The translations under genes were made by a program, and so were the position numbers. From Nitrospirota bacterium (GTDB lineage Bacteria > Nitrospirota > Thermodesulfovibrionia > Thermodesulfovibrionales > Dissulfurispiraceae), in NCBI GenBank assembly GCA_040752355.1, contig JBFMHE010000006.1:1-64000 (forward strand): a stretch of 64,000 bases of DNA, read 5' to 3'. This document shows, piece after piece, positions 1 to 64,000 of the stretch. Numbering within the stretch: position 1 is the stretch's first letter; the number at the start of each line of letters is the position of its first letter. The notes beneath the pieces are model-generated. The model saw nothing but the letters and a program-made list of their open reading frames with translations. It was not told the DNA's origin and did no database searches.

Positions 1-114
1 CATGGCTAATACTTTCGTGATCGCCGCCGTCAAGGTCGTCTTGCCGTGGTCTACATGCCCGATCGTCCCCACATTCACATGCGGCTTTACCCTCTCAAAT
101 TTTGCCTTCGCCAT
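1..114 (-). CDS. tuf: Elongation factor Tu, N-terminal fragment (runs off the left edge)
   Basis: EF-Tu is the GTPase that brings aminoacyl-tRNA to the ribosome. Only the first 38 codons are inside the window; the gene continues beyond position 1. The start [16 protein letters not shown] and the P-loop GHVDHGKT followed by [11 protein letters not shown] are diagnostic for EF-Tu. The ATG at 114 follows a strong ribosome binding site (AAGGAGG on the minus strand). It lies downstream of four minus-strand tRNA genes in the same order as the E. coli thrU-tyrU-glyT-thrT-tufB operon, so it is probably co-transcribed with them from the promoter near 886-915. Identity is essentially certain for the part seen. 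Confidence 0.97.
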
Positions 115-215
115 ATCTCCTCCTTGCTAAAAATCGAAAATAAAAAAATCAAAAACGCACAATGAAGGATTCCATAACGCTTACTGCTGCATCCCACGCT
201 GCTTCAATGCGTCAG

Positions 216-288
216 AGCCCATGACCGGAATCGAACCGGTGACCTCTTCCTTACCAAGGAAGTGCTCTGCCGACTGAGCTACATGGGC
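216..288 (-). tRNA. tRNA-Thr (GGT anticodon)
   Basis: On the minus strand the sequence folds as a cloverleaf: 7-bp acceptor GCCCATG, D-arm GCTC...GAGC, anticodon stem CTTCC/GGAAG with loop TTGGTAA (anticodon GGT), and a T-arm with GGTTCGATTCC. CCA is not encoded. It lies directly upstream of tuf in a tRNA-tuf operon. Confidence 0.96.
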
Positions 289-413
289 GTCTCACTAAAT
301 GCGTTATAGCGTGCAGCGTTGTGCGTTATAGCGCGAGTTGAAAAAAATTCCTTTTGCCATAACGCGATGAACGCTATAACACGATAAACGCCGTAACGTT
401 GTACGGTCTCAAA
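289..413. repeat. Intergenic ACGCTATAA-type repeat tract (copy 1)
   Basis: The spacer between tRNA-Thr and tRNA-Gly is built from degenerate 8-10-nt words: GCGTTATAGCG on the left, a short core containing TTCCTTTTGCCATAACGC, then ATAACGCGATGAACGCT on the right. The two sides are roughly inverted copies, so the tract can fold on itself. Similar tracts occur at 663-801, 1398-1531, 6128-6268, 6911-7016 and 7623-7755. No gene is seen in it. Confidence 0.75.
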
Positions 414-485
414 AGCGGGAAACGGGATTCGAACCCGCGACCCTCAGCTTGGAAGGCTGACGCTCTACCACTGAGCTACTCCCGC
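414..485 (-). tRNA. tRNA-Gly (TCC anticodon)
   Basis: Minus-strand cloverleaf beginning GCGGGAG, with anticodon stem TCAGC/GCTGA and loop CTTCCAA (anticodon TCC). The T-loop is GGGTTCGAATCCC. CCA is not encoded. Third tRNA of the tRNA-tuf operon. Confidence 0.96.
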
Positions 486-577
486 AAGAACTGATATTAT
501 AAAACAAAAACAGCACTTTATGCCAGGGCACTACTGAGAGCGCCCTGCAGGGGCCGCCCTTCCGCACTGCGAGCGCA

Positions 578-662
<85 letters not shown>

Positions 663-801
663 GATTCATGCGTACAGCGATATAGCGTTCATCGCGTTAT
701 GGCCAAAAGGAACTCCCTCTCCCTCACGCTATACCGGCGCCCGCTGTACCGTTTCTTTGCTAGAACGCGATGAACGCTATCCCGCACAACGCGTCTTATG
801 G
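663..801. repeat. Intergenic ACGCTATAA-type repeat tract (copy 2)
   Basis: The spacer between tRNA-Tyr and tRNA-Thr contains GCGATATAGCG, GCGTTCATCGCG, GCGTTATGGCC, and, further on, AACGCGATGAACGCTAT. The word GCGTTATGGC-AAAAGGAA is the inverse of a segment in the 289-413 tract. No gene is supported here. Confidence 0.7.
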
Positions 802-874
<73 letters not shown>

Positions 875-885
875 GGTAACTTATT

Positions 886-915
886 AATATAGGGAAACTA
901 TTATAAAAATGTCAA
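886..915 (-). promoter_or_regulatory. Sigma-70-type promoter for the tRNA-tuf operon
   Basis: Read on the minus strand: -35 TTGACA (910-915), 18-nt spacer (892-909), -10 TATATT (886-891). The predicted start near 879 is a few bases before the 5' end of tRNA-Thr(TGT) at 874. Confidence 0.75.
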
Positions 916-1093
916 CCTGTTTTTTCAATACGGCGCGGCGGGCCGCTCCCTTCTCTCCTGCCCGTTCGGCAGGCCGGCACGGCTTGCGGTGCAGCAGCGC
1001 TGCTCGGCAAGAGAATCCGTAGACATCGAGCGGCCATACACGATCGTAGTTATTATTCAATTATAACAACCGACCCGTAATCCAGCAATTAAA

Positions 1094-1122
1094 TTGACTT
1101 TTCACCCATTATCTAGTAAGCT
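1094..1122 (+). promoter_or_regulatory. Likely promoter of the plus-strand tRNA cluster
   Basis: -35 TTGACT at 1094-1099, 17-nt spacer, weak -10 TAAGCT at 1117-1122. The predicted start near 1129 is just upstream of tRNA-Pro at 1132. Confidence 0.5.
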
Positions 1123-1131
1123 AAACAGTTA

Positions 1132-1209
<78 letters not shown>

Positions 1210-1323
1210 GTCCCGTAATGCGTAACGCGTGACGCGTAATGAGTATATATTTGCCCTTCAGCAAGGGTATTCTTGCCGCAGTCTCCAGCTCGTTACTGAT
1301 TGCGCATCACGGATTACGAATCT
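1210..1323. repeat. Intergenic GCGTAATG-type inverted word repeat (copy 1)
   Basis: The left side reads GTAATGCGTAACGCGTGACGCG. The right side carries the inverse words (GTTACTGATTGCGCATCACG, then GATTACG). Between them lies a unique core with a small hairpin CCCTTcagcAAGGG. The words differ from those of the ACGCTATAA tracts. A second copy is at 1792-1911. Confidence 0.65.
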
Positions 1324-1397
1324 GCGCCTGTAGCTCAGTCGGATAGAGCAACTGCCTTCTAAGCAGTGGGCCAGGGGTTCGAATCCCTTCAGGCGCG
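1324..1397 (+). tRNA. tRNA-Arg (TCT anticodon)
   Basis: Cloverleaf starting GCGCCTG, anticodon stem ACTGC/GCAGT with loop CTTCTAA (anticodon TCT), T-arm GGGGTTCGAATCCC. CCA is not encoded. Confidence 0.96.
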
Positions 1398-1531
1398 TTG
1401 GAAAATTGTGCAGCGTACAGCGTTGTGCGCTATGGCGTGCGATGAAGAAAACTGTTTTTCGTCATGACGAGACAAACGCTATAACGGCTTTTGCCATAAC
1501 GCGATAAACGCTATAACGCTGTACGCATGAT
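1398..1531. repeat. Intergenic ACGCTATAA-type repeat tract (copy 3)
   Basis: Between tRNA-Arg and tRNA-His. GCGTGCGATGAAG-type words on the left and CAAACGCTATAACGG, then ATAACGCGATAAACGCTATAACGCT on the right, around a core with the small inverted repeat AAAACTGTTTTTCGTCATGACG. No coding potential is seen. Confidence 0.7.
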
Positions 1532-1607
1532 GGTGGGCGTAGCTCAATGGCAGAGCACTGGACTGTGGCTCCAGGTGTTGCGGGTTCGAGCCCCGTCGTC
1601 CACCCCA
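1532..1607 (+). tRNA. tRNA-His (GTG anticodon), CCA encoded
   Basis: Starts GGTGGGCG with the extra 5' G typical of tRNA-His, which pairs with C before the encoded CCA (1605-1607). Anticodon stem CTGGA/TCCAG, loop CTGTGGC (anticodon GTG). Confidence 0.95.
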
Positions 1608-1717
1608 AAATTAAATCCGAAATTCTAAATCCTGAAAAGGTGGCAGGAACTCCGGATTCCTGACTCCTGAGCGGTTTAACACTCGGTATTTGGTGCTTCG
1701 GATTTGCTGTTACAGAT
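1608..1717. repeat. Low-complexity spacer with TCCTGA words
   Basis: The spacer between tRNA-His and tRNA-Arg contains AATCCTGAAAAGG, CAGGAACTCCGG and ATTCCTGACTCCTGAG, i.e. TCCTGA/CAGGAA words in both orientations. It is weaker than the other word-repeat spacers. No gene is seen. Confidence 0.35.
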
Positions 1718-1791
1718 GCGCCTGTAGCTCAGATGGATAGAGCATCAGCCTCCGGAGCTGAGGGTCGGAGGTTCGAATCCTCTCAGGCGCG
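1718..1791 (+). tRNA. tRNA-Arg (CCG anticodon)
   Basis: Cloverleaf starting GCGCCTG, anticodon stem TCAGC/GCTGA with loop CTCCGGA (anticodon CCG), T-arm GGAGGTTCGAATCCTC. CCA is not encoded. Confidence 0.96.
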
Positions 1792-1911
1792 CTCTTCTTT
1801 TCACGATGCGTAATGCGTAATCGGTAAAGCTGCTCTCGCTTGCACACTTCTGGATACTCTTCTAACCGGCCTTTTTCTCGTTACGGATCACGCATTACGG
1901 GTTGCGGTCGT
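1792..1911. repeat. Intergenic GCGTAATG-type inverted word repeat (copy 2)
   Basis: The left words GATGCGTAATGCGTAATCGG are answered by the inverse words TTACGGATCACGCATTACGG on the right, near the ribBA stop codon, around an unrelated core of about 50 nt. It could fold into an imperfect hairpin at the 3' end of ribBA, but there is no terminator-like T-tract. Confidence 0.65.
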
Positions 1912-3126
1912 TTACACGTTCTCCAGCATGTGCCCCAGCTTCTTCTTCTTCGTCTGCAGGTAGACGATGTTCTTGTCATGCGGCGAGCACTCCACCGGGA
2001 CCCTCTCGACCACTTTCAGTCCGTACCCCTCGAGCCCTATGATCTTCTTCGGGTTGTTCGTCAGCAGCCGCATCTTCCGGATGCCGAGGTCCACGAGGAT
2101 CTGGGCGCCGATGCCGTAGTCCCTGAGGTCGGGCTTGAAGCCGAGCTTGAGGTTTGCCTCGACCGTATCGAGTCCCTTGTCCTGGAGCTCGTACGCCCTG
2201 AGCTTGTTGGCGAGGCCGATGCCCCTGCCCTCCTGGCGCATATAGAGGATCACGCCCTTTCCCTCGTGCTTCATGACCTCCATCGCCTTGTGGAGCTGGT
2301 CGCCGCAGTCGCAGCGCTTCGAGCCGAAGACGTCGCCGGTCAGGCACTCGGAGTGGACCCTCACCAGCACCTTGTCCTCCGGAGAAATATCTCCCTTTAC
2401 GAGGGCTATATGCACGTTGGCGTCGAAATCGTTCGCATAGGCGACCGCCTTGAACTCGCCGCCGTACTTCGTAGGCATCTGGACCTCAGCCACCCGCCGG
2501 ACAAACCGTTCCGTCCGCATCCGGTACTGGATGAGGTCCTTGACCGTAATGATCTTCATCGTGTGCTTCTTCGCAAACTCCATCAGCTGGGGCACCCGCG
2601 CCATGGTGCCGTCGTCGTTCATGATCTCGCAGATCACTCCCGCCGGGGTGAGCCCGGCGAGCCGCGCGAGGTCGACGGACCCCTCGGTCTGTCCGGCGCG
2701 CTGCAGAACCCCTCCGGGCTTCGCGCGCAGCGGGAAGACATGGCCCGGTCGCGCTATATCCTCGGCGCCCGACTTCGGGTTGATGGCAGTCAGGATCGTT
2801 ATCGCCCTGTCCTGGGCGGAGATGCCGGTGGTGACGCCTTTCTTGGCCTCTATCGAGACGGTGAAGGCGGTGCCGAACGATGAGGTGTTGTCATCGGTCA
2901 TCATGGGAAGCTTCAGCTCCTCGACACGCTGCGGCGTCAGGGACAGGCAGATGAGACCCCTGCCGTACTTTGCCATGAAATTGATCGCTTCGGGCGTCAC
3001 CTTTTCCGCCGCCATGCAGAGGTCCCCCTCGTTCTCCCGGTCCTCGTCATCGACGAGAATGACCATCCTGCCTTTGGCGATATCGTCCAAGGCCTCTTCT
3101 ATGGTATTGAATCTATGCTTCTCCAT
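1912..3126 (-). CDS. ribBA: Bifunctional DHBP synthase / GTP cyclohydrolase II
   Basis: RibBA catalyses the two entry reactions of riboflavin synthesis: ribulose 5-phosphate to 3,4-dihydroxy-2-butanone 4-phosphate, and GTP to diaminohydroxyribosylaminopyrimidine phosphate. The 404-residue protein has the RibB motif [11 protein letters not shown] at residues 26-36. The C-terminal RibA half has a zinc-site segment ([16 protein letters not shown]), [10 protein letters not shown] and [12 protein letters not shown]. Both halves look complete and the length is normal. The ATG at 3126 is chosen because CAGGAGGT lies just upstream; an in-frame upstream extension to 3183 lacks such a site. The riboflavin synthase gene lies 3 kb away on the same strand but is separated by a plus-strand module. 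No FMN riboswitch is recognisable upstream. Confidence 0.97.
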
Positions 3127-3198
3127 GTACGACCTCCTGGGCGCTCTCTGATCACTCTGCGCACGGTGCGGGCCATACCGCACGGTAATGCACTCCTC

Positions 3199-3207
3199 AG
3201 TATAGCA
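3199..3207 (-). promoter_or_regulatory. Extended -10 promoter upstream of ribBA
   Basis: On the minus strand TGC-TATACT (extended -10) gives a predicted start near 3192 and a leader of about 65 nt. The leader includes the small inverted repeat GTGCGG...CCCGCAC. No clear -35 box is seen. Confidence 0.5.
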
Positions 3208-3257
3208 AAATCAGGCAGTTCCTTTCCATTTCACCGCACGTCCCTGTCGAGCAATTC

Positions 3258-3266
3258 TGATATAAT
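3258..3266 (+). promoter_or_regulatory. Extended -10 promoter upstream of the cyclase module
   Basis: TGA-TATAAT at 3258-3266 is a near-ideal extended -10. The predicted start near 3273 gives a leader of about 70 nt before the short leader ORF at 3345. Confidence 0.5.
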
Positions 3267-3344
3267 AGTTGAAATTTCCGGTCGTCGTGCAGAAGCGCGA
3301 GACCGCGGGACCCGTAGGCCATGAGCCATAAGGAGGAAGCCCCG

Positions 3345-3395
3345 ATGAGACCGGGCCGTGCAGGGGAGCAGCCGCTCCGGCGGGCAGCGCGATGA
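3345..3395 (+). CDS. Possible 16-codon leader peptide, ATGA-coupled to the cyclase
   Basis: An ATG 7 nt after a perfect AGGAGG opens a 16-codon frame (MRPGRAGEQPLRRAAR) whose TGA stop overlaps the cyclase ATG as ATGA. The cyclase start itself has no ribosome binding site, and no other ATG, GTG or TTG is available in its frame back to the stop codon at 3329. The simplest reading is translational coupling: ribosomes load at the leader and restart at the cyclase. The Arg-rich peptide resembles no family I recognise. It is short enough to be fortuitous, but the ribosome binding site and the overlap together argue for it. Confidence 0.5.
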   Translation: MRPGRAGEQPLRRAAR

Positions 3396-5347
3396 GGAAC
3401 CGCCGGGCAGTTACCGGCATTGCCCTCGGCATAACAGTGCTCATGGTCATCCTGAGCATCCTCAAGCCGGCTCCGCTCGAGCTCCTCGAAAACAAGCTCC
3501 TCGATGCACGCTTCAGGCTGCGCCCCTCCCTTGTCCACAGCGATGCCGTCGTCATTGCCGCCATCGATGAAAAGAGCATCGCCAGGCTCGGCAGATGGCC
3601 GTGGGACCGAGCTCTACTGGCCCGGCTCGTACGGCAGCTCGACTGGTCGGGGGCTGCGGTCATCGTATCCGATGTCCTTCTGAGCGAGCCGGAGCAGAAC
3701 GACCCCCTGCTCGCAGAGGCGATGAGTGAGGCGGGGAATGTACTGCTCCCTGTCGCGTTCGACTTTCACCGGGATTCGCCCTCCCCTGCAGGGGAACGCC
3801 TCGCCTCCTCGTCGATCTCCGTTGCCGGCCGGGAGCTCTTCGCTGCATCCTCCCCGATTTCCGCAAAGGGGGTCCTCATGCCGGTTCGCGAGCTGAGCGG
3901 GGAGGCTGCGGGGCTGGGGCACATCACCATAGTGCCGGACGATGACGGCGCCGTACGGTGGGAGCTCATGGCTGTCGAATATAACGGGGGACTCTATCCT
4001 TCAATCGACCTGTCGGCCGCAGCCTTCTACCTCGGCATCCCTCCGGAGCGTATCGTTGTCGAGGCGACAAAAGGGGTTCGCCTCGGGGACCGTTACATCC
4101 CGACCGATAGATGGGGCCGTACGCTTATCAACTACCATGCCCCGGCGCAGACGTTCCGCCGCATCTCGATAGTCGACATCCTGGACGGCGCCTCCGACCC
4201 GAAGCTCTTCCAGGACAGGATCGTCCTCATCGGCGCTACGGACGCAGTGGGTATTCATGACCTGAGGGCCACGCCTCTCGCCCCTGCCGCTCCCGGCGTC
4301 GAAAAGCATGCGAGCGTCATCGCCTCGATCATCGAGAACAAGTTCCTGCGGCAGACCTCTCTTCACCTTGATGCGGCGCTCATCCTTTTGAGCGGGCTGC
4401 TCCTCGCCCTTCTGCTCCCCCGTTTCCGGGCTGCGGCTGCAGCAGGCGCCGCTGCAGGGCTGCTCGCCGCCCTCCTCGCTTTTACCTACTATCTGTTCGC
4501 TTATAAAGGGCTCTGGACTCCCGTCGCCTATCCCTCGCTGAATGTGCTGCTCATATTCATAGGGGTCATTACCGGGAACTACGCCGCAGAGGAAAGGAGC
4601 GCCCGCAGGATACGCGCCCTCTTCTCGAGCTACGTGGCCGAGCGTGTCGTCGATGAGCTGATCAAGCATCCCGAAGCAGCCCGGGTGGGAGGGGAGCGGC
4701 GCGAAGTGACGGTGCTGTTTGCCGATCTGCGCGGCTTCACCGGCTTTGCCGAAAAGCGTCCGCCCGAGGAGGTGGTCGCGCTGCTCAACGAGCATTTCGG
4801 CGTGTTGACGAACGTCGTGCTCAAATGGGAGGGAACCCTCGACAAATTCGTCGGCGACGCCCTGCTCGCCTTCTGGGGGGCGCCCCTGCAGCAGCCGGAC
4901 CATGCGGAGCGCGCCCTCCGGTGCGCCCTCGAGATGGCCGCAGCGCTCGAAGCGCTCAGGGAGAAGTGGAGAGCGGAAGGGAAGCCGCCGCTCGCCTGCG
5001 GCATCGGCATGAATACCGGAGAGGTGGTGGTAGGGAACATCGGCGCTGCAGAGAGGAAAATGGAGTATACGGTCATCGGAGACCATGTGAATCTCGCCTC
5101 GCGGGTGGAGTCATTGACCGGGAAGTATACTGCGCAGATCATCATTACCGAATTCACCCTGGCCAAGGTAAGGAGAGCTCTCGATGAGCAGCGTATCGCG
5201 CAGGTGACGGTCAAGGGCCTCGACCGGGTCATCGTAAAAGGCAGGGAACAGCCGGTAACCATTTACGAGGTCATTCATCACGAGCACGGGACGCCCTCAC
5301 GGGTGATCGAATACGGGCAGGAGTTTACCGGCGCCCTGAGTGTATAG
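3392..5347 (+). CDS. CHASE2-domain class III adenylate/guanylate cyclase
   Basis: Membrane-bound nucleotide cyclase of 651 residues. It has an N-terminal transmembrane segment (about 8-24) and an extracytoplasmic CHASE2 sensor (about 30-320). A cluster of transmembrane helices (about 325-398) leads to a cytoplasmic class III cyclase domain (about 435-615). The metal-binding aspartates are D445 in LFADLRGFT and D489 in DKFVGDALLAFW; YTVIGDHVNLASR (559-571) carries the transition-state Asn and Arg. cAMP is the more likely product, but cGMP cannot be excluded. The start codon overlaps the stop of a 16-codon leader. The next gene, 12 bp downstream, encodes a matching phosphodiesterase, so synthesis and breakdown of the messenger are encoded together. 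Confidence 0.93.
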   Translation: MRNRRAVTGIALGITVLMVILSILKPAPLELLENKLLDARFRLRPSLVHSDAVVIAAIDEKSIARLGRWPWDRALLARLVRQLDWSGAAVIVSDVLLSEPEQNDPLLAEAMSEAGNVLLPVAFDFHRDSPSPAGERLASSSISVAGRELFAASSPISAKGVLMPVRELSGEAAGLGHITIVPDDDGAVRWELMAVEYNGGLYPSIDLSAAAFYLGIPPERIVVEATKGVRLGDRYIPTDRWGRTLINYHAPAQTFRRISIVDILDGASDPKLFQDRIVLIGATDAVGIHDLRATPLAPAAPGVEKHASVIASIIENKFLRQTSLHLDAALILLSGLLLALLLPRFRAAAAAGAAAGLLAALLAFTYYLFAYKGLWTPVAYPSLNVLLIFIGVITGNYAAEERSARRIRALFSSYVAERVVDELIKHPEAARVGGERREVTVLFADLRGFTGFAEKRPPEEVVALLNEHFGVLTNVVLKWEGTLDKFVGDALLAFWGAPLQQPDHAERALRCALEMAAALEALREKWRAEGKPPLACGIGMNTGEVVVGNIGAAERKMEYTVIGDHVNLASRVESLTGKYTAQIIITEFTLAKVRRALDEQRIAQVTVKGLDRVIVKGREQPVTIYEVIHHEHGTPSRVIEYGQEFTGALSV

Positions 5348-5359
5348 GAGAAGACGGAC

Positions 5360-6127
5360 ATGAAGATCAGAGTTCTCGGCTGCTCGGGAGCGGAGCTCCC
5401 GGGCCATAACCTCTCGGGCTTCCTGCTGGACGGTACGATCCTCTTTGATGCAGGCAGCGCCGCCGCCGCGCTCGACAGGAGGGGACAGTCGAAGATCGGG
5501 CATATCTTCATCACCCATGCGCACCTCGACCATATCAGGGGCATCCCGTTCCTCGCGGATAACATCACCATCGAAAGGAGGAGGCAGCAGGTCGCTGTCA
5601 TCAGCATCCCCCCTGTTCTGCGGACCATAAGAAAGAATCTCCTCAATAACGCCTTGTGGCCCGATTTTTCGACCATCCCGGATCACGAGAGCGCGGTGCT
5701 GAGATACCTCCCTCTCACGGAGGGGCAGGCGGTCGCTGCCGGGGACTTCTCGATCACGCCGTACCGGGTACACCACTCGGTTCCGGCTGTCGGCTATCTC
5801 GTCGAGGACCGCGGGAAACGGCGCTTCTTTTACACCGGCGATACCGGCCCCACCCCTGCAACATGGAAGAAGCTCGGCGACCGTCCGCTGCACGGCCTGA
5901 TTATCGAGGTCTCTTTCCCGAACCGGATGAGCGAGCTGGCGGTCACGACAGGCCACCTCTCCCCGCTCCTCCTCAAAGAGGAGCTCGGAAGGCTGCCGCA
6001 CCTGCCCGAAACGATCTATATCACCCACCTGAAACCGCAGCTTGCAGGGACCATAAAGAAAGAGCTGGACAAGCTCAACCTGAGAAATCTCAGGCTGTTG
6101 AGAGAGGGGGAGACAATTACGTTATAG
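5360..6127 (+). CDS. Metallo-beta-lactamase-fold cyclic-nucleotide phosphodiesterase (class II type)
   Basis: 255-residue soluble protein. Its metal-binding motif THAHLDH at 52-58 is followed by IRGIPFLADNI, the arrangement typical of class II 3',5'-cyclic-nucleotide phosphodiesterases rather than of other metallo-hydrolases. Further metal-ligand candidates are H139 (YRVHHSV) and the TGDTGPT segment. It would hydrolyse cAMP or cGMP in the cytoplasm. It starts 12 bp after the CHASE2 cyclase with its own AGGAG site, so the two form an operon that both makes and removes a cyclic nucleotide. A general MBL hydrolase is the alternative, but the context favours the phosphodiesterase. Confidence 0.85.
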   Translation: MKIRVLGCSGAELPGHNLSGFLLDGTILFDAGSAAAALDRRGQSKIGHIFITHAHLDHIRGIPFLADNITIERRRQQVAVISIPPVLRTIRKNLLNNALWPDFSTIPDHESAVLRYLPLTEGQAVAAGDFSITPYRVHHSVPAVGYLVEDRGKRRFFYTGDTGPTPATWKKLGDRPLHGLIIEVSFPNRMSELAVTTGHLSPLLLKEELGRLPHLPETIYITHLKPQLAGTIKKELDKLNLRNLRLLREGETITL

Positions 6128-6268
6128 CGTTTATAGCGTACAGCGTTATAGCGTAAAAGACGATGCCTGCAACGCGACAGACGCTATAACGCGATGAACG
6201 CTGTACGCGATGAACGCGACAAACGCTGAACGCTATGAACGCTATAGACGCGATGAACGCGATGAACG
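6128..6268. repeat. Intergenic ACGCTATAA-type repeat tract (copy 4)
   Basis: The whole spacer between the phosphodiesterase (+) and ribE (-) is repeat: GCGTTTATAGCG and GCGTTATAGCG words, a core AAAAGACGATGCCTGCAACG at 6155-6174, then many ACGCGATGA / ACGCTATGA words. The core is the inverse of one in the 6932-6995 and 7636-7699 copies, with one mismatch over 23 nt (6155-6177). Confidence 0.85.
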
Positions 6269-6910
6269 CTAAATGAAGCCTGATCGTTTGAGCGCCGACA
6301 TGAGCGAGGCATCCTTGCCGGTGTCGATCTGGAGGAACTTCGCCACGTACTTGGCGAGGATATCGGGCTCGAGGTTGACCGTTTCCCCGGTGCTCTTGAT
6401 CCCGATGGTGGTCATCGATGCGGTATGGGGGATGATAACGACGGTGAAGGCGTCCTTCAGGACATCGACGACCGTCAGGCTGATCCCGTCAATGGCGACC
6501 GAGCCCTTTCCCACGAGATACCGCACAACATTCTCCGGCGCCTCGATCTCGACCCTCACCGCATTGCCGAGGGGAGTCTTCGAGCGGACCCGGCCTATGC
6601 CGTCGACATGGCCGGTAACAAAATGGCCGCCCAGTTTCGAATCGGGTTTGAGCGAAGGCTCGAGGTTGACGCGGTCTCCCCTCTTCAGGACGCCGAGGTT
6701 GGTGCTTTTGAGCGTCTCGTACGAGACATCGAAGGAGAGCACCTCCCTGTCGATGGTCACCACGGTGAGACAGACGCCGTTGATCGCGATGCTGTCGCCG
6801 ATCGCGGCATCCTTCACCACCTCGCGGCCCCGTATCGACAGCCGGGCGCTGTCGTCCCTCCGGTCGAGGGCGACCACCTCTCCGAGCTCTATGATCAATC
6901 CGGTAAACAT
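6269..6910 (-). CDS. ribE: Riboflavin synthase, alpha subunit
   Basis: Converts two molecules of 6,7-dimethyl-8-ribityllumazine to riboflavin and the pyrimidine precursor. The 213-residue protein begins MFTGLI(I)ELGEV, the invariant N-terminus of the family. It carries the two internally repeated lumazine-binding domains: SIAINGVCLTVV in the first half and VAIDGISLTVVDV in the second, with GHFVTGHVDGIG between them. Length is normal. It completes the lumazine-to-riboflavin step for the pathway that begins with ribBA; ribD and ribH are not in the window. It is flanked on both sides by ACGCTATAA repeat tracts. Confidence 0.97.
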   Translation of the reverse strand: MFTGLIIELGEVVALDRRDDSARLSIRGREVVKDAAIGDSIAINGVCLTVVTIDREVLSFDVSYETLKSTNLGVLKRGDRVNLEPSLKPDSKLGGHFVTGHVDGIGRVRSKTPLGNAVRVEIEAPENVVRYLVGKGSVAIDGISLTVVDVLKDAFTVVIIPHTASMTTIGIKSTGETVNLEPDILAKYVAKFLQIDTGKDASLMSALKRSGFI

Positions 6911-7016
6911 AAATACCGTTGTGCGTTTATCGCGTTCATCGCGTTGTGCGTTTATCGCGTTGCAGACATCGTCTTTTGCGCTATAAACGCTATAAACGCT
7001 ATAAACGCTATAAACG
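6911..7016. repeat. ACGCTATAA-type tract (copy 5) with 64-bp exact repeat arm
   Basis: Contains 6932-6995, which is identical over 64 nt to 7636-7699 on the other side of lepB. It ends in four tandem ATAAACGCT units (about 6981-7017). The core GCAGACATCGTCTTTT separates GCGTTTATCGCG words from ATAAACGCT words. Confidence 0.9.
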
Positions 7017-7622
7017 CTAATGAACGAGCTGCCCGATCCGTCCGAACCGGGGGAAGCTCTTTATCTTATCCCAGGACCAGTAAATGATGAACGCCTTGCC
7101 CTTGAGCAGCTTCGTATCCACATAACCCCAGTACCGGCTGTCGTAGCTCTGGTCCCGGTTGTCTCCCATCACGAAGATCCTGCCCTTCGGCACGAGGTAG
7201 GGGCCGAAATTGTCCCGGGGCTCCATGCCGCCCATGCGCACCGAGGCATCGGTGTACTGCACGTAGGGCTCGACAACGCGCTTCCCGTTGACAAAAACCG
7301 CTTTGTTGCGCGCTTCGACGACGTCCCCCTCGACACCGACAACCCTTTTTATGAAATCCTTGCTGGGGTCTTCGGGATACTTGAAGACCACGATATCGCC
7401 CCGTTCGGGCTTTGCGAGGACCAGCACGCGGTTATCGGTGAACGGGATCGTGGTGCCGTAAATGAACTTGTTCACCAGGATGTGATCGCCGATCAGCAGC
7501 GTCGGTATCATGGAGCCCGACGGTATCTTGAAGGCCTGCACGACATAGGCCCTGATGATCAGCGCAAGAATGAGCGCCGTACCGATCGCCTTCGTATATT
7601 CCCAAAGTTTTTTCTGGTTCAT
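7017..7622 (-). CDS. lepB: Signal peptidase I
   Basis: Membrane serine protease that removes signal peptides from exported proteins. The 201-residue protein has one N-terminal transmembrane segment (AIGTALILALIIRAYVV), the catalytic serine in the PSGSM motif and the general-base lysine in FIKRVVGVEGD. The C-terminal box GDNRDQSYDSRYWG is also present. The ATG at 7622 is preferred over an in-frame ATG at 7643 because GGAGAGG lies next to it and family members begin close to this point. The gene sits between two exact 64-bp intergenic repeats. It is on the same strand as lepA upstream, a common lepA-lepB arrangement. Confidence 0.96.
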   Translation of the reverse strand: MNQKKLWEYTKAIGTALILALIIRAYVVQAFKIPSGSMIPTLLIGDHILVNKFIYGTTIPFTDNRVLVLAKPERGDIVVFKYPEDPSKDFIKRVVGVEGDVVEARNKAVFVNGKRVVEPYVQYTDASVRMGGMEPRDNFGPYLVPKGRIFVMGDNRDQSYDSRYWGYVDTKLLKGKAFIIYWSWDKIKSFPRFGRIGQLVH

Positions 7623-7755
7623 TCCTCTCCTCACAGCGTTCATCGCGTTGTGCGTTTATCGCGTTGCAGACATCGTCTTTTGCGCTATAAACGCTATAAC
7701 GCGATGAACGCTATAGCGCGATGAACGCGATGAACGCTGTACGCTATAACGGTAG
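7623..7755. repeat. ACGCTATAA-type tract (copy 6) with 64-bp exact repeat arm
   Basis: 7636-7699 repeats 6932-6995 exactly. The rest is AACGCTATAACGCGATGAACGCT-like words up to the lepA stop codon. It separates lepB from lepA, so any lepA-lepB transcript carries this tract. Confidence 0.9.
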
Positions 7756-9546
7756 TTACTCCTGCACCTTCAGCACCGAGAGGAAGGCCTCCTGGGGGAT
7801 CTCGATCCTCCCGATCTGCTTCATCCGCTTCTTCCCCTCTTTCTGCTTTTCGAGGAGCTTCCTCTTCCTCGTGATGTCGCCGCCGTAGCACTTGGCGAGG
7901 ACGTTCTTCCGCATCGCCTTGACGCTCTCCCGCGCGATGATCTTGCCGCCTATGGCAGCCTGAATGGCAATCTCGAAGAGCTGCCGGGGAATGACCTCGC
8001 GAAGCCGTTCCGCGATCTGCCTGCCTTTATAATACGCCCGGTCGGCATGCACGATCAACGAGAGGGCGTCGACCGGCTCGCCGTTGATCAGCAGGTCGAG
8101 CTTGACGAGCTTCGACTCCCGGTAGCCGATGAACTCGTAATCCATCGAGGCGTACCCCCGCGAGACGGACTTGAGCTTATCGTAGAAATCCCAGAGGATC
8201 TCGTTGAGCGGTATCTCGTAGGCGACCATGATGCGGTCCCTGCTGATGAACGAAAACTCCTTCTGCACCCCGCGTTTGTCCTGGCAGAGCTCGAGGATCT
8301 GGCCGACATAGGTCTGCGGCACGAAGACGGTCACTTTCACGTAGGGCTCTTCGATGGTCTCGAACCGGTCGGGAAGGCTGCTGGGGTTATCGACGGAGAG
8401 CACGCTGCCGTCCGCGGTCGTCACCCGGTAGACGACCGTCGGCGCGGTCGTGATCAGCGAGAGGCCGAACTCCCGCTCGAGCCGCTCCTTGATGATCTCC
8501 ATGTGCAGGAGCCCCAGGAAGCCGCACCGGAACCCGAACCCCAGGGCGGACGATGTCTCGGGCTCGTAGCTGAAGGAGGCGTCGTTCAGCCGCAGCTTTT
8601 CGAGCGCGCCCTTCAGGTCCTCGTACTGGTGCGTCTCGACCGGATAGAGCCCGGAAAAGACCATCGGCTTTATTTCCTTGTACCCGGCCAGCGGCTTATC
8701 CGCGGGCCTGTTCGCATCGGTGATCGTATCGCCGATCTTCGTATCCCCCACGGTCTTTATGCCGGCAATGATATAGCCGACCTCGCCTGCGGTGAGCTCC
8801 GCCGCTTCCGTCATCTTCGGCGTAAAGACCCCCACCTTGGTGATCTCATACTCCTTGCCCGCTGCCATCAGGCGCATCTTCATGCCGGGGCGCACGACCC
8901 CTTCAAATATCCTCACCAGCACGACCACCCCCTGATAGTTGTCGAACCATGAATCGAAGATGAGCGCCTTGAGCGGCGCTTCGTCGCTCCCCCGGGGCGG
9001 AGGGACCTTCTTGACGATCGCCTCGAGGATCTCCCTGGTGCCGATGCCCTCCTTCGCGCTGGCGAGCACCGCCTCCGAGCAGTCGATGCCGATCGCCTCT
9101 TCGATCTGCTCCTTCACCCGCTCCGGCTCGGCGCCCGGCAGGTCTATCTTGTTGATGACCGGGATGATTTCGTGGTTGTGCTCGACCGCGAGATAGGTGT
9201 TGGCGAGGGTCTGCGCCTCGACCCCCTGGGTTGCATCGACGACGAGGAGGCTCCCTTCGCAGGACGCGAGGCTCCGCGAGACCTCGTACGAGAAGTCCAC
9301 ATGGCCCGGCGTATCGATGAGGTTCAGGATGTACGGGGTCCCGTCCTCGGCCGTGTAGGAGAGCCGCACCGCATGGGCCTTGATCGTGATCCCCCGCTCC
9401 CGCTCCAGGTCCATTGAATCGAGCACCTGGGCCATCATCTCGCGGGAGCTCAGGGCCCCCGTATACTCGAGGAGCCGGTCGGCCAGGGTCGACTTCCCGT
9501 GGTCGATATGGGCGATTATGGAAAAATTCCTTATGTTCTTCGACAT
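7756..9546 (-). CDS. lepA: Elongation factor 4 (LepA)
   Basis: Ribosome-associated GTPase that can back-translocate stalled ribosomes. The 596-residue length matches the family. The P-loop [15 protein letters not shown] is near residues 11-24, RGITIKA is switch I, DTPGHVDF is G3 and NKIDLPGA is G4. The C-terminal domain ends in [22 protein letters not shown], the signature of LepA. The ATG at 9546 follows GAGGAA. Upstream lies a GC-rich spacer (9547-9727) with GCCGGC inverted words and no gene. Confidence 0.98.
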
Positions 9547-9727
9547 ACCGTGTTTCCTCTTCCGTCACTCACCGCACTGCAGAAAGCCGGCGCGCCGCGG
9601 CCGGCAGCAGCCGGACCCTGCCACGCTGCCAAGACCTGCCGGAACCTGCCAAAGCCTGGAATGGATAGGATAACGGCAGAGGCAGGGAAGAAGCAAGGCA
9701 CCGCCGGCTGCGGCTGGCGGCAGACGC

Positions 9728-10669
9728 TCACCGGTCGCTCTTGCACGCCTCGAAAGCGAGATGTGATGCGCCGATCATGCCGGCATCGTCGCTCTGGGAG
9801 GAGGGGATGATTTTTACTCTGCTGTACAGCTCCTTGAAGGCCCGTCGGGAGGCCTCCTGGACCGCGGCTTCGCCGTAGATGTTCCAGGCGCCGGTGAGCC
9901 CGCCGGTGAGGATGATCGCATCGGGGCTCAGGAGGTTGATCATATTCGCGATGCCGATGCCGAGGCTCTTTCCCGCATCCCTGAGGACCGTCCGGGCAAG
10001 GACGTCGCCGTCGAGCGCCGCCTTGTAAACATCCTCGGCCTTTATCTTATAAAAATTACCGTTATGATAGTCCTTCAGGAGACTGCTCTTGCCCTTTTCT
10101 ATTTCGGCGATGGCGTGGTTGATCACCGCCGTGGCCGACGCATAGAGCTCGAGACAGCCCACGTTGCCGCAGGGACACTGCTGCCCCCCGGCGCTGATGC
10201 TCATGTGGCCTACCTCCGCGGCGACCGGCAGGAGCTTGTCCTGGATAACGATGCCGCCGCCGATCCCGGTGCCGAGCGTCAGCACGACGAAGCTTCTGAA
10301 GTCCTTTCCCGCTCCGACGAGCTTTTCGCCATAGGCTGCGGCATTCGCGTCGTTCTCGATGACGACACAGGTCTTGTACCATTTCCTGATTTCAGCCGCG
10401 ATAGGGATATTGTCGAGCTTCTGGATGTTGGGGGAGCGCAGCACCACGCCGTTCTCCCGGTCCACGACCCCTGCAACCGCAACACCGATACCGCACACCT
10501 CCCTCGCATGCGGCACATAGACCGACTCTAAGAGCTTGTGCACCACCGCAACGGGATCTTTCCCCGTCGCCGCTTTCGCCTTTTCGACGACCTCGCCGTT
10601 GAGGGTGATGAGGGCTGCCCTGATATTGGTACCGCCAATATCGATACCTGCAACATATTTTTTTGCCAT
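9728..10669 (-). CDS. ROK-family sugar kinase (probable glucokinase)
   Basis: 313-residue cytoplasmic kinase. The N-terminal phosphate-binding loop is GIDIGGTNIRAAL, and ENDANAAAYGE carries the catalytic Asp. TLGTGIGGGIV is the second phosphate loop, and EVGHMSI followed by CPCGNVGCLE is the ROK zinc motif. Glucose is the usual substrate of stand-alone ROK kinases with this motif, but fructose or N-acetylmannosamine cannot be ruled out. There is no DNA-binding N-terminus, so it is not an NagC/XylR-type repressor. It starts with ATG at 10669 after a weak AAGAGAG site and an AT-rich leader. No sugar-transport neighbour is present. Confidence 0.9.
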   Translation of the reverse strand: MAKKYVAGIDIGGTNIRAALITLNGEVVEKAKAATGKDPVAVVHKLLESVYVPHAREVCGIGVAVAGVVDRENGVVLRSPNIQKLDNIPIAAEIRKWYKTCVVIENDANAAAYGEKLVGAGKDFRSFVVLTLGTGIGGGIVIQDKLLPVAAEVGHMSISAGGQQCPCGNVGCLELYASATAVINHAIAEIEKGKSSLLKDYHNGNFYKIKAEDVYKAALDGDVLARTVLRDAGKSLGIGIANMINLLSPDAIILTGGLTGAWNIYGEAAVQEASRRAFKELYSRVKIIPSSQSDDAGMIGASHLAFEACKSDR

Positions 10670-10828
10670 GGATTCTCTCTTGCCGGCGCTGCAAAGACAT
10701 CTGGGGTTTCAATGAATTGTCCCGAGAGGGAGTTCCTTTTAAAAAACAATATTTATATTACCATATTTACGGTTGCTGCGCAATTTGCCGGCTCCCTCGA
10801 AAAGACCTTTCACGCTCACCTGGCTGGC

Positions 10829-11008
10829 AGTGCCGGGGGGGAGTGCCGGTTTTGAGGGGAATTATTCTTCGTTTACTCCAGAGCAGAGGGTGTTGAACTC
10901 GATCCTCGTAAATGCACCCGCAACGGTGGTTCGCCCCAAAGGCTCCGCCTTTATGGGCTGCACCAGAGCCAGGAATTCCCCTCAAAACCGGCACTCCCCC
11001 CCGGCACT
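10829..11008. repeat. 180-bp inverted-repeat element (35-bp perfect arms)
   Basis: Two perfect 35-nt inverted arms lie at 10829-10863 and 10974-11008; each contains the run of seven G or C beside AGTGCC and the word TTTTGAGGGGAATT. They close over 110 nt that holds a small hairpin AAAGGC-tcc-GCCTTT (10938-10952). No target-site duplication is apparent and no credible ORF lies inside. It fills the roughly 400-bp gap between the ROK kinase (-) and polA (+). It could be a MITE-like repeat or a structured RNA; the window shows only one copy. Confidence 0.8.
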
Positions 11009-11055
11009 CCACACCCAATCCATCCCGCCCGGCGTCCCGCCGCGTCCGGATAGTC

Positions 11056-11064
11056 TGTTATAAT
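11056..11064 (+). promoter_or_regulatory. Extended -10 promoter giving a leaderless polA transcript
   Basis: TGT-TATAAT with TATAAT at 11059-11064. The expected start point falls on or next to the ATG at 11070, and there is no ribosome binding site, so the mRNA is probably leaderless. No -35 box is seen, as is common with extended -10 promoters. Confidence 0.6.
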
Positions 11065-11069
11065 TAACG

Positions 11070-11999
11070 ATGAACCTTTATCTGATAGACGGGAGCTCCT
11101 ATTTCTACCGCGCCTACCACGCCATCAAGCGGCTGAGCACCTCCAAAGGGTTCCCGACCAACGCCATTTACGGCTTCACCAGCATGATCCTGAAGATCAT
11201 CAGGGACAAGAAGCCGGACGGCCTGGCGATCGTCTTCGACTCTCCCCTTCCCACCGAACGCCACCGGCTCTATGAGCAGTACAAGGCCCACCGGCCCGAG
11301 ATGCCCGACGATCTCGCGCTCCAGATCCCGCCGATCAAGGAGATCATCACGGCCTTCCGCATCCCCTCGATCGAGGCCCCCGGCTGCGAAGCGGACGACC
11401 TCATCGGCGCCGCGGCCAAAAAGGCGGCACGACAGGGAGCGAAGGTCTTTATCGTGAGCGGCGACAAGGACATGATGCAGCTCGTGGACAAGGCGATCGT
11501 GATGTATGATCCCATGAAAGACCTGCTCATCGACGAGGCTGCGGTGAAGGAGCGGTTCGGCATGGAGCCGGAGAGGATAGTCGAGGTCATGGCCCTGACC
11601 GGCGATGCCGTGGATAACATACCGGGCGTGAAAGGCATAGGCGAAAAGACCGCGAAGGACCTCCTCGCCGAAGCGGGAGGACTCGAGGAGCTCCTCGCCC
11701 ATCCCGAGAGGATAAAGAACGAACGCCACCGGAAGATGATCATGGAGAATATCGATACCATCCGGTTGAGCAAGACCCTCGCGACGATAGATATTCGCCT
11801 CCCGGTCGAGATCGATCCCGGCGACCTGGTGCTTGCCGAGCCCGACTGGCCGGCGCTCCTCCGCTACTTTACGGAGTTCGAGCTCAAGAGCTTCATGAAG
11901 CTCGTCCCTGCCCGGGGATATGCGCAGCGGGGGAGTTACATCACCCTGACCCGCAGGGAGCAGCTCTGCGAGTTCCTGGGCCTGGGGAGCAGGGGATGA
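11070..11999 (+). CDS. polA: DNA polymerase I, separate 5'-3' exonuclease (flap nuclease) subunit
   Basis: 309-residue protein matching the N-terminal 5'-nuclease domain of DNA polymerase I, which removes RNA primers and flaps. Motifs are MNLYLIDGSSYFYRAYHA, FDSPLPTERHRLY, EADDLIGAAAKKA, SGDKDMMQLV and the helix-hairpin-helix GVKGIGEKTA. It ends with the first strand of what is normally the 3'-5' exonuclease domain (SYITLTRREQLCEFLG), then stops at TGA. The TGA overlaps the ATG of the next gene as ATGA. Together the two genes supply all domains of a normal PolA of about 913 residues. Fission like this is known in principle: Aquifex has a Klenow-like PolA and a separate nuclease. A missing base in the G-run before the TGA could also explain the split. 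Confidence 0.9.
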   Translation: MNLYLIDGSSYFYRAYHAIKRLSTSKGFPTNAIYGFTSMILKIIRDKKPDGLAIVFDSPLPTERHRLYEQYKAHRPEMPDDLALQIPPIKEIITAFRIPSIEAPGCEADDLIGAAAKKAARQGAKVFIVSGDKDMMQLVDKAIVMYDPMKDLLIDEAAVKERFGMEPERIVEVMALTGDAVDNIPGVKGIGEKTAKDLLAEAGGLEELLAHPERIKNERHRKMIMENIDTIRLSKTLATIDIRLPVEIDPGDLVLAEPDWPALLRYFTEFELKSFMKLVPARGYAQRGSYITLTRREQLCEFLGLGSRG

Positions 12000-13810
12000 A
12001 GCAGCACTCGCTCTTCGGGGCCGATGCCCCCCAGGAACACAACGTAAAGGGACCCGAACGCTGCAGCCAGGATAGCGCCCCCGTCTCCGGCTCCCCGGTT
12101 CGCCTCCTCTCCTTCGATATCGAGTCGACAGGCCGGGACCCTCTCGCCGACATTCCCGTGGGCATCGCGCTCTGCAAGGAACCGGGCGTCGCCTACTACG
12201 TGCCCCTGCGCCACACCTCGGGGCCCAATATCGAGGGCGCCCTCTCCCTGCTGAAAGATATCCTCGAGGACCCCGCTGTCCCGAAGGTCGGTCACAACCT
12301 GAAATATGACATCCTGATACTCCGCCGCGAAGGGATAAAGGTCAGGGGCTTTCTCTACGACACCATGGTGGCATCGTACCTGCTGAACCCCAACAAACCG
12401 GGCCACAGCCTCGAAGAGGTTTCGGTCGAGCATCTCATGCACAAGAAGAGGGCCTTTACCGAGGTGCTGGGAAAGCGCGAATCCTTTGCCGAGGTGCCGC
12501 TCGACGAGGCCACACACTATGCCGCAGAGGATGCGGAGCTCGCGATGGAGCTCAAGGAGATACTTTTCCCCGCGCTCGAGAAGCAGGGGCTCGGACGGCT
12601 CTACGACGAGATCGAGATGCCGCTCATCCCCGTGCTCGCCGATATGGAAGAGGCGGGAGTCAAGATCGACCGCGAGCGGCTCGAGGCATTGTCCGGAGAG
12701 CTCGACCGGCAGCTGGAGGCGCTCCAGGCGAAGATATTCGCGCTTGCGGGGTCATCCTTCAATATCAACTCCCCGCGCCAGCTCTGCAAGGTGCTCTTCG
12801 ACGACCTCGGCCTCAAACCGACGCGGCGGACGAAGACAGGATACTCCACGAGTGTCGATGTCCTCGAGGAGCTGGCAAAGGTCCACGAGCTCCCCGGCGA
12901 GATCCTCAACTACCGCACGCTCTACAAATTGAAGACGACCTATGCCGATACCCTCCCGACCCTCATCAACGAGCGGACCGGACGGGTCCACACCTCCTTC
13001 AACCAGACCGTCACCGCCACCGGACGGCTCAGCAGCAGCGACCCCAACCTCCAGAACATACCGGTCCGCGGTGAGTGGGGAGCCCGGATCAGGGAAGCCT
13101 TCATTGCCGAAAAAGGCCATATGCTCATCTCGGCGGACTATTCGCAGATCGAGCTGCGGGTCCTCGCCCACATGAGCGGAGACGAAGGGCTGATCAGCGC
13201 CTTCAGGGAGGATATCGACATTCACGCGAGGACCGCGGCAGAGCTCTTCGGGGTTCCGCTCGATGCGGTCTCCGCCGAGATGCGGCGCATAGCCAAAACG
13301 GTGAACTTCGGCATCGTCTACGGCATCAGCGCCTTCGGCCTGTCGGAGTCGCTCGGCATCCCGCCGAAGCAGGCGGGCAGCTATATCGACCACTACTTCG
13401 ACAAGCACCCCGGCGTCCGGCGGTTCATCGAGCAGACGATCGCGGCCGCCCGGCAGCAGGGATATGTCACGACCCTGCTGGGAAGGATGAGGCCGGTCCC
13501 TGAAATCACCAGCGCCAATGCGGCGATACGGCAGCAGGCGGAGCGGCTCGCGACCAACACCCCTGTCCAGGGCACCGCGGCAGACCTCATCAAGAAGGCG
13601 ATGATTACCATCGCGCACCTGCTCCGGGAACGGCAGCTCGCGACCCGCATGATCCTCCAGATCCACGACGAGCTGCTCTTCGAGGTCCCTGAAGAAGAGA
13701 TTACGGCAGCGCGGGAGCTGATACGGGAGGCAATGGAGCACGCCCTCCCTCTCTCCGTCCCCCTGAAGGTCGATATCGGCTGGGGTACGAATTGGGCTGA
13801 AGCGCACTAA
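11996..13810 (+). CDS. polA: DNA polymerase I, Klenow-like subunit (3'-5' exonuclease plus polymerase)
   Basis: 604 residues. After a linker (1-36) comes a 3'-5' proofreading domain with Exo I SFDIES (D41, E43), Exo II GHNLKYD and Exo III YAAEDAELA, all catalytic residues kept. The polymerase follows, with motif A ISADYSQIELR, motif B RRIAKTVNFGIVYG and motif C QIHDELL. It fills gaps after primer removal and repair. The ATG overlaps the stop of the 5'-nuclease gene, and GGAG lies 8 nt upstream, so both an independent start and coupling are plausible. The frame upstream of this ATG reads as nonsense compared with PolA, while the frame of the upstream gene reads as genuine PolA sequence. The junction is therefore a true frame boundary in this assembly. 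Confidence 0.95.
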   Translation: MKQHSLFGADAPQEHNVKGPERCSQDSAPVSGSPVRLLSFDIESTGRDPLADIPVGIALCKEPGVAYYVPLRHTSGPNIEGALSLLKDILEDPAVPKVGHNLKYDILILRREGIKVRGFLYDTMVASYLLNPNKPGHSLEEVSVEHLMHKKRAFTEVLGKRESFAEVPLDEATHYAAEDAELAMELKEILFPALEKQGLGRLYDEIEMPLIPVLADMEEAGVKIDRERLEALSGELDRQLEALQAKIFALAGSSFNINSPRQLCKVLFDDLGLKPTRRTKTGYSTSVDVLEELAKVHELPGEILNYRTLYKLKTTYADTLPTLINERTGRVHTSFNQTVTATGRLSSSDPNLQNIPVRGEWGARIREAFIAEKGHMLISADYSQIELRVLAHMSGDEGLISAFREDIDIHARTAAELFGVPLDAVSAEMRRIAKTVNFGIVYGISAFGLSESLGIPPKQAGSYIDHYFDKHPGVRRFIEQTIAAARQQGYVTTLLGRMRPVPEITSANAAIRQQAERLATNTPVQGTAADLIKKAMITIAHLLRERQLATRMILQIHDELLFEVPEEEITAARELIREAMEHALPLSVPLKVDIGWGTNWAEAH

Positions 13811-13853
13811 AAGCACGGAGCGAAATGAGCGAGCGGGCCGGGCCATATTTCCC

Positions 13854-13883
13854 TTGACAAAGCGTTCTTCGCCCGTTTATTGT
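13854..13883 (+). promoter_or_regulatory. Promoter of the HU gene
   Basis: Consensus -35 TTGACA at 13854-13859, followed after 17-18 nt by TTATTG/TATTGT at about 13877-13883. The leader to the ATG at 13933 is about 45 nt. Confidence 0.6.
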
Positions 13884-13932
13884 GTATACCTGCTTCTTTG
13901 CGCTACTTCTTCAAAAGAAAGGAGGGAAATAT

Positions 13933-14205
13933 ATGACAAAGGCAGAACTGATCGACAAGATCGCCTCGAACACCGGCCTCTCGAAGAGCGGAGCGGCCAA
14001 GGCGCTCGATTCGACGCTGGATGCAGTCAAAGCCGCTCTCAAAAGGGGGCAGAAGGTGACGCTCGTGGGGTTCGGCACCTTCTCGATAAGCAAGAGAAAG
14101 GCACGGAAGGGACGTAACCCGAGGACAGGAGCCGAGATCAAGATTCCCGCAGCAAAGATTCCGAAGTTCACCGCAGGCAAAACACTCAAAGACGCAGTAA
14201 AATAA
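13933..14205 (+). CDS. HU/IHF-family DNA-binding protein
   Basis: 90-residue histone-like protein that bends and compacts DNA as a dimer. It starts MTKAELIDKIA, has the GFGTFSISKRKARKGRNP segment that contains the DNA-binding arm, and ends in KFTAGKTLKDAVK; all are typical of HU. The ATG at 13933 follows a strong AGGAGG. It stands alone between its own TTGACA promoter and a clear rho-independent terminator, which fits a highly expressed single-gene unit. HU is favoured over IHF because of the RNPRTG motif without IHF-specific features, but the two cannot be fully separated by eye. Confidence 0.95.
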   Translation: MTKAELIDKIASNTGLSKSGAAKALDSTLDAVKAALKRGQKVTLVGFGTFSISKRKARKGRNPRTGAEIKIPAAKIPKFTAGKTLKDAVK

Positions 14206-14229
14206 TAGTTCTTTATCCCCTGCTTATTG

Positions 14230-14257
14230 AAAGAGGCGGCTGTCGTGCCGCCTCTTT
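14230..14257 (+). terminator. Rho-independent terminator after HU
   Basis: Perfect 11-bp stem AAAGAGGCGGC/GCCGCCTCTTT with a 6-nt loop (14241-14246), followed by CTCTTTA. It lies 25 bp after the HU stop codon. Confidence 0.88.
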
Positions 14258-14334
14258 CTCTTTACTCCGCCATGCCCCCTGCTGCCGCTGCTCCCGTGCC
14301 CGTGCGCGCCCGGGCGAAGCGGGATATAATGTAA

Positions 14335-14340
14335 GAAACC
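14335..14340 (+). promoter_or_regulatory. -10 box upstream of the thiamine-binding protein gene
   Basis: TATAAT at 14335-14340; predicted start near 14347, 15 nt before the ATG at 14362, which keeps AGGAGG inside the short leader. No clear -35 box. Confidence 0.45.
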
Positions 14341-14361
14341 ATGTGTGAAAAGGAGGAGACC

Positions 14362-14667
14362 ATGCTCGCGGAATTCAGCATCATTCCCATCGGCGCGGGA
14401 AGCAGCATCGGGGACCAGCTCGCCGCAGTGCTCAGGATCGTCGATGAAAGCGGTATTCCCTACAGGGTCAATCCCATGGGCACCGTTCTCGAAGGAGAGT
14501 GGGACGATATCATGCGCTTGATAAAGAAATGCCACGACGAAGTCATGAAGCGGGAGGAACGGGCCTATATCAGCATCACCATCGACGACCGCAAGAACAA
14601 GCCCGACCGGATCGCCGAGAAGATCGCCTCGATCGAGCGGCGCCTCAGGAAGACATTGAGCAAATAG
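14362..14667 (+). CDS. MTH1187-family thiamine-binding protein
   Basis: 101-residue protein of the MTH1187/YkoF fold (DUF77). These proteins bind thiamine or a related pyrimidine and are thought to act in its uptake or salvage. Family features visible are AEFSIIPIG near the N-terminus, YRVNPMGTVLEGEWDDIM and the C-terminal DDRKNKPDRIAEKIASIERRL. The ATG at 14362 is chosen over an in-frame ATG at 14341 because AGGAGG precedes it by 5 nt. No thiamine genes or TPP riboswitch are nearby, so the ligand is inferred from the family only. Confidence 0.85.
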   Translation: MLAEFSIIPIGAGSSIGDQLAAVLRIVDESGIPYRVNPMGTVLEGEWDDIMRLIKKCHDEVMKREERAYISITIDDRKNKPDRIAEKIASIERRLRKTLSK

Positions 14668-14744
14668 CGATCCGGGGCGCGCAGGCGGTCGCAGCGGTCC
14701 GCCCCGCTGATCCGTACTCATCACACCCTGCGAGAGCGGTTGAG

Positions 14745-14772
14745 GAGACGACCCTCAAGAGAGGGCCGTCTC
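14745..14772. terminator. Hairpin terminator between convergent genes
   Basis: Stem GAGACGaCCCTC / GAGGGcCGTCTC with loop AAGA lies between the convergent thiamine-binding protein gene (+) and bactofilin gene (-). It may act in both directions; T-tracts are short. Confidence 0.6.
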
Positions 14773-14778
14773 TCTTCG

Positions 14779-15501
14779 CTACTTCATGGAGAAGAATCCC
14801 TTCTTCGGCTTCGGCTCCTCTCTGGTTACCCTCTCCGGAACCGGCTTCGGAGCAGGCTCGGGTTTCCGGTCCGCTGGCATGCGGGTGATGCGGCCCTCCA
14901 CCTTCGCTCCCTTCTGGATCGAGAGGTCCTCCCTGAAGAAGAGCTCTCCCGTGCCCTGGGCGCCGGCGCCGACCTCTATCTCGTTGCTCTCGAGGGTGCC
15001 ACTGAATTCGCCGTTGATATGGATCTTCTCTCTCGCCTGGATCTTTCCGCCGTGGAACTTCCCGGTGATCTTCACGTATCCTCCGGCAACGATATCGCCC
15101 CCGCTCATGTCGCCTTCGATCTCGACGCTGCCGCCTTTGGTCCTGATGTTTCCTTTGCAGGTGCCCTTGATGAAGATATTCGAGTTCTCCTCGCTCGTGA
15201 TATCGCCTTCGACGTCACCGGTGATCTCGAGGTCCTGGGTGATGATGAGATTGCCGGTAAGCTTGCTTCCTTTATTGATAGCGTTTATCCCCCGCAGGAC
15301 GGGTTTGATCGTGCTCTCCGGGGCCACCCTCCCGTTGTCATGCGCCTCGATGCCTTCTCTCTCGGCTCCCTCGGCTTTCAGTACCGGCAGGACCGGTTCG
15401 AGCTCATCCACAGGCACGGGCCGTTCCATGAATCCTGCGATCGAAACGGGCTTCGGGGAAGTCTCCTTCGAATTCTCTGCTACTGCTGCTTTGCTGTTCA
15501 T
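14779..15501 (-). CDS. Bactofilin (polymer-forming cytoskeletal protein)
   Basis: 240-residue protein with a disordered N-terminus (about 1-75), a right-handed beta-helix bactofilin core (about 76-200) and a Pro/Lys-rich tail. The core is recognisable from repeating strands such as GNLIITQDLEITGDVEGDI, SVEIEGDMSGGDIVAGG, VKITGKFHGGKIQA and IHINGEFSGTLES. Bactofilins assemble into filaments at the membrane and act in cell shape, polarity or stalk formation. AAAGGAG precedes the ATG. It stands alone, convergent with the thiamine-binding protein, so its role here cannot be narrowed. The N-terminal extension is longer than in minimal bactofilins. Confidence 0.93.
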   Translation of the reverse strand: MNSKAAVAENSKETSPKPVSIAGFMERPVPVDELEPVLPVLKAEGAEREGIEAHDNGRVAPESTIKPVLRGINAINKGSKLTGNLIITQDLEITGDVEGDITSEENSNIFIKGTCKGNIRTKGGSVEIEGDMSGGDIVAGGYVKITGKFHGGKIQAREKIHINGEFSGTLESNEIEVGAGAQGTGELFFREDLSIQKGAKVEGRITRMPADRKPEPAPKPVPERVTREEPKPKKGFFSMK

Positions 15502-15729
15502 ATCTCTTCAACTCCTTTCTCCCGGACTGCCCGGGAACGACAATAGCTCTGCCCGGATAACGGCGAGCGCTTGTCAGGGGAAAGCAAGGGCCATACCACT
15601 TTATAAATTCCGCAAAATCAGGTATCCCCCCGCGGCAGTGAAGAGAGGAACATACACTTTGCCGGTTCCGGAGTGTAGGGAGAGTACTACATACGTCGAG
15701 GGCCTCTCCGGGAATACGCTGCTCTGCCG

Positions 15730-17694
15730 CTACGATGCCTTCACCGTCGAATCGATAAACTCCCTGAGCCCTGAAGGCTCGCTCAACGGTTCGTAGCAGG
15801 TATCCCCGAGGCAGGGAATGATGCGCTGACGGTCTTCGGCATAGACGATCGCCGTATACGGTCTGAAGAGTGACCGCGCCGCATCGGCGAGAGGGCTTTC
15901 GGGCGATGCCTCGATGGTCAGCGTCAGCAGCGAAAAGTATGCATCGAGGCTGCAGAAGTAGTACCCTCCATGGGCGCCGAGGTCCCGTGCCCGTACGGCA
16001 AACGCCGATAACGCTTCCTCCGCGCGTTGGCGATACAGCGCTCTCCCGGTGAGGACGGAGAGCTTGAGCAGCTGCATGACCGCCGCCGCATTGGGCGATG
16101 GGTGAGGGATATCCTCGATGCCCTTGAGCCGGATGCCGAGCACCTCTGTCTCGGCGTCGAAGAACCCTCCCTCCGAACCATCCCAGAACTTGGCGAGGCA
16201 CTGCTCCATGAGGCGCTCGGCCTCATCGCGGCAGGCTGCCGAGCCGGTGGCTTCATAGGCGGCGATGAGCGCCTCGACGATATAGACATAATCATCGAGC
16301 AGCGCCTCCACTCCTGCCGTATGGAGGAGCCTCTCCTCCTGCCTGTTCAGGCGGAGTATGCGGTCGAGGCTCTTGAGCGCAAAAGCCCGCGCACCATCAT
16401 GCCCGAGCATCCGGGAGGCGCTGAGAAAGGAGGTTATGAACATGCCGTTGAGCGAGGTGTAGAGGGTCTCATCGATAAAGGGGGCGGTCCTCCTGTCTCT
16501 CTCGTTGAGCAGCTTCGCCTTGCCGCGCGCGATCAGCTCCTTCACCGCCTCCTCGCTCTTCCCCATCTCCCGCGCTATAGCGCTTTCATCGCGAGCAGCG
16601 AAGAGCACCCGCTTCGAGGGGTCGTGGTGCATGCTCCCCCGCTCGTGCAGCAGATGTCGGGAGAGCACGTCGTATTCGTCTTTGCCGAGAACCGCCCTGA
16701 ACTCCTCGTCGGTCCAGGTGAAATAGCCCCCCTCGTCATCAGGGGTGACATCCGCGTCCTGGCTCGCATAGAACCCTCCTTCGGGGTCAGAGAGCACGCT
16801 CATGGCGAAGGTGATGATCCCTTCGGCAACCTGCCGGTAGTAGGGGGCGCCGAAGAGTCCATAAGCGTCGGCGTACACTCTCAGGAGCCATGCATTATCG
16901 TCCGCCATCTTCTCGAAATGCGGCACGACCCAGGCTTCGTCGACCGAATAGCGGTGGAACCCTCCCTTGAGCTGGTCGTGGAACCCGCCCTTCGCCATGG
17001 CGTCGAGGGTCTTCCTGACGGCGAGAGCGCTGCCCTCGTCACGGTCGAAGAAGTGCCGGTTCAGGAGGAAGGTCATCGCTCCATGCAGCGGGAACTTCGG
17101 CGCCGTGCCGAAGCCGCCGTTCCGGGGATCGAACGCCGACATGACCGCGCCGACGGCCCCGTCCCTGAGCTCGACCGTTATCGGTCCCCGGGGCAGGCCC
17201 TCGGGCTTGAGGAAGTCCATAAGCTGCGCCGTGTACCGTGCAACCTCTTCCCGGTTTTTCCGGTAGAGCTCCACGACCGCCCTCAGGACCCTCTTGAACC
17301 CGGGCCTTCCGTAGCTGTCTTCGGGAGGAAAGTAGGTGCCGCCGAAGAAGGGTCTCTTGTCGGGGGTGAGAAAGACGCTGAGGGGCCAGCCTCCGCCCGA
17401 GCCCATCGCCGCCACCGCCTGCTGGTAGCGCCGGTCGATGTCGGGACGCTCGTCGCGGTCGAGCTTGATGCAGATGAAATGGTCGTTGAGGAGCCGTACG
17501 ACCTCGTCATCGAAGAAGCACTCCTTGGCCATCACATGGCACCAGTGGCACCACACGGCGCCGGAGCTCAGGAATACCGGCCTGTCCTCGCCCCGCGCCC
17601 GCTCGAACGCCTCTTCCGACCAGGGATACCACTCGATCTTCTGGTCAGCGGCGTGCCTGAGGTACGGGGATCTCTCCCGGGCGAGCTTGTTCAT
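15730..17694 (-). CDS. YyaL/DUF255 thioredoxin-fold protein with six-hairpin glycosidase-like domain
   Basis: 654-residue cytoplasmic protein of the widespread YyaL/spermatogenesis-associated protein 20 family. Residues about 1-165 form a thioredoxin-like domain (LARERSPYLRHAADQKIEWYPW and the redox motif CHWCHVMAKECF). The rest resembles an alpha/alpha-barrel seen in N-acylglucosamine epimerases (GFHDQLKGGFHRYSVDEAW, HFEKMADDNAWLL). The biochemical function is not settled. The start at 17694 is supported by GTGAGG just upstream; a longer in-frame extension runs into word-repeat DNA. It is the last of a run of minus-strand redox and stress genes. Confidence 0.92.
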   Translation of the reverse strand: MNKLARERSPYLRHAADQKIEWYPWSEEAFERARGEDRPVFLSSGAVWCHWCHVMAKECFFDDEVVRLLNDHFICIKLDRDERPDIDRRYQQAVAAMGSGGGWPLSVFLTPDKRPFFGGTYFPPEDSYGRPGFKRVLRAVVELYRKNREEVARYTAQLMDFLKPEGLPRGPITVELRDGAVGAVMSAFDPRNGGFGTAPKFPLHGAMTFLLNRHFFDRDEGSALAVRKTLDAMAKGGFHDQLKGGFHRYSVDEAWVVPHFEKMADDNAWLLRVYADAYGLFGAPYYRQVAEGIITFAMSVLSDPEGGFYASQDADVTPDDEGGYFTWTDEEFRAVLGKDEYDVLSRHLLHERGSMHHDPSKRVLFAARDESAIAREMGKSEEAVKELIARGKAKLLNERDRRTAPFIDETLYTSLNGMFITSFLSASRMLGHDGARAFALKSLDRILRLNRQEERLLHTAGVEALLDDYVYIVEALIAAYEATGSAACRDEAERLMEQCLAKFWDGSEGGFFDAETEVLGIRLKGIEDIPHPSPNAAAVMQLLKLSVLTGRALYRQRAEEALSAFAVRARDLGAHGGYYFCSLDAYFSLLTLTIEASPESPLADAARSLFRPYTAIVYAEDRQRIIPCLGDTCYEPLSEPSGLREFIDSTVKAS

Positions 17695-17703
17695 AATCCT
17701 CAC

Positions 17704-17832
17704 AATGAAAAAATAGCTATCAGCTATCAGCCGGCAACAAAGGATACAAGCAGTCTGCAAAACATCTTAGTTGTTACTGAATGCTGAAAGCTGACCGCTG
17801 AAAGCTTCTTTGTTTTCACTGATAGCTGATTG
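17704..17832. repeat. Intergenic AGCTATCAGC word repeat
   Basis: AGCTATCAGCTATCAGC at about 17716-17732 is answered by GCTGAAAGCTGACCGCTGAAAGC (17784-17806) and TGATAGCTGATTGC (about 17821-17834), i.e. CTATCAG/CTGATAG words in opposite orientations around a unique core. Same architecture as other spacers in the window but different words. Confidence 0.65.
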
Positions 17833-17844
17833 CTTGCTTCGTCC

Positions 17845-18282
17845 TCACACGGTCGGCTCGTAGCGCTGTATCGGGAAGCCGAGCCGCTTCATCTGGTCGA
17901 GCGCCCACTCGTCCTCGACCCGCTCATCCTCGGCCACATATCCCTTGGTCCGGGCATACTCCCGCAGGAACACATAGGCGAGCTGCTTCTCCGCGGTATC
18001 GAACTGGAGCATCAGGTTCGCCCTGTTGTCGACCACCTGCCAGCGGACATCGAGCGCGGTGATGAGATCGTGAAGCCTCCCGTCGTCGACCGCCTCCTGG
18101 ACGACCATGACGAGCTGGCCGTCGGGCCCGGCGGTAAGCTTCATGAACTGGGCCGGCTCGTCGAGGGACTCCCCGTGCTGTTCCGCCCATGCAGCCAGAC
18201 GCGGCACATACCGGATATCGGCCACGCAATACTCGCCGCCGATCCTTTGCAGCAGCTCATCATAGTCCCGTACGCTGATCAT
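17845..18282 (-). CDS. Hypothetical protein, 145 residues
   Basis: Not recognised. A soluble, acidic 145-residue protein beginning MISVRDYDELLQRIGGEYCV with no signal peptide, transmembrane segment or metal motif. The ATG at 18282 follows GGAGGGA. It lies 29 bp downstream of a ferritin-like protein gene on the same strand and is likely in one transcript with it, so a stress or metal role is possible but is inference only. Confidence 0.8.
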   Translation of the reverse strand: MISVRDYDELLQRIGGEYCVADIRYVPRLAAWAEQHGESLDEPAQFMKLTAGPDGQLVMVVQEAVDDGRLHDLITALDVRWQVVDNRANLMLQFDTAEKQLAYVFLREYARTKGYVAEDERVEDEWALDQMKRLGFPIQRYEPTV

Positions 18283-18311
18283 GACTCCCTCCGTACGTGG
18301 TGAGATAGGGG

Positions 18312-18806
18312 TTAGGCTGCCCGGGAGAGCTTTGCCATCATGCTCCTGAGATGGTCGATGTGCTTCGTCTCCTGCTCCATCATGCTCCTGAAGACGACCC
18401 GTGCATTGGTATCCGCAGCGCTCCTCGAGAGCTTCCAGTAGAGATTGTAGGCCTTGCCCTCGATCTCGAGCGCCAGGGCGACCGCTCCCATGTCGTCGGT
18501 AATGGTATAGCGCTCGATACTCGATTCGAGATCCTTTACCGGGATTCCCGCCTCGGTGAGAGGAGCAGGGCTCTTTCTGCTGAACTCCTCGAACCCCTGC
18601 ACATCCCGGTCTTCCGTCATCGACCGGTAGAGGTACCCGATATACTCCATGTGCCGGTCCTCCCATTCCGCAAGCTCCTTGAACGCCTGCTTCGCCTCGG
18701 CAGCCGACACCTTCTGCGCAGCCTGCGCATAAAACTCCCGAGTCCCCTTCTCCATGAAATAGGCGTCCATGAGCGCCTGGAGCACGTCCTCTTTCCCTGT
18801 CGCCAT
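18312..18806 (-). CDS. Ferritin-like/rubrerythrin-type diiron protein
   Basis: 164-residue four-helix protein. The carboxylate/histidine positions of a rubrerythrin-type diiron site are visible in four helices: FMEKGTREFYAQAA, ELAEWEDRHMEYIGYL, LALEIEGKAYNLYWKL and MMEQETKHIDHLRSMM. There is no C-terminal rubredoxin domain, so it is not a full rubrerythrin. Such proteins detoxify peroxide or handle iron in the cytoplasm. Its neighbours (cytochrome P460, superoxide dismutase) fit an oxidative or nitrosative stress cluster. GGGAGAG lies upstream of the ATG. Confidence 0.85.
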   Translation of the reverse strand: MATGKEDVLQALMDAYFMEKGTREFYAQAAQKVSAAEAKQAFKELAEWEDRHMEYIGYLYRSMTEDRDVQGFEEFSRKSPAPLTEAGIPVKDLESSIERYTITDDMGAVALALEIEGKAYNLYWKLSRSAADTNARVVFRSMMEQETKHIDHLRSMMAKLSRAA

Positions 18807-18866
18807 TACCCGGCTCTCCCTTCGTCGAATAAAGGATGGTTGTTCATCGCTGCTGCACAGGGCGCG

Positions 18867-19367
18867 CTACTTGGTCAGGATATAGTCGCCGGCCTTGTTC
18901 TTCGCGTGGCAGCCGATACAGCTCTCCACCTTTCCCGAAGCCTGCACCGTGCCGTCCGGAGCATATTTAGCCCAGAACCAGTTCCCGGCAGACGGGTTGT
19001 AGCCTTTCACCTTGTACATCACGGTGAGGGCGGCGAGCTCTTTGTCGGACTTGTAGTTCTCCTTCACGATGATCGCATCGTTGGCCATGCCCTTCTTCTT
19101 GCCGATCGATCTGAGCGCAGGCTCATTGACATAGGTGGTGAGCAGAACGCCGTGGGGCTCCGTCCCCTTGTAGAGCTTCCCTTTGCCGGGCCACATATCC
19201 CACTGGGTGTAGGGATCGGTCTTCGTTATGTAATCGTAGAGCGCCTTGGCGTTGGGCCCCGGCATGACCTTCTGCGTTTCCGAAGGGATCTGCTCATGCA
19301 CCGCATAAGAGCCGGAACCTGCTGCAAGGAGAGCAAAGAGACAGAGAGCTGCTACCGCTGTTTTCAT
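18867..19367 (-). CDS. Cytochrome P460-family c-type heme protein
   Basis: Exported 166-residue monoheme protein: signal peptide (about 1-22), P460 fold and a single C-terminal CIGCH heme site at about 151-155. TYVNEPALRSIGKKKGMANDAIIVKENYK and VKGYNPSAGNWFWAKYAPDG match the family. Cytochromes P460 bind hydroxylamine or nitric oxide; in ammonia oxidisers the heme is crosslinked to a lysine, and a candidate lysine-rich stretch is present. Whether this one oxidises hydroxylamine or is a P460-like protein without that activity cannot be decided here. AGGAGGT precedes the ATG, and a TTGACA promoter lies at 19419-19447. An octaheme HAO-family protein is encoded 40 kb away. Confidence 0.88.
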   Translation of the reverse strand: MKTAVAALCLFALLAAGSGSYAVHEQIPSETQKVMPGPNAKALYDYITKTDPYTQWDMWPGKGKLYKGTEPHGVLLTTYVNEPALRSIGKKKGMANDAIIVKENYKSDKELAALTVMYKVKGYNPSAGNWFWAKYAPDGTVQASGKVESCIGCHAKNKAGDYILTK

Positions 19368-19418
19368 AACCCATACCTCCTGAATAGTGGTTTACGAGCA
19401 ACCATAACTGCTACTTAA

Positions 19419-19447
19419 CTCCTACCAAACAGGCAAGTGGTTGTCAA
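19419..19447 (-). promoter_or_regulatory. Promoter of the cytochrome P460 gene
   Basis: Minus strand: -35 TTGACA (19442-19447), 17-nt spacer, -10 TAGGAG (19419-19424). Predicted leader about 45 nt. Confidence 0.6.
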
Positions 19448-19508
19448 GGCTGCGGATTGCGGCACCCCTCAGCTGCCAAGAACGTACGTCCACACCTGCG
19501 CAAAGACC

Positions 19509-19937
19509 TCAGTAGGTCGAAGGATCTTCGGGAGGGAGCTCCGCCTCGTCGAACGGCAGAACCCCGAGCTGCACCATAACGGATTCGAAATCGCTGAGGA
19601 GGCCGGAATAGTCATACCCCGGGAGCTCCTCGTGCAACGCTTTTTCGACGAGCGCATCGAAGGACGCGTAGTCGAACTTGCCGTCGAGCACGTCCGAGCG
19701 GGTCAGGAGAGAATAAAGCGTCTTCTCGTCATCCAGTCGTTCCCCCTCCTCTACGCGAAGGCTCTTCCGCCGCTCAGGTCCGAGCACATACCAGTGCATG
19801 GCGCTCCCCAGGGCATCATACAGGGTCACGATCCCTGCAGCGATCTTGCCCTGCCGCAACCGTCGCCTGCCGCCGCGGATATGCAGCTTCGCCTGCTGCA
19901 GCGCCGCTGCTTCGGGCCCGAGGGCGTCGGCATCCAT
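19509..19937 (-). CDS. Conserved-looking hypothetical protein, 142 residues
   Basis: Not recognised with confidence. The protein starts with an Ala/Arg-rich helix (EAAALQQAKLHIRGGRRRLRQG), continues KIAAGIVTLYDALGSAMHWYVLGPE and ends in an acidic tail (LPFDEAELPPEDPSTY). The pattern of a positively charged helix followed by an alpha-helical hairpin is loosely reminiscent of HEPN-like folds, but no catalytic motif is visible. The start at 19937 is uncertain: GGGG lies 3-4 nt upstream of the ATG. It follows an 88-residue gene by 52 bp on the same strand, so the two are probably co-transcribed with sod upstream or from an internal promoter. Confidence 0.65.
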   Translation of the reverse strand: MDADALGPEAAALQQAKLHIRGGRRRLRQGKIAAGIVTLYDALGSAMHWYVLGPERRKSLRVEEGERLDDEKTLYSLLTRSDVLDGKFDYASFDALVEKALHEELPGYDYSGLLSDFESVMVQLGVLPFDEAELPPEDPSTY

Positions 19938-19989
19938 CAACCCCGCATGCGGCACCGCATTCCCTCGCCTTCCGGAACGGCAGCAGGTC

Positions 19990-20256
19990 TCATTCCGGCC
20001 AGGTCTCCCCGGGATCGAACCCCTGCTGCGCCCGGCGTATACGCTTCGCCAGCTCCCTGATCGCATCGGCCAGGGGCATTCCTTCGGCAACCAATTCGCT
20101 CACGAGCTCCGCCTTCGAGAGACTGCTGATAATCTCCTCCGCAGGGCGGCTGTCGATGCAGACGTTGGCCCCGGTCTCGAGCTGTTGTGTTATGCACCGC
20201 TCTATCTGGTCGGGGGTATACTTCTTCGCCAGTTCTTTGATCTCCTTTACATCCAC
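19990..20256 (-). CDS. Hypothetical protein, 88 residues
   Basis: Small soluble helical protein starting at a GTG codon (20256) after a weak AGGA site, MDVKEIKELAKKYTPDQIE..., with a C-terminal ELAKRIRRAQQG helix. The N-terminus resembles small uncharacterised proteins common in environmental bacteria, but I cannot assign a named family or function. It sits 19 bp after the sod stop codon and upstream of a 142-residue gene, suggesting a sod-led operon. Confidence 0.7.
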   Translation of the reverse strand: MDVKEIKELAKKYTPDQIERCITQQLETGANVCIDSRPAEEIISSLSKAELVSELVAEGMPLADAIRELAKRIRRAQQGFDPGETWPE

Positions 20257-20275
20257 GACGCTATCCTATGGAACG

Positions 20276-20881
20276 CTATGCCACTCCTGCGAGGGCAGGC
20301 GTCTGCTGCAGCCGCGCTTCTGCCGCCGCCCAGTTGATGTTCTTGAAGAAGGCAGCGATATAATCGGCTCTCTTCAACCCGTAATCGATCATGAAGGCAT
20401 GCTCGAAGACATCCATTATCAGTATGAGGTTGCATGAGGAAGGATGCCCGGTATCGTGCTCATTGATCCAGAAGTTCATGAGCTTGCCGGTGCGCGAATC
20501 CTGATAGAGGGCTGTCCAGCCGATGCCCCTCATCGCTCCCGCAGCCTTGAAATCCTTTTCCCAGGACTCATAGCTTCCGAAGTCCTCGGCCATCCGTGCA
20601 GCGAGCTTGCCGTTCTTGTCGATACTCCCGTTGCCGCCGAGATTTTCGAAATAAAACTCGTGGAGCCGCACCCCGTTGAACTCCCATCCGAGCCTCCGCT
20701 TCATTTCAGCGTACTCGGGAGTCGACTCCTTCCCGTCCTTGAGCAGCGCCGCCAGGGAATCCAGGAGCTTGTTGGTATTGGTCACATATCCCTGATAGAG
20801 CGTAAAGTGGTTCTTCAGGAGCGTCTCGCTGAATCCCTCCATGCCGATCAGCTTGCTGTAATCATTTGCCGTGTACGCCAT
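20276..20881 (-). CDS. Superoxide dismutase (Fe/Mn type), divergent
   Basis: Dismutates superoxide to oxygen and peroxide. The 201-residue protein keeps candidates for all four metal ligands: His in LKNHFTLYQGYV, His in NGVRLHEFYFENLGG, and Asp and His in DVFEHAFMIDYG. The motifs differ from the textbook forms (HH...Y, NHxFYW, DVWEHAYYLDY), so it is a divergent member and its metal cannot be predicted. No signal peptide, hence cytoplasmic. The ATG at 20881 follows AAGGAGG; an in-frame extension to 20953 is not supported. The promoter at 20925-20953 is a good sigma-70 match. Confidence 0.9.
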   Translation of the reverse strand: MAYTANDYSKLIGMEGFSETLLKNHFTLYQGYVTNTNKLLDSLAALLKDGKESTPEYAEMKRRLGWEFNGVRLHEFYFENLGGNGSIDKNGKLAARMAEDFGSYESWEKDFKAAGAMRGIGWTALYQDSRTGKLMNFWINEHDTGHPSSCNLILIMDVFEHAFMIDYGLKRADYIAAFFKNINWAAAEARLQQTPALAGVA

Positions 20882-20924
20882 AATGCAGTCCTCCTTGAGA
20901 TGATGAATGCTGGATTCTGATTGA

Positions 20925-20953
20925 ATTCTATTATCTTTTCCATTCGATAGCAA
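20925..20953 (-). promoter_or_regulatory. Promoter of the superoxide dismutase gene
   Basis: Minus strand: -35 TTGCTA (20948-20953), exact 17-nt spacer, -10 TAGAAT (20925-20930). Predicted leader about 37 nt. Confidence 0.65.
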
Positions 20954-21110
20954 CCCCTCCGCATTCCCTTGCGGATGCCGGGCCCCGCGGTAAATTACCT
21001 AAATGCTACCAGATTGGGCATAAATGTCAAATAGCGGAGAGTCCGACGTTTGGAGCTCGCTGCGGGGCATCCCGATCCGAACGTTCCCGGTCCTTTTTTC
21101 TGCTATAATC

Positions 21111-21119
21111 TCCTTAACA
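21111..21119 (+). promoter_or_regulatory. Extended -10 promoter of the HAD hydrolase gene
   Basis: TGC-TATAAT with TATAAT at 21114-21119; predicted start near 21126, about 32 nt before the ATG at 21158. Confidence 0.55.
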
Positions 21120-21157
21120 ACACCTGCCGTGGCTTCTCGATACTCTCCGGGGACACC

Positions 21158-21775
21158 ATGAAAAGACCTGAAAAAAAAGCGCCGCTCAAGGCAGTCCTGT
21201 TCGACTTCGGCGGGGTCCTGGCAGAAGAGGGCTTCAGGGGCGGGCTCAAAGCGGTCGCCCTCAAGGACAATCGTGATCCCGAGCGCTTTTTCGAGCAGGC
21301 CCGGGAGCTTATCTACGAGATCGGCTATGTCACCGGACAGACCGACGAGGCGAGCTACTGGAGCGCGCTGCGGGAAGAGACGGGCATCACCTGGAGCGAC
21401 GGCGAGCTCAGGGAGGAGATTCTCAAGCGCTTCGTGCTCCGCCGGCGCATGCTCCGGCATGTCGAGCGACTCAGATACCACGGCATCGTCGTAGCCCTTC
21501 TGAGCGACCAGACGAACTGGCTCGACGAGCTGAACCGGAGGGACCCCTTCTATCACTACTTCGACCACCTCTTCAACTCCTTCACGCTGCACAAAAGCAA
21601 GCGGGATCCCTCGATCTTTATGGATGCGGCCGCACGCATCGGGTTCAGGCCCGGGGAGATGCTCTTCGTCGATGACGACAAAGGAAACACCGGGAGGGCC
21701 ACTGAGCGGGGATACAGGGTCATCCATTTCCAGGGCATCGATGATTTCGAAGCGAAGATAAGCGCTTTCGTCTGA
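21158..21775 (+). CDS. HAD-superfamily hydrolase
   Basis: 205-residue cytoplasmic hydrolase. Motif I LFDFGGVLAEEG supplies the nucleophile Asp, motif II is LLSDQT, motif III uses a Lys in LHKSKRDPSIF and motif IV is MLFVDDDKGN. The helical cap between motifs I and II is of the type found in small sugar- or nucleotide-phosphate phosphatases and haloacid dehalogenases. The substrate cannot be inferred. The ATG at 21158 is chosen because the promoter at 21114-21119 lies downstream of the other in-frame candidate. It is followed 45 bp later by an aldo/keto reductase gene with its own promoter. Confidence 0.88.
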   Translation: MKRPEKKAPLKAVLFDFGGVLAEEGFRGGLKAVALKDNRDPERFFEQARELIYEIGYVTGQTDEASYWSALREETGITWSDGELREEILKRFVLRRRMLRHVERLRYHGIVVALLSDQTNWLDELNRRDPFYHYFDHLFNSFTLHKSKRDPSIFMDAAARIGFRPGEMLFVDDDKGNTGRATERGYRVIHFQGIDDFEAKISAFV

Positions 21776-21805
21776 GCCCCGGCTTTTGCGGGCTTCCGCA
21801 TTGTC

Positions 21806-21814
21806 TGCTACAAT
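21806..21814 (+). promoter_or_regulatory. Extended -10 promoter giving a leaderless aldo/keto reductase mRNA
   Basis: -35 TTGCGG (21786-21791), 17-nt spacer, TGC-TACAAT with TACAAT at 21809-21814. The expected start falls on the A of the ATG at 21821, and no ribosome binding site exists. Confidence 0.6.
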
Positions 21815-21820
21815 TGCCTT

Positions 21821-22654
21821 ATGGATATTCCGAAAAGAGTTCTCGGCAGGACAGGCGTTGCGGTCACCGTCCTGGGGCTCGGCGGAGAGGGAGTGCTCAG
21901 GACCTACGGCTATGAAGAGGACGCTTACCGGCTCATCAACACGGCGATCGACCTCGGCATCACGTACTGCGAATCGGCGCGGGCCTACTCCGGCAGCGAA
22001 TCCTATTACGGCCTGGCCCTGAAAGAGCGCAGGGCAGAGGTATTCCTCACGAGCAAGTCCCACGCCAGGGATAAAAAAGGCGCCCTCGCGCACCTTGCCG
22101 AGACCCTGCGCGCCATGAAGACGGACCACCTCGACCTCTGGCAGGTGCACGATGTGAGGACCGCCGATGATATCGAGGAGCTCTTCGGTCCCGACGGGGC
22201 CGTCGAGGCCTTCGCCGAGGCGAAGGCGAAAGGTCTCGTCCGCTTCGTCGGCGTGACCGGCCATCACGATCCCGCCGTCATCTCCCGGTGCATCGGGATG
22301 TTCGACTTCGATACGGTGCTGCTGCCGGTCAATCCCGCGGAACCGTCGCACAACAGTTTCATCCGGACCGCGCTGCCGCTCGCACAAGAGAAGGACATGG
22401 GGGTTATCGGCATGAAGGTCTATTTCCGCGGGCTCGCAGAGCAGCTGCCGTGGTTCAGCTCGATGGAGCCGTTCCTGCGCTTCGCGCTCTCCCAGGGGAT
22501 CACCACAGCGGTCATCGGGTGCGACAGCGTTGCACAGCTCGAGGAGAATGTCGCCTTTGCGAAGTCCTTCCGTCCCCTTTCCGACCGCGAGCTGCAGGAG
22601 CTCATCGACGAGACCGCTCCCTTTGCCCGGCAGCTGCTGTATTACAAACCGTAA
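21821..22654 (+). CDS. Aldo/keto reductase
   Basis: 277-residue NAD(P)H-dependent oxidoreductase with a TIM-barrel fold. Family motifs are LGRTGVAVTVLGLGGEG, GITYCESARAYSGSES, FLTSKSHAR and LDLWQVHDV. Of the catalytic tetrad, Tyr (RAY), Lys (TSK) and His (QVHD) are present, but the usual Asp (DTA...YG) is replaced by Glu (CESARAY), an unusual change. The C-terminal IGMKVYFRGLAEQ and AVIGCDSVAQLEEN fit members that act on aldehydes or as potassium-channel-beta-like proteins. The substrate is unknown. The probable leaderless start is at 21821. Confidence 0.88.
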   Translation: MDIPKRVLGRTGVAVTVLGLGGEGVLRTYGYEEDAYRLINTAIDLGITYCESARAYSGSESYYGLALKERRAEVFLTSKSHARDKKGALAHLAETLRAMKTDHLDLWQVHDVRTADDIEELFGPDGAVEAFAEAKAKGLVRFVGVTGHHDPAVISRCIGMFDFDTVLLPVNPAEPSHNSFIRTALPLAQEKDMGVIGMKVYFRGLAEQLPWFSSMEPFLRFALSQGITTAVIGCDSVAQLEENVAFAKSFRPLSDRELQELIDETAPFARQLLYYKP

Positions 22655-22738
22655 AACGCTGCACCCTGTTCGACCGGCACACAGGGGGGCCGCGCGCTGT
22701 CCGTAATCCCTGAGAGCACCCGTGAAAGCGAGGGAGTC

Positions 22739-23653
22739 ATGAGAGAAGAGAAACTGTACGACTGTCTGATTATCGGCGCCGGACCCGGCGGGCTCCAGGC
22801 TGCCATTTACCTGGGACGATGCAATTTCGAAGTCCTCCTCATCGACAGGACGGGAGGCAGGACATGGCATGCGAAACATATCGAGAACTACTTCGGCCAC
22901 CGGCTCGTCACCGGGGAGGAGCTCATTACGACCGGCATCGAGCAGGCGAAGCAGTTCGGGACCCGTGTCGAGCGGGGACAGGTGATCGGCATCCGGAAGC
23001 GCGATACCTTCGAAGTGGACACCCACACCGATACCTGCCGCGCCCGCTTCGTCATCGTCTCGTCCGGCGTCTATGACATCCTTCCGCCGCTCGAGAACCT
23101 CTACACCTTTTTCGGCGACTCGTTCCACACCTGCATCGATTGCGACGGGTACCGCACCACCGGAAAAAAGATCGTCGTCATGGGAGACGGCATCGAGGCG
23201 GTCAATCATGCATTCGCCATGAAAGAGATGTACACCGGCGATATCACCGTCGTGGTCGATGCCGACAGCATACCACCCGAATACGAGGAGGAGCTGAGCG
23301 ACGAGGGCATTCCGCTCGTTAAAGGGGAGCCGGTAAAATTGCTCGGCGGCGAACACCTCGAGGCCGTGGAACTGAGCAGCGGAGAGCGCATTCCCTGCGA
23401 GGCGGTCATGTCGACCTACGGCTATCGCCGCAATGACGACTTCCTTTCAGGGCTCGAGCTCAAGAAGAACCAGCGGGGATACTATGTTACCAGCCGGGAC
23501 TACGAGTCATCCCTGAGCGGCCTCTACATCGTCGGCCCGCTCAACACCGGCCACGACCAGGTCGTCATCGCTGCAGGAGAAGGCGCCGTCGCCGCCCTCG
23601 ACATCAAGCGCGCCGTCCTCGAACAGCGCAAAATGGCGTTCTTCACGGAATAA
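22739..23653 (+). CDS. Thioredoxin-reductase-like flavoprotein without NADPH motif (paralogue 1)
   Basis: 304-residue two-domain flavoprotein. The FAD site IIGAGPGGLQAAIYLGR (11-27) and the redox centre CIDCDG (C132, C135) match thioredoxin reductase, as does the FAD-binding C-terminus YIVGPLNTGHDQVVIAAGEGA. The NADPH domain lacks the GGGxxAxEEA loop (here MGDGIEAVNHA) and the HRRxxR phosphate-binding arginines. NADPH is therefore probably not the donor; ferredoxin-dependent flavin thioredoxin reductases show the same losses. A near-tandem paralogue follows 158 bp downstream. The ATG at 22739 follows GGGAG. Confidence 0.85.
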   Translation: MREEKLYDCLIIGAGPGGLQAAIYLGRCNFEVLLIDRTGGRTWHAKHIENYFGHRLVTGEELITTGIEQAKQFGTRVERGQVIGIRKRDTFEVDTHTDTCRARFVIVSSGVYDILPPLENLYTFFGDSFHTCIDCDGYRTTGKKIVVMGDGIEAVNHAFAMKEMYTGDITVVVDADSIPPEYEEELSDEGIPLVKGEPVKLLGGEHLEAVELSSGERIPCEAVMSTYGYRRNDDFLSGLELKKNQRGYYVTSRDYESSLSGLYIVGPLNTGHDQVVIAAGEGAVAALDIKRAVLEQRKMAFFTE

Positions 23654-23655
23654 AG

Positions 23656-23770
23656 GCAAGTGAGAAGTGGGAACTGAGAAGTAGGAAGTGAAAACAGGAG
23701 CCAGAATAAAAAACTCCCTTAAGCTCCCCCCCGTCTTCTTACTTCTTACTTCTTACTTGTCTGTCCTTAC
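23656..23770. repeat. Intergenic GAAGTGAGAAGT word repeat
   Basis: The left side is AAGTGAGAAGTGGGAACTGAGAAGT followed by AGGAAGTGA. The right side is the inverse: CTTCTTACTTCTTACTTCTTAC, then TTGTCTGTCCTTACTTG. The core between them has a C-run (CTCCCCCCCG). It can fold into an imperfect hairpin between the two flavoprotein genes. Confidence 0.7.
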
Positions 23771-23796
23771 TTGTCTTTATCCCTTCATCTCGTTTA

Positions 23797-23828
23797 CTAT
23801 TCTCTTCAGCCATGGCTGAAGAGAATAG
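23797..23828. promoter_or_regulatory. Perfect 32-bp palindrome centred on a start codon
   Basis: CTATTCTCTTCAGCC-AT-GGCTGAAGAGAATAG: 15-bp perfect arms with the ATG of paralogue 2 (23812) at the centre. A TTGTCT (23771-23776)/TACTAT (23795-23800) promoter with 18-bp spacing would start transcription near 23807, inside the palindrome, leaving a very short leader with no ribosome binding site. It could be an operator for a dimeric regulator, or an mRNA hairpin presenting or hiding the start codon. Confidence 0.75.
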
Positions 23829-24708
23829 CTACGACTGCATCATTGTGGGCGCAGGGCCCGGCGGGCTCCAGGCCGCGATTTACCTGGGACGGTTCAGCAA
23901 GGAGGTGCTGCTCATCGACCGCGGCGGCGGGAGGACCTGGCATGCCCGCCACATAGAGAACTTCCTGACCCAGAAGGTCATCACCGGCAAGGAGATTATC
24001 GAGCGGGGCATAGAGCAGGCCCGCAGCTTCGGCGTCACGGTCATGAAAGGGCTCGTGACCGCGATAGAGAAAAAGGGCGGCCTCTTCGAGGTGAGCGCAG
24101 GGGAGGCGGTCTACCGCGCCCCGTTCGTCATCGTCTCGTCAGGCGCCCAGGACAATCTCCCCTCGATCGAAAACCTCTTCACCTTCTTCGGCACGAGCAT
24201 CTACACCTGCGTCGATTGCGACGGCTACCGGACCAGGGGCAAGAAACTGGTCATCATCGGCAACTCGATCAAGTCGGCGGACCTCGCCCTCGCCATGAAG
24301 AGAATGTATACCGACGACATCACACTCGTCCTCTATACCGACAAGCTCCCCGACGATTACAAAGAGGAGTTGAAAGAGGAGCGCATCCGCCTCGTCATCA
24401 GCAGGCCTGTTCGCGTTATCGGCGAGAAGGTGCTGGAAGGGGTAGAGCTCCAGGACGGAACGACTGTCGCCTGCGAGGCGATCATGTCCCACTTCGGGTT
24501 CAAGCTGAATGACGCCTTTCTCTCCGGGCTCGACCTCAAAAAAGATGCGCAGGGGTTCAAATATGTCGTGAGCGCTGCCTACGAGTCGTCCCTGAGCGGC
24601 CTCTACATCGTCGGCCCGCTCAACACCGGGAACGACCAGGTCGTCATCGCCGCAGGAGAAGGCGCCGTCGCCGCGATCGATATCAACAAGCGCCTCCTCC
24701 AGATGTAG
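23812..24708 (+). CDS. Thioredoxin-reductase-like flavoprotein without NADPH motif (paralogue 2)
   Basis: 298-residue paralogue of the protein encoded just upstream, sharing long identical stretches (for example GAGPGGLQAAIYLGR and SGLYIVGPLNTG). It has FAD motif GAGPGG, redox centre CVDCDG (C133, C136) and, like its partner, no NADPH-binding loop (here IGNSIKSADLA) and no HRRxxR. The donor is therefore unlikely to be NADPH. It may pair with paralogue 1 as a heterodimer or serve another thioredoxin. The start codon has no ribosome binding site and lies at the centre of a perfect palindrome. No thioredoxin gene is adjacent. Confidence 0.85.
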   Translation: MAEENSYDCIIVGAGPGGLQAAIYLGRFSKEVLLIDRGGGRTWHARHIENFLTQKVITGKEIIERGIEQARSFGVTVMKGLVTAIEKKGGLFEVSAGEAVYRAPFVIVSSGAQDNLPSIENLFTFFGTSIYTCVDCDGYRTRGKKLVIIGNSIKSADLALAMKRMYTDDITLVLYTDKLPDDYKEELKEERIRLVISRPVRVIGEKVLEGVELQDGTTVACEAIMSHFGFKLNDAFLSGLDLKKDAQGFKYVVSAAYESSLSGLYIVGPLNTGNDQVVIAAGEGAVAAIDINKRLLQM

Positions 24709-24754
24709 CACTTGCATAAAAACCTTAGCGCCCCCTCTCCCCGCTCGTTACGCT

Positions 24755-26935
24755 CTAACGGTACAGGCTGATCAGGGCCCTGAGCTCTTCCGCATCGACC
24801 GCCTCGCTGAAGAGGTATCCCTGCATACCGTCACAGCCGCTCTCGAGGAGGGCCGCGAGCTGCTCCTCTGTCTCGACCCCTTCGGCGACCACCTTCAGCT
24901 TCAGGCTGTGCGCCATGGCGACAATCGCTCCCACGACGGCCTGATCGCCGCTATCGCCGGGAAGCCCCCTCACCAGAGACCTGTCTATCTTGATCGTATG
25001 GACCGGGAGCCGCTTCAAGCAGCTCACTGAAGACAGGCCGGTCCCGAAGTCATCGATCGAGAGGCGCACCCCTGCGGCGGTCAGCTCTTCCAGAGCAGGC
25101 ATCGCTGCGCCGCAATCCTCCATGACCGTGCCCTCGGCAACCTCGAGCGCGAGCCACCGCGGCTCGAGCCCGGTCTCCTGGAGCGTCCGGAAGACCACCT
25201 CGGCGAGATTGGCCTGCAGGAACTGGCGCGCCGAGAGGTTGACGGTAATCGTGAGCGGCGGATATCCCGCCTCGTCCCACGACCTTCTCTCTGCGCAGGC
25301 GGTGCGCAGCACCCACTCATCCATCGTGACGATGAAGCCCGTCTCCTCGGCGAGGGGGATGAACCGGAACGGGTCGATCAGGCCGAGCTCGGGATGCTTC
25401 CAGCGCACCAGGGCCTCGACCCCGATAAGCTGCCGGGTATCGATGCTCACCTGCGGCAGGTAGTGGACGCTCAACTCTCCCCGCTTCAGCGTCTGGCGCA
25501 GGCTGTTCTCGAGGATCATCCGTTCCAGCGTGGCCACGTTCATGACGGGGTTGTAGAACTGGTAGTTGTTCCGCCCCTGCTCCTTGGCGTGGTACATGGC
25601 GATATCGGCGTTCTTGAGGAGGGTCTCGGCGTACTCCCCGTCGTCGGGATACATGCTGATGCCGATGCTCGGCGTCACATGGAGCTCCTGCCCGCCGAGG
25701 ATAAAAAACTTCTCGAAGGCGGCCAGCACTTTCGTTGCGATCTTCGCGGCGTCTTCCGCCTGCGCGACCTGGGGGAGCAGGATCGTAAACTCGTCGCCGC
25801 CGATACGGCCTATCGTATCGGACTCGCGGATGCAGGGCCTCAACCGCGCCGCGACCTCTTTCAGCAGCCGGTCGCCGGCATCGTGCCCGAGGGTATCGTT
25901 GATGCTCTTGAACCGGTCGATATCCATGAACATCACCGCCAGCCTCGTCCGGTCGCGGTGCGCCTGGAGGATGGCGCGGTCGAGGTGGTCCATCAAGAGC
26001 ATCCGGTTCGGCAGGCCGGTGAGCAGATCGTGATACGCCTGGTACCTGATCGCCTCTTCGGCCCGCTTGTTCTCGGTAATGTCCGTGGCAACGGCGATGG
26101 CGCTCAGGATCAGGCTGTCGGTGGGGACCGGCGCTATATGCACCCGGTACCACCGCAACTCGCCGTTCGGGTCCGCTCCCTCGATTTCGTACTCCCGGGA
26201 ATTTCCGGTATCGAATACGGCGGCGAGCGCAGCGCGCGCCAGATGGCGGGAGTGCGCCGGGACCCAGTCGAAGAAGCAGCTGCCGATCACCTCGCTCATC
26301 TCGCAGCCGGAGGCCGTCCTGTTCATGTAGATGATCGTCCCGTTGCGGTCGAGCTGCATGATGTACCCGGGTGCGTTCCGGGTTATGATCGTGAGCCGGG
26401 CCTCGCTCGCCCGGAGCGCCTCCTCGGTGCGCTTCCGCTCCGTGATATCGGCGATCATGCCCACGAGGCCGATGACCTCCCCTCCCTCGTCGCGCAGCGG
26501 CGCTGTCCAGAGGCAGACATCGATAAGGGTCCCGTTTTTCCTGAGACGGCGCAGCTCGACCCCGGAGTGTGAGATTCCCCTGAACTGCTGCCGTATGCTC
26601 TCCAGGTAGTGGGCCCGCTGGTCTTCGGGAATGATAGGGAGCGGACGGCCGAGCACCTCCTGCCCGCTCCAGCCGAAGAGCTGCTCCGCAGCAGGGCTCC
26701 ACATCAGCACATCGCCGTTACGGTCGAGGACGATGATCGCCAGAGGCGAGGCCTGGGCCAGTGCCCGCAGCGTATCGCCGGCGCGGTACCGCGCTGCTTC
26801 GGAAGACGCCTGAGCAATGCTCCTCGCCCGGTGAAGCTCCTCCTCGGCCCGGGCGAGCCTGCAGCGGAGCTCCTCCGTAGCGGCAACAAGTTCGCACTTC
26901 TTTTTTCTGCGCGGATCCATATCCCCCCACACCAC
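24755..26935 (-). CDS. PAS-PAS-GGDEF-EAL cyclic-di-GMP enzyme
   Basis: 726-residue protein without transmembrane segments: N-terminal coiled coil (about 15-48), two PAS domains (about 55-170 and 180-290), GGDEF domain (about 295-465) and EAL domain (about 475-720). The diguanylate cyclase motif GGDEF (379-383) and the inhibitory site RESD (370-373) are intact. The EAL motif (VEALVRW), NLSARQF, IDDFGTG and AEGVET are kept, so both synthesis and hydrolysis of c-di-GMP look possible. DFGTGYSS is DFGTGLSS here. GTG codons at 26935 and 26932 and an ATG at 26920 compete as starts; none has an ideal ribosome binding site. It is divergent from gltB. Confidence 0.93.
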   Translation of the reverse strand: MVWGDMDPRRKKKCELVAATEELRCRLARAEEELHRARSIAQASSEAARYRAGDTLRALAQASPLAIIVLDRNGDVLMWSPAAEQLFGWSGQEVLGRPLPIIPEDQRAHYLESIRQQFRGISHSGVELRRLRKNGTLIDVCLWTAPLRDEGGEVIGLVGMIADITERKRTEEALRASEARLTIITRNAPGYIMQLDRNGTIIYMNRTASGCEMSEVIGSCFFDWVPAHSRHLARAALAAVFDTGNSREYEIEGADPNGELRWYRVHIAPVPTDSLILSAIAVATDITENKRAEEAIRYQAYHDLLTGLPNRMLLMDHLDRAILQAHRDRTRLAVMFMDIDRFKSINDTLGHDAGDRLLKEVAARLRPCIRESDTIGRIGGDEFTILLPQVAQAEDAAKIATKVLAAFEKFFILGGQELHVTPSIGISMYPDDGEYAETLLKNADIAMYHAKEQGRNNYQFYNPVMNVATLERMILENSLRQTLKRGELSVHYLPQVSIDTRQLIGVEALVRWKHPELGLIDPFRFIPLAEETGFIVTMDEWVLRTACAERRSWDEAGYPPLTITVNLSARQFLQANLAEVVFRTLQETGLEPRWLALEVAEGTVMEDCGAAMPALEELTAAGVRLSIDDFGTGLSSVSCLKRLPVHTIKIDRSLVRGLPGDSGDQAVVGAIVAMAHSLKLKVVAEGVETEEQLAALLESGCDGMQGYLFSEAVDAEELRALISLYR

Positions 26936-27113
26936 GCGGTGGATGCGTCGTACTCCTGTTGAGGCTTGCTCGTGTCTTTAAGGCTCGGGAACTGCTGAAG
27001 CGGCGGAAAGCATGTAAATAGTTTCTAATATTACCCTTAACGCGCATCTTTTTTCCACTATCGGGGCAGCGGTACCCGGTACGCTGGCAACGCCCGAAAT
27101 ATCTGATACAATT

Positions 27114-27122
27114 TGAGTAGGT
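27114..27122 (+). promoter_or_regulatory. Extended -10 promoter of the glutamate synthase gene
   Basis: TGA-TACAAT with TACAAT at 27117-27122; predicted start near 27129, about 36 nt before the ATG at 27165. The rest of the gap from 26936 holds no gene. Confidence 0.5.
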
Positions 27123-27164
27123 CAAAAGCGCTGTACGACACATCTCTTGCATCGTGGGCAGGCC

Positions 27165-30100
27165 ATGCAGAAGAACATTCGCGAGCATCCGGACAGCACC
27201 GGCTCCTGCGGCGTCGGCTTCATCTGTACTCTCGCAGGGACCAAAAGCCATGATATCGTCCTCCGGGGGACCGAAGCCGTAAAGAACCTTACTCATCGGG
27301 GCGCCGTCGGCGCGGACGGGAAGACCGGCGACGGCGCCGGGGTCCTCATCCAGATACCGCAGGAGCTCTTCCGCGGGGAGGTAGCCCGAAAGGGCTACTC
27401 CCTGGCGGACGCGGCAACGCTCGCCGTGGGAACGTTCTTCCTCTCCGATGATGCAGAGCCGTCCATAGAGGAAGTATTCAGGAGGCGGACGTTCACGGTC
27501 ATCGGCTGGCGGGACGTTCCCACCGACAGGAATGCCCTCGGCGCATCGGCGCTCCGCACCATGCCGCGGATACGGCACCTCCTCCTCGATACTGTGCAGA
27601 TCCCGGCGCCGCGCCGCGAGAGCCGGCTGTACCTCGCGCGAAAAGAGATCGAGCGGACCCTCGCCTCTTCAGTGTATGTCGCCTCGCTCTCCACGAAGAC
27701 GATCGTCTACAAGGGGCTGCTGGCGGCAACGCATCTCGCCGAATTCTATCCCGACCTGCGCGACCCCTCTGTCGGGTCGGCCTTCTGCATGTTCCACCAG
27801 CGCTTCTCGACCAACACCCTCCCCGACTGGTCGATCGCGCAGCCCTTCAGGGTCATCGCCCACAACGGCGAGATCAACACCATTCAGGGCAACAGGAACC
27901 GGATGGTCACCTTCGAGCATATGGTGCGGCACGAGCTCTTCGGCGGCGAGCCGCTGCACCCCCTCGTCTCGCGGGAAGAGAGCGACTCCGCCTCGCTCGA
28001 CAGGATCGTGGAGCTGCTGGTGCTCTCGGGGTTCCCGCCGGCCCACGCGCTCCTCATGTGCATCCCGCCCGCCTGGGAGCACGCACCCTTCAGCGACGAG
28101 GTGAAGGCCTTTCTCGAATACCAGTCGCTGCTCATGAAGCCCTGGGACGGCCCTGCTGCCGTAACCTTCACCGACGGCGTCACGATCGGCGCCCACCTCG
28201 ACCGCAACGGCCTGAGGCCCCTCCGTTACCTGGTGACCGATGACGGGCTCATGGTGATGGGGTCCGAGACGGGCATGGTGGACCTCGGCAAGCGGACTGT
28301 CGTGGAGAGGGGCCGCCTGGGTCCCGGCGATATCGTCACCGTCGATACCGCACGGGGCGTACTGAAGCATACCGACGAGATACTCGGGGAGCTGGCAGCG
28401 CAGAGGCCCTACCGGGAGTGGCTCGACCGCTTTTTCCTCAAGCTCGGGGAGACACGCATTCCCGTTCCGCGGCATGACCACGACCTCATCCGCAAACAGA
28501 AGGCCTTCGGGTACACGGCCGAAGAGCTCCGGACCTCCCTGAAGACGATGGCGGAGACAGGCAGGGAGATGACCTACTCCATGGGAGACGATACGCCCCT
28601 CCCTCCCCTGTCCGCACGCCCGCAGCTCCTCTTCAGGTACTTCAAGCAGAAGTTCTCGCAGGTCACGAATCCTCCCATCGACTATATCCGGGAGCGGGAG
28701 GTGATGTCGCTCTCCATGAACCTCGGCCGGAAACGGAGCTTCCTCGCCGAGATGCCGGAGCACGCCCGCCGGATCCACCTGGACTCTCCGCTCCTGCTCG
28801 AGAGCACCATGCGGGAGATCGAGCGGCAGCCCTCTATCACCTTCCAGCGGATACTGACGACCTTTCCCTGCTCGGAGCCGACGCCCTTTCTCCCCCACTC
28901 GGTAGCAGCGCTCCAGCAGCAGGTGCTCCAGGCGGTACAGGGCGGGGTCGAGCTCCTCATCCTCTCGGACATCGATATCTCCCGGCGCCACGCGGCGATC
29001 CCGGTCCTGCTCGCTGTCTCGGCCTCCTTCAAGGCCCTGCAGCGGGAGCGCCTCGCCGACCGGGTCAGCATCATCGCCGAGACCGGGGAGGCGCGGGATA
29101 TACACCATATCGCCTGCCTCATCGGCTACGGCGCTTCCGCGGTCTATCCCTATCTCGCATTCGAGACGGTCCATGACGAGTGCCGGAGAGGAGCGGTCGC
29201 CGTCCCCTACGAGGACGCGGCGCGCAACTACAAGCGGGCTATCGATGAAGGACTGCTCAAGGTGATCGCGCGCATGGGCATTTCGACCCTCAATTCCTAT
29301 CGCGGCGCACAGCTCTTCGATGCCGTATGCCTGAACAGGGACTTCGTCGACGAGTTCTTCACCGGCACCCCGGTCGTGATCGAGGCGGACGGCATCGCTG
29401 CGCTCGAAGAGTCGCTCCTCGATCGGCACAACAGCGGCTACGAGGAGCCGCACCCCGTGCTCGAGTACGGCGGCGAGCTGCACTACCGGAAAGGGGGGGA
29501 ACTGCATGCGTGGTCTGCTCCCCTGGTAGCCGCGATCAATAAGTTCATCAAGACTCCTTCCGATGCCGCCTATCGCGAACTCTCCCGGGCGGCCGGGGAG
29601 CAGCCTCTCTTTCTGCGCCATCTCCTCGGCTATAAGGAAGGGCGTCCCCTCCCGGTCGGCGAGGCAGAGGCGGAAGAGGCGGTCCTCAGGAGGTTCTTCT
29701 CCGGGGCCATGTCCATCGGCGCGCTCTCTCCCGAGGCGCACGAGACGATCGCCGAGGCCTGCAACCGCCTCGGCATCAGGAGCAACAGCGGCGAGGGGGG
29801 AGAAGACCCCCGGCGGTACGGGGGGCCGAAGAACAGCGCGATCAAGCAGGTCGCCTCCGGGAGATTCGGGGTCACGCCGGCCTATCTCGCATCCGCTGAC
29901 GAGATCGAGATCAAGATAGCCCAGGGAGCGAAGCCCGGCGAAGGCGGCCATCTCCCCGGCTCCAAGGTGAGCGGTTACATCGCCCTGCTGCGCCACTGCA
30001 CGCCGGGCATACCGCTCATCTCGCCGCCGCCGCACCACGATATCTACTCTATCGAAGACCTCGCCCAGCTCATCAACGACCTCAAGGAGGCGAATCCCGA

Positions 30101-31559
30101 AGCGAAAGTCTGCGTGAAGCTCGTGGCGCAGACAGGGGTCGGCACCGTCGCTGCAGGCGTGGCAAAGGCCTATGCCGATATCGTCCAGATCAGCGGCGGC
30201 GAGGGCGGCACCGGCGCCTCCCCGCTCGGGTCGATACGGCACGCGGGAGGGCCCTGGGAGACAGGGCTCCTCGAAGCGCACCGCGTGCTGATGGAGAACG
30301 GCCTCCGGGAACGGGTGGTGCTCCGGGTAGACGGCGGGCTCAGGACAGGCAGGGACGTCATCATCGCGGCGCTCCTCGGCGCAGAGGAGTTCGGGTTCGG
30401 CACCGCGACGATGATCGCCGCCGGGTGCGTCATGGCGCGGCAGTGCCACCTTAACACCTGTCCCACCGGCATCGCCACCCAGGACGAAAAGCTCCGCGGC
30501 AGGTTCAGGGGCACGGTTGAAGGAGTAATGACCTACTTCAGGGCCGTCGCCCGGGAGACGCGGGAGCTGCTCGCCCGTATGGGCCGCCGGTCGCTCGAGG
30601 AGATAATCGGGCGGACCGACCTGCTCGCGCCGGAGCCGCACCAGCTCCATCCCGCTGCACGGAGGTTCGGCCTCGGCACGCTCCTGGCAGGAGAGGACAG
30701 CGGCCTCCGGCGTGCAGGGCCCGCCGGACGCAACGACAACCCTGCGAATGCCGCCACGCTGAACACCCGGCTCGTCGAGGAGCTGTCTCCCTTCATCGAA
30801 AATGGCCGGCAGATCCGGCGGGAGTACCCGATACGCAATGTCGACCGCAGCGTTCCGGCGCGGCTCAGCCATGTCATCGCCAGACGTTACGGGGACGAGG
30901 GGCTTCCTCCCGATACGCTCCAGCTCACCTTCAGGGGCACGGCGGGCCAGAGCTTCGGCGCCTTCAACCACCGCGGCGTGTCCCTGACGCTCATCGGCGA
31001 GGCCAATGACTACGTCGGGAAGGGGATGTTCGGGGGACGGATCGTCATGAGATTCCCCGAAGACGGCGGCGGCGCCCCCGAGCCGCACCGGCAGGTGATC
31101 GCGGGGAATACCGTACTCTACGGCGCTACCGGCGGAGAGTTGTATGCCGCAGGCAGGGCGGGCGAACGCTTTGCGGTCCGGAACAGCGGGGCGACCGCCG
31201 TTGCCGAGGGCGTCGGCCACCACCTCTGCGAGTATATGACGAGGGGTACAGTCGTGGTACTCGGCGCGACCGGAGGCAACATAGGCGCCGGCATGACCGG
31301 CGGCGTGCTCTATCTCTGGGATGAAGACCGCACTGCCGCAGCGAAGCTCAATACCGATTATGTTACCGCCGCCGCGCTCACCGATGAGGAGCGTGGCGAG
31401 GTCGTGGCCCTCCTCCGCGCTCACTACCGGTACACGGCGAGCCCGAAGGCGTGCGAATTGCTGGCCGAATCCGGAGAAAAGGCAGCGCACTTCATAAAGG
31501 TGGTGCCCGTGCATGTCCGGGCAGCGAGCGCCGCCTATGCGGCCGCCCTCAGGGCATGA
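27165..31559 (+). CDS. gltB: Glutamate synthase, large (alpha) subunit
   Basis: Makes two glutamates from glutamine and 2-oxoglutarate. About 1464 residues: an N-terminal class II glutamine amidotransferase domain whose nucleophile Cys (TGSCGVGF, about residue 16) would be exposed by removal of a short propeptide. A central domain and the FMN/synthase domain follow (GEGGEDPRRYG, KPGEGGHLPGSKV, QISGGEGGTGASPL). The 3Fe-4S cluster site is CVMARQCHLNTC, and the C-terminal beta-helix ends the protein. Electrons come from a GltD subunit (NADPH) or ferredoxin; no gltD is adjacent. A TTG at 27147 is in frame, but ATG 27165 is preferred. Confidence 0.96.
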   Translation: MQKNIREHPDSTGSCGVGFICTLAGTKSHDIVLRGTEAVKNLTHRGAVGADGKTGDGAGVLIQIPQELFRGEVARKGYSLADAATLAVGTFFLSDDAEPSIEEVFRRRTFTVIGWRDVPTDRNALGASALRTMPRIRHLLLDTVQIPAPRRESRLYLARKEIERTLASSVYVASLSTKTIVYKGLLAATHLAEFYPDLRDPSVGSAFCMFHQRFSTNTLPDWSIAQPFRVIAHNGEINTIQGNRNRMVTFEHMVRHELFGGEPLHPLVSREESDSASLDRIVELLVLSGFPPAHALLMCIPPAWEHAPFSDEVKAFLEYQSLLMKPWDGPAAVTFTDGVTIGAHLDRNGLRPLRYLVTDDGLMVMGSETGMVDLGKRTVVERGRLGPGDIVTVDTARGVLKHTDEILGELAAQRPYREWLDRFFLKLGETRIPVPRHDHDLIRKQKAFGYTAEELRTSLKTMAETGREMTYSMGDDTPLPPLSARPQLLFRYFKQKFSQVTNPPIDYIREREVMSLSMNLGRKRSFLAEMPEHARRIHLDSPLLLESTMREIERQPSITFQRILTTFPCSEPTPFLPHSVAALQQQVLQAVQGGVELLILSDIDISRRHAAIPVLLAVSASFKALQRERLADRVSIIAETGEARDIHHIACLIGYGASAVYPYLAFETVHDECRRGAVAVPYEDAARNYKRAIDEGLLKVIARMGISTLNSYRGAQLFDAVCLNRDFVDEFFTGTPVVIEADGIAALEESLLDRHNSGYEEPHPVLEYGGELHYRKGGELHAWSAPLVAAINKFIKTPSDAAYRELSRAAGEQPLFLRHLLGYKEGRPLPVGEAEAEEAVLRRFFSGAMSIGALSPEAHETIAEACNRLGIRSNSGEGGEDPRRYGGPKNSAIKQVASGRFGVTPAYLASADEIEIKIAQGAKPGEGGHLPGSKVSGYIALLRHCTPGIPLISPPPHHDIYSIEDLAQLINDLKEANPEAKVCVKLVAQTGVGTVAAGVAKAYADIVQISGGEGGTGASPLGSIRHAGGPWETGLLEAHRVLMENGLRERVVLRVDGGLRTGRDVIIAALLGAEEFGFGTATMIAAGCVMARQCHLNTCPTGIATQDEKLRGRFRGTVEGVMTYFRAVARETRELLARMGRRSLEEIIGRTDLLAPEPHQLHPAARRFGLGTLLAGEDSGLRRAGPAGRNDNPANAATLNTRLVEELSPFIENGRQIRREYPIRNVDRSVPARLSHVIARRYGDEGLPPDTLQLTFRGTAGQSFGAFNHRGVSLTLIGEANDYVGKGMFGGRIVMRFPEDGGGAPEPHRQVIAGNTVLYGATGGELYAAGRAGERFAVRNSGATAVAEGVGHHLCEYMTRGTVVVLGATGGNIGAGMTGGVLYLWDEDRTAAAKLNTDYVTAAALTDEERGEVVALLRAHYRYTASPKACELLAESGEKAAHFIKVVPVHVRAASAAYAAALRA

Positions 31560-31587
31560 CCTTCACGGCATGAAAGGACCGTTCTTG

Positions 31588-34096
<2,509 letters not shown>

Positions 34097-34119
<23 letters not shown>

Positions 34120-35236
34120 CGTCATCCTCGTCGTCGACGACGATCCCTTCGTCCTCCATTCGGCGTCGCTCGTCCTCGGCGCCTACGGCTACCAGGTGAT
34201 CGCCGCCGAGAATGCGCGGGAGGCGCTCGACCGCTTCCGGAGCAACCCTGTCGATGCGGTGCTGACGGACGTCAAGATGCCCGGCGTCTCGGGCATCGAG
34301 CTCCTGGAGCAGCTCCGCCTGCTCGACCCCGACATCCCGGTCATCCTCATGACCGCCTATGCCGACCTCGAGGTAGCGATCGACGCGGTGAAGAAAGGGG
34401 CCTTCGACTTCATCACCAAACCGTACAAGCCCGACCACCTGCTGCACGCCCTCGAAAAAGCGGTCAGGTACCGGAAGCTCATCCAGGTGGAGCAGGACTA
34501 CCGCCGCATTCTCGAAGAGTTCAACAAGGAGATGGAGACGCTCATCGCCGAGCGGACCATGAGCCTGATGGCCCTCGCCCTCGCCGACCGGGTGCGGAAC
34601 CCTGCTGCGACGATCAGCGGGACCGGGAAACGGCTCCTCGCGAAAGAGAAGCTCCCGGAGCGGGTGCGGGAGGGGCTTTCGGACATGGTCGCCGAGGCGG
34701 AACGCCTCGACGGCATCGTCGGGGAGTTCCAGGAGATCCTGAAGAGCCGCCGGTCGCTCTTCTCCTACGAAGACCTCAACAGCATCACGGGCAGCGTTGC
34801 GGCGATCGTGGTGAGGGAAGCCGCAGACCGGGGCATCGAGATGTCCGTCGATCTCTCGACGCAGCCGCTGCGCATCAACGCGGAAAAGAACCTGCTCCGG
34901 GTCGCGATCTTCCATATCCTGCGCAACGCGCTCGAAGCGACCCCTGCCGGGGGAAGCGTAAGCGTCTCCACCCGCGCCGAAGGAGAGGACGTGGTGCTCA
35001 CCATCGCCGATACCGGCTCCGGCATTCCCCCCGAAGAGGTGAGCAGGATATTCGACCCCTTCTACAGCACCAAGGAGCACCAGTTCGGCATGGGCCTCCC
35101 CCTCGCAAAGCAGATTATCGAAGAGCATCTCGGCGCCATCGATGTCGAGAGCGAGCCCGGCAGAGGCACCGCCTTCCGCCTCCGCTTCCCGGCCCGCTGG
35201 TTCGAGAAGGTCCCCTTCAGCGAGAAAGCCCGCTGA
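34097..35236 (+). CDS. Receiver plus kinase-like protein lacking the phosphoacceptor His
   Basis: 379 residues: an N-terminal receiver (D58 in VLTDVKMPG, Lys in ITKPYKPD), a coiled linker, a dimerisation helix pair and a HATPase domain (HILRNALEATP, DTGSGIPPEE, FGMGLPLAKQI). In the dimerisation helix the usual HELRNP is DRVRNP: the histidine is replaced by Asp164. It therefore should not autophosphorylate on His. It may act as a pseudokinase, phosphatase or allosteric partner for the hybrid kinase with which it overlaps by 23 nt. GTG start at 34097. Confidence 0.88.
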
Positions 35237-35282
35237 ACGCAACCGGCAGTTGCAGAAGAGGGGCTGGCTTATTCTCTCTCCC

Positions 35283-35666
35283 CTACCACCTCGTAGAAGG
35301 AAGCGGCGCTGTCGTCGACCGGGGTGAATTATTGTCAGCGCTCGCTGCCTGAACACAGCCGCTCCCTTCCGCCCGGTAGCCGATAATGGTCCCGCGCGGG
35401 TTCACTTCCCAATGCACGAAGCAGTCTTTAGCGAAGGGCTCGATATAGACGGAGTTCCCGTTGGCGAGCGGATAGACGGACTCTTTCCAGCCTGTCTTCG
35501 AGGCGTACGAGCCGGGCCGGCTCATCTCCTGTTTAAGCTCGGTCAGCGGTCGCGCTATCCATTCCCTCTCGTGCTCATCGAGGGTCGCCTGGGACGCGCA
35601 CCCGTACAGGAAGATAAGGAATAGTGCAAAAAAATAACCGGATACCGGAACCGCTCGATGTCTCAT
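35283..35666 (-). CDS. Small lipoprotein of unknown function
   Basis: 127-residue exported protein with a lipobox: hydrophobic segment GYFFALFLIFLYGC and lipidated Cys at about residue 22, followed by ASQAT. The mature part contains three further cysteines (DCF, GCV and others) that may form a disulfide. No family is recognised. The start at 35666 follows GAGGG; it is convergent with the preceding kinase gene. It is probably anchored in the outer membrane, since the residue after Cys is Ala and not Asp. Confidence 0.8.
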   Translation of the reverse strand: MRHRAVPVSGYFFALFLIFLYGCASQATLDEHEREWIARPLTELKQEMSRPGSYASKTGWKESVYPLANGNSVYIEPFAKDCFVHWEVNPRGTIIGYRAEGSGCVQAASADNNSPRSTTAPLPSTRW

Positions 35667-35751
35667 GCTCGCACCCTCGTCGCGTTTATTGAAAGCAGGA
35701 CCATTATACCAGATCGCCGCCGGCATTTTTGGAGCGCAGGGGCATATAAGC

Positions 35752-35781
35752 TACAATATAAGTATCACTATAAGTATCACT
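35752..35781 (+). promoter_or_regulatory. -10 box followed by a 12-bp tandem repeat (possible operator)
   Basis: TACAAT at 35752-35757 is immediately followed by two exact copies of ATAAGTATCACT (35758-35769, 35770-35781). A transcript starting near 35764 would begin inside the first copy and run to the kinase gene at 35976. The rest of the roughly 309-bp gap 35667-35975 shows no gene. Confidence 0.4.
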
Positions 35782-35975
35782 CAGCTGATTGCGCCCCGGG
35801 CTCTTTACCGGACATCACGATCTCGCCGGAGGCCTCCGCTCTGCACCCGGGCGCTCTTCATCGCCAGGCCCAGGCTCGAAGACCATGGGACTTACAGGCG
35901 ACGCAGGCACTATCTCAAAGGAACTTTATAAGCGAGATCATAGCTTCTGCTGTTCGCTTCTTTTGAAAGGACCGA

Positions 35976-37106
35976 ATGGAACGGGATAGGGATGAACAGA
36001 GCGGCAGGCAGAGTACTGCAGGCAGCTCGGACCGGGGCCGGGGAATAGTCTCTCTGCCCTGCGAAGACATACTGCAGGGTATGGGGACCGGCATCGTGGT
36101 CCTCGACCGCGCGTGGCGTTACACGTTCATCAACGACAAGGCGCTCGAGCTGCTGGGAAAGCAGAGACATGAGCTGCTGGGCAGGGTGGTATGGGAAGCC
36201 TATCCTGACCTCGCGGGCGCCGACATCGAAGCCGCTTACCGCAAAGTCATGGATGAGAGGGCGCCGGTCTCTTTCGAGAGGTTCCATTCCCCGCTGAACG
36301 TCTGGCTCGATCTGTATGTCTATCCGGTCGATGACGGTATCGCGCTCCAGTTTACCGATGTAACCGGCCGCAAGCGGGCAGAACAGGAACGGGAGCGGCT
36401 GATTGCCGATCTGGAGCGTTCAAACAGAGAGCTGGAACAGTTCGCCTATGTCTCTTCCCATGATCTCCAGGAACCGCTGCGCATGGTCGCCAGTTATGTA
36501 CAGCTCCTCGAGAAGAAGTACAAAGGAAAACTGGATGAGCAGGCCGACAAGTACATCACCTATGCCGTGGAGGGCGCAGTACGCATGCAGAAGCTCATCG
36601 AGGGGCTCCTGCAGTATTCGCGCATCGCCACGCGCGGAGCCGATTTCAGGCCTGTCGACATGAATAAGGTGTTCGATAGCGCCGTGGCGAACCTCACGAT
36701 TGCAATCCGGGAAAGCCGGGCAGCAATCACCAAAGACGATCTGCCTACCGTACTCGGCGATGAGACCCAGCTCATACAGCTGCTGCAGAATCTCATCGGG
36801 AACGCTATGAAGTTCAGAAAGCCCGATGTCCCTCCGGCAGTGCATGTCTCGGCAAAGAGTGAGGCAGGAGAATGGGTCTTTTCCGTCTCGGACAACGGTA
36901 TCGGGATCAAGCCCGAGCACTTCGACCGCATCTTCCTGATCTTCCAGCGGCTGCATACGCGCCAGGAGCACCCCGGCACCGGCATAGGGCTCGCCTTGTG
37001 CAAACGGATCGTGGAGCGCCACCACGGACGCATCTGGGTCAAATCGACGCCCCGCGAAGGGACTACCTTCTTCTTTACGATACCCCTTGCAGCAGAGAGG
37101 AGATGA
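35976..37106 (+). CDS. Soluble PAS histidine kinase (phytochrome-type kinase core)
   Basis: 376 residues, no transmembrane segment: a PAS domain (about 30-130), a short coiled coil, a HisKA with phosphoacceptor H162 in SSHDLQEPLRMV, and HATPase with NLIGNAMKFR, DNGIGI and GTGIGLALCKR. The kinase core is of the type that works with small Rcp1-like response regulators, and one is encoded 3 bp downstream. AAAGGA precedes the ATG. First gene of a three-gene set ending in a REC-PAS-GGDEF-EAL protein, suggesting a phosphorelay into c-di-GMP metabolism. Confidence 0.92.
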   Translation: MERDRDEQSGRQSTAGSSDRGRGIVSLPCEDILQGMGTGIVVLDRAWRYTFINDKALELLGKQRHELLGRVVWEAYPDLAGADIEAAYRKVMDERAPVSFERFHSPLNVWLDLYVYPVDDGIALQFTDVTGRKRAEQERERLIADLERSNRELEQFAYVSSHDLQEPLRMVASYVQLLEKKYKGKLDEQADKYITYAVEGAVRMQKLIEGLLQYSRIATRGADFRPVDMNKVFDSAVANLTIAIRESRAAITKDDLPTVLGDETQLIQLLQNLIGNAMKFRKPDVPPAVHVSAKSEAGEWVFSVSDNGIGIKPEHFDRIFLIFQRLHTRQEHPGTGIGLALCKRIVERHHGRIWVKSTPREGTTFFFTIPLAAERR

Positions 37107-37109
37107 CCG

Positions 37110-37565
37110 ATGAAACAAGAGCTTTGCAGACCGATCGAAATCCTGCTCATCGAGGACAACCCGGGTGATGTCGATCTCGTGCGGGAGGCGCTGAGTGAAG
37201 CCAAAGTGCGGAACGAGCTCCATGTCGCCACGGACGGGGAGGAGGCGATGAAATTCCTCAGACGAGAGGGGCACTATGCGGATGCGCCGGTCCCCGACCT
37301 CATCCTGCTCGACCTGAACCTTCCGGTAAAGAACGGCAGAGAGGTGCTCGCGGAGATCAAGAGCGACCCCGAGCTCGGTATCATTCCCGTAGTCGTACTC
37401 ACCACCTCGAAAGAGGAAACGGACATCATAAAATCCTACAGGCTCCATGCAAACTGCTATATCACCAAGCCGGTCGATTTCGAGCAGTTCCTGAATGTGG
37501 TGAAATCGATAGAGGACTTCTGGTTCACCATCGTCAAACTGCCCTGCATGGCGCGATCGTCGTAA
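37110..37565 (+). CDS. Rcp1-like single-domain response regulator
   Basis: 151 residues: receiver with acidic pocket IEDNPGD, phosphoacceptor Asp in [13 protein letters not shown], and conserved Lys in [10 protein letters not shown]. The long loop between beta-3 and alpha-3 and the extended C-terminus are typical of Rcp1-type regulators that pair with bacteriophytochrome-like kinases. No output domain, so it probably passes phosphate on or acts by protein contact. Starts 3 bp after the kinase stop with AGGAGA upstream. Confidence 0.92.
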
Positions 37566-37574
37566 GGCGATGCC

Positions 37575-40448
37575 ATGAAGAGCGCGCCGCTGCTCAGGAT
37601 ACTGCTCATCGAGGACAACCCCGCCGATGCGGACCTCATCCGTGAGATGACGGAGAGCTGCAGACCCCGTTGCCTGCTTACGATCGCGGAGGAGCTTTCT
37701 TCCGGGCTGGAGCTGCTGGAGAAAAAGCCGTTCGATGTCGTGCTCCTGGACTTGGGCCTGCCCGACAGCAGCGGCCTCGATACGCTCCGGAGCTTTCAGG
37801 AGAAGGCATCGGAGCTCCCCGTTATCGTCTTGACCGGGCTCGCCGATGAGGAGCTCGCCGCACAGGCAATAAGCATGGGAGCGCAGGACTACCTGGTCAA
37901 AGGACAGCTCGACAGCGAGACGTTCCTGCGCTCCAGCCGCTATGCCCAGGAACGCAAGCGGGCGGAACTGGCGCAATATGAAAGCGGGAGGCGATTTCGC
38001 CAGCTTGCTGATGTGATGCCCCAGCTCGTCTGGACCGCCGACCCCGACGGCACGGTGGACTACTACAACAAGCGCGTAACGGAGTTCGAAGGGTTCGAGC
38101 AGGGGCCCGACGGCTCCTGGCACTGGGCGCCGGTGCTGCACCCCGACGACCGCGAGCTCACGGTCAAGGCATGGCAGCACGCCGTGAAGACGGGCGAACG
38201 CTACGATGTCGAGCACCGTGTCAAGAGGCGCGACGGCGCCTATCACTGGTATCTCTCGCGGGGCGAGCCCGTCCGGGACAGCGCCGGCAGGATCGTCAAG
38301 TGGTATGGAACGGCGACCGATATCAACGACCTCAAACAGACGCAGGAGGCGTTGCGCGAGAGCGAGGAGCGCTACCGCATGCTCTTTACGAACATGACGG
38401 AAGGGTTTGCGCTCGGTCACGTCGAATATGCCGGTGACGGTTCTCCGAAAGACTTCCGTTTCATCGAGATCAACACCGCCTTTGAGCGGATAACCGGGCT
38501 GACGCGGGGAATACTGGGAAGGCCTATAAGCAGCGTGCTTCCGGACCTGGAGAAGTCCTGGATAGAAACCTATGGCCGCGTTGCCCGGACCGGAGAGTCG
38601 GTCAGATTTGAAAATTACAACAAAGATACGAACAGACATTATGATGTGTACGCGTACAGTCCCGGGAAAGACCGCTTCGCGATCATATTCACCGACATCA
38701 CCGAACGAAAGAGGACGGAAGAAGCGCTGCGTGCCGCCCAGGAGACCAGCGATCGACGGCTCGCCCAGCTGAATGCGGTTGTCACCCATATGACCGAAGG
38801 ACTCGTCGTATTCGATCCTGAGGGCAACCTGCTCGATATGAACCCTGCGGCTTTGCAGATTCATGGCTTCAAGAGTGTGGAAACACTGCGTCGGCATCTG
38901 GATGACCTCACAGAAATCTTCGAGCTCTTTGACCTTGAGGGCCGCCCTCTGCCGGTTGAGCAGTGGCCCATCGGTCGGGTGCTGAAAGGGGAGGTCATTG
39001 AATCCTACGAGGTCCGCGTGCGGCGCCGGGATACAGGCGTAACGTGGATCGCCTCCTATGGCGGCGCACCGGTTAAAGATCCGAGCGGGAGACTGGTCCT
39101 TTCGATTGTGACCTTGCGCGATATCACCGAAAGGAAAAGGCTGGAAGAGGAGATCAGGCACATGGCGCACCACGATGCCCTGACCGGTCTGCCCAACCGG
39201 AGGCTTTTCATGGACATCGTCGCTCTCGAACTTGCAGAAGCACGCCGCCGTCATAAGAAACTGTCGGTCCTCTTCCTCGACCTCGACCGCTTCAAGGAGG
39301 TCAATGATACGCTGGGACATGAGACCGGCGACGAGCTCCTGGTGGAGGTCGCCCGGCGGCTCAAGGCGAGCATCAGGGAGTCCGATACCGTTGCCCGTAT
39401 CGGCGGAGACGAATTCAACATTATCCTCACCGATGTCCCCCGTGCGGAATACGCCGCTACCGTAGCGCAAAAGATCTTGCACTCGTTCAAAGAGCCCTAC
39501 TTCATCGCCGGCCACGCGCTCCATATCACCACCAGCATCGGCATCAGCATCTGCCCCGACGACAGTGAAGATGCAGATACCCTCTTCAGGTATGCCGATA
39601 TCGCCATGTACCATGCCAAGGAGCTGGGCAAAGACAACTACCAGTTCTATAACGCTGAAATCAATAGCCGGTCGGTCGAGAAAATCCGCTTCGAAAGCTA
39701 CCTGCGCCGGACGATCGAGCGTGGAGAGCTCTCGGTCTACTATCAGCCGCAGGTCGATATCAGGACCGGCCGTATCGTCTGTGCGGAGGCGCTGGTCCGC
39801 TGGCGGCACCCGGAACTGGGAGTGCTGCCTTCAAGACGGTTTATCCCTGCTGCAGAGGAGACGGGGTTTGTAACGGCCATCGATGAGTGGGTGCTCCGCA
39901 CCGCCTGTGCGCAGCTCAAAGTATGGCATGAGGCAGGGTATCCTCCCGTGTGCGTTACCGTGAACCTCTCTGCCAGGGAATTCCGGAATCCCCAGCTCGC
40001 CGCCACCATCGGGCGCATACTCGGCGAGACCGGCCTGTCCCCGGATTGTCTTGATATAGAGATCACCGAGAGCATGGCGATGCGCGATATCGACCATACG
40101 GCCAGACAGCTCAACGAGCTGACCGCCATAGGGGTACACATCTCGATCGACGACTTCGGCACCGGCTATTCGTCCCTGAGCTATCTGAAGCGGCTGCCCA
40201 TACAGAGGCTCAAGATCGACCGGTCGTTTGTGAAGGATGTCACGACCGACCCGGACAACAGGGCCATTATCCAGGCGGTCACTGCCATGGCGCACACCAT
40301 GCAGATGACGGTGGTTGCCGAAGGGGTGGAGACCGAAGAGCAGCTCAGGTTCCTGCACGAATCCCGGTGCGACGAAGCACAGGGATATCTCTTCAACAAG
40401 CCCCTGCCTCCGGAGCGCTTCACCGAGGTGATGACCGCGGGGAGTTAG
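37575..40448 (+). CDS. REC-PAS(x3)-GGDEF-EAL cyclic-di-GMP enzyme
   Basis: 957-residue soluble protein: receiver (D59 in VVLLDLGLPDSSG), three PAS domains (about 135-255, 265-380, 395-520), GGDEF domain (GGDEF at 610-614, I-site RESD at 601-604) and EAL domain (CAEALVRW, NLSAREF, IDDFGTGYSSLSYL, AEGVET). All catalytic motifs are intact in both output domains, so it could make and break c-di-GMP, with phosphorylation and PAS ligands setting the balance. It starts 9 bp after the Rcp1-like regulator and is probably controlled by the upstream kinase. It shares domain logic, not gene order, with the enzyme at 24755-26935. Confidence 0.94.
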   Translation: MKSAPLLRILLIEDNPADADLIREMTESCRPRCLLTIAEELSSGLELLEKKPFDVVLLDLGLPDSSGLDTLRSFQEKASELPVIVLTGLADEELAAQAISMGAQDYLVKGQLDSETFLRSSRYAQERKRAELAQYESGRRFRQLADVMPQLVWTADPDGTVDYYNKRVTEFEGFEQGPDGSWHWAPVLHPDDRELTVKAWQHAVKTGERYDVEHRVKRRDGAYHWYLSRGEPVRDSAGRIVKWYGTATDINDLKQTQEALRESEERYRMLFTNMTEGFALGHVEYAGDGSPKDFRFIEINTAFERITGLTRGILGRPISSVLPDLEKSWIETYGRVARTGESVRFENYNKDTNRHYDVYAYSPGKDRFAIIFTDITERKRTEEALRAAQETSDRRLAQLNAVVTHMTEGLVVFDPEGNLLDMNPAALQIHGFKSVETLRRHLDDLTEIFELFDLEGRPLPVEQWPIGRVLKGEVIESYEVRVRRRDTGVTWIASYGGAPVKDPSGRLVLSIVTLRDITERKRLEEEIRHMAHHDALTGLPNRRLFMDIVALELAEARRRHKKLSVLFLDLDRFKEVNDTLGHETGDELLVEVARRLKASIRESDTVARIGGDEFNIILTDVPRAEYAATVAQKILHSFKEPYFIAGHALHITTSIGISICPDDSEDADTLFRYADIAMYHAKELGKDNYQFYNAEINSRSVEKIRFESYLRRTIERGELSVYYQPQVDIRTGRIVCAEALVRWRHPELGVLPSRRFIPAAEETGFVTAIDEWVLRTACAQLKVWHEAGYPPVCVTVNLSAREFRNPQLAATIGRILGETGLSPDCLDIEITESMAMRDIDHTARQLNELTAIGVHISIDDFGTGYSSLSYLKRLPIQRLKIDRSFVKDVTTDPDNRAIIQAVTAMAHTMQMTVVAEGVETEEQLRFLHESRCDEAQGYLFNKPLPPERFTEVMTAGS

Positions 40449-40545
40449 TCGGCTGGAGACTCCGCCCCCTGTACGCGCCCGCCGCTCCTGCCCTGCACTG
40501 TTCTGCCCCCGGCCGGCAGGGGCGAAAACCTTCCAGATCCTGAGC

Positions 40546-40551
40546 TATAAT
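40546..40551 (+). promoter_or_regulatory. -10 box upstream of a membrane histidine kinase
   Basis: TATAAT at 40546-40551 in the 244-bp gap after the GGDEF-EAL gene; predicted start near 40558, about 135 nt before the preferred ATG at 40693. No clear -35 box. Confidence 0.35.
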
Positions 40552-40692
40552 AATGAGAAGAAACCCCCTCCCCGAACGCTGAAGAGCGGCGGAGAGGAGG
40601 AGCGCGGCGCGGCGGAGTTGCAGCAGGTCGTCATGAGGAGGCGATCCATCCATACGAGACAGCCGTGCTGCAGGGACCCGGCCGGTGATACC

Positions 40693-41619
40693 ATGATCAG
40701 CGCAGACCGCATCGTCCATACCGTGAAAGAGAACCGCCTGCTCCTCCTGGGACTTGCGGTTGCTGCGGGGTACTGGACTGTCGAGGCCGCCATAGACTCC
40801 TTCGTGTTCGGTCTCGGCAGCGTTTACGAGCGCCTCATTCCTCACGACGCCAACGAGACCTGGATGAGGCTCATCGTCCTCCTGCTCATCATTATTTTCA
40901 GCAGTTACGCCCAGGTGCTTATCACCAGGAGCAGGCGGCTCGAGGCCGAACGGAAGGACATGCTCTCCATGCTCGCCCACGATATGAAGAACCCCCTTAT
41001 AACGGCTGCGGGGTTCGTAGCGCGCCTCCTTTCGGGCAAGGAGGGGCCGCTTACCGGCAAGCAGGTCTCCCGCCTCGAGATCGTCGACGAAGAGCTCGGC
41101 CTGCTGAAGGGAATGATCGCGGATTTCCTCGAATTTTCTAGGCTCGAAACCAGGGAGCACCAACCGGTCCGGGAAGCGATGAACCTGAAAATGGAGCTCT
41201 ACAAGACCGTGGAGATGGCGAGGACAGAGGCGGAGAAGAAGGGAGTGAGCCTGCTCCTCGATATTCCCGAGGACATCCCGGACACGATCACCGCCGATGC
41301 CATGCTGATCACCAGGGCGACCACCAACCTGCTGGACAACGCGATCAAGTACTCGCCCCGGGGCGGGACGGTAGAGATCCGACTCGCCGAGAAGGGCCCG
41401 CATATTCTCATCAAGGTAATCGACACCGGCATAGGCATCCCGGAGGCCCATCTCCCCCATGTCTTCGATCTCTTCTACCGGGTGAACAGGGACGCAAAAG
41501 GCTCGGGCCTCGGTCTCTCGATCGTCAAGAAGATAGCAGAGGCGCACGGCGGGAGCATAGAGGTCGAGAGCGCTTCCGGGAAAGGGAGCACTTTTACCCT
41601 CGTCCTCCCCAAGAAATGA
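40693..41619 (+). CDS. Membrane histidine kinase with minimal sensor
   Basis: 308 residues: two transmembrane helices (about 14-31 and 58-76) around a short loop, then HisKA with H96 in LAHDMKNPL and HATPase (NLLDNAIKYS, DTGIGI, GSGLGLSIVKK). No HAMP or PAS domain, so it may sense membrane state or an unknown small signal. No partner response regulator is adjacent. The start is uncertain: ATG 40693 is preferred by family length, but ATG at 40633 and TTG at 40618 are in frame and the site lacks a clear ribosome binding site. Confidence 0.88.
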   Translation: MISADRIVHTVKENRLLLLGLAVAAGYWTVEAAIDSFVFGLGSVYERLIPHDANETWMRLIVLLLIIIFSSYAQVLITRSRRLEAERKDMLSMLAHDMKNPLITAAGFVARLLSGKEGPLTGKQVSRLEIVDEELGLLKGMIADFLEFSRLETREHQPVREAMNLKMELYKTVEMARTEAEKKGVSLLLDIPEDIPDTITADAMLITRATTNLLDNAIKYSPRGGTVEIRLAEKGPHILIKVIDTGIGIPEAHLPHVFDLFYRVNRDAKGSGLGLSIVKKIAEAHGGSIEVESASGKGSTFTLVLPKK

Positions 41620-41654
41620 ACGGGTCGTGACCGATAGGCATGCGCAGGGGCCTT

Positions 41655-41663
41655 TGCTATAAT
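41655..41663 (+). promoter_or_regulatory. Extended -10 promoter of the DUF309 gene
   Basis: TGC-TATAAT with TATAAT at 41658-41663, predicted start near 41670, leader about 73 nt to the ATG at 41743. Confidence 0.5.
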
Positions 41664-41742
41664 TTTGATAGGATGAAAATCCTGCGACCGCAGACCGGGG
41701 CAGCGTTACTGCACCACCGCACGATCGCACGAGGAGGTGCTC

Positions 41743-42108
41743 ATGAACACTATCGGGCGCGGCATAGAGCTCTTCAATAACGGCGACTATTTCGAGGCCC
41801 ACGAGGAGTGGGAAGAGGAGTGGCTGAACAGCGCCGACCCGGAGCGCAAGCGCTTCATTCAGGGCATGATCATGATCGCAGCAGCGCTCCATCACTACAA
41901 ACGGAAAGAGCTCAGGGGCACGGAGCGGCTCCTCGAGCGGGGGCTGGGGCTCCTGAAGGGGTCTGAAACGGCAGCGGTCGATCTCGATAAGCAGGGGCTC
42001 ATTCATGACGCAGAGCGGTTCGCCCGCGCGCTCGCTGCACGGGGAGAAGGGATTCCCGGGAGCGAATTCCCGCGCATAAGGAGCGTGGCAGCAGCGGAGC
42101 GCATGTGA
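41743..42108 (+). CDS. DUF309-family protein
   Basis: 121-residue protein with the DUF309 signature: FNNGDYFEAHEEWEEEWL near the N-terminus and FIQGMIMIAAALHHY. The two His/Glu-rich helices suggest a metal site, but the molecular function of the family is unknown. ATG 41743 follows GAGGAGG. It is followed after 30 bp by nth on the same strand. Confidence 0.9.
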   Translation: MNTIGRGIELFNNGDYFEAHEEWEEEWLNSADPERKRFIQGMIMIAAALHHYKRKELRGTERLLERGLGLLKGSETAAVDLDKQGLIHDAERFARALAARGEGIPGSEFPRIRSVAAAERM

Positions 42109-42138
42109 TAGAATGAGACGGTGCGGGAAAGAGGAGCC

Positions 42139-42771
42139 ATGGACAAGGAGAAACAGATACGCGAGATACTGCGGCGGTTGAAGAAGATCTATCCTGTCAT
42201 CCGTACCGCCCTGCACTTCAAGGCGCCCTTCGAGCTCCTCGTCGCCACGATACTGTCCGCACAGAATACCGATGCGGGAGTAAACAAGGTGACCGAGAAC
42301 CTCTTCAAGAAGTACCGGACCGTCAAAGATTATGCCGAAGTCCCTCTCGAAGAGCTCCGGAACGATATCAGGACGATCAACTTCTACCGGGGAAAAGCGG
42401 CGAGCATCAAAAAGACAGCTCAAATCATACTCGATCAGTTCGGCGGAAAAGTCCCGAAGTCGATGGCTGAGCTCGTCGCGCTGCCGGGCATTGCGCGGAA
42501 GACCGCCAACGTCATCCTCTCGGGCGCTTACGGCATCAACGAGGGGATCGCCGTCGATACCCACGTCAAGCGTCTCGCCAACCGCCTCGGCCTCACGGAG
42601 CACGACGACCCGGTCAAGATAGAGAGGGACCTCATGGCGGTCACGCCCCGGGAAGAGTGGGCGAACCTCTCGCACCTCCTCATCTTCCACGGCAGGAACA
42701 TCTGCGTCGCCAAAAAGCCGAAACACCACGAATGCGTGCTCTACGACCTCTGCCCGTCGAGGGATATATGA
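42139..42771 (+). CDS. nth: Endonuclease III, with one [4Fe-4S] Cys replaced by His
   Basis: DNA glycosylase/AP lyase removing oxidised pyrimidines. 210 residues. Helix-hairpin-helix LPGIARKTANVIL contains the catalytic Lys; VDTHVKRLANRLGL supplies the catalytic Asp. The C-terminal iron-sulfur loop normally reads C-x6-C-x2-C-x5-C; here it is C189-x6-H196-x2-C199-x5-C205. The second ligand is therefore His, unless another residue substitutes. The protein otherwise looks fully functional. The ATG at 42139 follows AGAGGAG; the in-frame GTG at 42121 is less likely. Confidence 0.94.
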   Translation: MDKEKQIREILRRLKKIYPVIRTALHFKAPFELLVATILSAQNTDAGVNKVTENLFKKYRTVKDYAEVPLEELRNDIRTINFYRGKAASIKKTAQIILDQFGGKVPKSMAELVALPGIARKTANVILSGAYGINEGIAVDTHVKRLANRLGLTEHDDPVKIERDLMAVTPREEWANLSHLLIFHGRNICVAKKPKHHECVLYDLCPSRDI

Positions 42772-42782
42772 GAGCGGGGGCT

Positions 42783-43124
42783 TTACTCAGGGGCAATAAC
42801 CGTTGCGTAGACCTGCTTCATTTTTGAGCAGACGTCTTTTATCGACGGTTCCGTACAGGGAATGTGCTGCGAGGGGTCGTGTTCCGGATGGATATGCCAA
42901 AACCTGTAATTATCACAACCATACACTCTTTCATTTTGGTTAATTAACGCGTAACTCTTTTTACCGGTGAGGACATTATAGTAGATTTCGAGGAATATCT
43001 TCTCTGAGAGGTCGGCTCTTACTTCGATAATTGTTCCTCTCTTCTCCGCTGCCGTTACAGGGGCCTCCGGAAAGAGCTCTTTTATCCGGCTGATAAGCTC
43101 GCTTTTGAACTCACGAATGTCCAT
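42783..43124 (-). CDS. Possible toxin of a TumE-like (DUF6516-like) pair
   Basis: 113-residue protein. A central RVYGCDNYRFWHIHPEHDPSQHI segment, rich in His and aromatic residues, recalls small TumE-like proteins of toxin-antitoxin pairs with a DN...HxHP core, but this is a resemblance by eye. No signal peptide. It overlaps the upstream gene by 14 nt and is read from the same promoter. The DNA here is visibly more AT-rich than its neighbours, which fits horizontal gain. Confidence 0.55.
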   Translation of the reverse strand: MDIREFKSELISRIKELFPEAPVTAAEKRGTIIEVRADLSEKIFLEIYYNVLTGKKSYALINQNERVYGCDNYRFWHIHPEHDPSQHIPCTEPSIKDVCSKMKQVYATVIAPE

Positions 43125-43434
43125 GCACCAAGTGCTGGATATTCCTGATAACCTCCATCCAGCTCTTCTTCTCGACGATAAGATCCTCCCATTTCATGAG
43201 GTCTTTTTCGGTCTGGTAGGAGAACTCGTCAGGCACCTCAGCGGAGCCTATTTTCATCCTGAGCTCGTCGAGCGAGGAGCCGTACTTCGTCTCATATTCG
43301 AGAATCTCAAGCTCGCACTCTCTCAAATAATTCTTTATTCCTGAAACAAGCAATTCCACCGCCCTTTCATCGGGTGCAGAGCTGATTTTCTTCAGGATCT
43401 CTTTTGCAGAAGGCGACAGCGTTAATATCGGCAT
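43111..43434 (-). CDS. Possible antitoxin partner of the downstream gene
   Basis: 107-residue soluble protein, MPILTLSPSAKEILKKI..., with a long acidic helix (LRECELEILEYETKYGSSLDEL). The preferred ATG (43434) follows GGAGGT by 6 nt; an in-frame upstream extension is not supported. Its last 14 nt overlap the start of the 113-residue gene, an arrangement typical of antitoxin-toxin pairs. No DNA-binding motif is obvious. Confidence 0.55.
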   Translation of the reverse strand: MPILTLSPSAKEILKKISSAPDERAVELLVSGIKNYLRECELEILEYETKYGSSLDELRMKIGSAEVPDEFSYQTEKDLMKWEDLIVEKKSWMEVIRNIQHLVHGHS

Positions 43435-43455
43435 GGTGCGACCTCCACTAACGGT

Positions 43456-43464
43456 ACTATAGCA
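43456..43464 (-). promoter_or_regulatory. Extended -10 promoter of the putative toxin-antitoxin pair
   Basis: Minus strand TGC-TATAGT, with TATAGT at 43456-43461; predicted start near 43449, about 15 nt before the ATG at 43434. Confidence 0.5.
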
Positions 43465-43527
43465 CAACGAAGAAAAGATTAGAAATCGCCACAGAGCTCG
43501 AAAAACTGCAGCCACGTCCTCCCGTTC

Positions 43528-44124
43528 TCACTTTCCCCCCAGCTCCTGCCAGCGGAAACAATCGACGGTGTGGTCGTTGACCATCCCCACCGCTTGCATG
43601 AAAGCATAGCAGATGGTCGTCCCGACGAACGAGAATCCCCGCTTCTTGAGGTCCTTGCTCATGGCGTCCGACACCGGCGTAGAGGAAGGGAGCTCTTCGA
43701 TGCGCCTCCAGGCGTTCCGGACCGGTCTTCCGCCTGTAAAGCGCCAGAGGTAGGCATCGAACGTCCCGAACTCGTTCCTCACCTCGATGAAGGCGCGGGC
43801 GTTTCGAACAGCGGCCTCGATCTTCAGGCGGTTCCTGATGATCCCCTTATCGGCGAGGAGCGCCTGCACCTTCGCTCCGCCGAAGCGCGCGACCCGCTCG
43901 GGGTCGAAGCCGGCGAAGGCTTTCCTGAAATGATCGCGCTTCCTGAGCACCGTGAGCCAGCTCAGGCCCGCCTGCATCCCCTCGAGGACGAGGAACTCGA
44001 AGAGCCTGCGGTCGTCGTGCACCGGCACGCCCCATTCGGTGTCGTGGTACGCGACGAGGAGCGGATCGCTGAGAGCCCAATTACCCGTCCACAGGCAGCG
44101 GACCAGGGCATCTTTTTCCTTCAT
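43528..44124 (-). CDS. tag: DNA-3-methyladenine glycosylase I
   Basis: Removes 3-methyladenine from alkylated DNA. 198 residues from the preferred ATG (44124); the in-frame ATG at 44148 has no ribosome binding site. Zinc ligands are visible as C10 and H27 (AYHDTEWGVP) near the N-terminus and HTVDC near the C-terminus. LEGMQAGLSWLTVLRKRDHFRKAF contains the catalytic-pocket Glu, and KKRGFSFVGTTICYAFMQAVGMVNDH is diagnostic. With nth 0.8 kb away it forms a small repair neighbourhood, but the genes are on opposite strands. Confidence 0.95.
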   Translation of the reverse strand: MKEKDALVRCLWTGNWALSDPLLVAYHDTEWGVPVHDDRRLFEFLVLEGMQAGLSWLTVLRKRDHFRKAFAGFDPERVARFGGAKVQALLADKGIIRNRLKIEAAVRNARAFIEVRNEFGTFDAYLWRFTGGRPVRNAWRRIEELPSSTPVSDAMSKDLKKRGFSFVGTTICYAFMQAVGMVNDHTVDCFRWQELGGK

Positions 44125-44270
44125 CCTCTCTTTCCGGACCGTTCCCATAAGAAGCGCACTTTACATTTTTTCCATTTGTGATAGTATGCATCCATAACGG
44201 CTCATCAATTATAACGGGGCAGGGAGACAAAGACAACAAGAGCGTCGATCGGGAGGGGAGGGATTCCGCT

Positions 44271-44993
44271 ATGTCGAGCATCGTTATCAGGCAGCCCGAG
44301 AGCATTTATCAGATAGACGGAGAGATCGAGAACGGGACGTTTCACGGCCGCTGGCACTTCTCGTTCGGGGATTACGTCGATCCGGCACATACCCAGTTCG
44401 GCACCCTGCGGGTATTCAACGACGATACGCTTTCGCCGGGCGCGGTCTGGCCGCTCCATCCGCACCGCGAGATCGAGGTCGTCACCTACTGCGCCGGCGG
44501 CGAGTTCCGGCATGCGGATGAACACGGCAAGGGCGGCGTGCTCAAAAAGGGATGGGTGCAGCATACGACGGTCGGGAGGGGCATGTGGCATTCGGAGATC
44601 AATAACCGCAAGGACCAGCCGATGCGGTTCATCCAGATGTGGTTCATTCCCGCGGCCCACGCGCTCGAGCCTGCAGTAGAGCAGAAGAACGTGGAGCAAG
44701 AAGAGCGGACGAACCGGCTCCTGCCCCTGGTTTCGAACAGGCACCCCGAAGCACTCAGGATCGTCTCTGATGCCGGGGTCTACTCGAGCCGTCTGCTCAA
44801 AGGCAACAGCATACCGCACTCATTTCAGCCCGGACACGGAGGATATCTCTACGTGCTCGAAGGGGGGCCGGTGCGTATCAATGACCACCATATCCTGACG
44901 CTCGGCGCTGCAGCGGTGCGCTCGACACCGGAGATAACCATAGAGGCCGGGGCGGATGCAGAGCTGCTCCTCGTCGAGGTGAGGGTGCCATGA
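44271..44993 (+). CDS. Pirin-family protein (cupin; quercetinase-like)
   Basis: 240-residue bicupin. The N-terminal metal-binding cupin has HPHREIEVVTY and MWHSEIN, giving the usual His-His-His-Glu set; the C-terminal cupin is degenerate (GGYLYVLEGGPVRIND). Length and order match the YhhW-type pirins, some of which act as quercetin 2,3-dioxygenases; physiological roles are unclear. The ATG at 44271 follows GGGAGGG. It is divergent from tag. Confidence 0.9.
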   Translation: MSSIVIRQPESIYQIDGEIENGTFHGRWHFSFGDYVDPAHTQFGTLRVFNDDTLSPGAVWPLHPHREIEVVTYCAGGEFRHADEHGKGGVLKKGWVQHTTVGRGMWHSEINNRKDQPMRFIQMWFIPAAHALEPAVEQKNVEQEERTNRLLPLVSNRHPEALRIVSDAGVYSSRLLKGNSIPHSFQPGHGGYLYVLEGGPVRINDHHILTLGAAAVRSTPEITIEAGADAELLLVEVRVP

Positions 44994-45017
44994 TCGAGCG
45001 GCTCGTGCATAGCTCCT

Positions 45018-45551
45018 TTACCCGTCCGCCCGGTCCGCCTCGAGGTCGATGAAGAGCTCCACCTCTCTGCCGACCATCACGCCGCCGGCCTCCATCGCCT
45101 GGTTCCAGGTTATACCGTAATCTTCGCGGTTGATGGTGAGAGAGGCGCTGAAGCCCATGCTCACGCCCTCGCCGAAGGGGTCGTTCACCGGGCCGTAATA
45201 CTCGGCGTCGAACGTCACCGGCCTGGTGATACCGTGGATCGTGAGATCGCCGCTGACCCTGCCTTGGCTGCCGCCGATCGGCTCGACGCTGGTGCTCTTG
45301 AACGTGATCAAGGGGAAATGCGCCGCATCGAAGAAGTCGGGGCTGAGGAGATGGTCATCCCGCTTCCTGATGCCGGTGGTGATGCTCGCTACCTCTATCT
45401 TCATATCTACGGACGACCGGGCGATATGCGCGGGGTCGAAATGAATGGTCCCCGCGATATTACTGAACTGCCCGCGCACGCTGGCGATCATCATATGCCG
45501 GATAGAAAAGGCGGCGACAGAGTGATCGGGGTCGATAATCCATTTGGCCAT
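45018..45551 (-). CDS. YceI-family lipid-binding protein
   Basis: 177-residue lipocalin-like protein of the YceI family: WIIDPDHSVAAFSIRHMMIASVRGQF at the N-terminus, DLTIHGITRPVTFD and EVELFIDLEA near the end. Family members bind isoprenoid-type lipids in a beta-barrel. Unlike many relatives it has no signal peptide, so it is predicted cytoplasmic. AAGGAGGAG precedes the ATG. It is convergent with the pirin gene, 24 bp apart. Confidence 0.92.
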   Translation of the reverse strand: MAKWIIDPDHSVAAFSIRHMMIASVRGQFSNIAGTIHFDPAHIARSSVDMKIEVASITTGIRKRDDHLLSPDFFDAAHFPLITFKSTSVEPIGGSQGRVSGDLTIHGITRPVTFDAEYYGPVNDPFGEGVSMGFSASLTINREDYGITWNQAMEAGGVMVGREVELFIDLEADRADG

Positions 45552-45663
45552 AGCTCCTCCTTCAGCGCCTCATCGAACAATGAGCGATATGCTTTACAGC
45601 CTACAAAGTTCTGAGGAGAAGCGCAACCGGGGGGCTGCGGCGGAAAGGAATGCGCACCCGCGA

Positions 45664-46680
45664 TCAGGCGGTCGCCTGCTGCGGCTGCACGACGTTCTGG
45701 GGATACCCCTTGATGTACATCTGGATATTCTGGATCGTCGTCTCGAGGATGCGCTCGAGGGCCTCCTGGCTGTAAAAGGCGATGTGCGGGGTGAACACGA
45801 CGTTCTCCCTCCGCAGGAGGATATGGTCCCTGACCACTTTCCCGAGCGTCTCGACGGTGCTCTGGTCGTAGAGGATCTGCTCCTCCTCCTTGATCAGCTC
45901 TTCCCCTTCGAGCACGTCGAGGCCCGCGCCGCAGAGTATCTCTTTATCGAGTGCTTCGAGCAGCGCCTCGTTATCGACCACGCCTCCCCGCGCCGTATTG
46001 ATGAGGATAGCGCCCTTCTTTATCTGGTGGATCGACTCCTTGTTGATCAGGTGGTGGGTGCGCTTGTTGTAGGGGACATGCAGCGAGATGATGTCGGAAT
46101 TGCCGAGCAGCTCGTAGAGCCCCCTATAGCGGAACCCGAGGACCTCGGCGAGGATCTTGTTCGGCCGGGCATCATAGGCGAGGACCTGCATATCGAAGCC
46201 CCGGGCGATCCTGATGACGTTCAGGCCTATGCCGCCGGCGCCGACGACGCCGAGGGTCTTTCCCTTGAGGTCGAACCCCTTCAGGCCCTCTATGTCGAAG
46301 TCGTAGCGCAGCGTCTTCATGTACGCCTTGTGGATATTGCGCGAGATGGCGAGGATGAGCCCGAAGGTGTGCTCTGCCACGGTATTCTCGCCGTAAAAGG
46401 GAACGGTCGAGACCGGTATCTTCCTCTTCGCGCACTCTTTTACATCGATATGGTCGAACCCCGTCGACCTCGTCGCGATGAGCTTCAGCTTGGGGAGCTT
46501 TTTGATGACCTGCGCGTTCACCTTCGAGTAGATAAAGACCGAGAGGCACTCGATATGCTTCACCCGGTCCGCATTCTCCTCGGTAAGGGGGTCGGCATAG
46601 AACTCGAGCGCATGCTCCTTCAGCTTCTTTTTGAGATATTTCTTTTCCCAATCCTTGATCTCGAAGAAGGCGATTTTCAT
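45664..46680 (-). CDS. NAD-dependent D-2-hydroxyacid dehydrogenase (probable D-lactate dehydrogenase)
   Basis: 338 residues. NAD motif LGVVGAGGIGLNVIR, substrate-binding Arg in INTARGGVVDNEAL, Glu in LDVLEGEEL region and catalytic His in TPHIAFYS. The N-terminal domain (MKIAFFEIKDWEKKYLKKKL, ARSTGFDHIDV) matches the fermentative D-lactate dehydrogenase group more than glycerate or formate dehydrogenases, but 2-hydroxyacid specificity is not certain. ATG at 46680 is supported by family alignment and GGAG upstream. Confidence 0.88.
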   Translation of the reverse strand: MKIAFFEIKDWEKKYLKKKLKEHALEFYADPLTEENADRVKHIECLSVFIYSKVNAQVIKKLPKLKLIATRSTGFDHIDVKECAKRKIPVSTVPFYGENTVAEHTFGLILAISRNIHKAYMKTLRYDFDIEGLKGFDLKGKTLGVVGAGGIGLNVIRIARGFDMQVLAYDARPNKILAEVLGFRYRGLYELLGNSDIISLHVPYNKRTHHLINKESIHQIKKGAILINTARGGVVDNEALLEALDKEILCGAGLDVLEGEELIKEEEQILYDQSTVETLGKVVRDHILLRRENVVFTPHIAFYSQEALERILETTIQNIQMYIKGYPQNVVQPQQATA

Positions 46681-46820
46681 AGGAACATCTCCGGGCACTG
46701 CAAGGGTTTCTACTGAAGAGGCGAGAGCACGGCGGAAGAAAGAGACATCTTTTTTAAAAGTATAGCAGAGAATCGAGACAGCGCAAGTCAAACCCCTGAT
46801 ATCTGCGGAATATCACCGTG

Positions 46821-46974
46821 GCAGCCGGAGGGGGAGCGAGGCGAGGCATTTGGAGCGGCATGGGCAGCCCGAGCGGAGCCATGACGGCGGAGCGGGCTGC
46901 CCCGCCTCGGAGGACGGCGTGGATGCCGTCCGAGAATGAGCGAAAATGCCTCGCCTCGCTCCCCCTCCGGCTGC
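46821..46974. repeat. 154-bp inverted-repeat element with two internal hairpins
   Basis: Perfect 31-bp inverted arms at 46821-46851 and 46944-46974. Inside are a perfect 10-bp hairpin GGGCAGCCCG/CGGGCTGCCC (46862-46871, 46893-46902) and a 7-bp hairpin GGACGGC-gtggat-GCCGTCC (46912-46931) followed by GAGAATGAGCGA. The whole folds as a three-way junction. It fills most of the 307-bp gap 46681-46987. A related hairpin with a compensatory swap is at 55866-55885. Confidence 0.85.
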
Positions 46975-46987
46975 ACGCGCACGCACT

Positions 46988-48034
46988 TCAGAAGTGCAGG
47001 AAGCACTGCGGGTCCTCGCCGAGGAAATCGTCGCTGCCCCGCGCCTGCGCAGCGGCGTAGGCGATCGCCCTGCAGCCCCTGCAGACCGCCCACCTGCTGC
47101 ACCTGCCGCACTTCCCCTTGTACTTCCTCCTGTTCCTCAGCTGCTCCAGCACCGGCGAGACGGCCCAGAGCTCGCGGAGCGAATCCTCGCGCACGTTGCC
47201 GATGGGGATGGGCAGCCTCCTGCAAGGGGTAACCGTGCCGTCGGGCAGAATGGTCAGTCCCGACAACGCTGCAGCACACCCTCCGCAGGCAACGCTGCCG
47301 CCCTCACCCGTCTCTGCATCGAACGCCATCTGGGAGAATAAGGGGTCGCCCGATACCAGGGCGAGGTTGTCGGTCCCGAGGGACCGGAGAGCGGTGTACA
47401 GCCTCTTCACCCTCCCGGTATCGAGCATATCCGAGAGCAGGCCGGCGCCCCTCCCCGACGGGACGAGCCGCGAGAAGCCGAGCCGGTGGACGCCCATGGC
47501 CGAGGCGAGCGAGACGAGCCTCATGAACGAATCGGCATTCACCTCCGAAAGGGTGGTGTTGAGCGTCACCTCGATGCCTTCACCGAGGAGGTAGTGGACC
47601 CCCCTCAGGGCCGCGGCAAAACTGCCCTTGCCCCGGATACGCTCATGAACTGCTTCAGGTCCTTCGATGCTCACCTGGACGCCCTTCACGCCGAGCGCTG
47701 CGAGCATCCGCGCCCGCTCCATATCGATCATGGTGCCGTTCGAAAGGAGAAAGAGCTCGAATCCCCTGTCAGCGATCGTCTCGAGAACCTGCGCCAGATC
47801 GGGGCGGAGGAAGGGCTCTCCGCCGGTGAGGGTGAAGCTCGGCGCAATGCCGATGCCGTACGCCTCGGCCCAGTCCCCGAACATCTCGGCGGCTTCGCTC
47901 ACCACGTCCGTTATCTCGTGAAGGGACAGCTCATCCGAGCGCCCGCCGGTCTGGTAGCAATGCCTGCACGAGAGGTTGCACCGCTCGGTAAGGTGCCACT
48001 GGACTATGAAGTCGTGCTCGTTCCCCGTAGGCAT
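46988..48034 (-). CDS. Radical SAM/SPASM-domain protein
   Basis: 348 residues. The radical SAM cluster is C19, C23 and C26 (CNLSCRHC), with GGEPF and a TIM-barrel core; the C-terminal SPASM domain carries cysteines in CGGCAAALSG, TPCRRL and CGRCSRWAVCRGC for one or two further clusters. Members of this group modify peptides or proteins, act in heme/cofactor maturation (AhbD/NirJ-like) or make thioethers; the substrate cannot be named here. No precursor peptide is recognised next door, though a 34-residue small gene lies 196 bp upstream on the same strand. The start has no ribosome binding site and is preceded by a 53-bp palindrome. Confidence 0.9.
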   Translation of the reverse strand: MPTGNEHDFIVQWHLTERCNLSCRHCYQTGGRSDELSLHEITDVVSEAAEMFGDWAEAYGIGIAPSFTLTGGEPFLRPDLAQVLETIADRGFELFLLSNGTMIDMERARMLAALGVKGVQVSIEGPEAVHERIRGKGSFAAALRGVHYLLGEGIEVTLNTTLSEVNADSFMRLVSLASAMGVHRLGFSRLVPSGRGAGLLSDMLDTGRVKRLYTALRSLGTDNLALVSGDPLFSQMAFDAETGEGGSVACGGCAAALSGLTILPDGTVTPCRRLPIPIGNVREDSLRELWAVSPVLEQLRNRRKYKGKCGRCSRWAVCRGCRAIAYAAAQARGSDDFLGEDPQCFLHF

Positions 48035-48052
48035 AAGTAACCGTTCAAACTG

Positions 48053-48105
48053 TTCAAGGCCGTTCAAACCGTTTGAACCGTTCAAGCGGTTTGAACGGCC
48101 TTGAA
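48053..48105. promoter_or_regulatory. 53-bp GTTCAAAC palindrome upstream of the radical SAM gene
   Basis: Perfect 19-bp arms at 48053-48071 and 48087-48105 with the inner inverted repeat TTGAA-ccg-TTCAA between them. GTTCAA words recur about every 10 bp (48042, 48052, 48062, then inverted at 48071 and 48089), i.e. on one face of the helix. It ends 19 nt before the radical SAM start codon. Could be an operator array or an mRNA hairpin. Confidence 0.7.
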
Positions 48106-48193
48106 TCTCTTGAGCCCTGTATCCTGACGTGAAAGGCGGATACGCTGCCGCCTGTTTTCCCCGGCGCACACCGTACCCGCCCTCATGGTTCGT

Positions 48194-48210
48194 GTTGCCG
48201 GACCGGCAAC
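48194..48210. terminator. Small GTTGCCGG hairpin downstream of the 34-residue gene
   Basis: GTTGCCGG-a-CCGGCAAC, 20 nt after the stop codon at 48230 (minus strand). Stable stem but no T-tract on the minus strand, so its role as a terminator is uncertain. Confidence 0.35.
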
Positions 48211-48229
48211 TTTACGATTTTCAACCCTT

Positions 48230-48334
48230 TCACTTCTGGCATACCTTGCCAGGACTATCCTTCATCGCTGCCTTTACCCGGTTCCAGTGGTCCGCCTCTT
48301 TGGCAAGGGCGGCCTTGCTCAGCGTCTTCTTCAT
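48230..48334 (-). CDS. Small basic protein, 34 residues
   Basis: Not recognised. ATG at 48334 follows a full-length ribosome binding site (AAAGGAGGTGA). The peptide MKKTLSKAALAKEADHW... continues to a C-terminal KVCQK; it is rich in Lys and Ala, likely helical, with one Cys and one Trp. A consensus promoter (48389-48417) gives a leader of about 48 nt, and a hairpin follows the stop codon. It is too short for automatic gene calling but has every signal of a real gene. It lies 196 bp upstream of a radical SAM/SPASM gene on the same strand, so it could be that enzyme's substrate; the single Cys makes this only a guess. Confidence 0.75.
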   Translation of the reverse strand: MKKTLSKAALAKEADHWNRVKAAMKDSPGKVCQK

Positions 48335-48388
48335 CCTGCTTCACCTCCTTTCCCGACGGGCCCGCGCAACGCCCGTCCTTGTGATTGC

Positions 48389-48417
48389 ATCCTACTGCTT
48401 CATATCCGTGATGTCAA
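48389..48417 (-). promoter_or_regulatory. Promoter of the 34-residue small gene
   Basis: Minus strand: -35 TTGACA (48412-48417), exact 17-nt spacer, -10 TAGGAT (48389-48394). One of the best sigma-70 matches in the window. Confidence 0.7.
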
Positions 48418-48803
48418 TACGCATCCGGGAGACTCCGTACCGAAACACCGCGCAACAATCCCTGGTGCTCTCTGCGCCCTTACTTAACTTGTAGCAAAAA
48501 AGAGAGTGGACCGCAAGCGGCAGAGAGATGCTGCGGCCGAAGCGCTTGCACCAGTGGCACGGTTTCTTGACGCCCCAGGACATGCCTGATACACTTTGTA
48601 TTAGGACGGCACTGCATACAAGAGCAGCCCTGGACGCACGATCCTCGCCGCACCTCCTTTCCTGCACCCGCGCCTTTTTCCGTTCAAGCAGTCGCCATCG
48701 CTACGGTATGCGGTCATGCAACGAAACGCCTTCCCGCTCTTCTTCAGGGGAGAGGGGAAGAGACTCGAGAGAACCATATCCAGAAGCACAGAGGAGGCAG
48801 ACC
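48418..48803. other. Gene-free stretch with the promoter and leader of the alcohol dehydrogenase gene
   Basis: Apart from the promoter at 48567-48595 I see no gene here. The leader of about 200 nt (48602-48803) has no terminator-antiterminator pair or riboswitch that I recognise. Confidence 0.5.
48567..48595 (+). promoter_or_regulatory. Promoter of the zinc alcohol dehydrogenase gene
   Basis: -35 TTGACG (48567-48572), 17-nt spacer, -10 TACACT (48590-48595). The leader to the ATG at 48804 is about 200 nt. Confidence 0.5.
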
Positions 48804-50027
48804 ATGAAAGCAGTCGTGTTTCGCGGAATCGGCGACATCAGGATGGAGGAGGCGCCGGACCCGAAGATCGAGGCCCCCACCGACGCCGTTGTACGGCTCA
48901 CCACAACCGCGATCTGCGGGACGGACCTGCATATGGTGCGCGGCACCATGGCGGGCATGGAGCCCGGCACCATCCTCGGTCATGAGGGAGTCGGCATCGT
49001 CGAGCAGGTGGGCTCCGCGGTCCGTAATCTCAGGGAGGGCGACCGGGTGGTCATCCCCTCGACCATCGCGTGCGGATATTGCGCCTACTGCCGCGCCGGC
49101 TACTATGCGCAGTGCGACAACGCCAACCCCAACGGAAAACGGGCGGGAACCGCCTTTTTCGGCGGGCCAAAGATGTCCGGACCCTTTCACGGGCTCCAGG
49201 CCGAAAAGGCGCGTATCCCCTATGCGAACATCGGTCCGGTAAAACTGCCGGACGACGTGATCGACGATGCGGCGATCATGCTGTCCGATATCTTTCCGAC
49301 CGGCTATTTCGGCGCCGAGCTCGCCGAGATAAAGGATGGAGACAATGTGGCGGTCTTCGGCTGCGGTCCCGTAGGGCAGTTCGCGATCCTGAGCGCCTTT
49401 CTCCATAACGCAGGCCGGGTCATCGCCATCGACCGGGTCCCCTCGCGCCTCGATGCGGCAAGGGCGAAGGGCGCCGAGATAATCAACTTCGAGGAGGAAG
49501 ACCCCATTCAGGCCATTCTCGACCTGACCGGCGGCATCGGCGTCGACCGGGTCATCGATGCGGTGGGAGTAGAAGCGGTCCATCCGCACCACGGCCCGGC
49601 GGCGAAGGATGTCTGCACAACGCACAAAGAATTCAGGGAGGAGGTCAAGGAGGTCGCCCCGGAGATGCCGACGCCCGGGAAGCCCTGGCGGCCCGGCGAC
49701 GCTCCGTCGCAGGTGCTGCGGTGGGCGGTGGACGCCGTCGATAAGGCGGGCACGATCTCGGTCATCGGCGTCTATCCCCCGACCGTCGACTTCTATCCCT
49801 TCGGCAAGGCGATGAACAAAAACCTCACTATAAAGATGGGGAACTGCAACCACCGGAGATACATCCCCTTCCTGCTCGAGCTGGTGCGGAGCGGCGCCGT
49901 CGATCCCGAGACCGTGCTCTCGAACGTCGAGAGCCTCTCATCCGCGATCGACGCCTACAAGGCATTTGACGAGCGGCAGCCGGGATGGATCAAAGTGGCG
50001 CTGGTGCCTGAGGCGGCATTGGCGTAA
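48804..50027 (+). CDS. Zinc-dependent alcohol dehydrogenase (glutathione-independent formaldehyde dehydrogenase-like)
   Basis: 407 residues. The catalytic-zinc region is ICGTDLHMVRG and LGHEGVG, the structural-zinc cysteines are CGYCAYCRAGYYAQC, and the NAD-binding motif is VFGCGPVGQFA. A long insertion rich in charged residues (VHPHHGPAAKDVC...KPWRPGDAPSQ) matches the group that includes glutathione-independent formaldehyde dehydrogenases, which keep NAD tightly bound. The substrate (formaldehyde, threonine or another alcohol) is uncertain. GAGGAGG precedes the ATG. It is convergent with the aminotransferase gene across an inverted-repeat element. Confidence 0.9.
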   Translation: MKAVVFRGIGDIRMEEAPDPKIEAPTDAVVRLTTTAICGTDLHMVRGTMAGMEPGTILGHEGVGIVEQVGSAVRNLREGDRVVIPSTIACGYCAYCRAGYYAQCDNANPNGKRAGTAFFGGPKMSGPFHGLQAEKARIPYANIGPVKLPDDVIDDAAIMLSDIFPTGYFGAELAEIKDGDNVAVFGCGPVGQFAILSAFLHNAGRVIAIDRVPSRLDAARAKGAEIINFEEEDPIQAILDLTGGIGVDRVIDAVGVEAVHPHHGPAAKDVCTTHKEFREEVKEVAPEMPTPGKPWRPGDAPSQVLRWAVDAVDKAGTISVIGVYPPTVDFYPFGKAMNKNLTIKMGNCNHRRYIPFLLELVRSGAVDPETVLSNVESLSSAIDAYKAFDERQPGWIKVALVPEAALA

Positions 50028-50037
50028 TGAACTGCCC

Positions 50038-50146
50038 CGGGGAAGGGGCAGGGTATGGTATGCGACCGAGAATCGGGGTCCCCGAAGATCGTACGATCTT
50101 CGGGGTGACAGTTGAGTCGAGCGTACTATGCCCTGTCCCTTCCCCG
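50038..50146. terminator. Cruciform inverted-repeat element between convergent genes
   Basis: Outer 19-bp arms at 50038-50056 and 50128-50146 (two differences, both G-U compatible) enclose a perfect 26-bp palindrome CCCCGAAGATCGT/ACGATCTTCGGGG at 50080-50105. It may act as a bidirectional terminator; there is no T-tract. Confidence 0.6.
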
Positions 50147-50169
50147 TCCACGCACTGAGCTGACAATTC

Positions 50170-51348
50170 CTAGATGAGCGTTTTCAGCACCTCGGCCAGC
50201 CTCTTTATGCCGGTCACGATCGTCTCTTCATCCACGCTCGAGTAGTTCAGCCGCAGGGTATTCACGTCTTTCCTGTTCACGTAAAAGGGATCGCCCGGCA
50301 CAAAGGCGACCTTGTGCTCGATAGCCCTCTTGAAGACCTCCATTGCCGAAAGCGCTTCCGGCAGGGCTCCCCAGAGAAACATCCCTCCCTCGGGCTTCGT
50401 GTAGGTCACCCCGGCAGGGAAATAATCCTGCATCGCCGAGACCATGGCATCCCGCTGCCTTCCATAGGCCTTGCTGATCAGCTCGATATGCGCATCGATG
50501 TCGTTGTCTTTCAGGTACCGGAGGATCGCCCGCTGCCCGAAGTAGTTGGTATGGAGGTCGGAAGCCTGTTTCGCGATGATCAGCTTCTCCATAACCTCAT
50601 CTCCGGCCACGATCCAGCCTATGCGGAACGACGGCGCAACGATCTTCGAAAAGGAGCCGAGCAGCACGGTACTGCGCGGCATGAGCTCGTAGAACGACGG
50701 TCTCTCCGCTCCCCGGAAACGCAGCTCGCCGTAGGGGTCGTCCTCGACCAGCATGGTCTGCTTCCCCTCGAAGAGGCGGGCGACGCTCCTGCGATTCTCC
50801 TCGGAGTAGCTTATTCCCGAGGGGTTCTGGAAGTTCGGCACGCAGTAGAACAGCTTTATCCGGGAGCCGTTCAACGCCTGCTGCAGTGCGGCGAGGTCGA
50901 TCCCGTTCTCGTCCACCGGGACCGGATGGAAGGTCGACTTGTAAATGGAGAAGGCCTGAATCGCGCCCAAATATCCCGGCTCTTCGATAGCAACGTCGTC
51001 CCCCTCATTGAGAAAGGTCTTCCCGAGCAGATCGAGCCCCTGCTGCGACCCGGTGGTGATCAGGATATGGTCCGGATGAATCGTGAGCCCTTTCTTCTCC
51101 TTGTACCTGTCGGCAATCCACTGCCGCAGCTCCCTGTCCCCCTCCGAGGAGCTGTACTGCAATACGTCCTTGCCGCATTCGTCGAAGAGCCTGTTGGTCG
51201 CGGCCTTCATCTCCTCCACGGGGAAGAGGTTCCTGTTCGGCAACCCTCCCGCAAAAGAGATGATCGACTCATCCACCGCCACCTTCAGGATCTCCCTGAT
51301 GAATGACCGCGGGACATCCGACATCCTGTCTGAAAAAATGGTTCCCAT
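50170..51348 (-). CDS. PLP-dependent aminotransferase (2-aminoadipate/aromatic type)
   Basis: 392 residues. The PLP-binding Lys is in GSFSKIVAPSFRIGW; ITTGSQQGLDLLGKTFL, EEPGYLGAIQAF, VPNFQNPSGISYS and VEDDPYGELRF are typical of the fold-type I group containing 2-aminoadipate (LysN) and MocR-like enzymes. No N-terminal GntR DNA-binding domain is present, so it is an enzyme and not a MocR regulator. ATG 51348 follows AGGGAG. An 8-bp tandem repeat lies directly upstream of the ribosome binding site. Confidence 0.92.
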   Translation of the reverse strand: MGTIFSDRMSDVPRSFIREILKVAVDESIISFAGGLPNRNLFPVEEMKAATNRLFDECGKDVLQYSSSEGDRELRQWIADRYKEKKGLTIHPDHILITTGSQQGLDLLGKTFLNEGDDVAIEEPGYLGAIQAFSIYKSTFHPVPVDENGIDLAALQQALNGSRIKLFYCVPNFQNPSGISYSEENRRSVARLFEGKQTMLVEDDPYGELRFRGAERPSFYELMPRSTVLLGSFSKIVAPSFRIGWIVAGDEVMEKLIIAKQASDLHTNYFGQRAILRYLKDNDIDAHIELISKAYGRQRDAMVSAMQDYFPAGVTYTKPEGGMFLWGALPEALSAMEVFKRAIEHKVAFVPGDPFYVNRKDVNTLRLNYSSVDEETIVTGIKRLAEVLKTLI

Positions 51349-51361
51349 GCGCTCCCTCTCT

Positions 51362-51393
51362 CCTGATCGCCTGATCGCCTGATCGCCTGATCG
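51362..51393. repeat. Four tandem CCTGATCG units in the aminotransferase leader
   Basis: Four exact copies of an 8-bp unit, directly upstream of the ribosome binding site of the aminotransferase gene (minus strand). Such arrays are prone to slippage. Confidence 0.85.
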
Positions 51394-51565
51394 ATGGTAG
51401 TAGTATAGCAGGTTCTCCCGGCATGCCTGTTGGCACGGGTATGGAGAGGCCCTCTCCCTCCATACAAACGCCGGGAGATCAAGCACCTTCACCTTGATAA
51501 TTTCTTTTTTAACGTGTTAGCCTTTCAATAGTCCTCTGCAACCTGTTAAAGGAGCTATCCTGTTC

Positions 51566-52687
51566 GTGAAGAGACGCGTAATCTTCACCCTCATCGGCCT
51601 GGTCATGCTCGTCGCCGTTCTGGTCGCTGTCAAGGCCATGCAGATCGGTGCGATGATCGACCAGGGCAAGAAGTTCGTCCCGCCCGCAGAGGCGGTCACC
51701 TCCGCAGCGGTAACCGCCGATTCGTGGGAGGCCTCCCTCACCGCGGTCGGCACGCTCAATGCGGTGCAGGGGGTCACCGTGGCCGCCGAAGTGCCGGGCA
51801 AAGTGGTCCGGATATCCTTCGAGGCGGGCACGCCGGTGAGGAAGGGCGATATCCTGATCCGCCAGGACACCTCCTCCGAAGAAGCCCAGCTCCCCGGCGC
51901 CGTTGCACAGGCCGAGCTGGCCCGGGCAAACCTCGAAAGGGCGCAGCTGCTGCTGACCAAGGAGTATATCTCCCGCGCCGACTTCGATAGTGCCGTAGCG
52001 AATGCGGCGCAGGCAAAGGCGCAGGTCGAAAACCTCAGGGTCGCCATCGCTAAAAAGACGATCAGTGCCCCGTTCAGCGGGCAGCTCGGCATCCGTCTGG
52101 TCAACGTAGGGCAGATCCTCCGGGAAGGAGACCCTGTCGTCACCCTGCAGTCGCTCGACCCGATCTATGTCGACTTCACCCTTCCCCAGCAGCAGGTTCC
52201 GCAGCTCCGCCTCGGGCTCCCTGTGCGGGTGACGAGCGACGCCCTGCCCGGTGTGATGGTCGAAGGACGTATCACTGCAATGAACCCGAACGTCGATGCC
52301 GAAACCCGCACCATCAAGGCACAGGCAACGGTGGCCAACCGTGCCGGGCAGCTTCGCCCCGGCATGTTCGTTACGGTCTCGGTCGGACTGCCGGCCAGGC
52401 AGAAGGTGTTGACAATCCCTGCTACCGCGGTCCTCTATGCTCCATACGGCGACTCGGTCTTCGTGATCGAGGCACAGAAGGACGGAAAGGGAGGGAGCGT
52501 AGCGCGCCAGCAGTTCGTACGGCTGGGAGAGAAGCGCGGAGACTTCGTGGCGGTCACGAGCGGGCTCAAGGAGGGGGAGACGGTCGTAAGCACAGGGGTA
52601 TTCAAGCTGCGCAACGGCCAGCCGGTTGCGGTCGACAACAAGCTCGCGCCCTCCTTTCAGCAGCAGCCCGCTCCGGAGAACAACTGA
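51566..52687 (+). CDS. RND efflux membrane-fusion (periplasmic adaptor) protein
   Basis: 373 residues with an N-terminal signal anchor (LIGLVMLVAVLVAVKA), barrel-sandwich domain (VAAEVPGKVVRISFEAGTPVRKGD), alpha-hairpin (about 115-165), and beta-barrel/membrane-proximal domains (LRPGMFVTVSV, IPATAVLY). It links the RND pump to an outer-membrane channel. GTG start with AAAGGAG 11 nt upstream. It is followed 37 bp later by the pump; no outer-membrane factor or TetR-type regulator is in the window, so TolC is probably shared. Confidence 0.95.
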   Translation: MKRRVIFTLIGLVMLVAVLVAVKAMQIGAMIDQGKKFVPPAEAVTSAAVTADSWEASLTAVGTLNAVQGVTVAAEVPGKVVRISFEAGTPVRKGDILIRQDTSSEEAQLPGAVAQAELARANLERAQLLLTKEYISRADFDSAVANAAQAKAQVENLRVAIAKKTISAPFSGQLGIRLVNVGQILREGDPVVTLQSLDPIYVDFTLPQQQVPQLRLGLPVRVTSDALPGVMVEGRITAMNPNVDAETRTIKAQATVANRAGQLRPGMFVTVSVGLPARQKVLTIPATAVLYAPYGDSVFVIEAQKDGKGGSVARQQFVRLGEKRGDFVAVTSGLKEGETVVSTGVFKLRNGQPVAVDNKLAPSFQQQPAPENN

Positions 52688-52724
52688 CCGGTGCTGCCGA
52701 GATTATTCATAAAGTGATCCGTCC

Positions 52725-55700
52725 ATGAAGATTACCGACCTCTTCATCCGCCGCCCGGTGCTCGCCCTCGTGGTCAACCTGCTCATCATCATCGCCGGCC
52801 TCCAGGCGATCCGCGCGCTCAATGTACGCCAGTACCCCCAGACCGAGAATGCGGCGGTGACCGTAACCACCGTCTATGTCGGCGCCAGCGCCGAGCTGGT
52901 GCGCGGCTTCGTCACCACGCCGCTCGAGCGGGCTATCGCTGCAGCGGACGGCATCGAGTACATGGAGTCGCAGAGCAGCCTCGGGCTCTCGACCATCAAA
53001 GTGCGCCTCAAGCTCAACTACGACGCGACCAAGGCGCTCGCCGAGATCAGCTCCAAAGTGGACCAGGTGCGCCGCGACCTCCCTCCCGAGGCCGAAGTCC
53101 CGGTGATCAACATCGAATCTGCCGACAGCCAGTTCGCCTCGGCGTATCTCAGTTTCTCCTCGGGCATGCTGCAGCAGAACGAGATCACCGAGTACCTGGT
53201 GCGCATCGTGCAGCCCCGCCTCTCCGCCATAGAAGGGGTGCAGCGGGCCGATATCCTCGGCGCCCGCACCTTCGCCATGCGCATCTGGCTCAAGCCCGAG
53301 CGGATGGCCGCCCTCAATATCAGCCCCGCGCAGGTGCGGAGCGCGCTGGCTGCGAACAACTTCCTCGCCGCCCTCGGCCAGAGCAAGGGCGCCTTCATTC
53401 AAGTCAACCTGACCGCCAATACCAACCTGACCACCATCGACGAGTTCAAGCGGCTCGCGGTGCGCGAGCAGAACGGCGCCATCGTGCGGCTCGGGGAGAT
53501 CGCCGACATCGTGCTGGGAGCCGAGGACTATAATGCCGAGGTCCGCTTCTCGGGCCAGACAGCGGTCTTCATCGGGGTATGGCCGCTCCCCAATGCCAAC
53601 TCCGTCGATGTCATCAAGCGGGTGCGGACCGAGATGGCGGCGATTCAACGCGACCTGCCGAGCGGCTTGCAGGCGCGCGTCGCCTATGACGCCACCGACT
53701 ACATCACCAGCGCCATCCGCGAAGTTTTGAAGACCCTCGGCGACACGCTCTTGATCGTCGTCGTCGTCATCTTCCTCTTCCTCGGCTCGTTCCGCTCGGT
53801 CTTCATCCCGGTCGTGGCGATCCCGGTCTCGCTCATCGGCGCGGTCTTCCTCATGCAGGCCTTCGGCTTCACCGTGAACCTGCTCACGCTCCTGGCGATC
53901 GTGCTCTCGGTCGGCCTCGTGGTCGACGACGCCATCGTCGTCGTCGAGAATGTCGAGCGCCACCTGAGGAAGGGGAGGTCCGCTTTCGAGGCAGCCCTGC
54001 TCGGCGCGCGCGAGCTGGTGGGGCCGATCATCGCCATGACCATCACCCTGGCGGCGGTCTATCTGCCGATCGGCCTGCAGGGAGGGCTCACCGGCTCGCT
54101 CTTCCGCGAGTTCGCCTTTACCCTTGCCGGCGCGGTCACGATCTCGGGCGTCGTAGCCCTCACCCTGTCGCCGGTCATGTCTGCCAGACTGCTCAAGCCA
54201 GGCCTCGAGGAGCACGGCCTCGCCGGCCGCATCTCCCGCGATTTCGAGCGGCTGAGGAACGCCTACGGCCGCTTGCTCGACATGACCCTGAGGGCTCGGC
54301 CTGCCGTGTATATGGTCTGGGGCGTAGTAAGCCTGCTCACCGTACCGCTGTTCACCATGTCAGCCAGGGAGCTGGCGCCGACCGAGGACCAGGGGGTCAT
54401 CTTCGGCATCATGGACGCTGCGGCCAACTCGACCCTCGACCAGAACAGCCGCTATGCCGCGGCGGTCAATCAGGCGTTCCTGAGCGTTCCCGAGACCGAC
54501 TTCACCTTCCAGATCACCTTTCCCAATTCAGGCTTCGGCGGCATGGTGGTCAAGCCGTGGGACGAGCGGGAGCGGAACATCTTCCGTATCCTCCCGGACG
54601 TTCAACAGAAGCTCCAGAAGATACCCGGCATCCAGATATTCCCGGTCACGCCCCCGGCGCTCCCGGGAGGAGGGCAGTTCCCGGTCGAGTTCATTATCGC
54701 CTCTACGGCGGAGACCGGGCAGATCCTCGAGCTCGCCCGCCAGGTGCAGCTGAAGGCGATACAGAGCGGCATCTTCTATTTTCCTCCGCTGATCGATGTC
54801 AAGATCGACCAGCCCCAGTCGGAGTTCGTCATCGACCGCGACAAGGTGGCGGCCCTGGGGCTGAGCCTCGAGCAGGTCGGCGCCGACATGGGGATCATGG
54901 TGGGCGGCGATTTCGTCAACCGTTTCGACATCTCGGGCCGCAGCTACAAAGTCATCCCGCAGATCCAGCGGAGCGGCCGCCTCAACCCGGAACAGCTCCA
55001 GAATGTCCATGTCACCGGTCCCAACGGCAAGCTGATCCCCCTCGGCACGATCGCCACGCTGCGCGATTCGGTCGTGCCCCGTTCGCTCAACCGCTTCCAG
55101 CAGCTCAATGCGGTCAAGATCAGCGGCGTAGCGGTGCGGCCTCTCGACGAGGCCCTCCGCTTCCTCGAGGACGAAGCTGCGAAGGTCCTGCCGAAGGGGT
55201 ATGTCCTCGACTACACCGGCGAGTCGCGCCAGCTGCGTACTGAAGGGAACAAGTTCCTTCCCGCCTTCGCCCTTGCCGTGATCCTGATATTCCTCGTGCT
55301 CGCTGCACAGTTCAACAGCTTCCGCGACCCCTTCGTTATACTGGCCGGCTCGGTGCCGCTCGCGATGTTCGGCGCGCTGCTCTTCACCTTCCTGAAGATG
55401 CCGGACCCCAATGTCCCCTTCTGGACCCACGGCTGGACCACCACGCTCAACATCTATTCGCAGGTGGGGCTCGTGACCCTGGTCGGGCTGGTATCCAAGA
55501 ACGGCATCCTGATCGTCGAGTTCGCCAACCAGCTGCAGCTCCAGGGCCGGACCAAGCTGGAGGCGGTGCGCGAGGCTGCCCTGACCCGTCTGCGGCCGAT
55601 CCTGATGACGAGCGCCGCTACCATCGCCGGCCACTTCCCGCTCACCCTCGTCACCGGGCCCGGCGCCGCTGCCCGCAACTCGATCGGTCTCGTGCTGGTG

Positions 55701-55832
55701 GGCGGCATGTTCGTCGGCACCCTCTTCACCCTCTTCGTCGTCCCCGCGATCTACATGCTCATAGCCCGCGATCATGCGAGGGACCGCGAGCGCGACGCCC
55801 TTGTCGCGCCGGACACCTCATCCCCTCTGTAA
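52725..55832 (+). CDS. RND efflux pump (HAE1 family)
   Basis: 1035-residue proton-driven transporter. Twelve transmembrane helices, two large periplasmic loops, and the proton-relay motif LSVGLVVDDAIVVVENV in TM4 with the DD pair. The N-terminus FIRRPVLALVVNLLIIIAGL and AARNSIGLVLVGGMFVGTL are typical of AcrB/MexF-like pumps for hydrophobic drugs. Length is normal and no truncation is seen. It forms a two-gene operon with the adaptor upstream. Substrate range cannot be predicted. Confidence 0.96.
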   Translation: MKITDLFIRRPVLALVVNLLIIIAGLQAIRALNVRQYPQTENAAVTVTTVYVGASAELVRGFVTTPLERAIAAADGIEYMESQSSLGLSTIKVRLKLNYDATKALAEISSKVDQVRRDLPPEAEVPVINIESADSQFASAYLSFSSGMLQQNEITEYLVRIVQPRLSAIEGVQRADILGARTFAMRIWLKPERMAALNISPAQVRSALAANNFLAALGQSKGAFIQVNLTANTNLTTIDEFKRLAVREQNGAIVRLGEIADIVLGAEDYNAEVRFSGQTAVFIGVWPLPNANSVDVIKRVRTEMAAIQRDLPSGLQARVAYDATDYITSAIREVLKTLGDTLLIVVVVIFLFLGSFRSVFIPVVAIPVSLIGAVFLMQAFGFTVNLLTLLAIVLSVGLVVDDAIVVVENVERHLRKGRSAFEAALLGARELVGPIIAMTITLAAVYLPIGLQGGLTGSLFREFAFTLAGAVTISGVVALTLSPVMSARLLKPGLEEHGLAGRISRDFERLRNAYGRLLDMTLRARPAVYMVWGVVSLLTVPLFTMSARELAPTEDQGVIFGIMDAAANSTLDQNSRYAAAVNQAFLSVPETDFTFQITFPNSGFGGMVVKPWDERERNIFRILPDVQQKLQKIPGIQIFPVTPPALPGGGQFPVEFIIASTAETGQILELARQVQLKAIQSGIFYFPPLIDVKIDQPQSEFVIDRDKVAALGLSLEQVGADMGIMVGGDFVNRFDISGRSYKVIPQIQRSGRLNPEQLQNVHVTGPNGKLIPLGTIATLRDSVVPRSLNRFQQLNAVKISGVAVRPLDEALRFLEDEAAKVLPKGYVLDYTGESRQLRTEGNKFLPAFALAVILIFLVLAAQFNSFRDPFVILAGSVPLAMFGALLFTFLKMPDPNVPFWTHGWTTTLNIYSQVGLVTLVGLVSKNGILIVEFANQLQLQGRTKLEAVREAALTRLRPILMTSAATIAGHFPLTLVTGPGAAARNSIGLVLVGGMFVGTLFTLFVVPAIYMLIARDHARDRERDALVAPDTSSPL

Positions 55833-55839
55833 CAGTCTC

Positions 55840-55938
55840 TTTCAGCAGGCAGAAAAACATTCGGAGGAGGGCCTGGATGCCCTCCGAGAATGAGCGAGTA
55901 CCCCCTGCCCTGCCGGCTCCCCCACGCGCCTGCTGAAA
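55840..55938. repeat. Inverted-repeat element related to the one at 46821
   Basis: Outer 11-bp arms TTTCAGCAGGC/GCCTGCTGAAA at 55840-55850 and 55928-55938. Inside is GGAGGGC-ctggat-GCCCTCC (55866-55885) followed by GAGAATGAGCGA, the same hairpin and tail as at 46912-46943, with one C-G pair swapped for G-C. It lies between the convergent RND pump and transglycosylase genes. Confidence 0.75.
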
Positions 55939-55986
55939 AAGATCGTGGGTCTCCTGCACTCCACCGAGCAGCCCGGCAGCGCCGGG

Positions 55987-56976
55987 TTACTCAATATCCC
56001 TGAAGGGCGCTCCGAAGGTGAAGCGGCACCGGCGCATCGTCCAGTCGTAGCTGGCGACAGCAGCGCTTTCCCGCGTCCCTATCCCCTCTTTCAGCGGCAT
56101 TGCAGCGGGAATCCTCAGAGCGTAGGCATACGGCGGCGTCTTTTCGGTCAGCAGCGCGGGGTTCAGCTCTTTGAGGACCTTGGCCGTCGTTTTATGCCGA
56201 TGCGCCAGCGTGCGCAGCGCTGTCGCCCTGGAGACGATCACTTGTCGCGTCTCTTTTTTCACGGCCTTGCTGATGACGAACCCGAACCGTTCGGGCGCCT
56301 TCGCGATCGCTGTCGCAATGACGAACAAGGGCACATAGCGCTTTGTCTCGAGGGGCGTGCTGCTGCTCCGGTAGATATCGCCGTGCGTATCGATGATCCT
56401 GATGATCCTGTTCTGCCCCGCGTTATAGGCCGCGAGGGCGAGGCTCCAGGAGCCGAAGATGTCGTAGAGGTCGACCAGGTAGTCCGCTGCCGCCCTCGTC
56501 GATCTCTCGGGGTCCCTGCGCTCGTCGACATGCTCATCGATGCGCAGGCTATAGTCCCTGGCGGTCCCTTCGACGAACTGCCACAGACCCACCGCCTTCG
56601 CCGGGCTGACGGCGTACGGAGAGAACCCCGACTCTATCAGGGGGAGATAGGCGAGCTCCAGGGGCAGGCCTTTCTCCCTGAAGATCTCCCTTATCATCTC
56701 GATATGCTCCTGCGATTTCTGGAGCCATCCGCCGAAGCTCGTCCGGATTCTTTTCGTGAGCAGGTGGTAGGAATCGAACAAGAGATGGCCGACCTCGTAC
56801 TGCTGCGTCTTTTCGATGATTTCGGCATACACCGCCTCGCCCTCGGCATCGCCCGTCACAAAAGAGGCGATGGCAGCGCTGATGTCCGCATCGGTGTTGC
56901 TGTGCGAGGGAACAGCCATGACGGCGAGCATGAGAAGAACGGAAAGGAACACCTTAACCGCGCTCATCGGCTTCAT
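55987..56976 (-). CDS. Membrane-bound lytic murein transglycosylase (MltD-like)
   Basis: 329 residues with a signal sequence (VFLSVLLMLAVMAVPSHS). The SLT domain carries catalytic Glu in PLIESGFSPYAVSPAKAVGLWQF and AAYNAGQNRI. It cleaves peptidoglycan glycan chains. MltD proteins have C-terminal LysM repeats; here the C-terminus is short, with at most one degenerate LysM-like segment (LRTLAHRHKTTAKVLKELNP). The ATG at 56976 gives the best spacing to GGGGGGAG; other in-frame ATGs lie within 54 nt upstream and at 56967. Confidence 0.9.
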   Translation of the reverse strand: MKPMSAVKVFLSVLLMLAVMAVPSHSNTDADISAAIASFVTGDAEGEAVYAEIIEKTQQYEVGHLLFDSYHLLTKRIRTSFGGWLQKSQEHIEMIREIFREKGLPLELAYLPLIESGFSPYAVSPAKAVGLWQFVEGTARDYSLRIDEHVDERRDPERSTRAAADYLVDLYDIFGSWSLALAAYNAGQNRIIRIIDTHGDIYRSSSTPLETKRYVPLFVIATAIAKAPERFGFVISKAVKKETRQVIVSRATALRTLAHRHKTTAKVLKELNPALLTEKTPPYAYALRIPAAMPLKEGIGTRESAAVASYDWTMRRCRFTFGAPFRDIE

Positions 56977-57100
56977 ATGCATCTCCCCCCTGAATGTCTG
57001 GTATGCCCGGGTATAGAATTGATGCAGCATGCCGCTGCCCTTGCATCACGCCCTTATTTCAATGATAGTAGATTCCCTGTCTTTTGCAAGGTACTGTTGC

Positions 57101-57469
57101 CTAAAGCGTATTCAAATACGCGAGGAGGTCTTGGACCTGCTCATCTTTCAGGTGGGCGAAGGACGGCATGTCGCTGAAAGGGTCCCTGAGCTGTCTCACG
57201 ACGTTCTCGGGCGTCGCGGGCCGCTTGCTCACCGGCAGCGTCGGGTTCTTCAGGATGCCCTTGTGCCCTGGCGCCATGTCGCCCCTGGCGCTCTTGGGGT
57301 CGTGGCACCCGATGCAGAGCTTATCGTACAGCGCCTTGCCCTGCTCGATGCTCTTTTTGTCCTTTTTCACGACGATCTTTGCATCAGCTCCCTTCTGCGC
57401 TCCAGCGCTCAAAGACACACCCGAGAACATCAGGAAGATGATCGCTGCAACACCGGTCAGCGTTTTCAT
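57101..57469 (-). CDS. Small exported c-type cytochrome (class I)
   Basis: 122 residues: signal peptide (about 1-24), heme site CIGCH (52-56), and probable sixth ligand Met in DPFSDMPSFAHL. Periplasmic electron carrier. It shares the segment GHKGILK...PATPENVVRQL with the cytochrome domain of the neighbouring gene, so the two arose by duplication. Its ribosome binding site (GGAGAG) overlaps the stop codon of that gene, implying translational coupling. Confidence 0.93.
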   Translation of the reverse strand: MKTLTGVAAIIFLMFSGVSLSAGAQKGADAKIVVKKDKKSIEQGKALYDKLCIGCHDPKSARGDMAPGHKGILKNPTLPVSKRPATPENVVRQLRDPFSDMPSFAHLKDEQVQDLLAYLNTL

Positions 57470-57478
57470 AGTTCTCTC

Positions 57479-58222
57479 CTAAAGTGTATTCATATACGCG
57501 ATCAGATCGCTTATCTGCGCATCAGATAGAGACGCGAAGGACGGCATCGCCTTCCAGGGCTCTTTCAGCTGTTTGATGATGTTTTCAGGAGTTGCGGGAC
57601 GGCCGCTGGAGGGCAGTACAGGGCGTTTCAGAATTCCCTTGTGGCCTGGGCCTGCGATCGTCCTGGTGCTGCGGGGGTCGTGGCAGGAAGCGCATCTCTT
57701 CTTGTAAAGCCTTTTGCCGCGCTCGATGCTCTCCCTGTCGGCAGCAACCGCGAAAGAGGAAGAAGCGGCCCGCCCTCCATCCCGGCTCGTCACCACCGGC
57801 TCCTTTCGGGAGAAATCGGCGATGAGGAGATAGTACCCTCCCGAAGTGCCGAACACGAGGACCGTCAGGACGACCAGGGTCATCCCCATAGCGGCTGCGC
57901 GATTGTAGAAGAGCTTATAGAGCTCCACGAAGGAGATCTTCATGAGCAGGATGACCAGCACGGCGAGCGCGAAGACGCCGTGGAGGGACGCCCGCACCGA
58001 GGGTTCGGCCTTTGTGGCGGCGATGACATAGAGACAGAGCCCTGCAATGACGAGAAAGAGCAGGAGATAAGCCATCCCGTTGATGCGGTGTATCCTCTTC
58101 AGCCGCTCGACACTGTATCTTTTTTCGCTCCTGCCGAAGACCTCGAACATGGTGAAGACCGCAATCCCTGTCAGGGCAAGCAGCACGATCGACAGTATGG
58201 TCTTGAAGAGAAAAAGCGGCAT
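57479..58222 (-). CDS. Fusion of a four-helix di-His membrane domain with a c-type cytochrome
   Basis: 247 residues. The N-terminal part (1-140) has four transmembrane helices with histidines in RLKRIHRINGMAYLLL (His45) and ASLHGVFALAVL (His81), candidates for ligating heme b as in cytochrome b561-type proteins. The C-terminal domain is a class I cytochrome c: CASCH (177-181) and probable Met ligand in WKAMPSF (M226). The fusion would pass electrons between the membrane and the periplasm. The ATG at 58222 follows AGGAGGG. The downstream gene is a soluble copy of the cytochrome c domain. Confidence 0.85.
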   Translation of the reverse strand: MPLFLFKTILSIVLLALTGIAVFTMFEVFGRSEKRYSVERLKRIHRINGMAYLLLFLVIAGLCLYVIAATKAEPSVRASLHGVFALAVLVILLMKISFVELYKLFYNRAAAMGMTLVVLTVLVFGTSGGYYLLIADFSRKEPVVTSRDGGRAASSSFAVAADRESIERGKRLYKKRCASCHDPRSTRTIAGPGHKGILKRPVLPSSGRPATPENIIKQLKEPWKAMPSFASLSDAQISDLIAYMNTL

Positions 58223-58313
58223 CGTCCCTCCTCTCAGCAGCATCCTCTCCCCATTCTATTAGAAAAAGCGGCGGCGCGCAACCGCCGTCCTCGTAATCTG
58301 ATCTTCGGCATTG

Positions 58314-58319
58314 TATAAT
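58314..58319 (+). promoter_or_regulatory. -10 box of the ZIP transporter gene
   Basis: TATAAT at 58314-58319; predicted start near 58326, about 13 nt before the ATG at 58339. GTGGGA lies between them as a possible ribosome binding site. Confidence 0.4.
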
Positions 58320-58338
58320 CGTTAATGGTGGGAACATA

Positions 58339-59151
58339 ATGCTCGAATTCATCGTCACCCTGCATCCGGTAACCCAGGCGCTGCTCGCCACCTGCTTCAC
58401 CTGGCTGGTGACCGCCCTCGGCGCGTCCTTTGTCTTCCTGGCGAGAGAGGTAAACCGGCGGGTCCTGGACGGCATGCTCGGCTTTGCGAGCGGGGTCATG
58501 ATCGCTGCCAGTTACTGGTCGCTGCTCGCCCCGGCGATCGAAATGTCGGCGGAGAGCGGCCTGCCGGTCTGGTTTCCGCCTGCGGTGGGGTTTCTTTCCG
58601 GCGCGGTTTTCCTGAGGATCGTCGATCGGGTATTGCCGCACCTCCACCTCTGGCTTCCGGTCAAGGAGGCTGAAGGGATCAAGACACGCTGGCGGCGGAC
58701 GACCCTGCTCATCCTCGCCGTCACCCTGCACAACATCCCCGAGGGCCTCGCGGTGGGCGTCGCCTTCGGCGCGGTGGCGGCAGGACTGCCCCAGGCGACC
58801 ACTGCAGGAGCGGTCGCGCTCGCCATCGGCATAGGGCTGCAGAACTTTCCGGAAGGGATGGCGGTCTCGATGCCGCTCAGACGGGAGGGCATGTCGCGAT
58901 TGAAGAGCTTCTGGTACGGCCAGCTGTCGGGAATGGTAGAGCCCATAGCCGGGGTTGTCGGCGCAGCGGCGGTGCTCGTATCGAAGCCCCTCCTGCCCTA
59001 CGCCCTCAGCTTCGCCGCCGGGGCGATGATCTTCGTCACGGTCGAGGAGCTGATCCCCGAGGCGCAGCGGGGAGGCAACACCGACCTCGCCACCATGGGC
59101 GCCATCCTCGGATTCACGGTGATGATGATCCTCGACGTCGGCCTTGCGTAG
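58339..59151 (+). CDS. ZIP-family metal transporter
   Basis: 270-residue inner-membrane permease with eight predicted helices. The metal-binding helices carry [16 protein letters not shown] and [15 protein letters not shown], the ZIP signatures. It resembles ZupT-like importers (zinc, iron, manganese). No regulator is adjacent. It is divergent from the cytochrome fusion gene and convergent with the octaheme cytochrome gene. Confidence 0.93.
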
Positions 59152-59233
59152 CGCGGTGTGCGCTTCACGGCGTGCAGCACGGCGCGTCAAAGACCGGGGG
59201 TGCGCCTTCGAAGCCGCATCCCCTGAAAAACGC

Positions 59234-60505
59234 TTACCGTTTCGTCTTTCCCCGGAGTTTTGCCTCCTCGCGCAGTGCTGCGGCCATCTCCCTGATCTCG
59301 GTCAGGTCGCGCTGCATCTCGCTCCAGCCGTACCAGAGCGCATAATCGGGATTCGAATGGAACGAGCCCTGGAAAGCCCGCATCCGGTGCTCGAGGAACA
59401 TGACGAAGAGCGTCTGCTCTATGACCGTGGGCGCATCGTGGAACGTCAGCAGGTCGGGGAAGGCGAAGGCGTAGCCCTTCGGCTTCTTCAGGATGCCGTC
59501 TTTGTATAATCCCGCAACGATGCGGATCGCCTCGGCCATGAGATGGTCCGCCTCCCTGATCATCAGGTCTCCTTTCTGGAGCTCGCCCCGGGCGAAGTTG
59601 GCCGAGTGGCACTGGTTGCAGACCTTCAGCATCCGGTCCCGCTCCTGCTGCCATGCCTCTTGCGTCAGCCGCGCCAGATCCGCTGCCTTGACCGCTTCGA
59701 GCCGCTCGGTCGGCTTGCCGTCGGGGCCGAGCACGCCGAGCCCCTGCAGTATGGTGGCGCGGTCCGCTGCCCACTGCTTGTCCTCGGGCATAGGCAGCCT
59801 TACGGCAAGGAAGCCCCAGGCGGTCCTGACGCCATGCTCGCCTCCCGGCATGTGACATGTCTGGCATGTCGGCGCTGCGATAGTGTCGGGAAGCACGCCG
59901 TTCTGCATCAGCAGATAGCGCACCCCGTGCTTGGAGCCCGAATACATCTCCCACTGCGGATGATCGAACCCCATGTGACAGGTCTGGCAGGCCTGCGGCT
60001 GCCGCGCCTCCCTGACCGAGAAGGCATGCCGCGTATGGCAGGAGTCGCAGGCGACCCGCCCGAAGCGATACCCGCCTTTATCGAGCTCCTTGATATCCGC
60101 TTCGGACTTTATGCCGATCTTGTGGCATCCGCCGCATCCCTTCATTCCCTCGGTGAGCAGCATCGGCTGGTAATGGATCGTCGGCATCGCCTTCATCGCT
60201 GCCCAGGCGAGGGCATGCTTGCCGCTCTTGTACTGTTTCACCCGTTCGGCATGGCAGCCGCCGCAGGTCTCGGGCGTCGGTATCAGGGCCTGCTGGGCAT
60301 CCTCCCTGGTGCGGTGTTTGTCGCCATGGCAGGCCGCGCAATCGATCCCGTTTTTGCTGTGCTTGCTCAGTTGCCAGTCCGAGATGATGTTGGGGGTGAC
60401 CTGCTTGTGGCAATCGATGCAGACTTGCGCCGAAGCGAGCGGGACAGAAAGAAGGAGCGAGAAGATAATGACAAGTGTCCGGGAAATCGTGGCCGTTGCA
60501 TTCAT
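59234..60505 (-). CDS. Octaheme c-type cytochrome of the hydroxylamine oxidoreductase family
   Basis: 423-residue periplasmic protein: signal peptide (about 1-26) and eight CxxCH heme sites (residues 29, 56, 81, 124, 153, 173, 214, 296). The segment CHMGFDHPQWEMYSGSKHG is characteristic of the HAO family. Members oxidise hydroxylamine or hydrazine, or run in reverse to reduce nitrite; the active direction depends on a tyrosine crosslink that I cannot place here (Y388 and Y392 are candidates). The protein is shorter than most HAOs. The ATG at 60505 follows AGGAGGTGA. A small exported protein gene precedes it by 33 bp. Confidence 0.88.
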   Translation of the reverse strand: MNATATISRTLVIIFSLLLSVPLASAQVCIDCHKQVTPNIISDWQLSKHSKNGIDCAACHGDKHRTREDAQQALIPTPETCGGCHAERVKQYKSGKHALAWAAMKAMPTIHYQPMLLTEGMKGCGGCHKIGIKSEADIKELDKGGYRFGRVACDSCHTRHAFSVREARQPQACQTCHMGFDHPQWEMYSGSKHGVRYLLMQNGVLPDTIAAPTCQTCHMPGGEHGVRTAWGFLAVRLPMPEDKQWAADRATILQGLGVLGPDGKPTERLEAVKAADLARLTQEAWQQERDRMLKVCNQCHSANFARGELQKGDLMIREADHLMAEAIRIVAGLYKDGILKKPKGYAFAFPDLLTFHDAPTVIEQTLFVMFLEHRMRAFQGSFHSNPDYALWYGWSEMQRDLTEIREMAAALREEAKLRGKTKR

Positions 60506-60538
60506 TGCTCTTCACCTCCTAATGCAGGTGTATGGTTG

Positions 60539-60883
60539 CTACCGTTTACGGGTGAGGAGATGCAGGAGGATCAGGAATTCCATAGGCCGGTCCTCGGCCG
60601 TTCTCCTCCTCTTCGCATATGCCTCCCCGCCGGGGGGCTCTCCTGCTATCTCAGAATGAATCCGGGTCTTTTCATCAAGAAGAGGGGCCGGCGGTTCGGG
60701 AAGACAGATGATCCCCTGCCGGTACGCCGCCGCCTTGATGACCAGGAGGTCGCGAATACCCCCCTCCTCTACGGGAGCGCGTCTCTCGTGAGCGAGGGCG
60801 CACCACTGCACGAGAGAGCCGGATTGAGGGGGGATAAAACCGAGAGCGCACAAAAAGAGAAAGAGGGGCAGGACTCTTTTCAC
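60539..60883 (-). CDS. Small exported protein upstream of the octaheme cytochrome
   Basis: 114 residues starting at GTG 60883 after a perfect AGGAGG. N-terminal signal peptide (LPLFLFLCALGFIPP), then a Pro/Arg/Glu-rich region and a hydrophobic C-terminus (FLILLHLL). Family not recognised. It shares an operon with the octaheme cytochrome, so it could be an accessory or anchor protein. Confidence 0.6.
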   Translation of the reverse strand: MKRVLPLFLFLCALGFIPPQSGSLVQWCALAHERRAPVEEGGIRDLLVIKAAAYRQGIICLPEPPAPLLDEKTRIHSEIAGEPPGGEAYAKRRRTAEDRPMEFLILLHLLTRKR

Positions 60884-61106
60884 GCCGGCCTCCTGCGCGC
60901 GACAACGGAACGGTTTATGAACGCTGAGGGAAACCTTTGTACCTTTACTTCAAAGGTAGCAGGAAACACAGCGCCTGTCAACGAGATAGTGCATACGGCG
61001 GCCGTTCAGGGGTTCTGTAAACTCTATCGACACCGCGTGTAAGCGCAGGCGACATTATTGCGGCTCCCGTTCCCTTCCGCCCTTTGGTTTATTGTGATTT
61101 TTACCC

Positions 61107-61122
61107 CGGCACCGATCTTGCA
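61107..61122 (+). promoter_or_regulatory. Sigma-54 promoter of the PEP-CTERM gene
   Basis: CGGCAC-cgatc-TTGCA: GG (61108-61109) and GC (61120-61121) separated by exactly 10 nt, as required for RpoN. The predicted start near 61134 gives a leader of about 143 nt. The rest of the 393-bp gap 60884-61276 shows no gene. Confidence 0.75.
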
Positions 61123-61276
61123 ACCGGCTCATCCTAAGTAGAAGCTGTAACACCGGGAAACCAGAAAGCCAGAAAGGAGGAATGTTCATCTCAGCAAGAG
61201 AGGCATCACCGTACCTCTGCACAGGGTCGATTGACACCGCAGACAGCGGAAAACATCACGGCACAAAGGAGAACCA

Positions 61277-62074
61277 ATGAAATTCAAGCGCAGCCTGAGT
61301 ACAGCACCGGTCTTTTTCATTTTCTCTCTCCTGGCAGCGATAATCATCTCTGTCTCCTCGTCAGCGCACGGAGCCGCCGTCTCGAGCAACAGCTCTATCA
61401 TCAACTGGGAAAGCCTCTCTTACAAGACAAGCGAGGGCATGTCGCTGCATTTCCCGGCCAGGAGCAGCACCTCGTTTGCAGCGGCGTTCAGCTCGTCGTC
61501 GTTCGCCGATGACTTTCATTCTTCTGACGGCTGGGGCAGCACGTCCGCCCTGGCGAGTATCGTCTCCCCATCGGGCTCGGCCATAGGAAGCGCCTTTACC
61601 AACCCGAGGACCCTCTTCGCCTCTGCAACCGCTTCATCCGCATTCGGCAGCCCGTTCCAGTCCGACGCAGCAGCGCTCCGCTCCGCAGGGTTCAGCGTGT
61701 CGGGGAGCGGAGACCTGACGGTGAGCGTCGGCTACAGTTTATCGCAGAGCCTGAGCACTTCGCTCTTCCGCGAGTTTGCAGAGGGCTTCGCCTTCGCAGG
61801 GCTCCTCCTGTACTATGACGATAACTCGGCGGTGGCAGCCGACACCGATGTCATTCTGAACTCCATCCTCGACGGCGACTCGCTCTTCGCCTCCCGCACC
61901 GGAACCCTGAGCGCCACGTTATTCTTCAATGACGGACAGGGCGGGTTCTTCGACGTGCTCGGCTCCGGCCATTCCGCCGTTGCTCCTGTCCCCGAGCCCT
62001 CCACCGTCATTCTCCTGGGTGCGGGGCTGGCAGGCATGGGGCTTTTACGGAAGCGGTTCAAACGCAGCGCCTAG
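61277..62074 (+). CDS. PEP-CTERM sorting-domain protein
   Basis: 265 residues: signal peptide (about 1-34), a Ser/Ala/Phe-rich extracellular region, and a C-terminal sorting signal VPEPSTVILLGAGLAGMGLL followed by RKRFKR. Such proteins are cut and exported to the surface by an exosortase. The body has no recognised enzyme or binding domain. The ribosome binding site AAAGGAG is good. Sigma-54 control is typical of this system; the exosortase and its regulators are not in the window. A multicopper oxidase gene follows after 28 bp. Confidence 0.92.
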   Translation: MKFKRSLSTAPVFFIFSLLAAIIISVSSSAHGAAVSSNSSIINWESLSYKTSEGMSLHFPARSSTSFAAAFSSSSFADDFHSSDGWGSTSALASIVSPSGSAIGSAFTNPRTLFASATASSAFGSPFQSDAAALRSAGFSVSGSGDLTVSVGYSLSQSLSTSLFREFAEGFAFAGLLLYYDDNSAVAADTDVILNSILDGDSLFASRTGTLSATLFFNDGQGGFFDVLGSGHSAVAPVPEPSTVILLGAGLAGMGLLRKRFKRSA

Positions 62075-62102
62075 AGATAAGCCTAGAGATAAGGAGGATG
62101 GC

Positions 62103-64000
62103 ATGATACCGGTTACTGCTCCGTTAAGGAGAGCGCCGGGGGTTGCTCTGACCCTGGCGGCGCTCTTCCTTATCGCACTTCCCTCATTGCTCCAGGCATA
62201 CACCTGCGAGCGCATCATCACTGCTGACGTGGTCGCCATCAACCAGTCTATCCCCCTCAACAGGTTCGGCGCGATCAGTCCCGACGGGATGATCTTCGCC
62301 CTGAAGCGGGATGTGGTCATGAGCAGCGGAGGCGCTTCGCTGCGGCCGGATAAGCGACCGCGTCCGCTCGTGCTGCGCATGAATGCCGGGGACTGCCTCC
62401 GGATCACCTTTACGAATCTCCTCGACGGCGTCCAGGGAGACCAGCCTGCGACACGGGCGGCCTCGATCCATGTAAACGGCCTGCAGCTCGTCAATTCGAT
62501 CACGGATGACGGCTCCAATGTCGGGACCAATCCGAGCAGTCTCGTCATGCCCGGCGACACCGCCGTCTATACGCTCTACGCTGAAAAGGAAGGCACGCAC
62601 CTTCTCTACAGCACCGGCGCCATGACCGGCGGCGAGGGCAACAGCGGCTCGCTCGCCTTCGGCCTCTTCGGCGCGGTGAACGTACAGCCGAAGGGAGCCG
62701 AATGGTATCGCAGCCAGCTCACAAGGGCCGAGATTGATATGGCTGCCGACCGGGACAAGAACGGCACGGTCGACTATGACGAACAGACTGCCGATGGGCA
62801 CCCGCTGATCGATTACGACGCGAAGTATCCTGCAGGTTATGCCTATAAGGAGGGACAGCCGGTCATAAGGATACTGAACGACTACAACGAGATCGTCCAT
62901 TCAGACCTGACCGCTATCATCACCGGCCCGTACCGCGGCCCGTTCCCTGCAGGCACCTACAAGCCCAACCCGGCATATCCGGACAGGGACCAGCCGTTCC
63001 GCGAGTTCACCATCCTGTTCCACGACGAGATCGGCGCGGTTCAGGCATTCCCCGAGTTCAATGATCCTGTCCTGGGTTTCACCCTGCACGGGATAAGGGA
63101 CATGTTCGGCATCAACTACGGGGCTGCGGGGCTCGGCTCGATGCTGCTCGCCAACAGGAAGGGCGTGGGCCCGAACAGGAACTGCGCCGAGTGCGCCTAT
63201 GAGGATATGAGCTTCCTCTCGTGGGCGAACGGCGATCCGGCGATGGTAGTCGACAATCCCGCCAATACGGGGCTGCAGGCGACGAAGGCGCTCTATCCCG
63301 ACGACCCCTCGAATGTCTACCACAGCTACATCGCCGACCATACGAAGTTCCGGATACTCCATGCAGGCAAAGAACACCACATCTTCCATCTCCACAACCA
63401 CCAGTGGCTCTTCAACCCCGATGACGACAACTCCACTTATCTCGACAGCCAGGCAATAGGGCCGGGCTCGTCCTACAACCTCGAGATCGCCTACAACGGC
63501 GGCGGCAACCGCAACCAGTCGTACGCCGATTCGATCTTCCACTGCCACTTCTACCCGCACTTCGCGAGCGGCATGTGGTCGCTGTGGCGCGTGCATGACG
63601 TCTTTGAAAACGGCACGATACTCGATGCCGACGGCAGGCCCGCGCCGAAATCTCGGGCGCTCCCCGACGGCGAGATACTGGCGGGCTCGCCGATCCCCGG
63701 TCTCGTGCCGCTCCCGGGACTGCCCATGGCGCCCATGCCGGCGAACGTGCAGCTCGTCGCAGCGGACATTACCGGCGACGGCATACCGGATTCGAGCCAG
63801 ATCGACCTGAACGACGACGGGATACCGGATTTCAGACAGGTGCAGGATGTCACTATAGCAAAGAACCCCGGGTACCCGTTTCACATGCCTGCCGTCGCAG
63901 GCCATGAGCCGCCCGAGCCGCCCTTGAGCAAGCTCTTCGACGGCGGGTTCCCAAGGCATGTAATGGCTGCAGGAGTGCAGGTGGCGGTCACCAACAGGTT
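62103..64000 (+). CDS. Exported multicopper oxidase, N-terminal part (runs off the right edge)
   Basis: At least 632 residues without a stop codon at the window end. Signal peptide (LTLAALFLIALPSLLQA). Copper motifs: HIFHLHNHQW and DSIFHCHFYPHFASGMW, the latter giving the HCH...H of the trinuclear/type 1 site. Calcium-binding-like segments DRDKNGTVDYDE and DITGDGIPDSSQIDLNDDG lie in the sequence. The size and these segments recall large outer-membrane multicopper proteins (OmpB/MofA-like), some linked to iron or manganese oxidation, but that is inference. It is probably in one operon with the PEP-CTERM gene (28 bp apart, GGAGG upstream). Confidence 0.85.
   Translation, partial: MIPVTAPLRRAPGVALTLAALFLIALPSLLQAYTCERIITADVVAINQSIPLNRFGAISPDGMIFALKRDVVMSSGGASLRPDKRPRPLVLRMNAGDCLRITFTNLLDGVQGDQPATRAASIHVNGLQLVNSITDDGSNVGTNPSSLVMPGDTAVYTLYAEKEGTHLLYSTGAMTGGEGNSGSLAFGLFGAVNVQPKGAEWYRSQLTRAEIDMAADRDKNGTVDYDEQTADGHPLIDYDAKYPAGYAYKEGQPVIRILNDYNEIVHSDLTAIITGPYRGPFPAGTYKPNPAYPDRDQPFREFTILFHDEIGAVQAFPEFNDPVLGFTLHGIRDMFGINYGAAGLGSMLLANRKGVGPNRNCAECAYEDMSFLSWANGDPAMVVDNPANTGLQATKALYPDDPSNVYHSYIADHTKFRILHAGKEHHIFHLHNHQWLFNPDDDNSTYLDSQAIGPGSSYNLEIAYNGGGNRNQSYADSIFHCHFYPHFASGMWSLWRVHDVFENGTILDADGRPAPKSRALPDGEILAGSPIPGLVPLPGLPMAPMPANVQLVAADITGDGIPDSSQIDLNDDGIPDFRQVQDVTIAKNPGYPFHMPAVAGHEPPEPPLSKLFDGGFPRHVMAAGVQVAVTNR

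Follow-up and report, generated by a model that had tools for sequence, protein, structure and literature searches.

A dispersed MITE-like repeat with a conserved, most likely RNA-forming three-way junction in Nitrospirota and other bacterial phyla

The element and its surroundings

The window, a 64,000-nucleotide stretch of contig JBFMHE010000006.1 from a Nitrospirota bacterium, carries eight clustered tRNA genes on both strands at its left edge (216-1791). Further in, a complete palindromic element, here called copy A, occupies the intergenic region flanked by genes for a 2-hydroxyacid dehydrogenase (45667-46680, - strand) and a radical-SAM/SPASM protein (46991-48169, - strand), and is antisense to both. 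A related segment, copy B, directly follows an AcrB-type transporter gene (52725-55832), ahead of a convergent lytic transglycosylase gene. The parts of the two copies are listed below.

46821-46974, copy A, the complete element, with a long closing stem P1, hairpins P2 and P3 and conserved single-stranded motifs
46821-46851, + strand, 5′ arm of closing stem P1, 31 bp perfect, with covariation in P1
46853-46858, + strand, junction J1/2 (GAGCGG), its GG forming the base of P2
46857-46906, + strand, P2 arm, with a GGC/GCC base and a 10-bp stem (46862-46871 with 46893-46902)
46878-46880/46886-46888, + strand, inner hairpin P2b, with loop ATGAC here and usually nGGAT
46904-46911, + strand, junction J2/3, conserved GCCTCGGA, CCTCGGA in most phyla
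46912-46931, + strand, hairpin P3, GGACGGC-GTGGAT-GCCGTCC, with GGAT in the loop
46932-46943, + strand, junction J3/1, conserved tail GAGAATGAGCGA, of which GAGAATGA is kept across phyla
46944-46974, + strand, 3′ arm of closing stem P1, 31 bp perfect
46834-46959, + strand, match of copy A to covariance model R1, 144.3 bits, E 1.7e-27
55843-55913, + strand, copy B, truncated relic with P3 and tail only, 32.8 bits, E 0.0025
55866-55885, + strand, P3 of copy B, GGAGGGC-CTGGAT-GCCCTCC, with the tail at 55886-55897
55840-55938, no strand assigned, 11-bp palindrome round copy B (55840-55850 / 55928-55938), TTTCAGCAGGC / GCCTGCTGAAA

The hairpin and tail that a sequence-only reading had reported as common to 46912-46943 and 55866-55897 are indeed present at both places, and the replacement of a C-G pair by a G-C pair between the two P3 stems (GGACGGC/GCCGTCC and GGAGGGC/GCCCTCC) is real. 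The P3-tail motif, allowing up to three mismatches, occurs twice in the window, against 0.05 occurrences expected from shuffles. The perfect 31-bp arms and the second, 10-bp hairpin of copy A were likewise found as described, and the three-way junction proposed from them agrees with the predicted P1-P2-P3 fold (-137 kcal/mol, z = -11). The description as two copies holds for copy A, which is complete, but not for copy B, which is a mere fragment; with neither P2 nor the long closing stem, and with the weakest of the 49 covariance-model matches in its genome, copy B is a truncated relic. The palindrome enclosing it is unrelated to the element.

A multicopy family with exchangeable modules

A pattern search of the genome to which the window belongs turned up 26 exact matches and some ten close ones, and covariance model R1, built from 14 of its copies, retrieved 49 from the 3.57 Mb. 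The search for further copies with such a model, set beforehand as a test of the sequence-only reading, was therefore positive, and it extended to relatives: of 80 genomes from this family and order, 39 contain the element, and in several of these 20-44 or more copies were scored. The order of parts is P1 (16-31 bp), GG-P2-CC with P2b, CCTCGGA, P3 with its GGAT loop, GAGAATGA and P1′, so that the three-way-junction module P1-P2-P3 measures about 100 nt, to which a long P1 of variable length is added. The GG is the only part of the J1/2 GAGCGG that is kept across phyla. Like MITEs, the copies are small, devoid of ORFs, bounded by long inverted arms and numerous (49).

Since every P1 family in this genome occurs with several P2 and P3 types in free combination, arms and hairpins are swapped among copies as modules. 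A P2 variant that contains an additional TCGGTACGACTCGATTCCGA segment, present in many own-genome copies (L002, L015, L023, L048, L049, L052, L053 and L057), is joined to differing P1 and P3 types, which also points to module exchange. Copies that are otherwise alike have unrelated outer arms. The P1 arms are perfect yet specific to each copy, hinting that re-matching by palindrome correction or transposition chemistry acts besides selection. A second hairpin module, of GGGGTCCCCGAAGATCGAAGATCTTTGGGGTGGCA type, sits inside some elements, in J3/1, the P3 loop or the P2 loop depending on the genome (L256, L258 and L250, on own-genome contigs C5, C12 and C19, and L169, L142, L050 and L055), as if one repeat targeted the hairpins of another. 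Two own-genome copies (L050 and L055, contigs C4 and C20) are enlarged versions of about 200 nt that have several extra hairpins and the same ends.

The elements are intergenic and their orientation relative to neighbouring genes is random. This bears on the proposal, made from the sequence of the window, that they may be transcription terminators, here taken as intrinsic ones. Stable GC-rich hairpins close to gene ends would suit that role, but TTTT within 12 nt after P1 was found in only 2.7% of 187 copies, and a terminator would be expected to show neither random orientation nor a branched core on stems of 16-31 bp. The terminator proposal is refuted by the rarity of the T-run, and we give it almost no credence.

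Distribution among phyla

A motif that ignores the stems, CCTCGGAGN{4,9}GGATGN{5,8}GAGAATGA, was searched in 84,980 species genomes and gave at least 120 stretches from seven or more phyla. Carriers among the matches listed belong to Nitrospirota, Desulfobacterota (including Desulfospira joergensenii DSM 10085 and Desulfurivibrio sp. AMeS2, both in culture), Latescibacterota, Gemmatimonadota, Spirochaetes, Omnitrophota, Nitrospinota and others; since most carriers are MAGs, single phylum labels need care. Two matches, from Aminicenantes and Verrucomicrobia, look like chance matches to coding sequence, and nearly all others listed also fit the covariance model. None of 2.9 million viral contigs carried the element, and blastn found it in no plasmid or phage. 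In one relative (G012), a copy and a tmRNA gene lie 43 bases apart (L105, 1501-1626 and 1669-2013).

No Rfam family matched the element in its own genome or in other phyla, although tRNA and tmRNA were recovered by the same scans, and relaxed thresholds brought nothing but chance miRNA-type matches to the palindrome. Neither the sequence nor a matching family was found in the literature. The element would add to Rfam an RNA family that it does not yet contain. A stand-alone omega RNA of an IscB/HEARO system, which would likewise be a palindrome-flanked structured RNA with many ORF-less copies, is ruled out by model searches and has next to no probability: RF02033 did not match at E values up to 10, RRXRR (PF14239) did not match either, and no Rfam match appeared in other phyla.

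Mobility and terminal sequences

Two sites of the element in genome G017 were compared with those of its congeners G026, G030 and G004, and at both the element is present or absent depending on the genome. At the first (intergenic, G017:C6:32140-32265), it is missing from G030 and G004, where the flanking genes nearly abut (..GGTGCAATGAAA..), and present in G026 (C43:25153-25278) in opposite orientation and with different outer arms, which reflects either inversion of the core or a hot spot that took up the element twice independently. At the second site, the element is missing from G026 and G004, and TCACTTA stands on both sides of the G017 insert and once in G004.

Exact target duplications (TSDs) of 8-10 bp beside a TIR were seen in 7 of 188 copies and in none of 542 swapped controls; most of the seven are 8-9 bp long, their TIRs differ, and two look less convincing. 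Most copies show no TSD or TIR, and copy A has no visible TSD and no TIR beyond its own palindrome. The TIR sequences are CARTASTGTCCGRTA, GTAACTATTCAGC, GGGTGCACC, CCAAATCCAGCGATAA and, in the own genome and L101/L199, GAGCTTCTAACAAAATGA. TIR types were present on both arms in 28 cases, against none for the reversed motifs. Miniature palindromes with the same TIRs and no core were found as well (L006 1284-1333; L208 3629-3728 and 3862-3968). From the orthologous empty sites and the TSDs outside several unrelated TIRs we conclude that the element moves, in support of the suggestion that it is a mobile repeat, and the differing TIRs, the coreless TIR pairs and the free combination of P1, P2 and P3 indicate that the core is a separable module. 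Clustering of ORFs within 2.5 kb of elements revealed no recurring partner, just ABC ATPases, sensor kinases and ORFs overlapping the element.

One could also imagine a REP/RAYT-type repeat, in which a Y1 (HUH) transposase recognizes the GGAT hairpins in single-stranded DNA. The own genome encodes six Y1_Tnp genes, and hairpins with conserved flanking unpaired bases as well as strand specificity would agree with such a system. However, no copy lies near these genes, 11 of the 39 carriers lack Y1_Tnp (e.g. G022, with 33 copies and 98% completeness), and target duplications of 7-9 bp together with TIRs do not fit HUH single-strand transposition. With neither a GTAG-type tag nor a RAYT gene flanked by the repeat, we consider this origin improbable.

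Conservation of the fold and strand bias

Among the copies of the own genome, 97.3% of cells are paired and 21 of 38 pairs show double changes; sliding the partner by 1-3 columns lowers pairing to 31-46%. Among 68 distinct copies drawn from relatives and from other phyla, both sides have changed in 36 of the 38 pairs, with 821 doubly changed cells and a covariation of 0.799, compared with 0.192 after shuffling and at most 0.128 after sliding. The copies differ massively, then, by double changes that keep their pairs, as the single exchange between copies A and B had suggested. The single-stranded parts, CCTCGGA, GAGAATGA and the GGAT loops, are conserved.

A palindrome acting solely as double-stranded DNA is expected to show G-U and A-C mispairs in equal numbers. 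Counting transition-type mispairs on the motif strand of the copies found by the stem-blind search gave 117 G-U and 28 A-C, and 36 genomes lean towards G-U versus 3 towards A-C (p = 4e-8). Selection on the fold is thus strand-specific, and the motif strand is the one that folds. Covariation above both shuffled and slid controls, combined with this G-U bias, is the behaviour of a structured RNA, and it lends weight to the earlier suggestion of an RNA. G-T pairs are tolerated in single-stranded DNA too, so the strand test alone is no proof of RNA; judged from sequence, the motif strand most likely folds as RNA.

An alternative would be that the hairpins matter as single-stranded DNA or as a cruciform, in recombination or replication, and that the paired changes result from quasi-palindrome template-switch correction rather than from selection on an RNA. 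The perfect but copy-specific P1 arms, the unrelated outer arms of similar copies and the opposite core orientation at one orthologous site would be compatible with this, and the G-U excess would fit selection on one strand of single-stranded DNA. Against it, P2 and P3 show covariation from one phylum to the next with loops and junctions left unaltered, and a bias on one strand is unexpected from correction of a double-stranded palindrome. We regard an element acting purely at the DNA level as unlikely, though worth keeping in mind.

GGA loops resemble the CsrA consensus known from SELEX work, and the element could conceivably be a CsrA-binding RNA, i.e. a sponge with two such hairpins. The loops of P3, for instance CAGGGATG and CATGGATG, and those of P2b, CATGGATG and CAGGGATG, are in line with this, and the own genome has CsrA. 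However, 14 of the 39 carriers lack CsrA, among them G063 (44 or more copies, 100% complete), G009 (28), G053 (15) and G043 (12), and some copies have no GGA in P3 (GGTCGCATCGACC). A sponge role is very doubtful; the existence of element-rich genomes without CsrA or Y1 transposases makes both it and a RAYT-driven REP unlikely in general.

A model for the element

We favour the view that copy A belongs to a dispersed family of non-coding, non-autonomous MITE-like repeats with a conserved central RNA module, and think it probable. In such a repeat, the three-way-junction module P1-P2-P3 would form the centre of a palindromic unit, and cut-and-paste transposases from different families may act in trans to move its arms (TIR plus P1). 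The central module would be transcribed and function at the RNA level, its most likely mode of action being to bind a factor of the host or the transposon via the GGAU loop and the CCUCGGA / GAGAAUGA junctions, and would be under selection in its own right through these conserved loop and junction bases. Its effect as RNA might be to make intergenic insertions tolerable, or to give a stable small RNA. More tentatively, several unrelated miniature-transposon lineages may have adopted the RNA family as a shared cofactor, for example one that recruits a conserved host protein protecting, processing or silencing the insertion, or aiding transposition; we consider this a possibility of modest probability.

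In bacterial miniature transposons, selection is usually taken to preserve the ends alone. Here, the inside of a MITE-like unit would be a folded RNA that is conserved between phyla and common to elements with different ends. Besides supplying a candidate RNA family new to Rfam, the repeat allows the question of whether functional RNA is carried by MITEs to be put to the test in cultured Desulfobacterota.

Comparison with known systems

The element shares GGA-bearing hairpin loops with CsrA sponges of the CsrB/RsmZ type, but it consists of dispersed repeats and is present without CsrA. HEARO/OMEGA RNA (RF02033) is also a structured RNA within a mobile element, often in many copies, but neither sequence nor structure matches, and no IscB accompanies the element. 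REP and GTAG- and CGTC-tagged palindromes (PMC3733652) are, like it, palindromic repeats between genes in which a hairpin adjoins a conserved unpaired motif, and the CGTC class resembles it further in having no known transposase (PMC3733652). However, the element has no GTAG or CGTC tag and, unlike REP palindromes, is a larger three-way junction with a 16-31 bp closing stem, TIRs and TSDs. Also close are bacterial MITEs such as Chunjie of Geobacter uraniireducens, with copies of 178-235 bp, and QMITE2 of Coxiella (reviewed in PMC10969869; QMITE2 in PMC5896051), the likeness to Chunjie being drawn from its description alone. Like these, the element is short and non-coding, has dozens of intergenic copies and palindromic arms, and shows target duplications of about 7-9 bp in some copies; unlike them, it pairs a single RNA core, whose loops and junctions are fixed, with unrelated TIRs of at least four or five kinds in several phyla.
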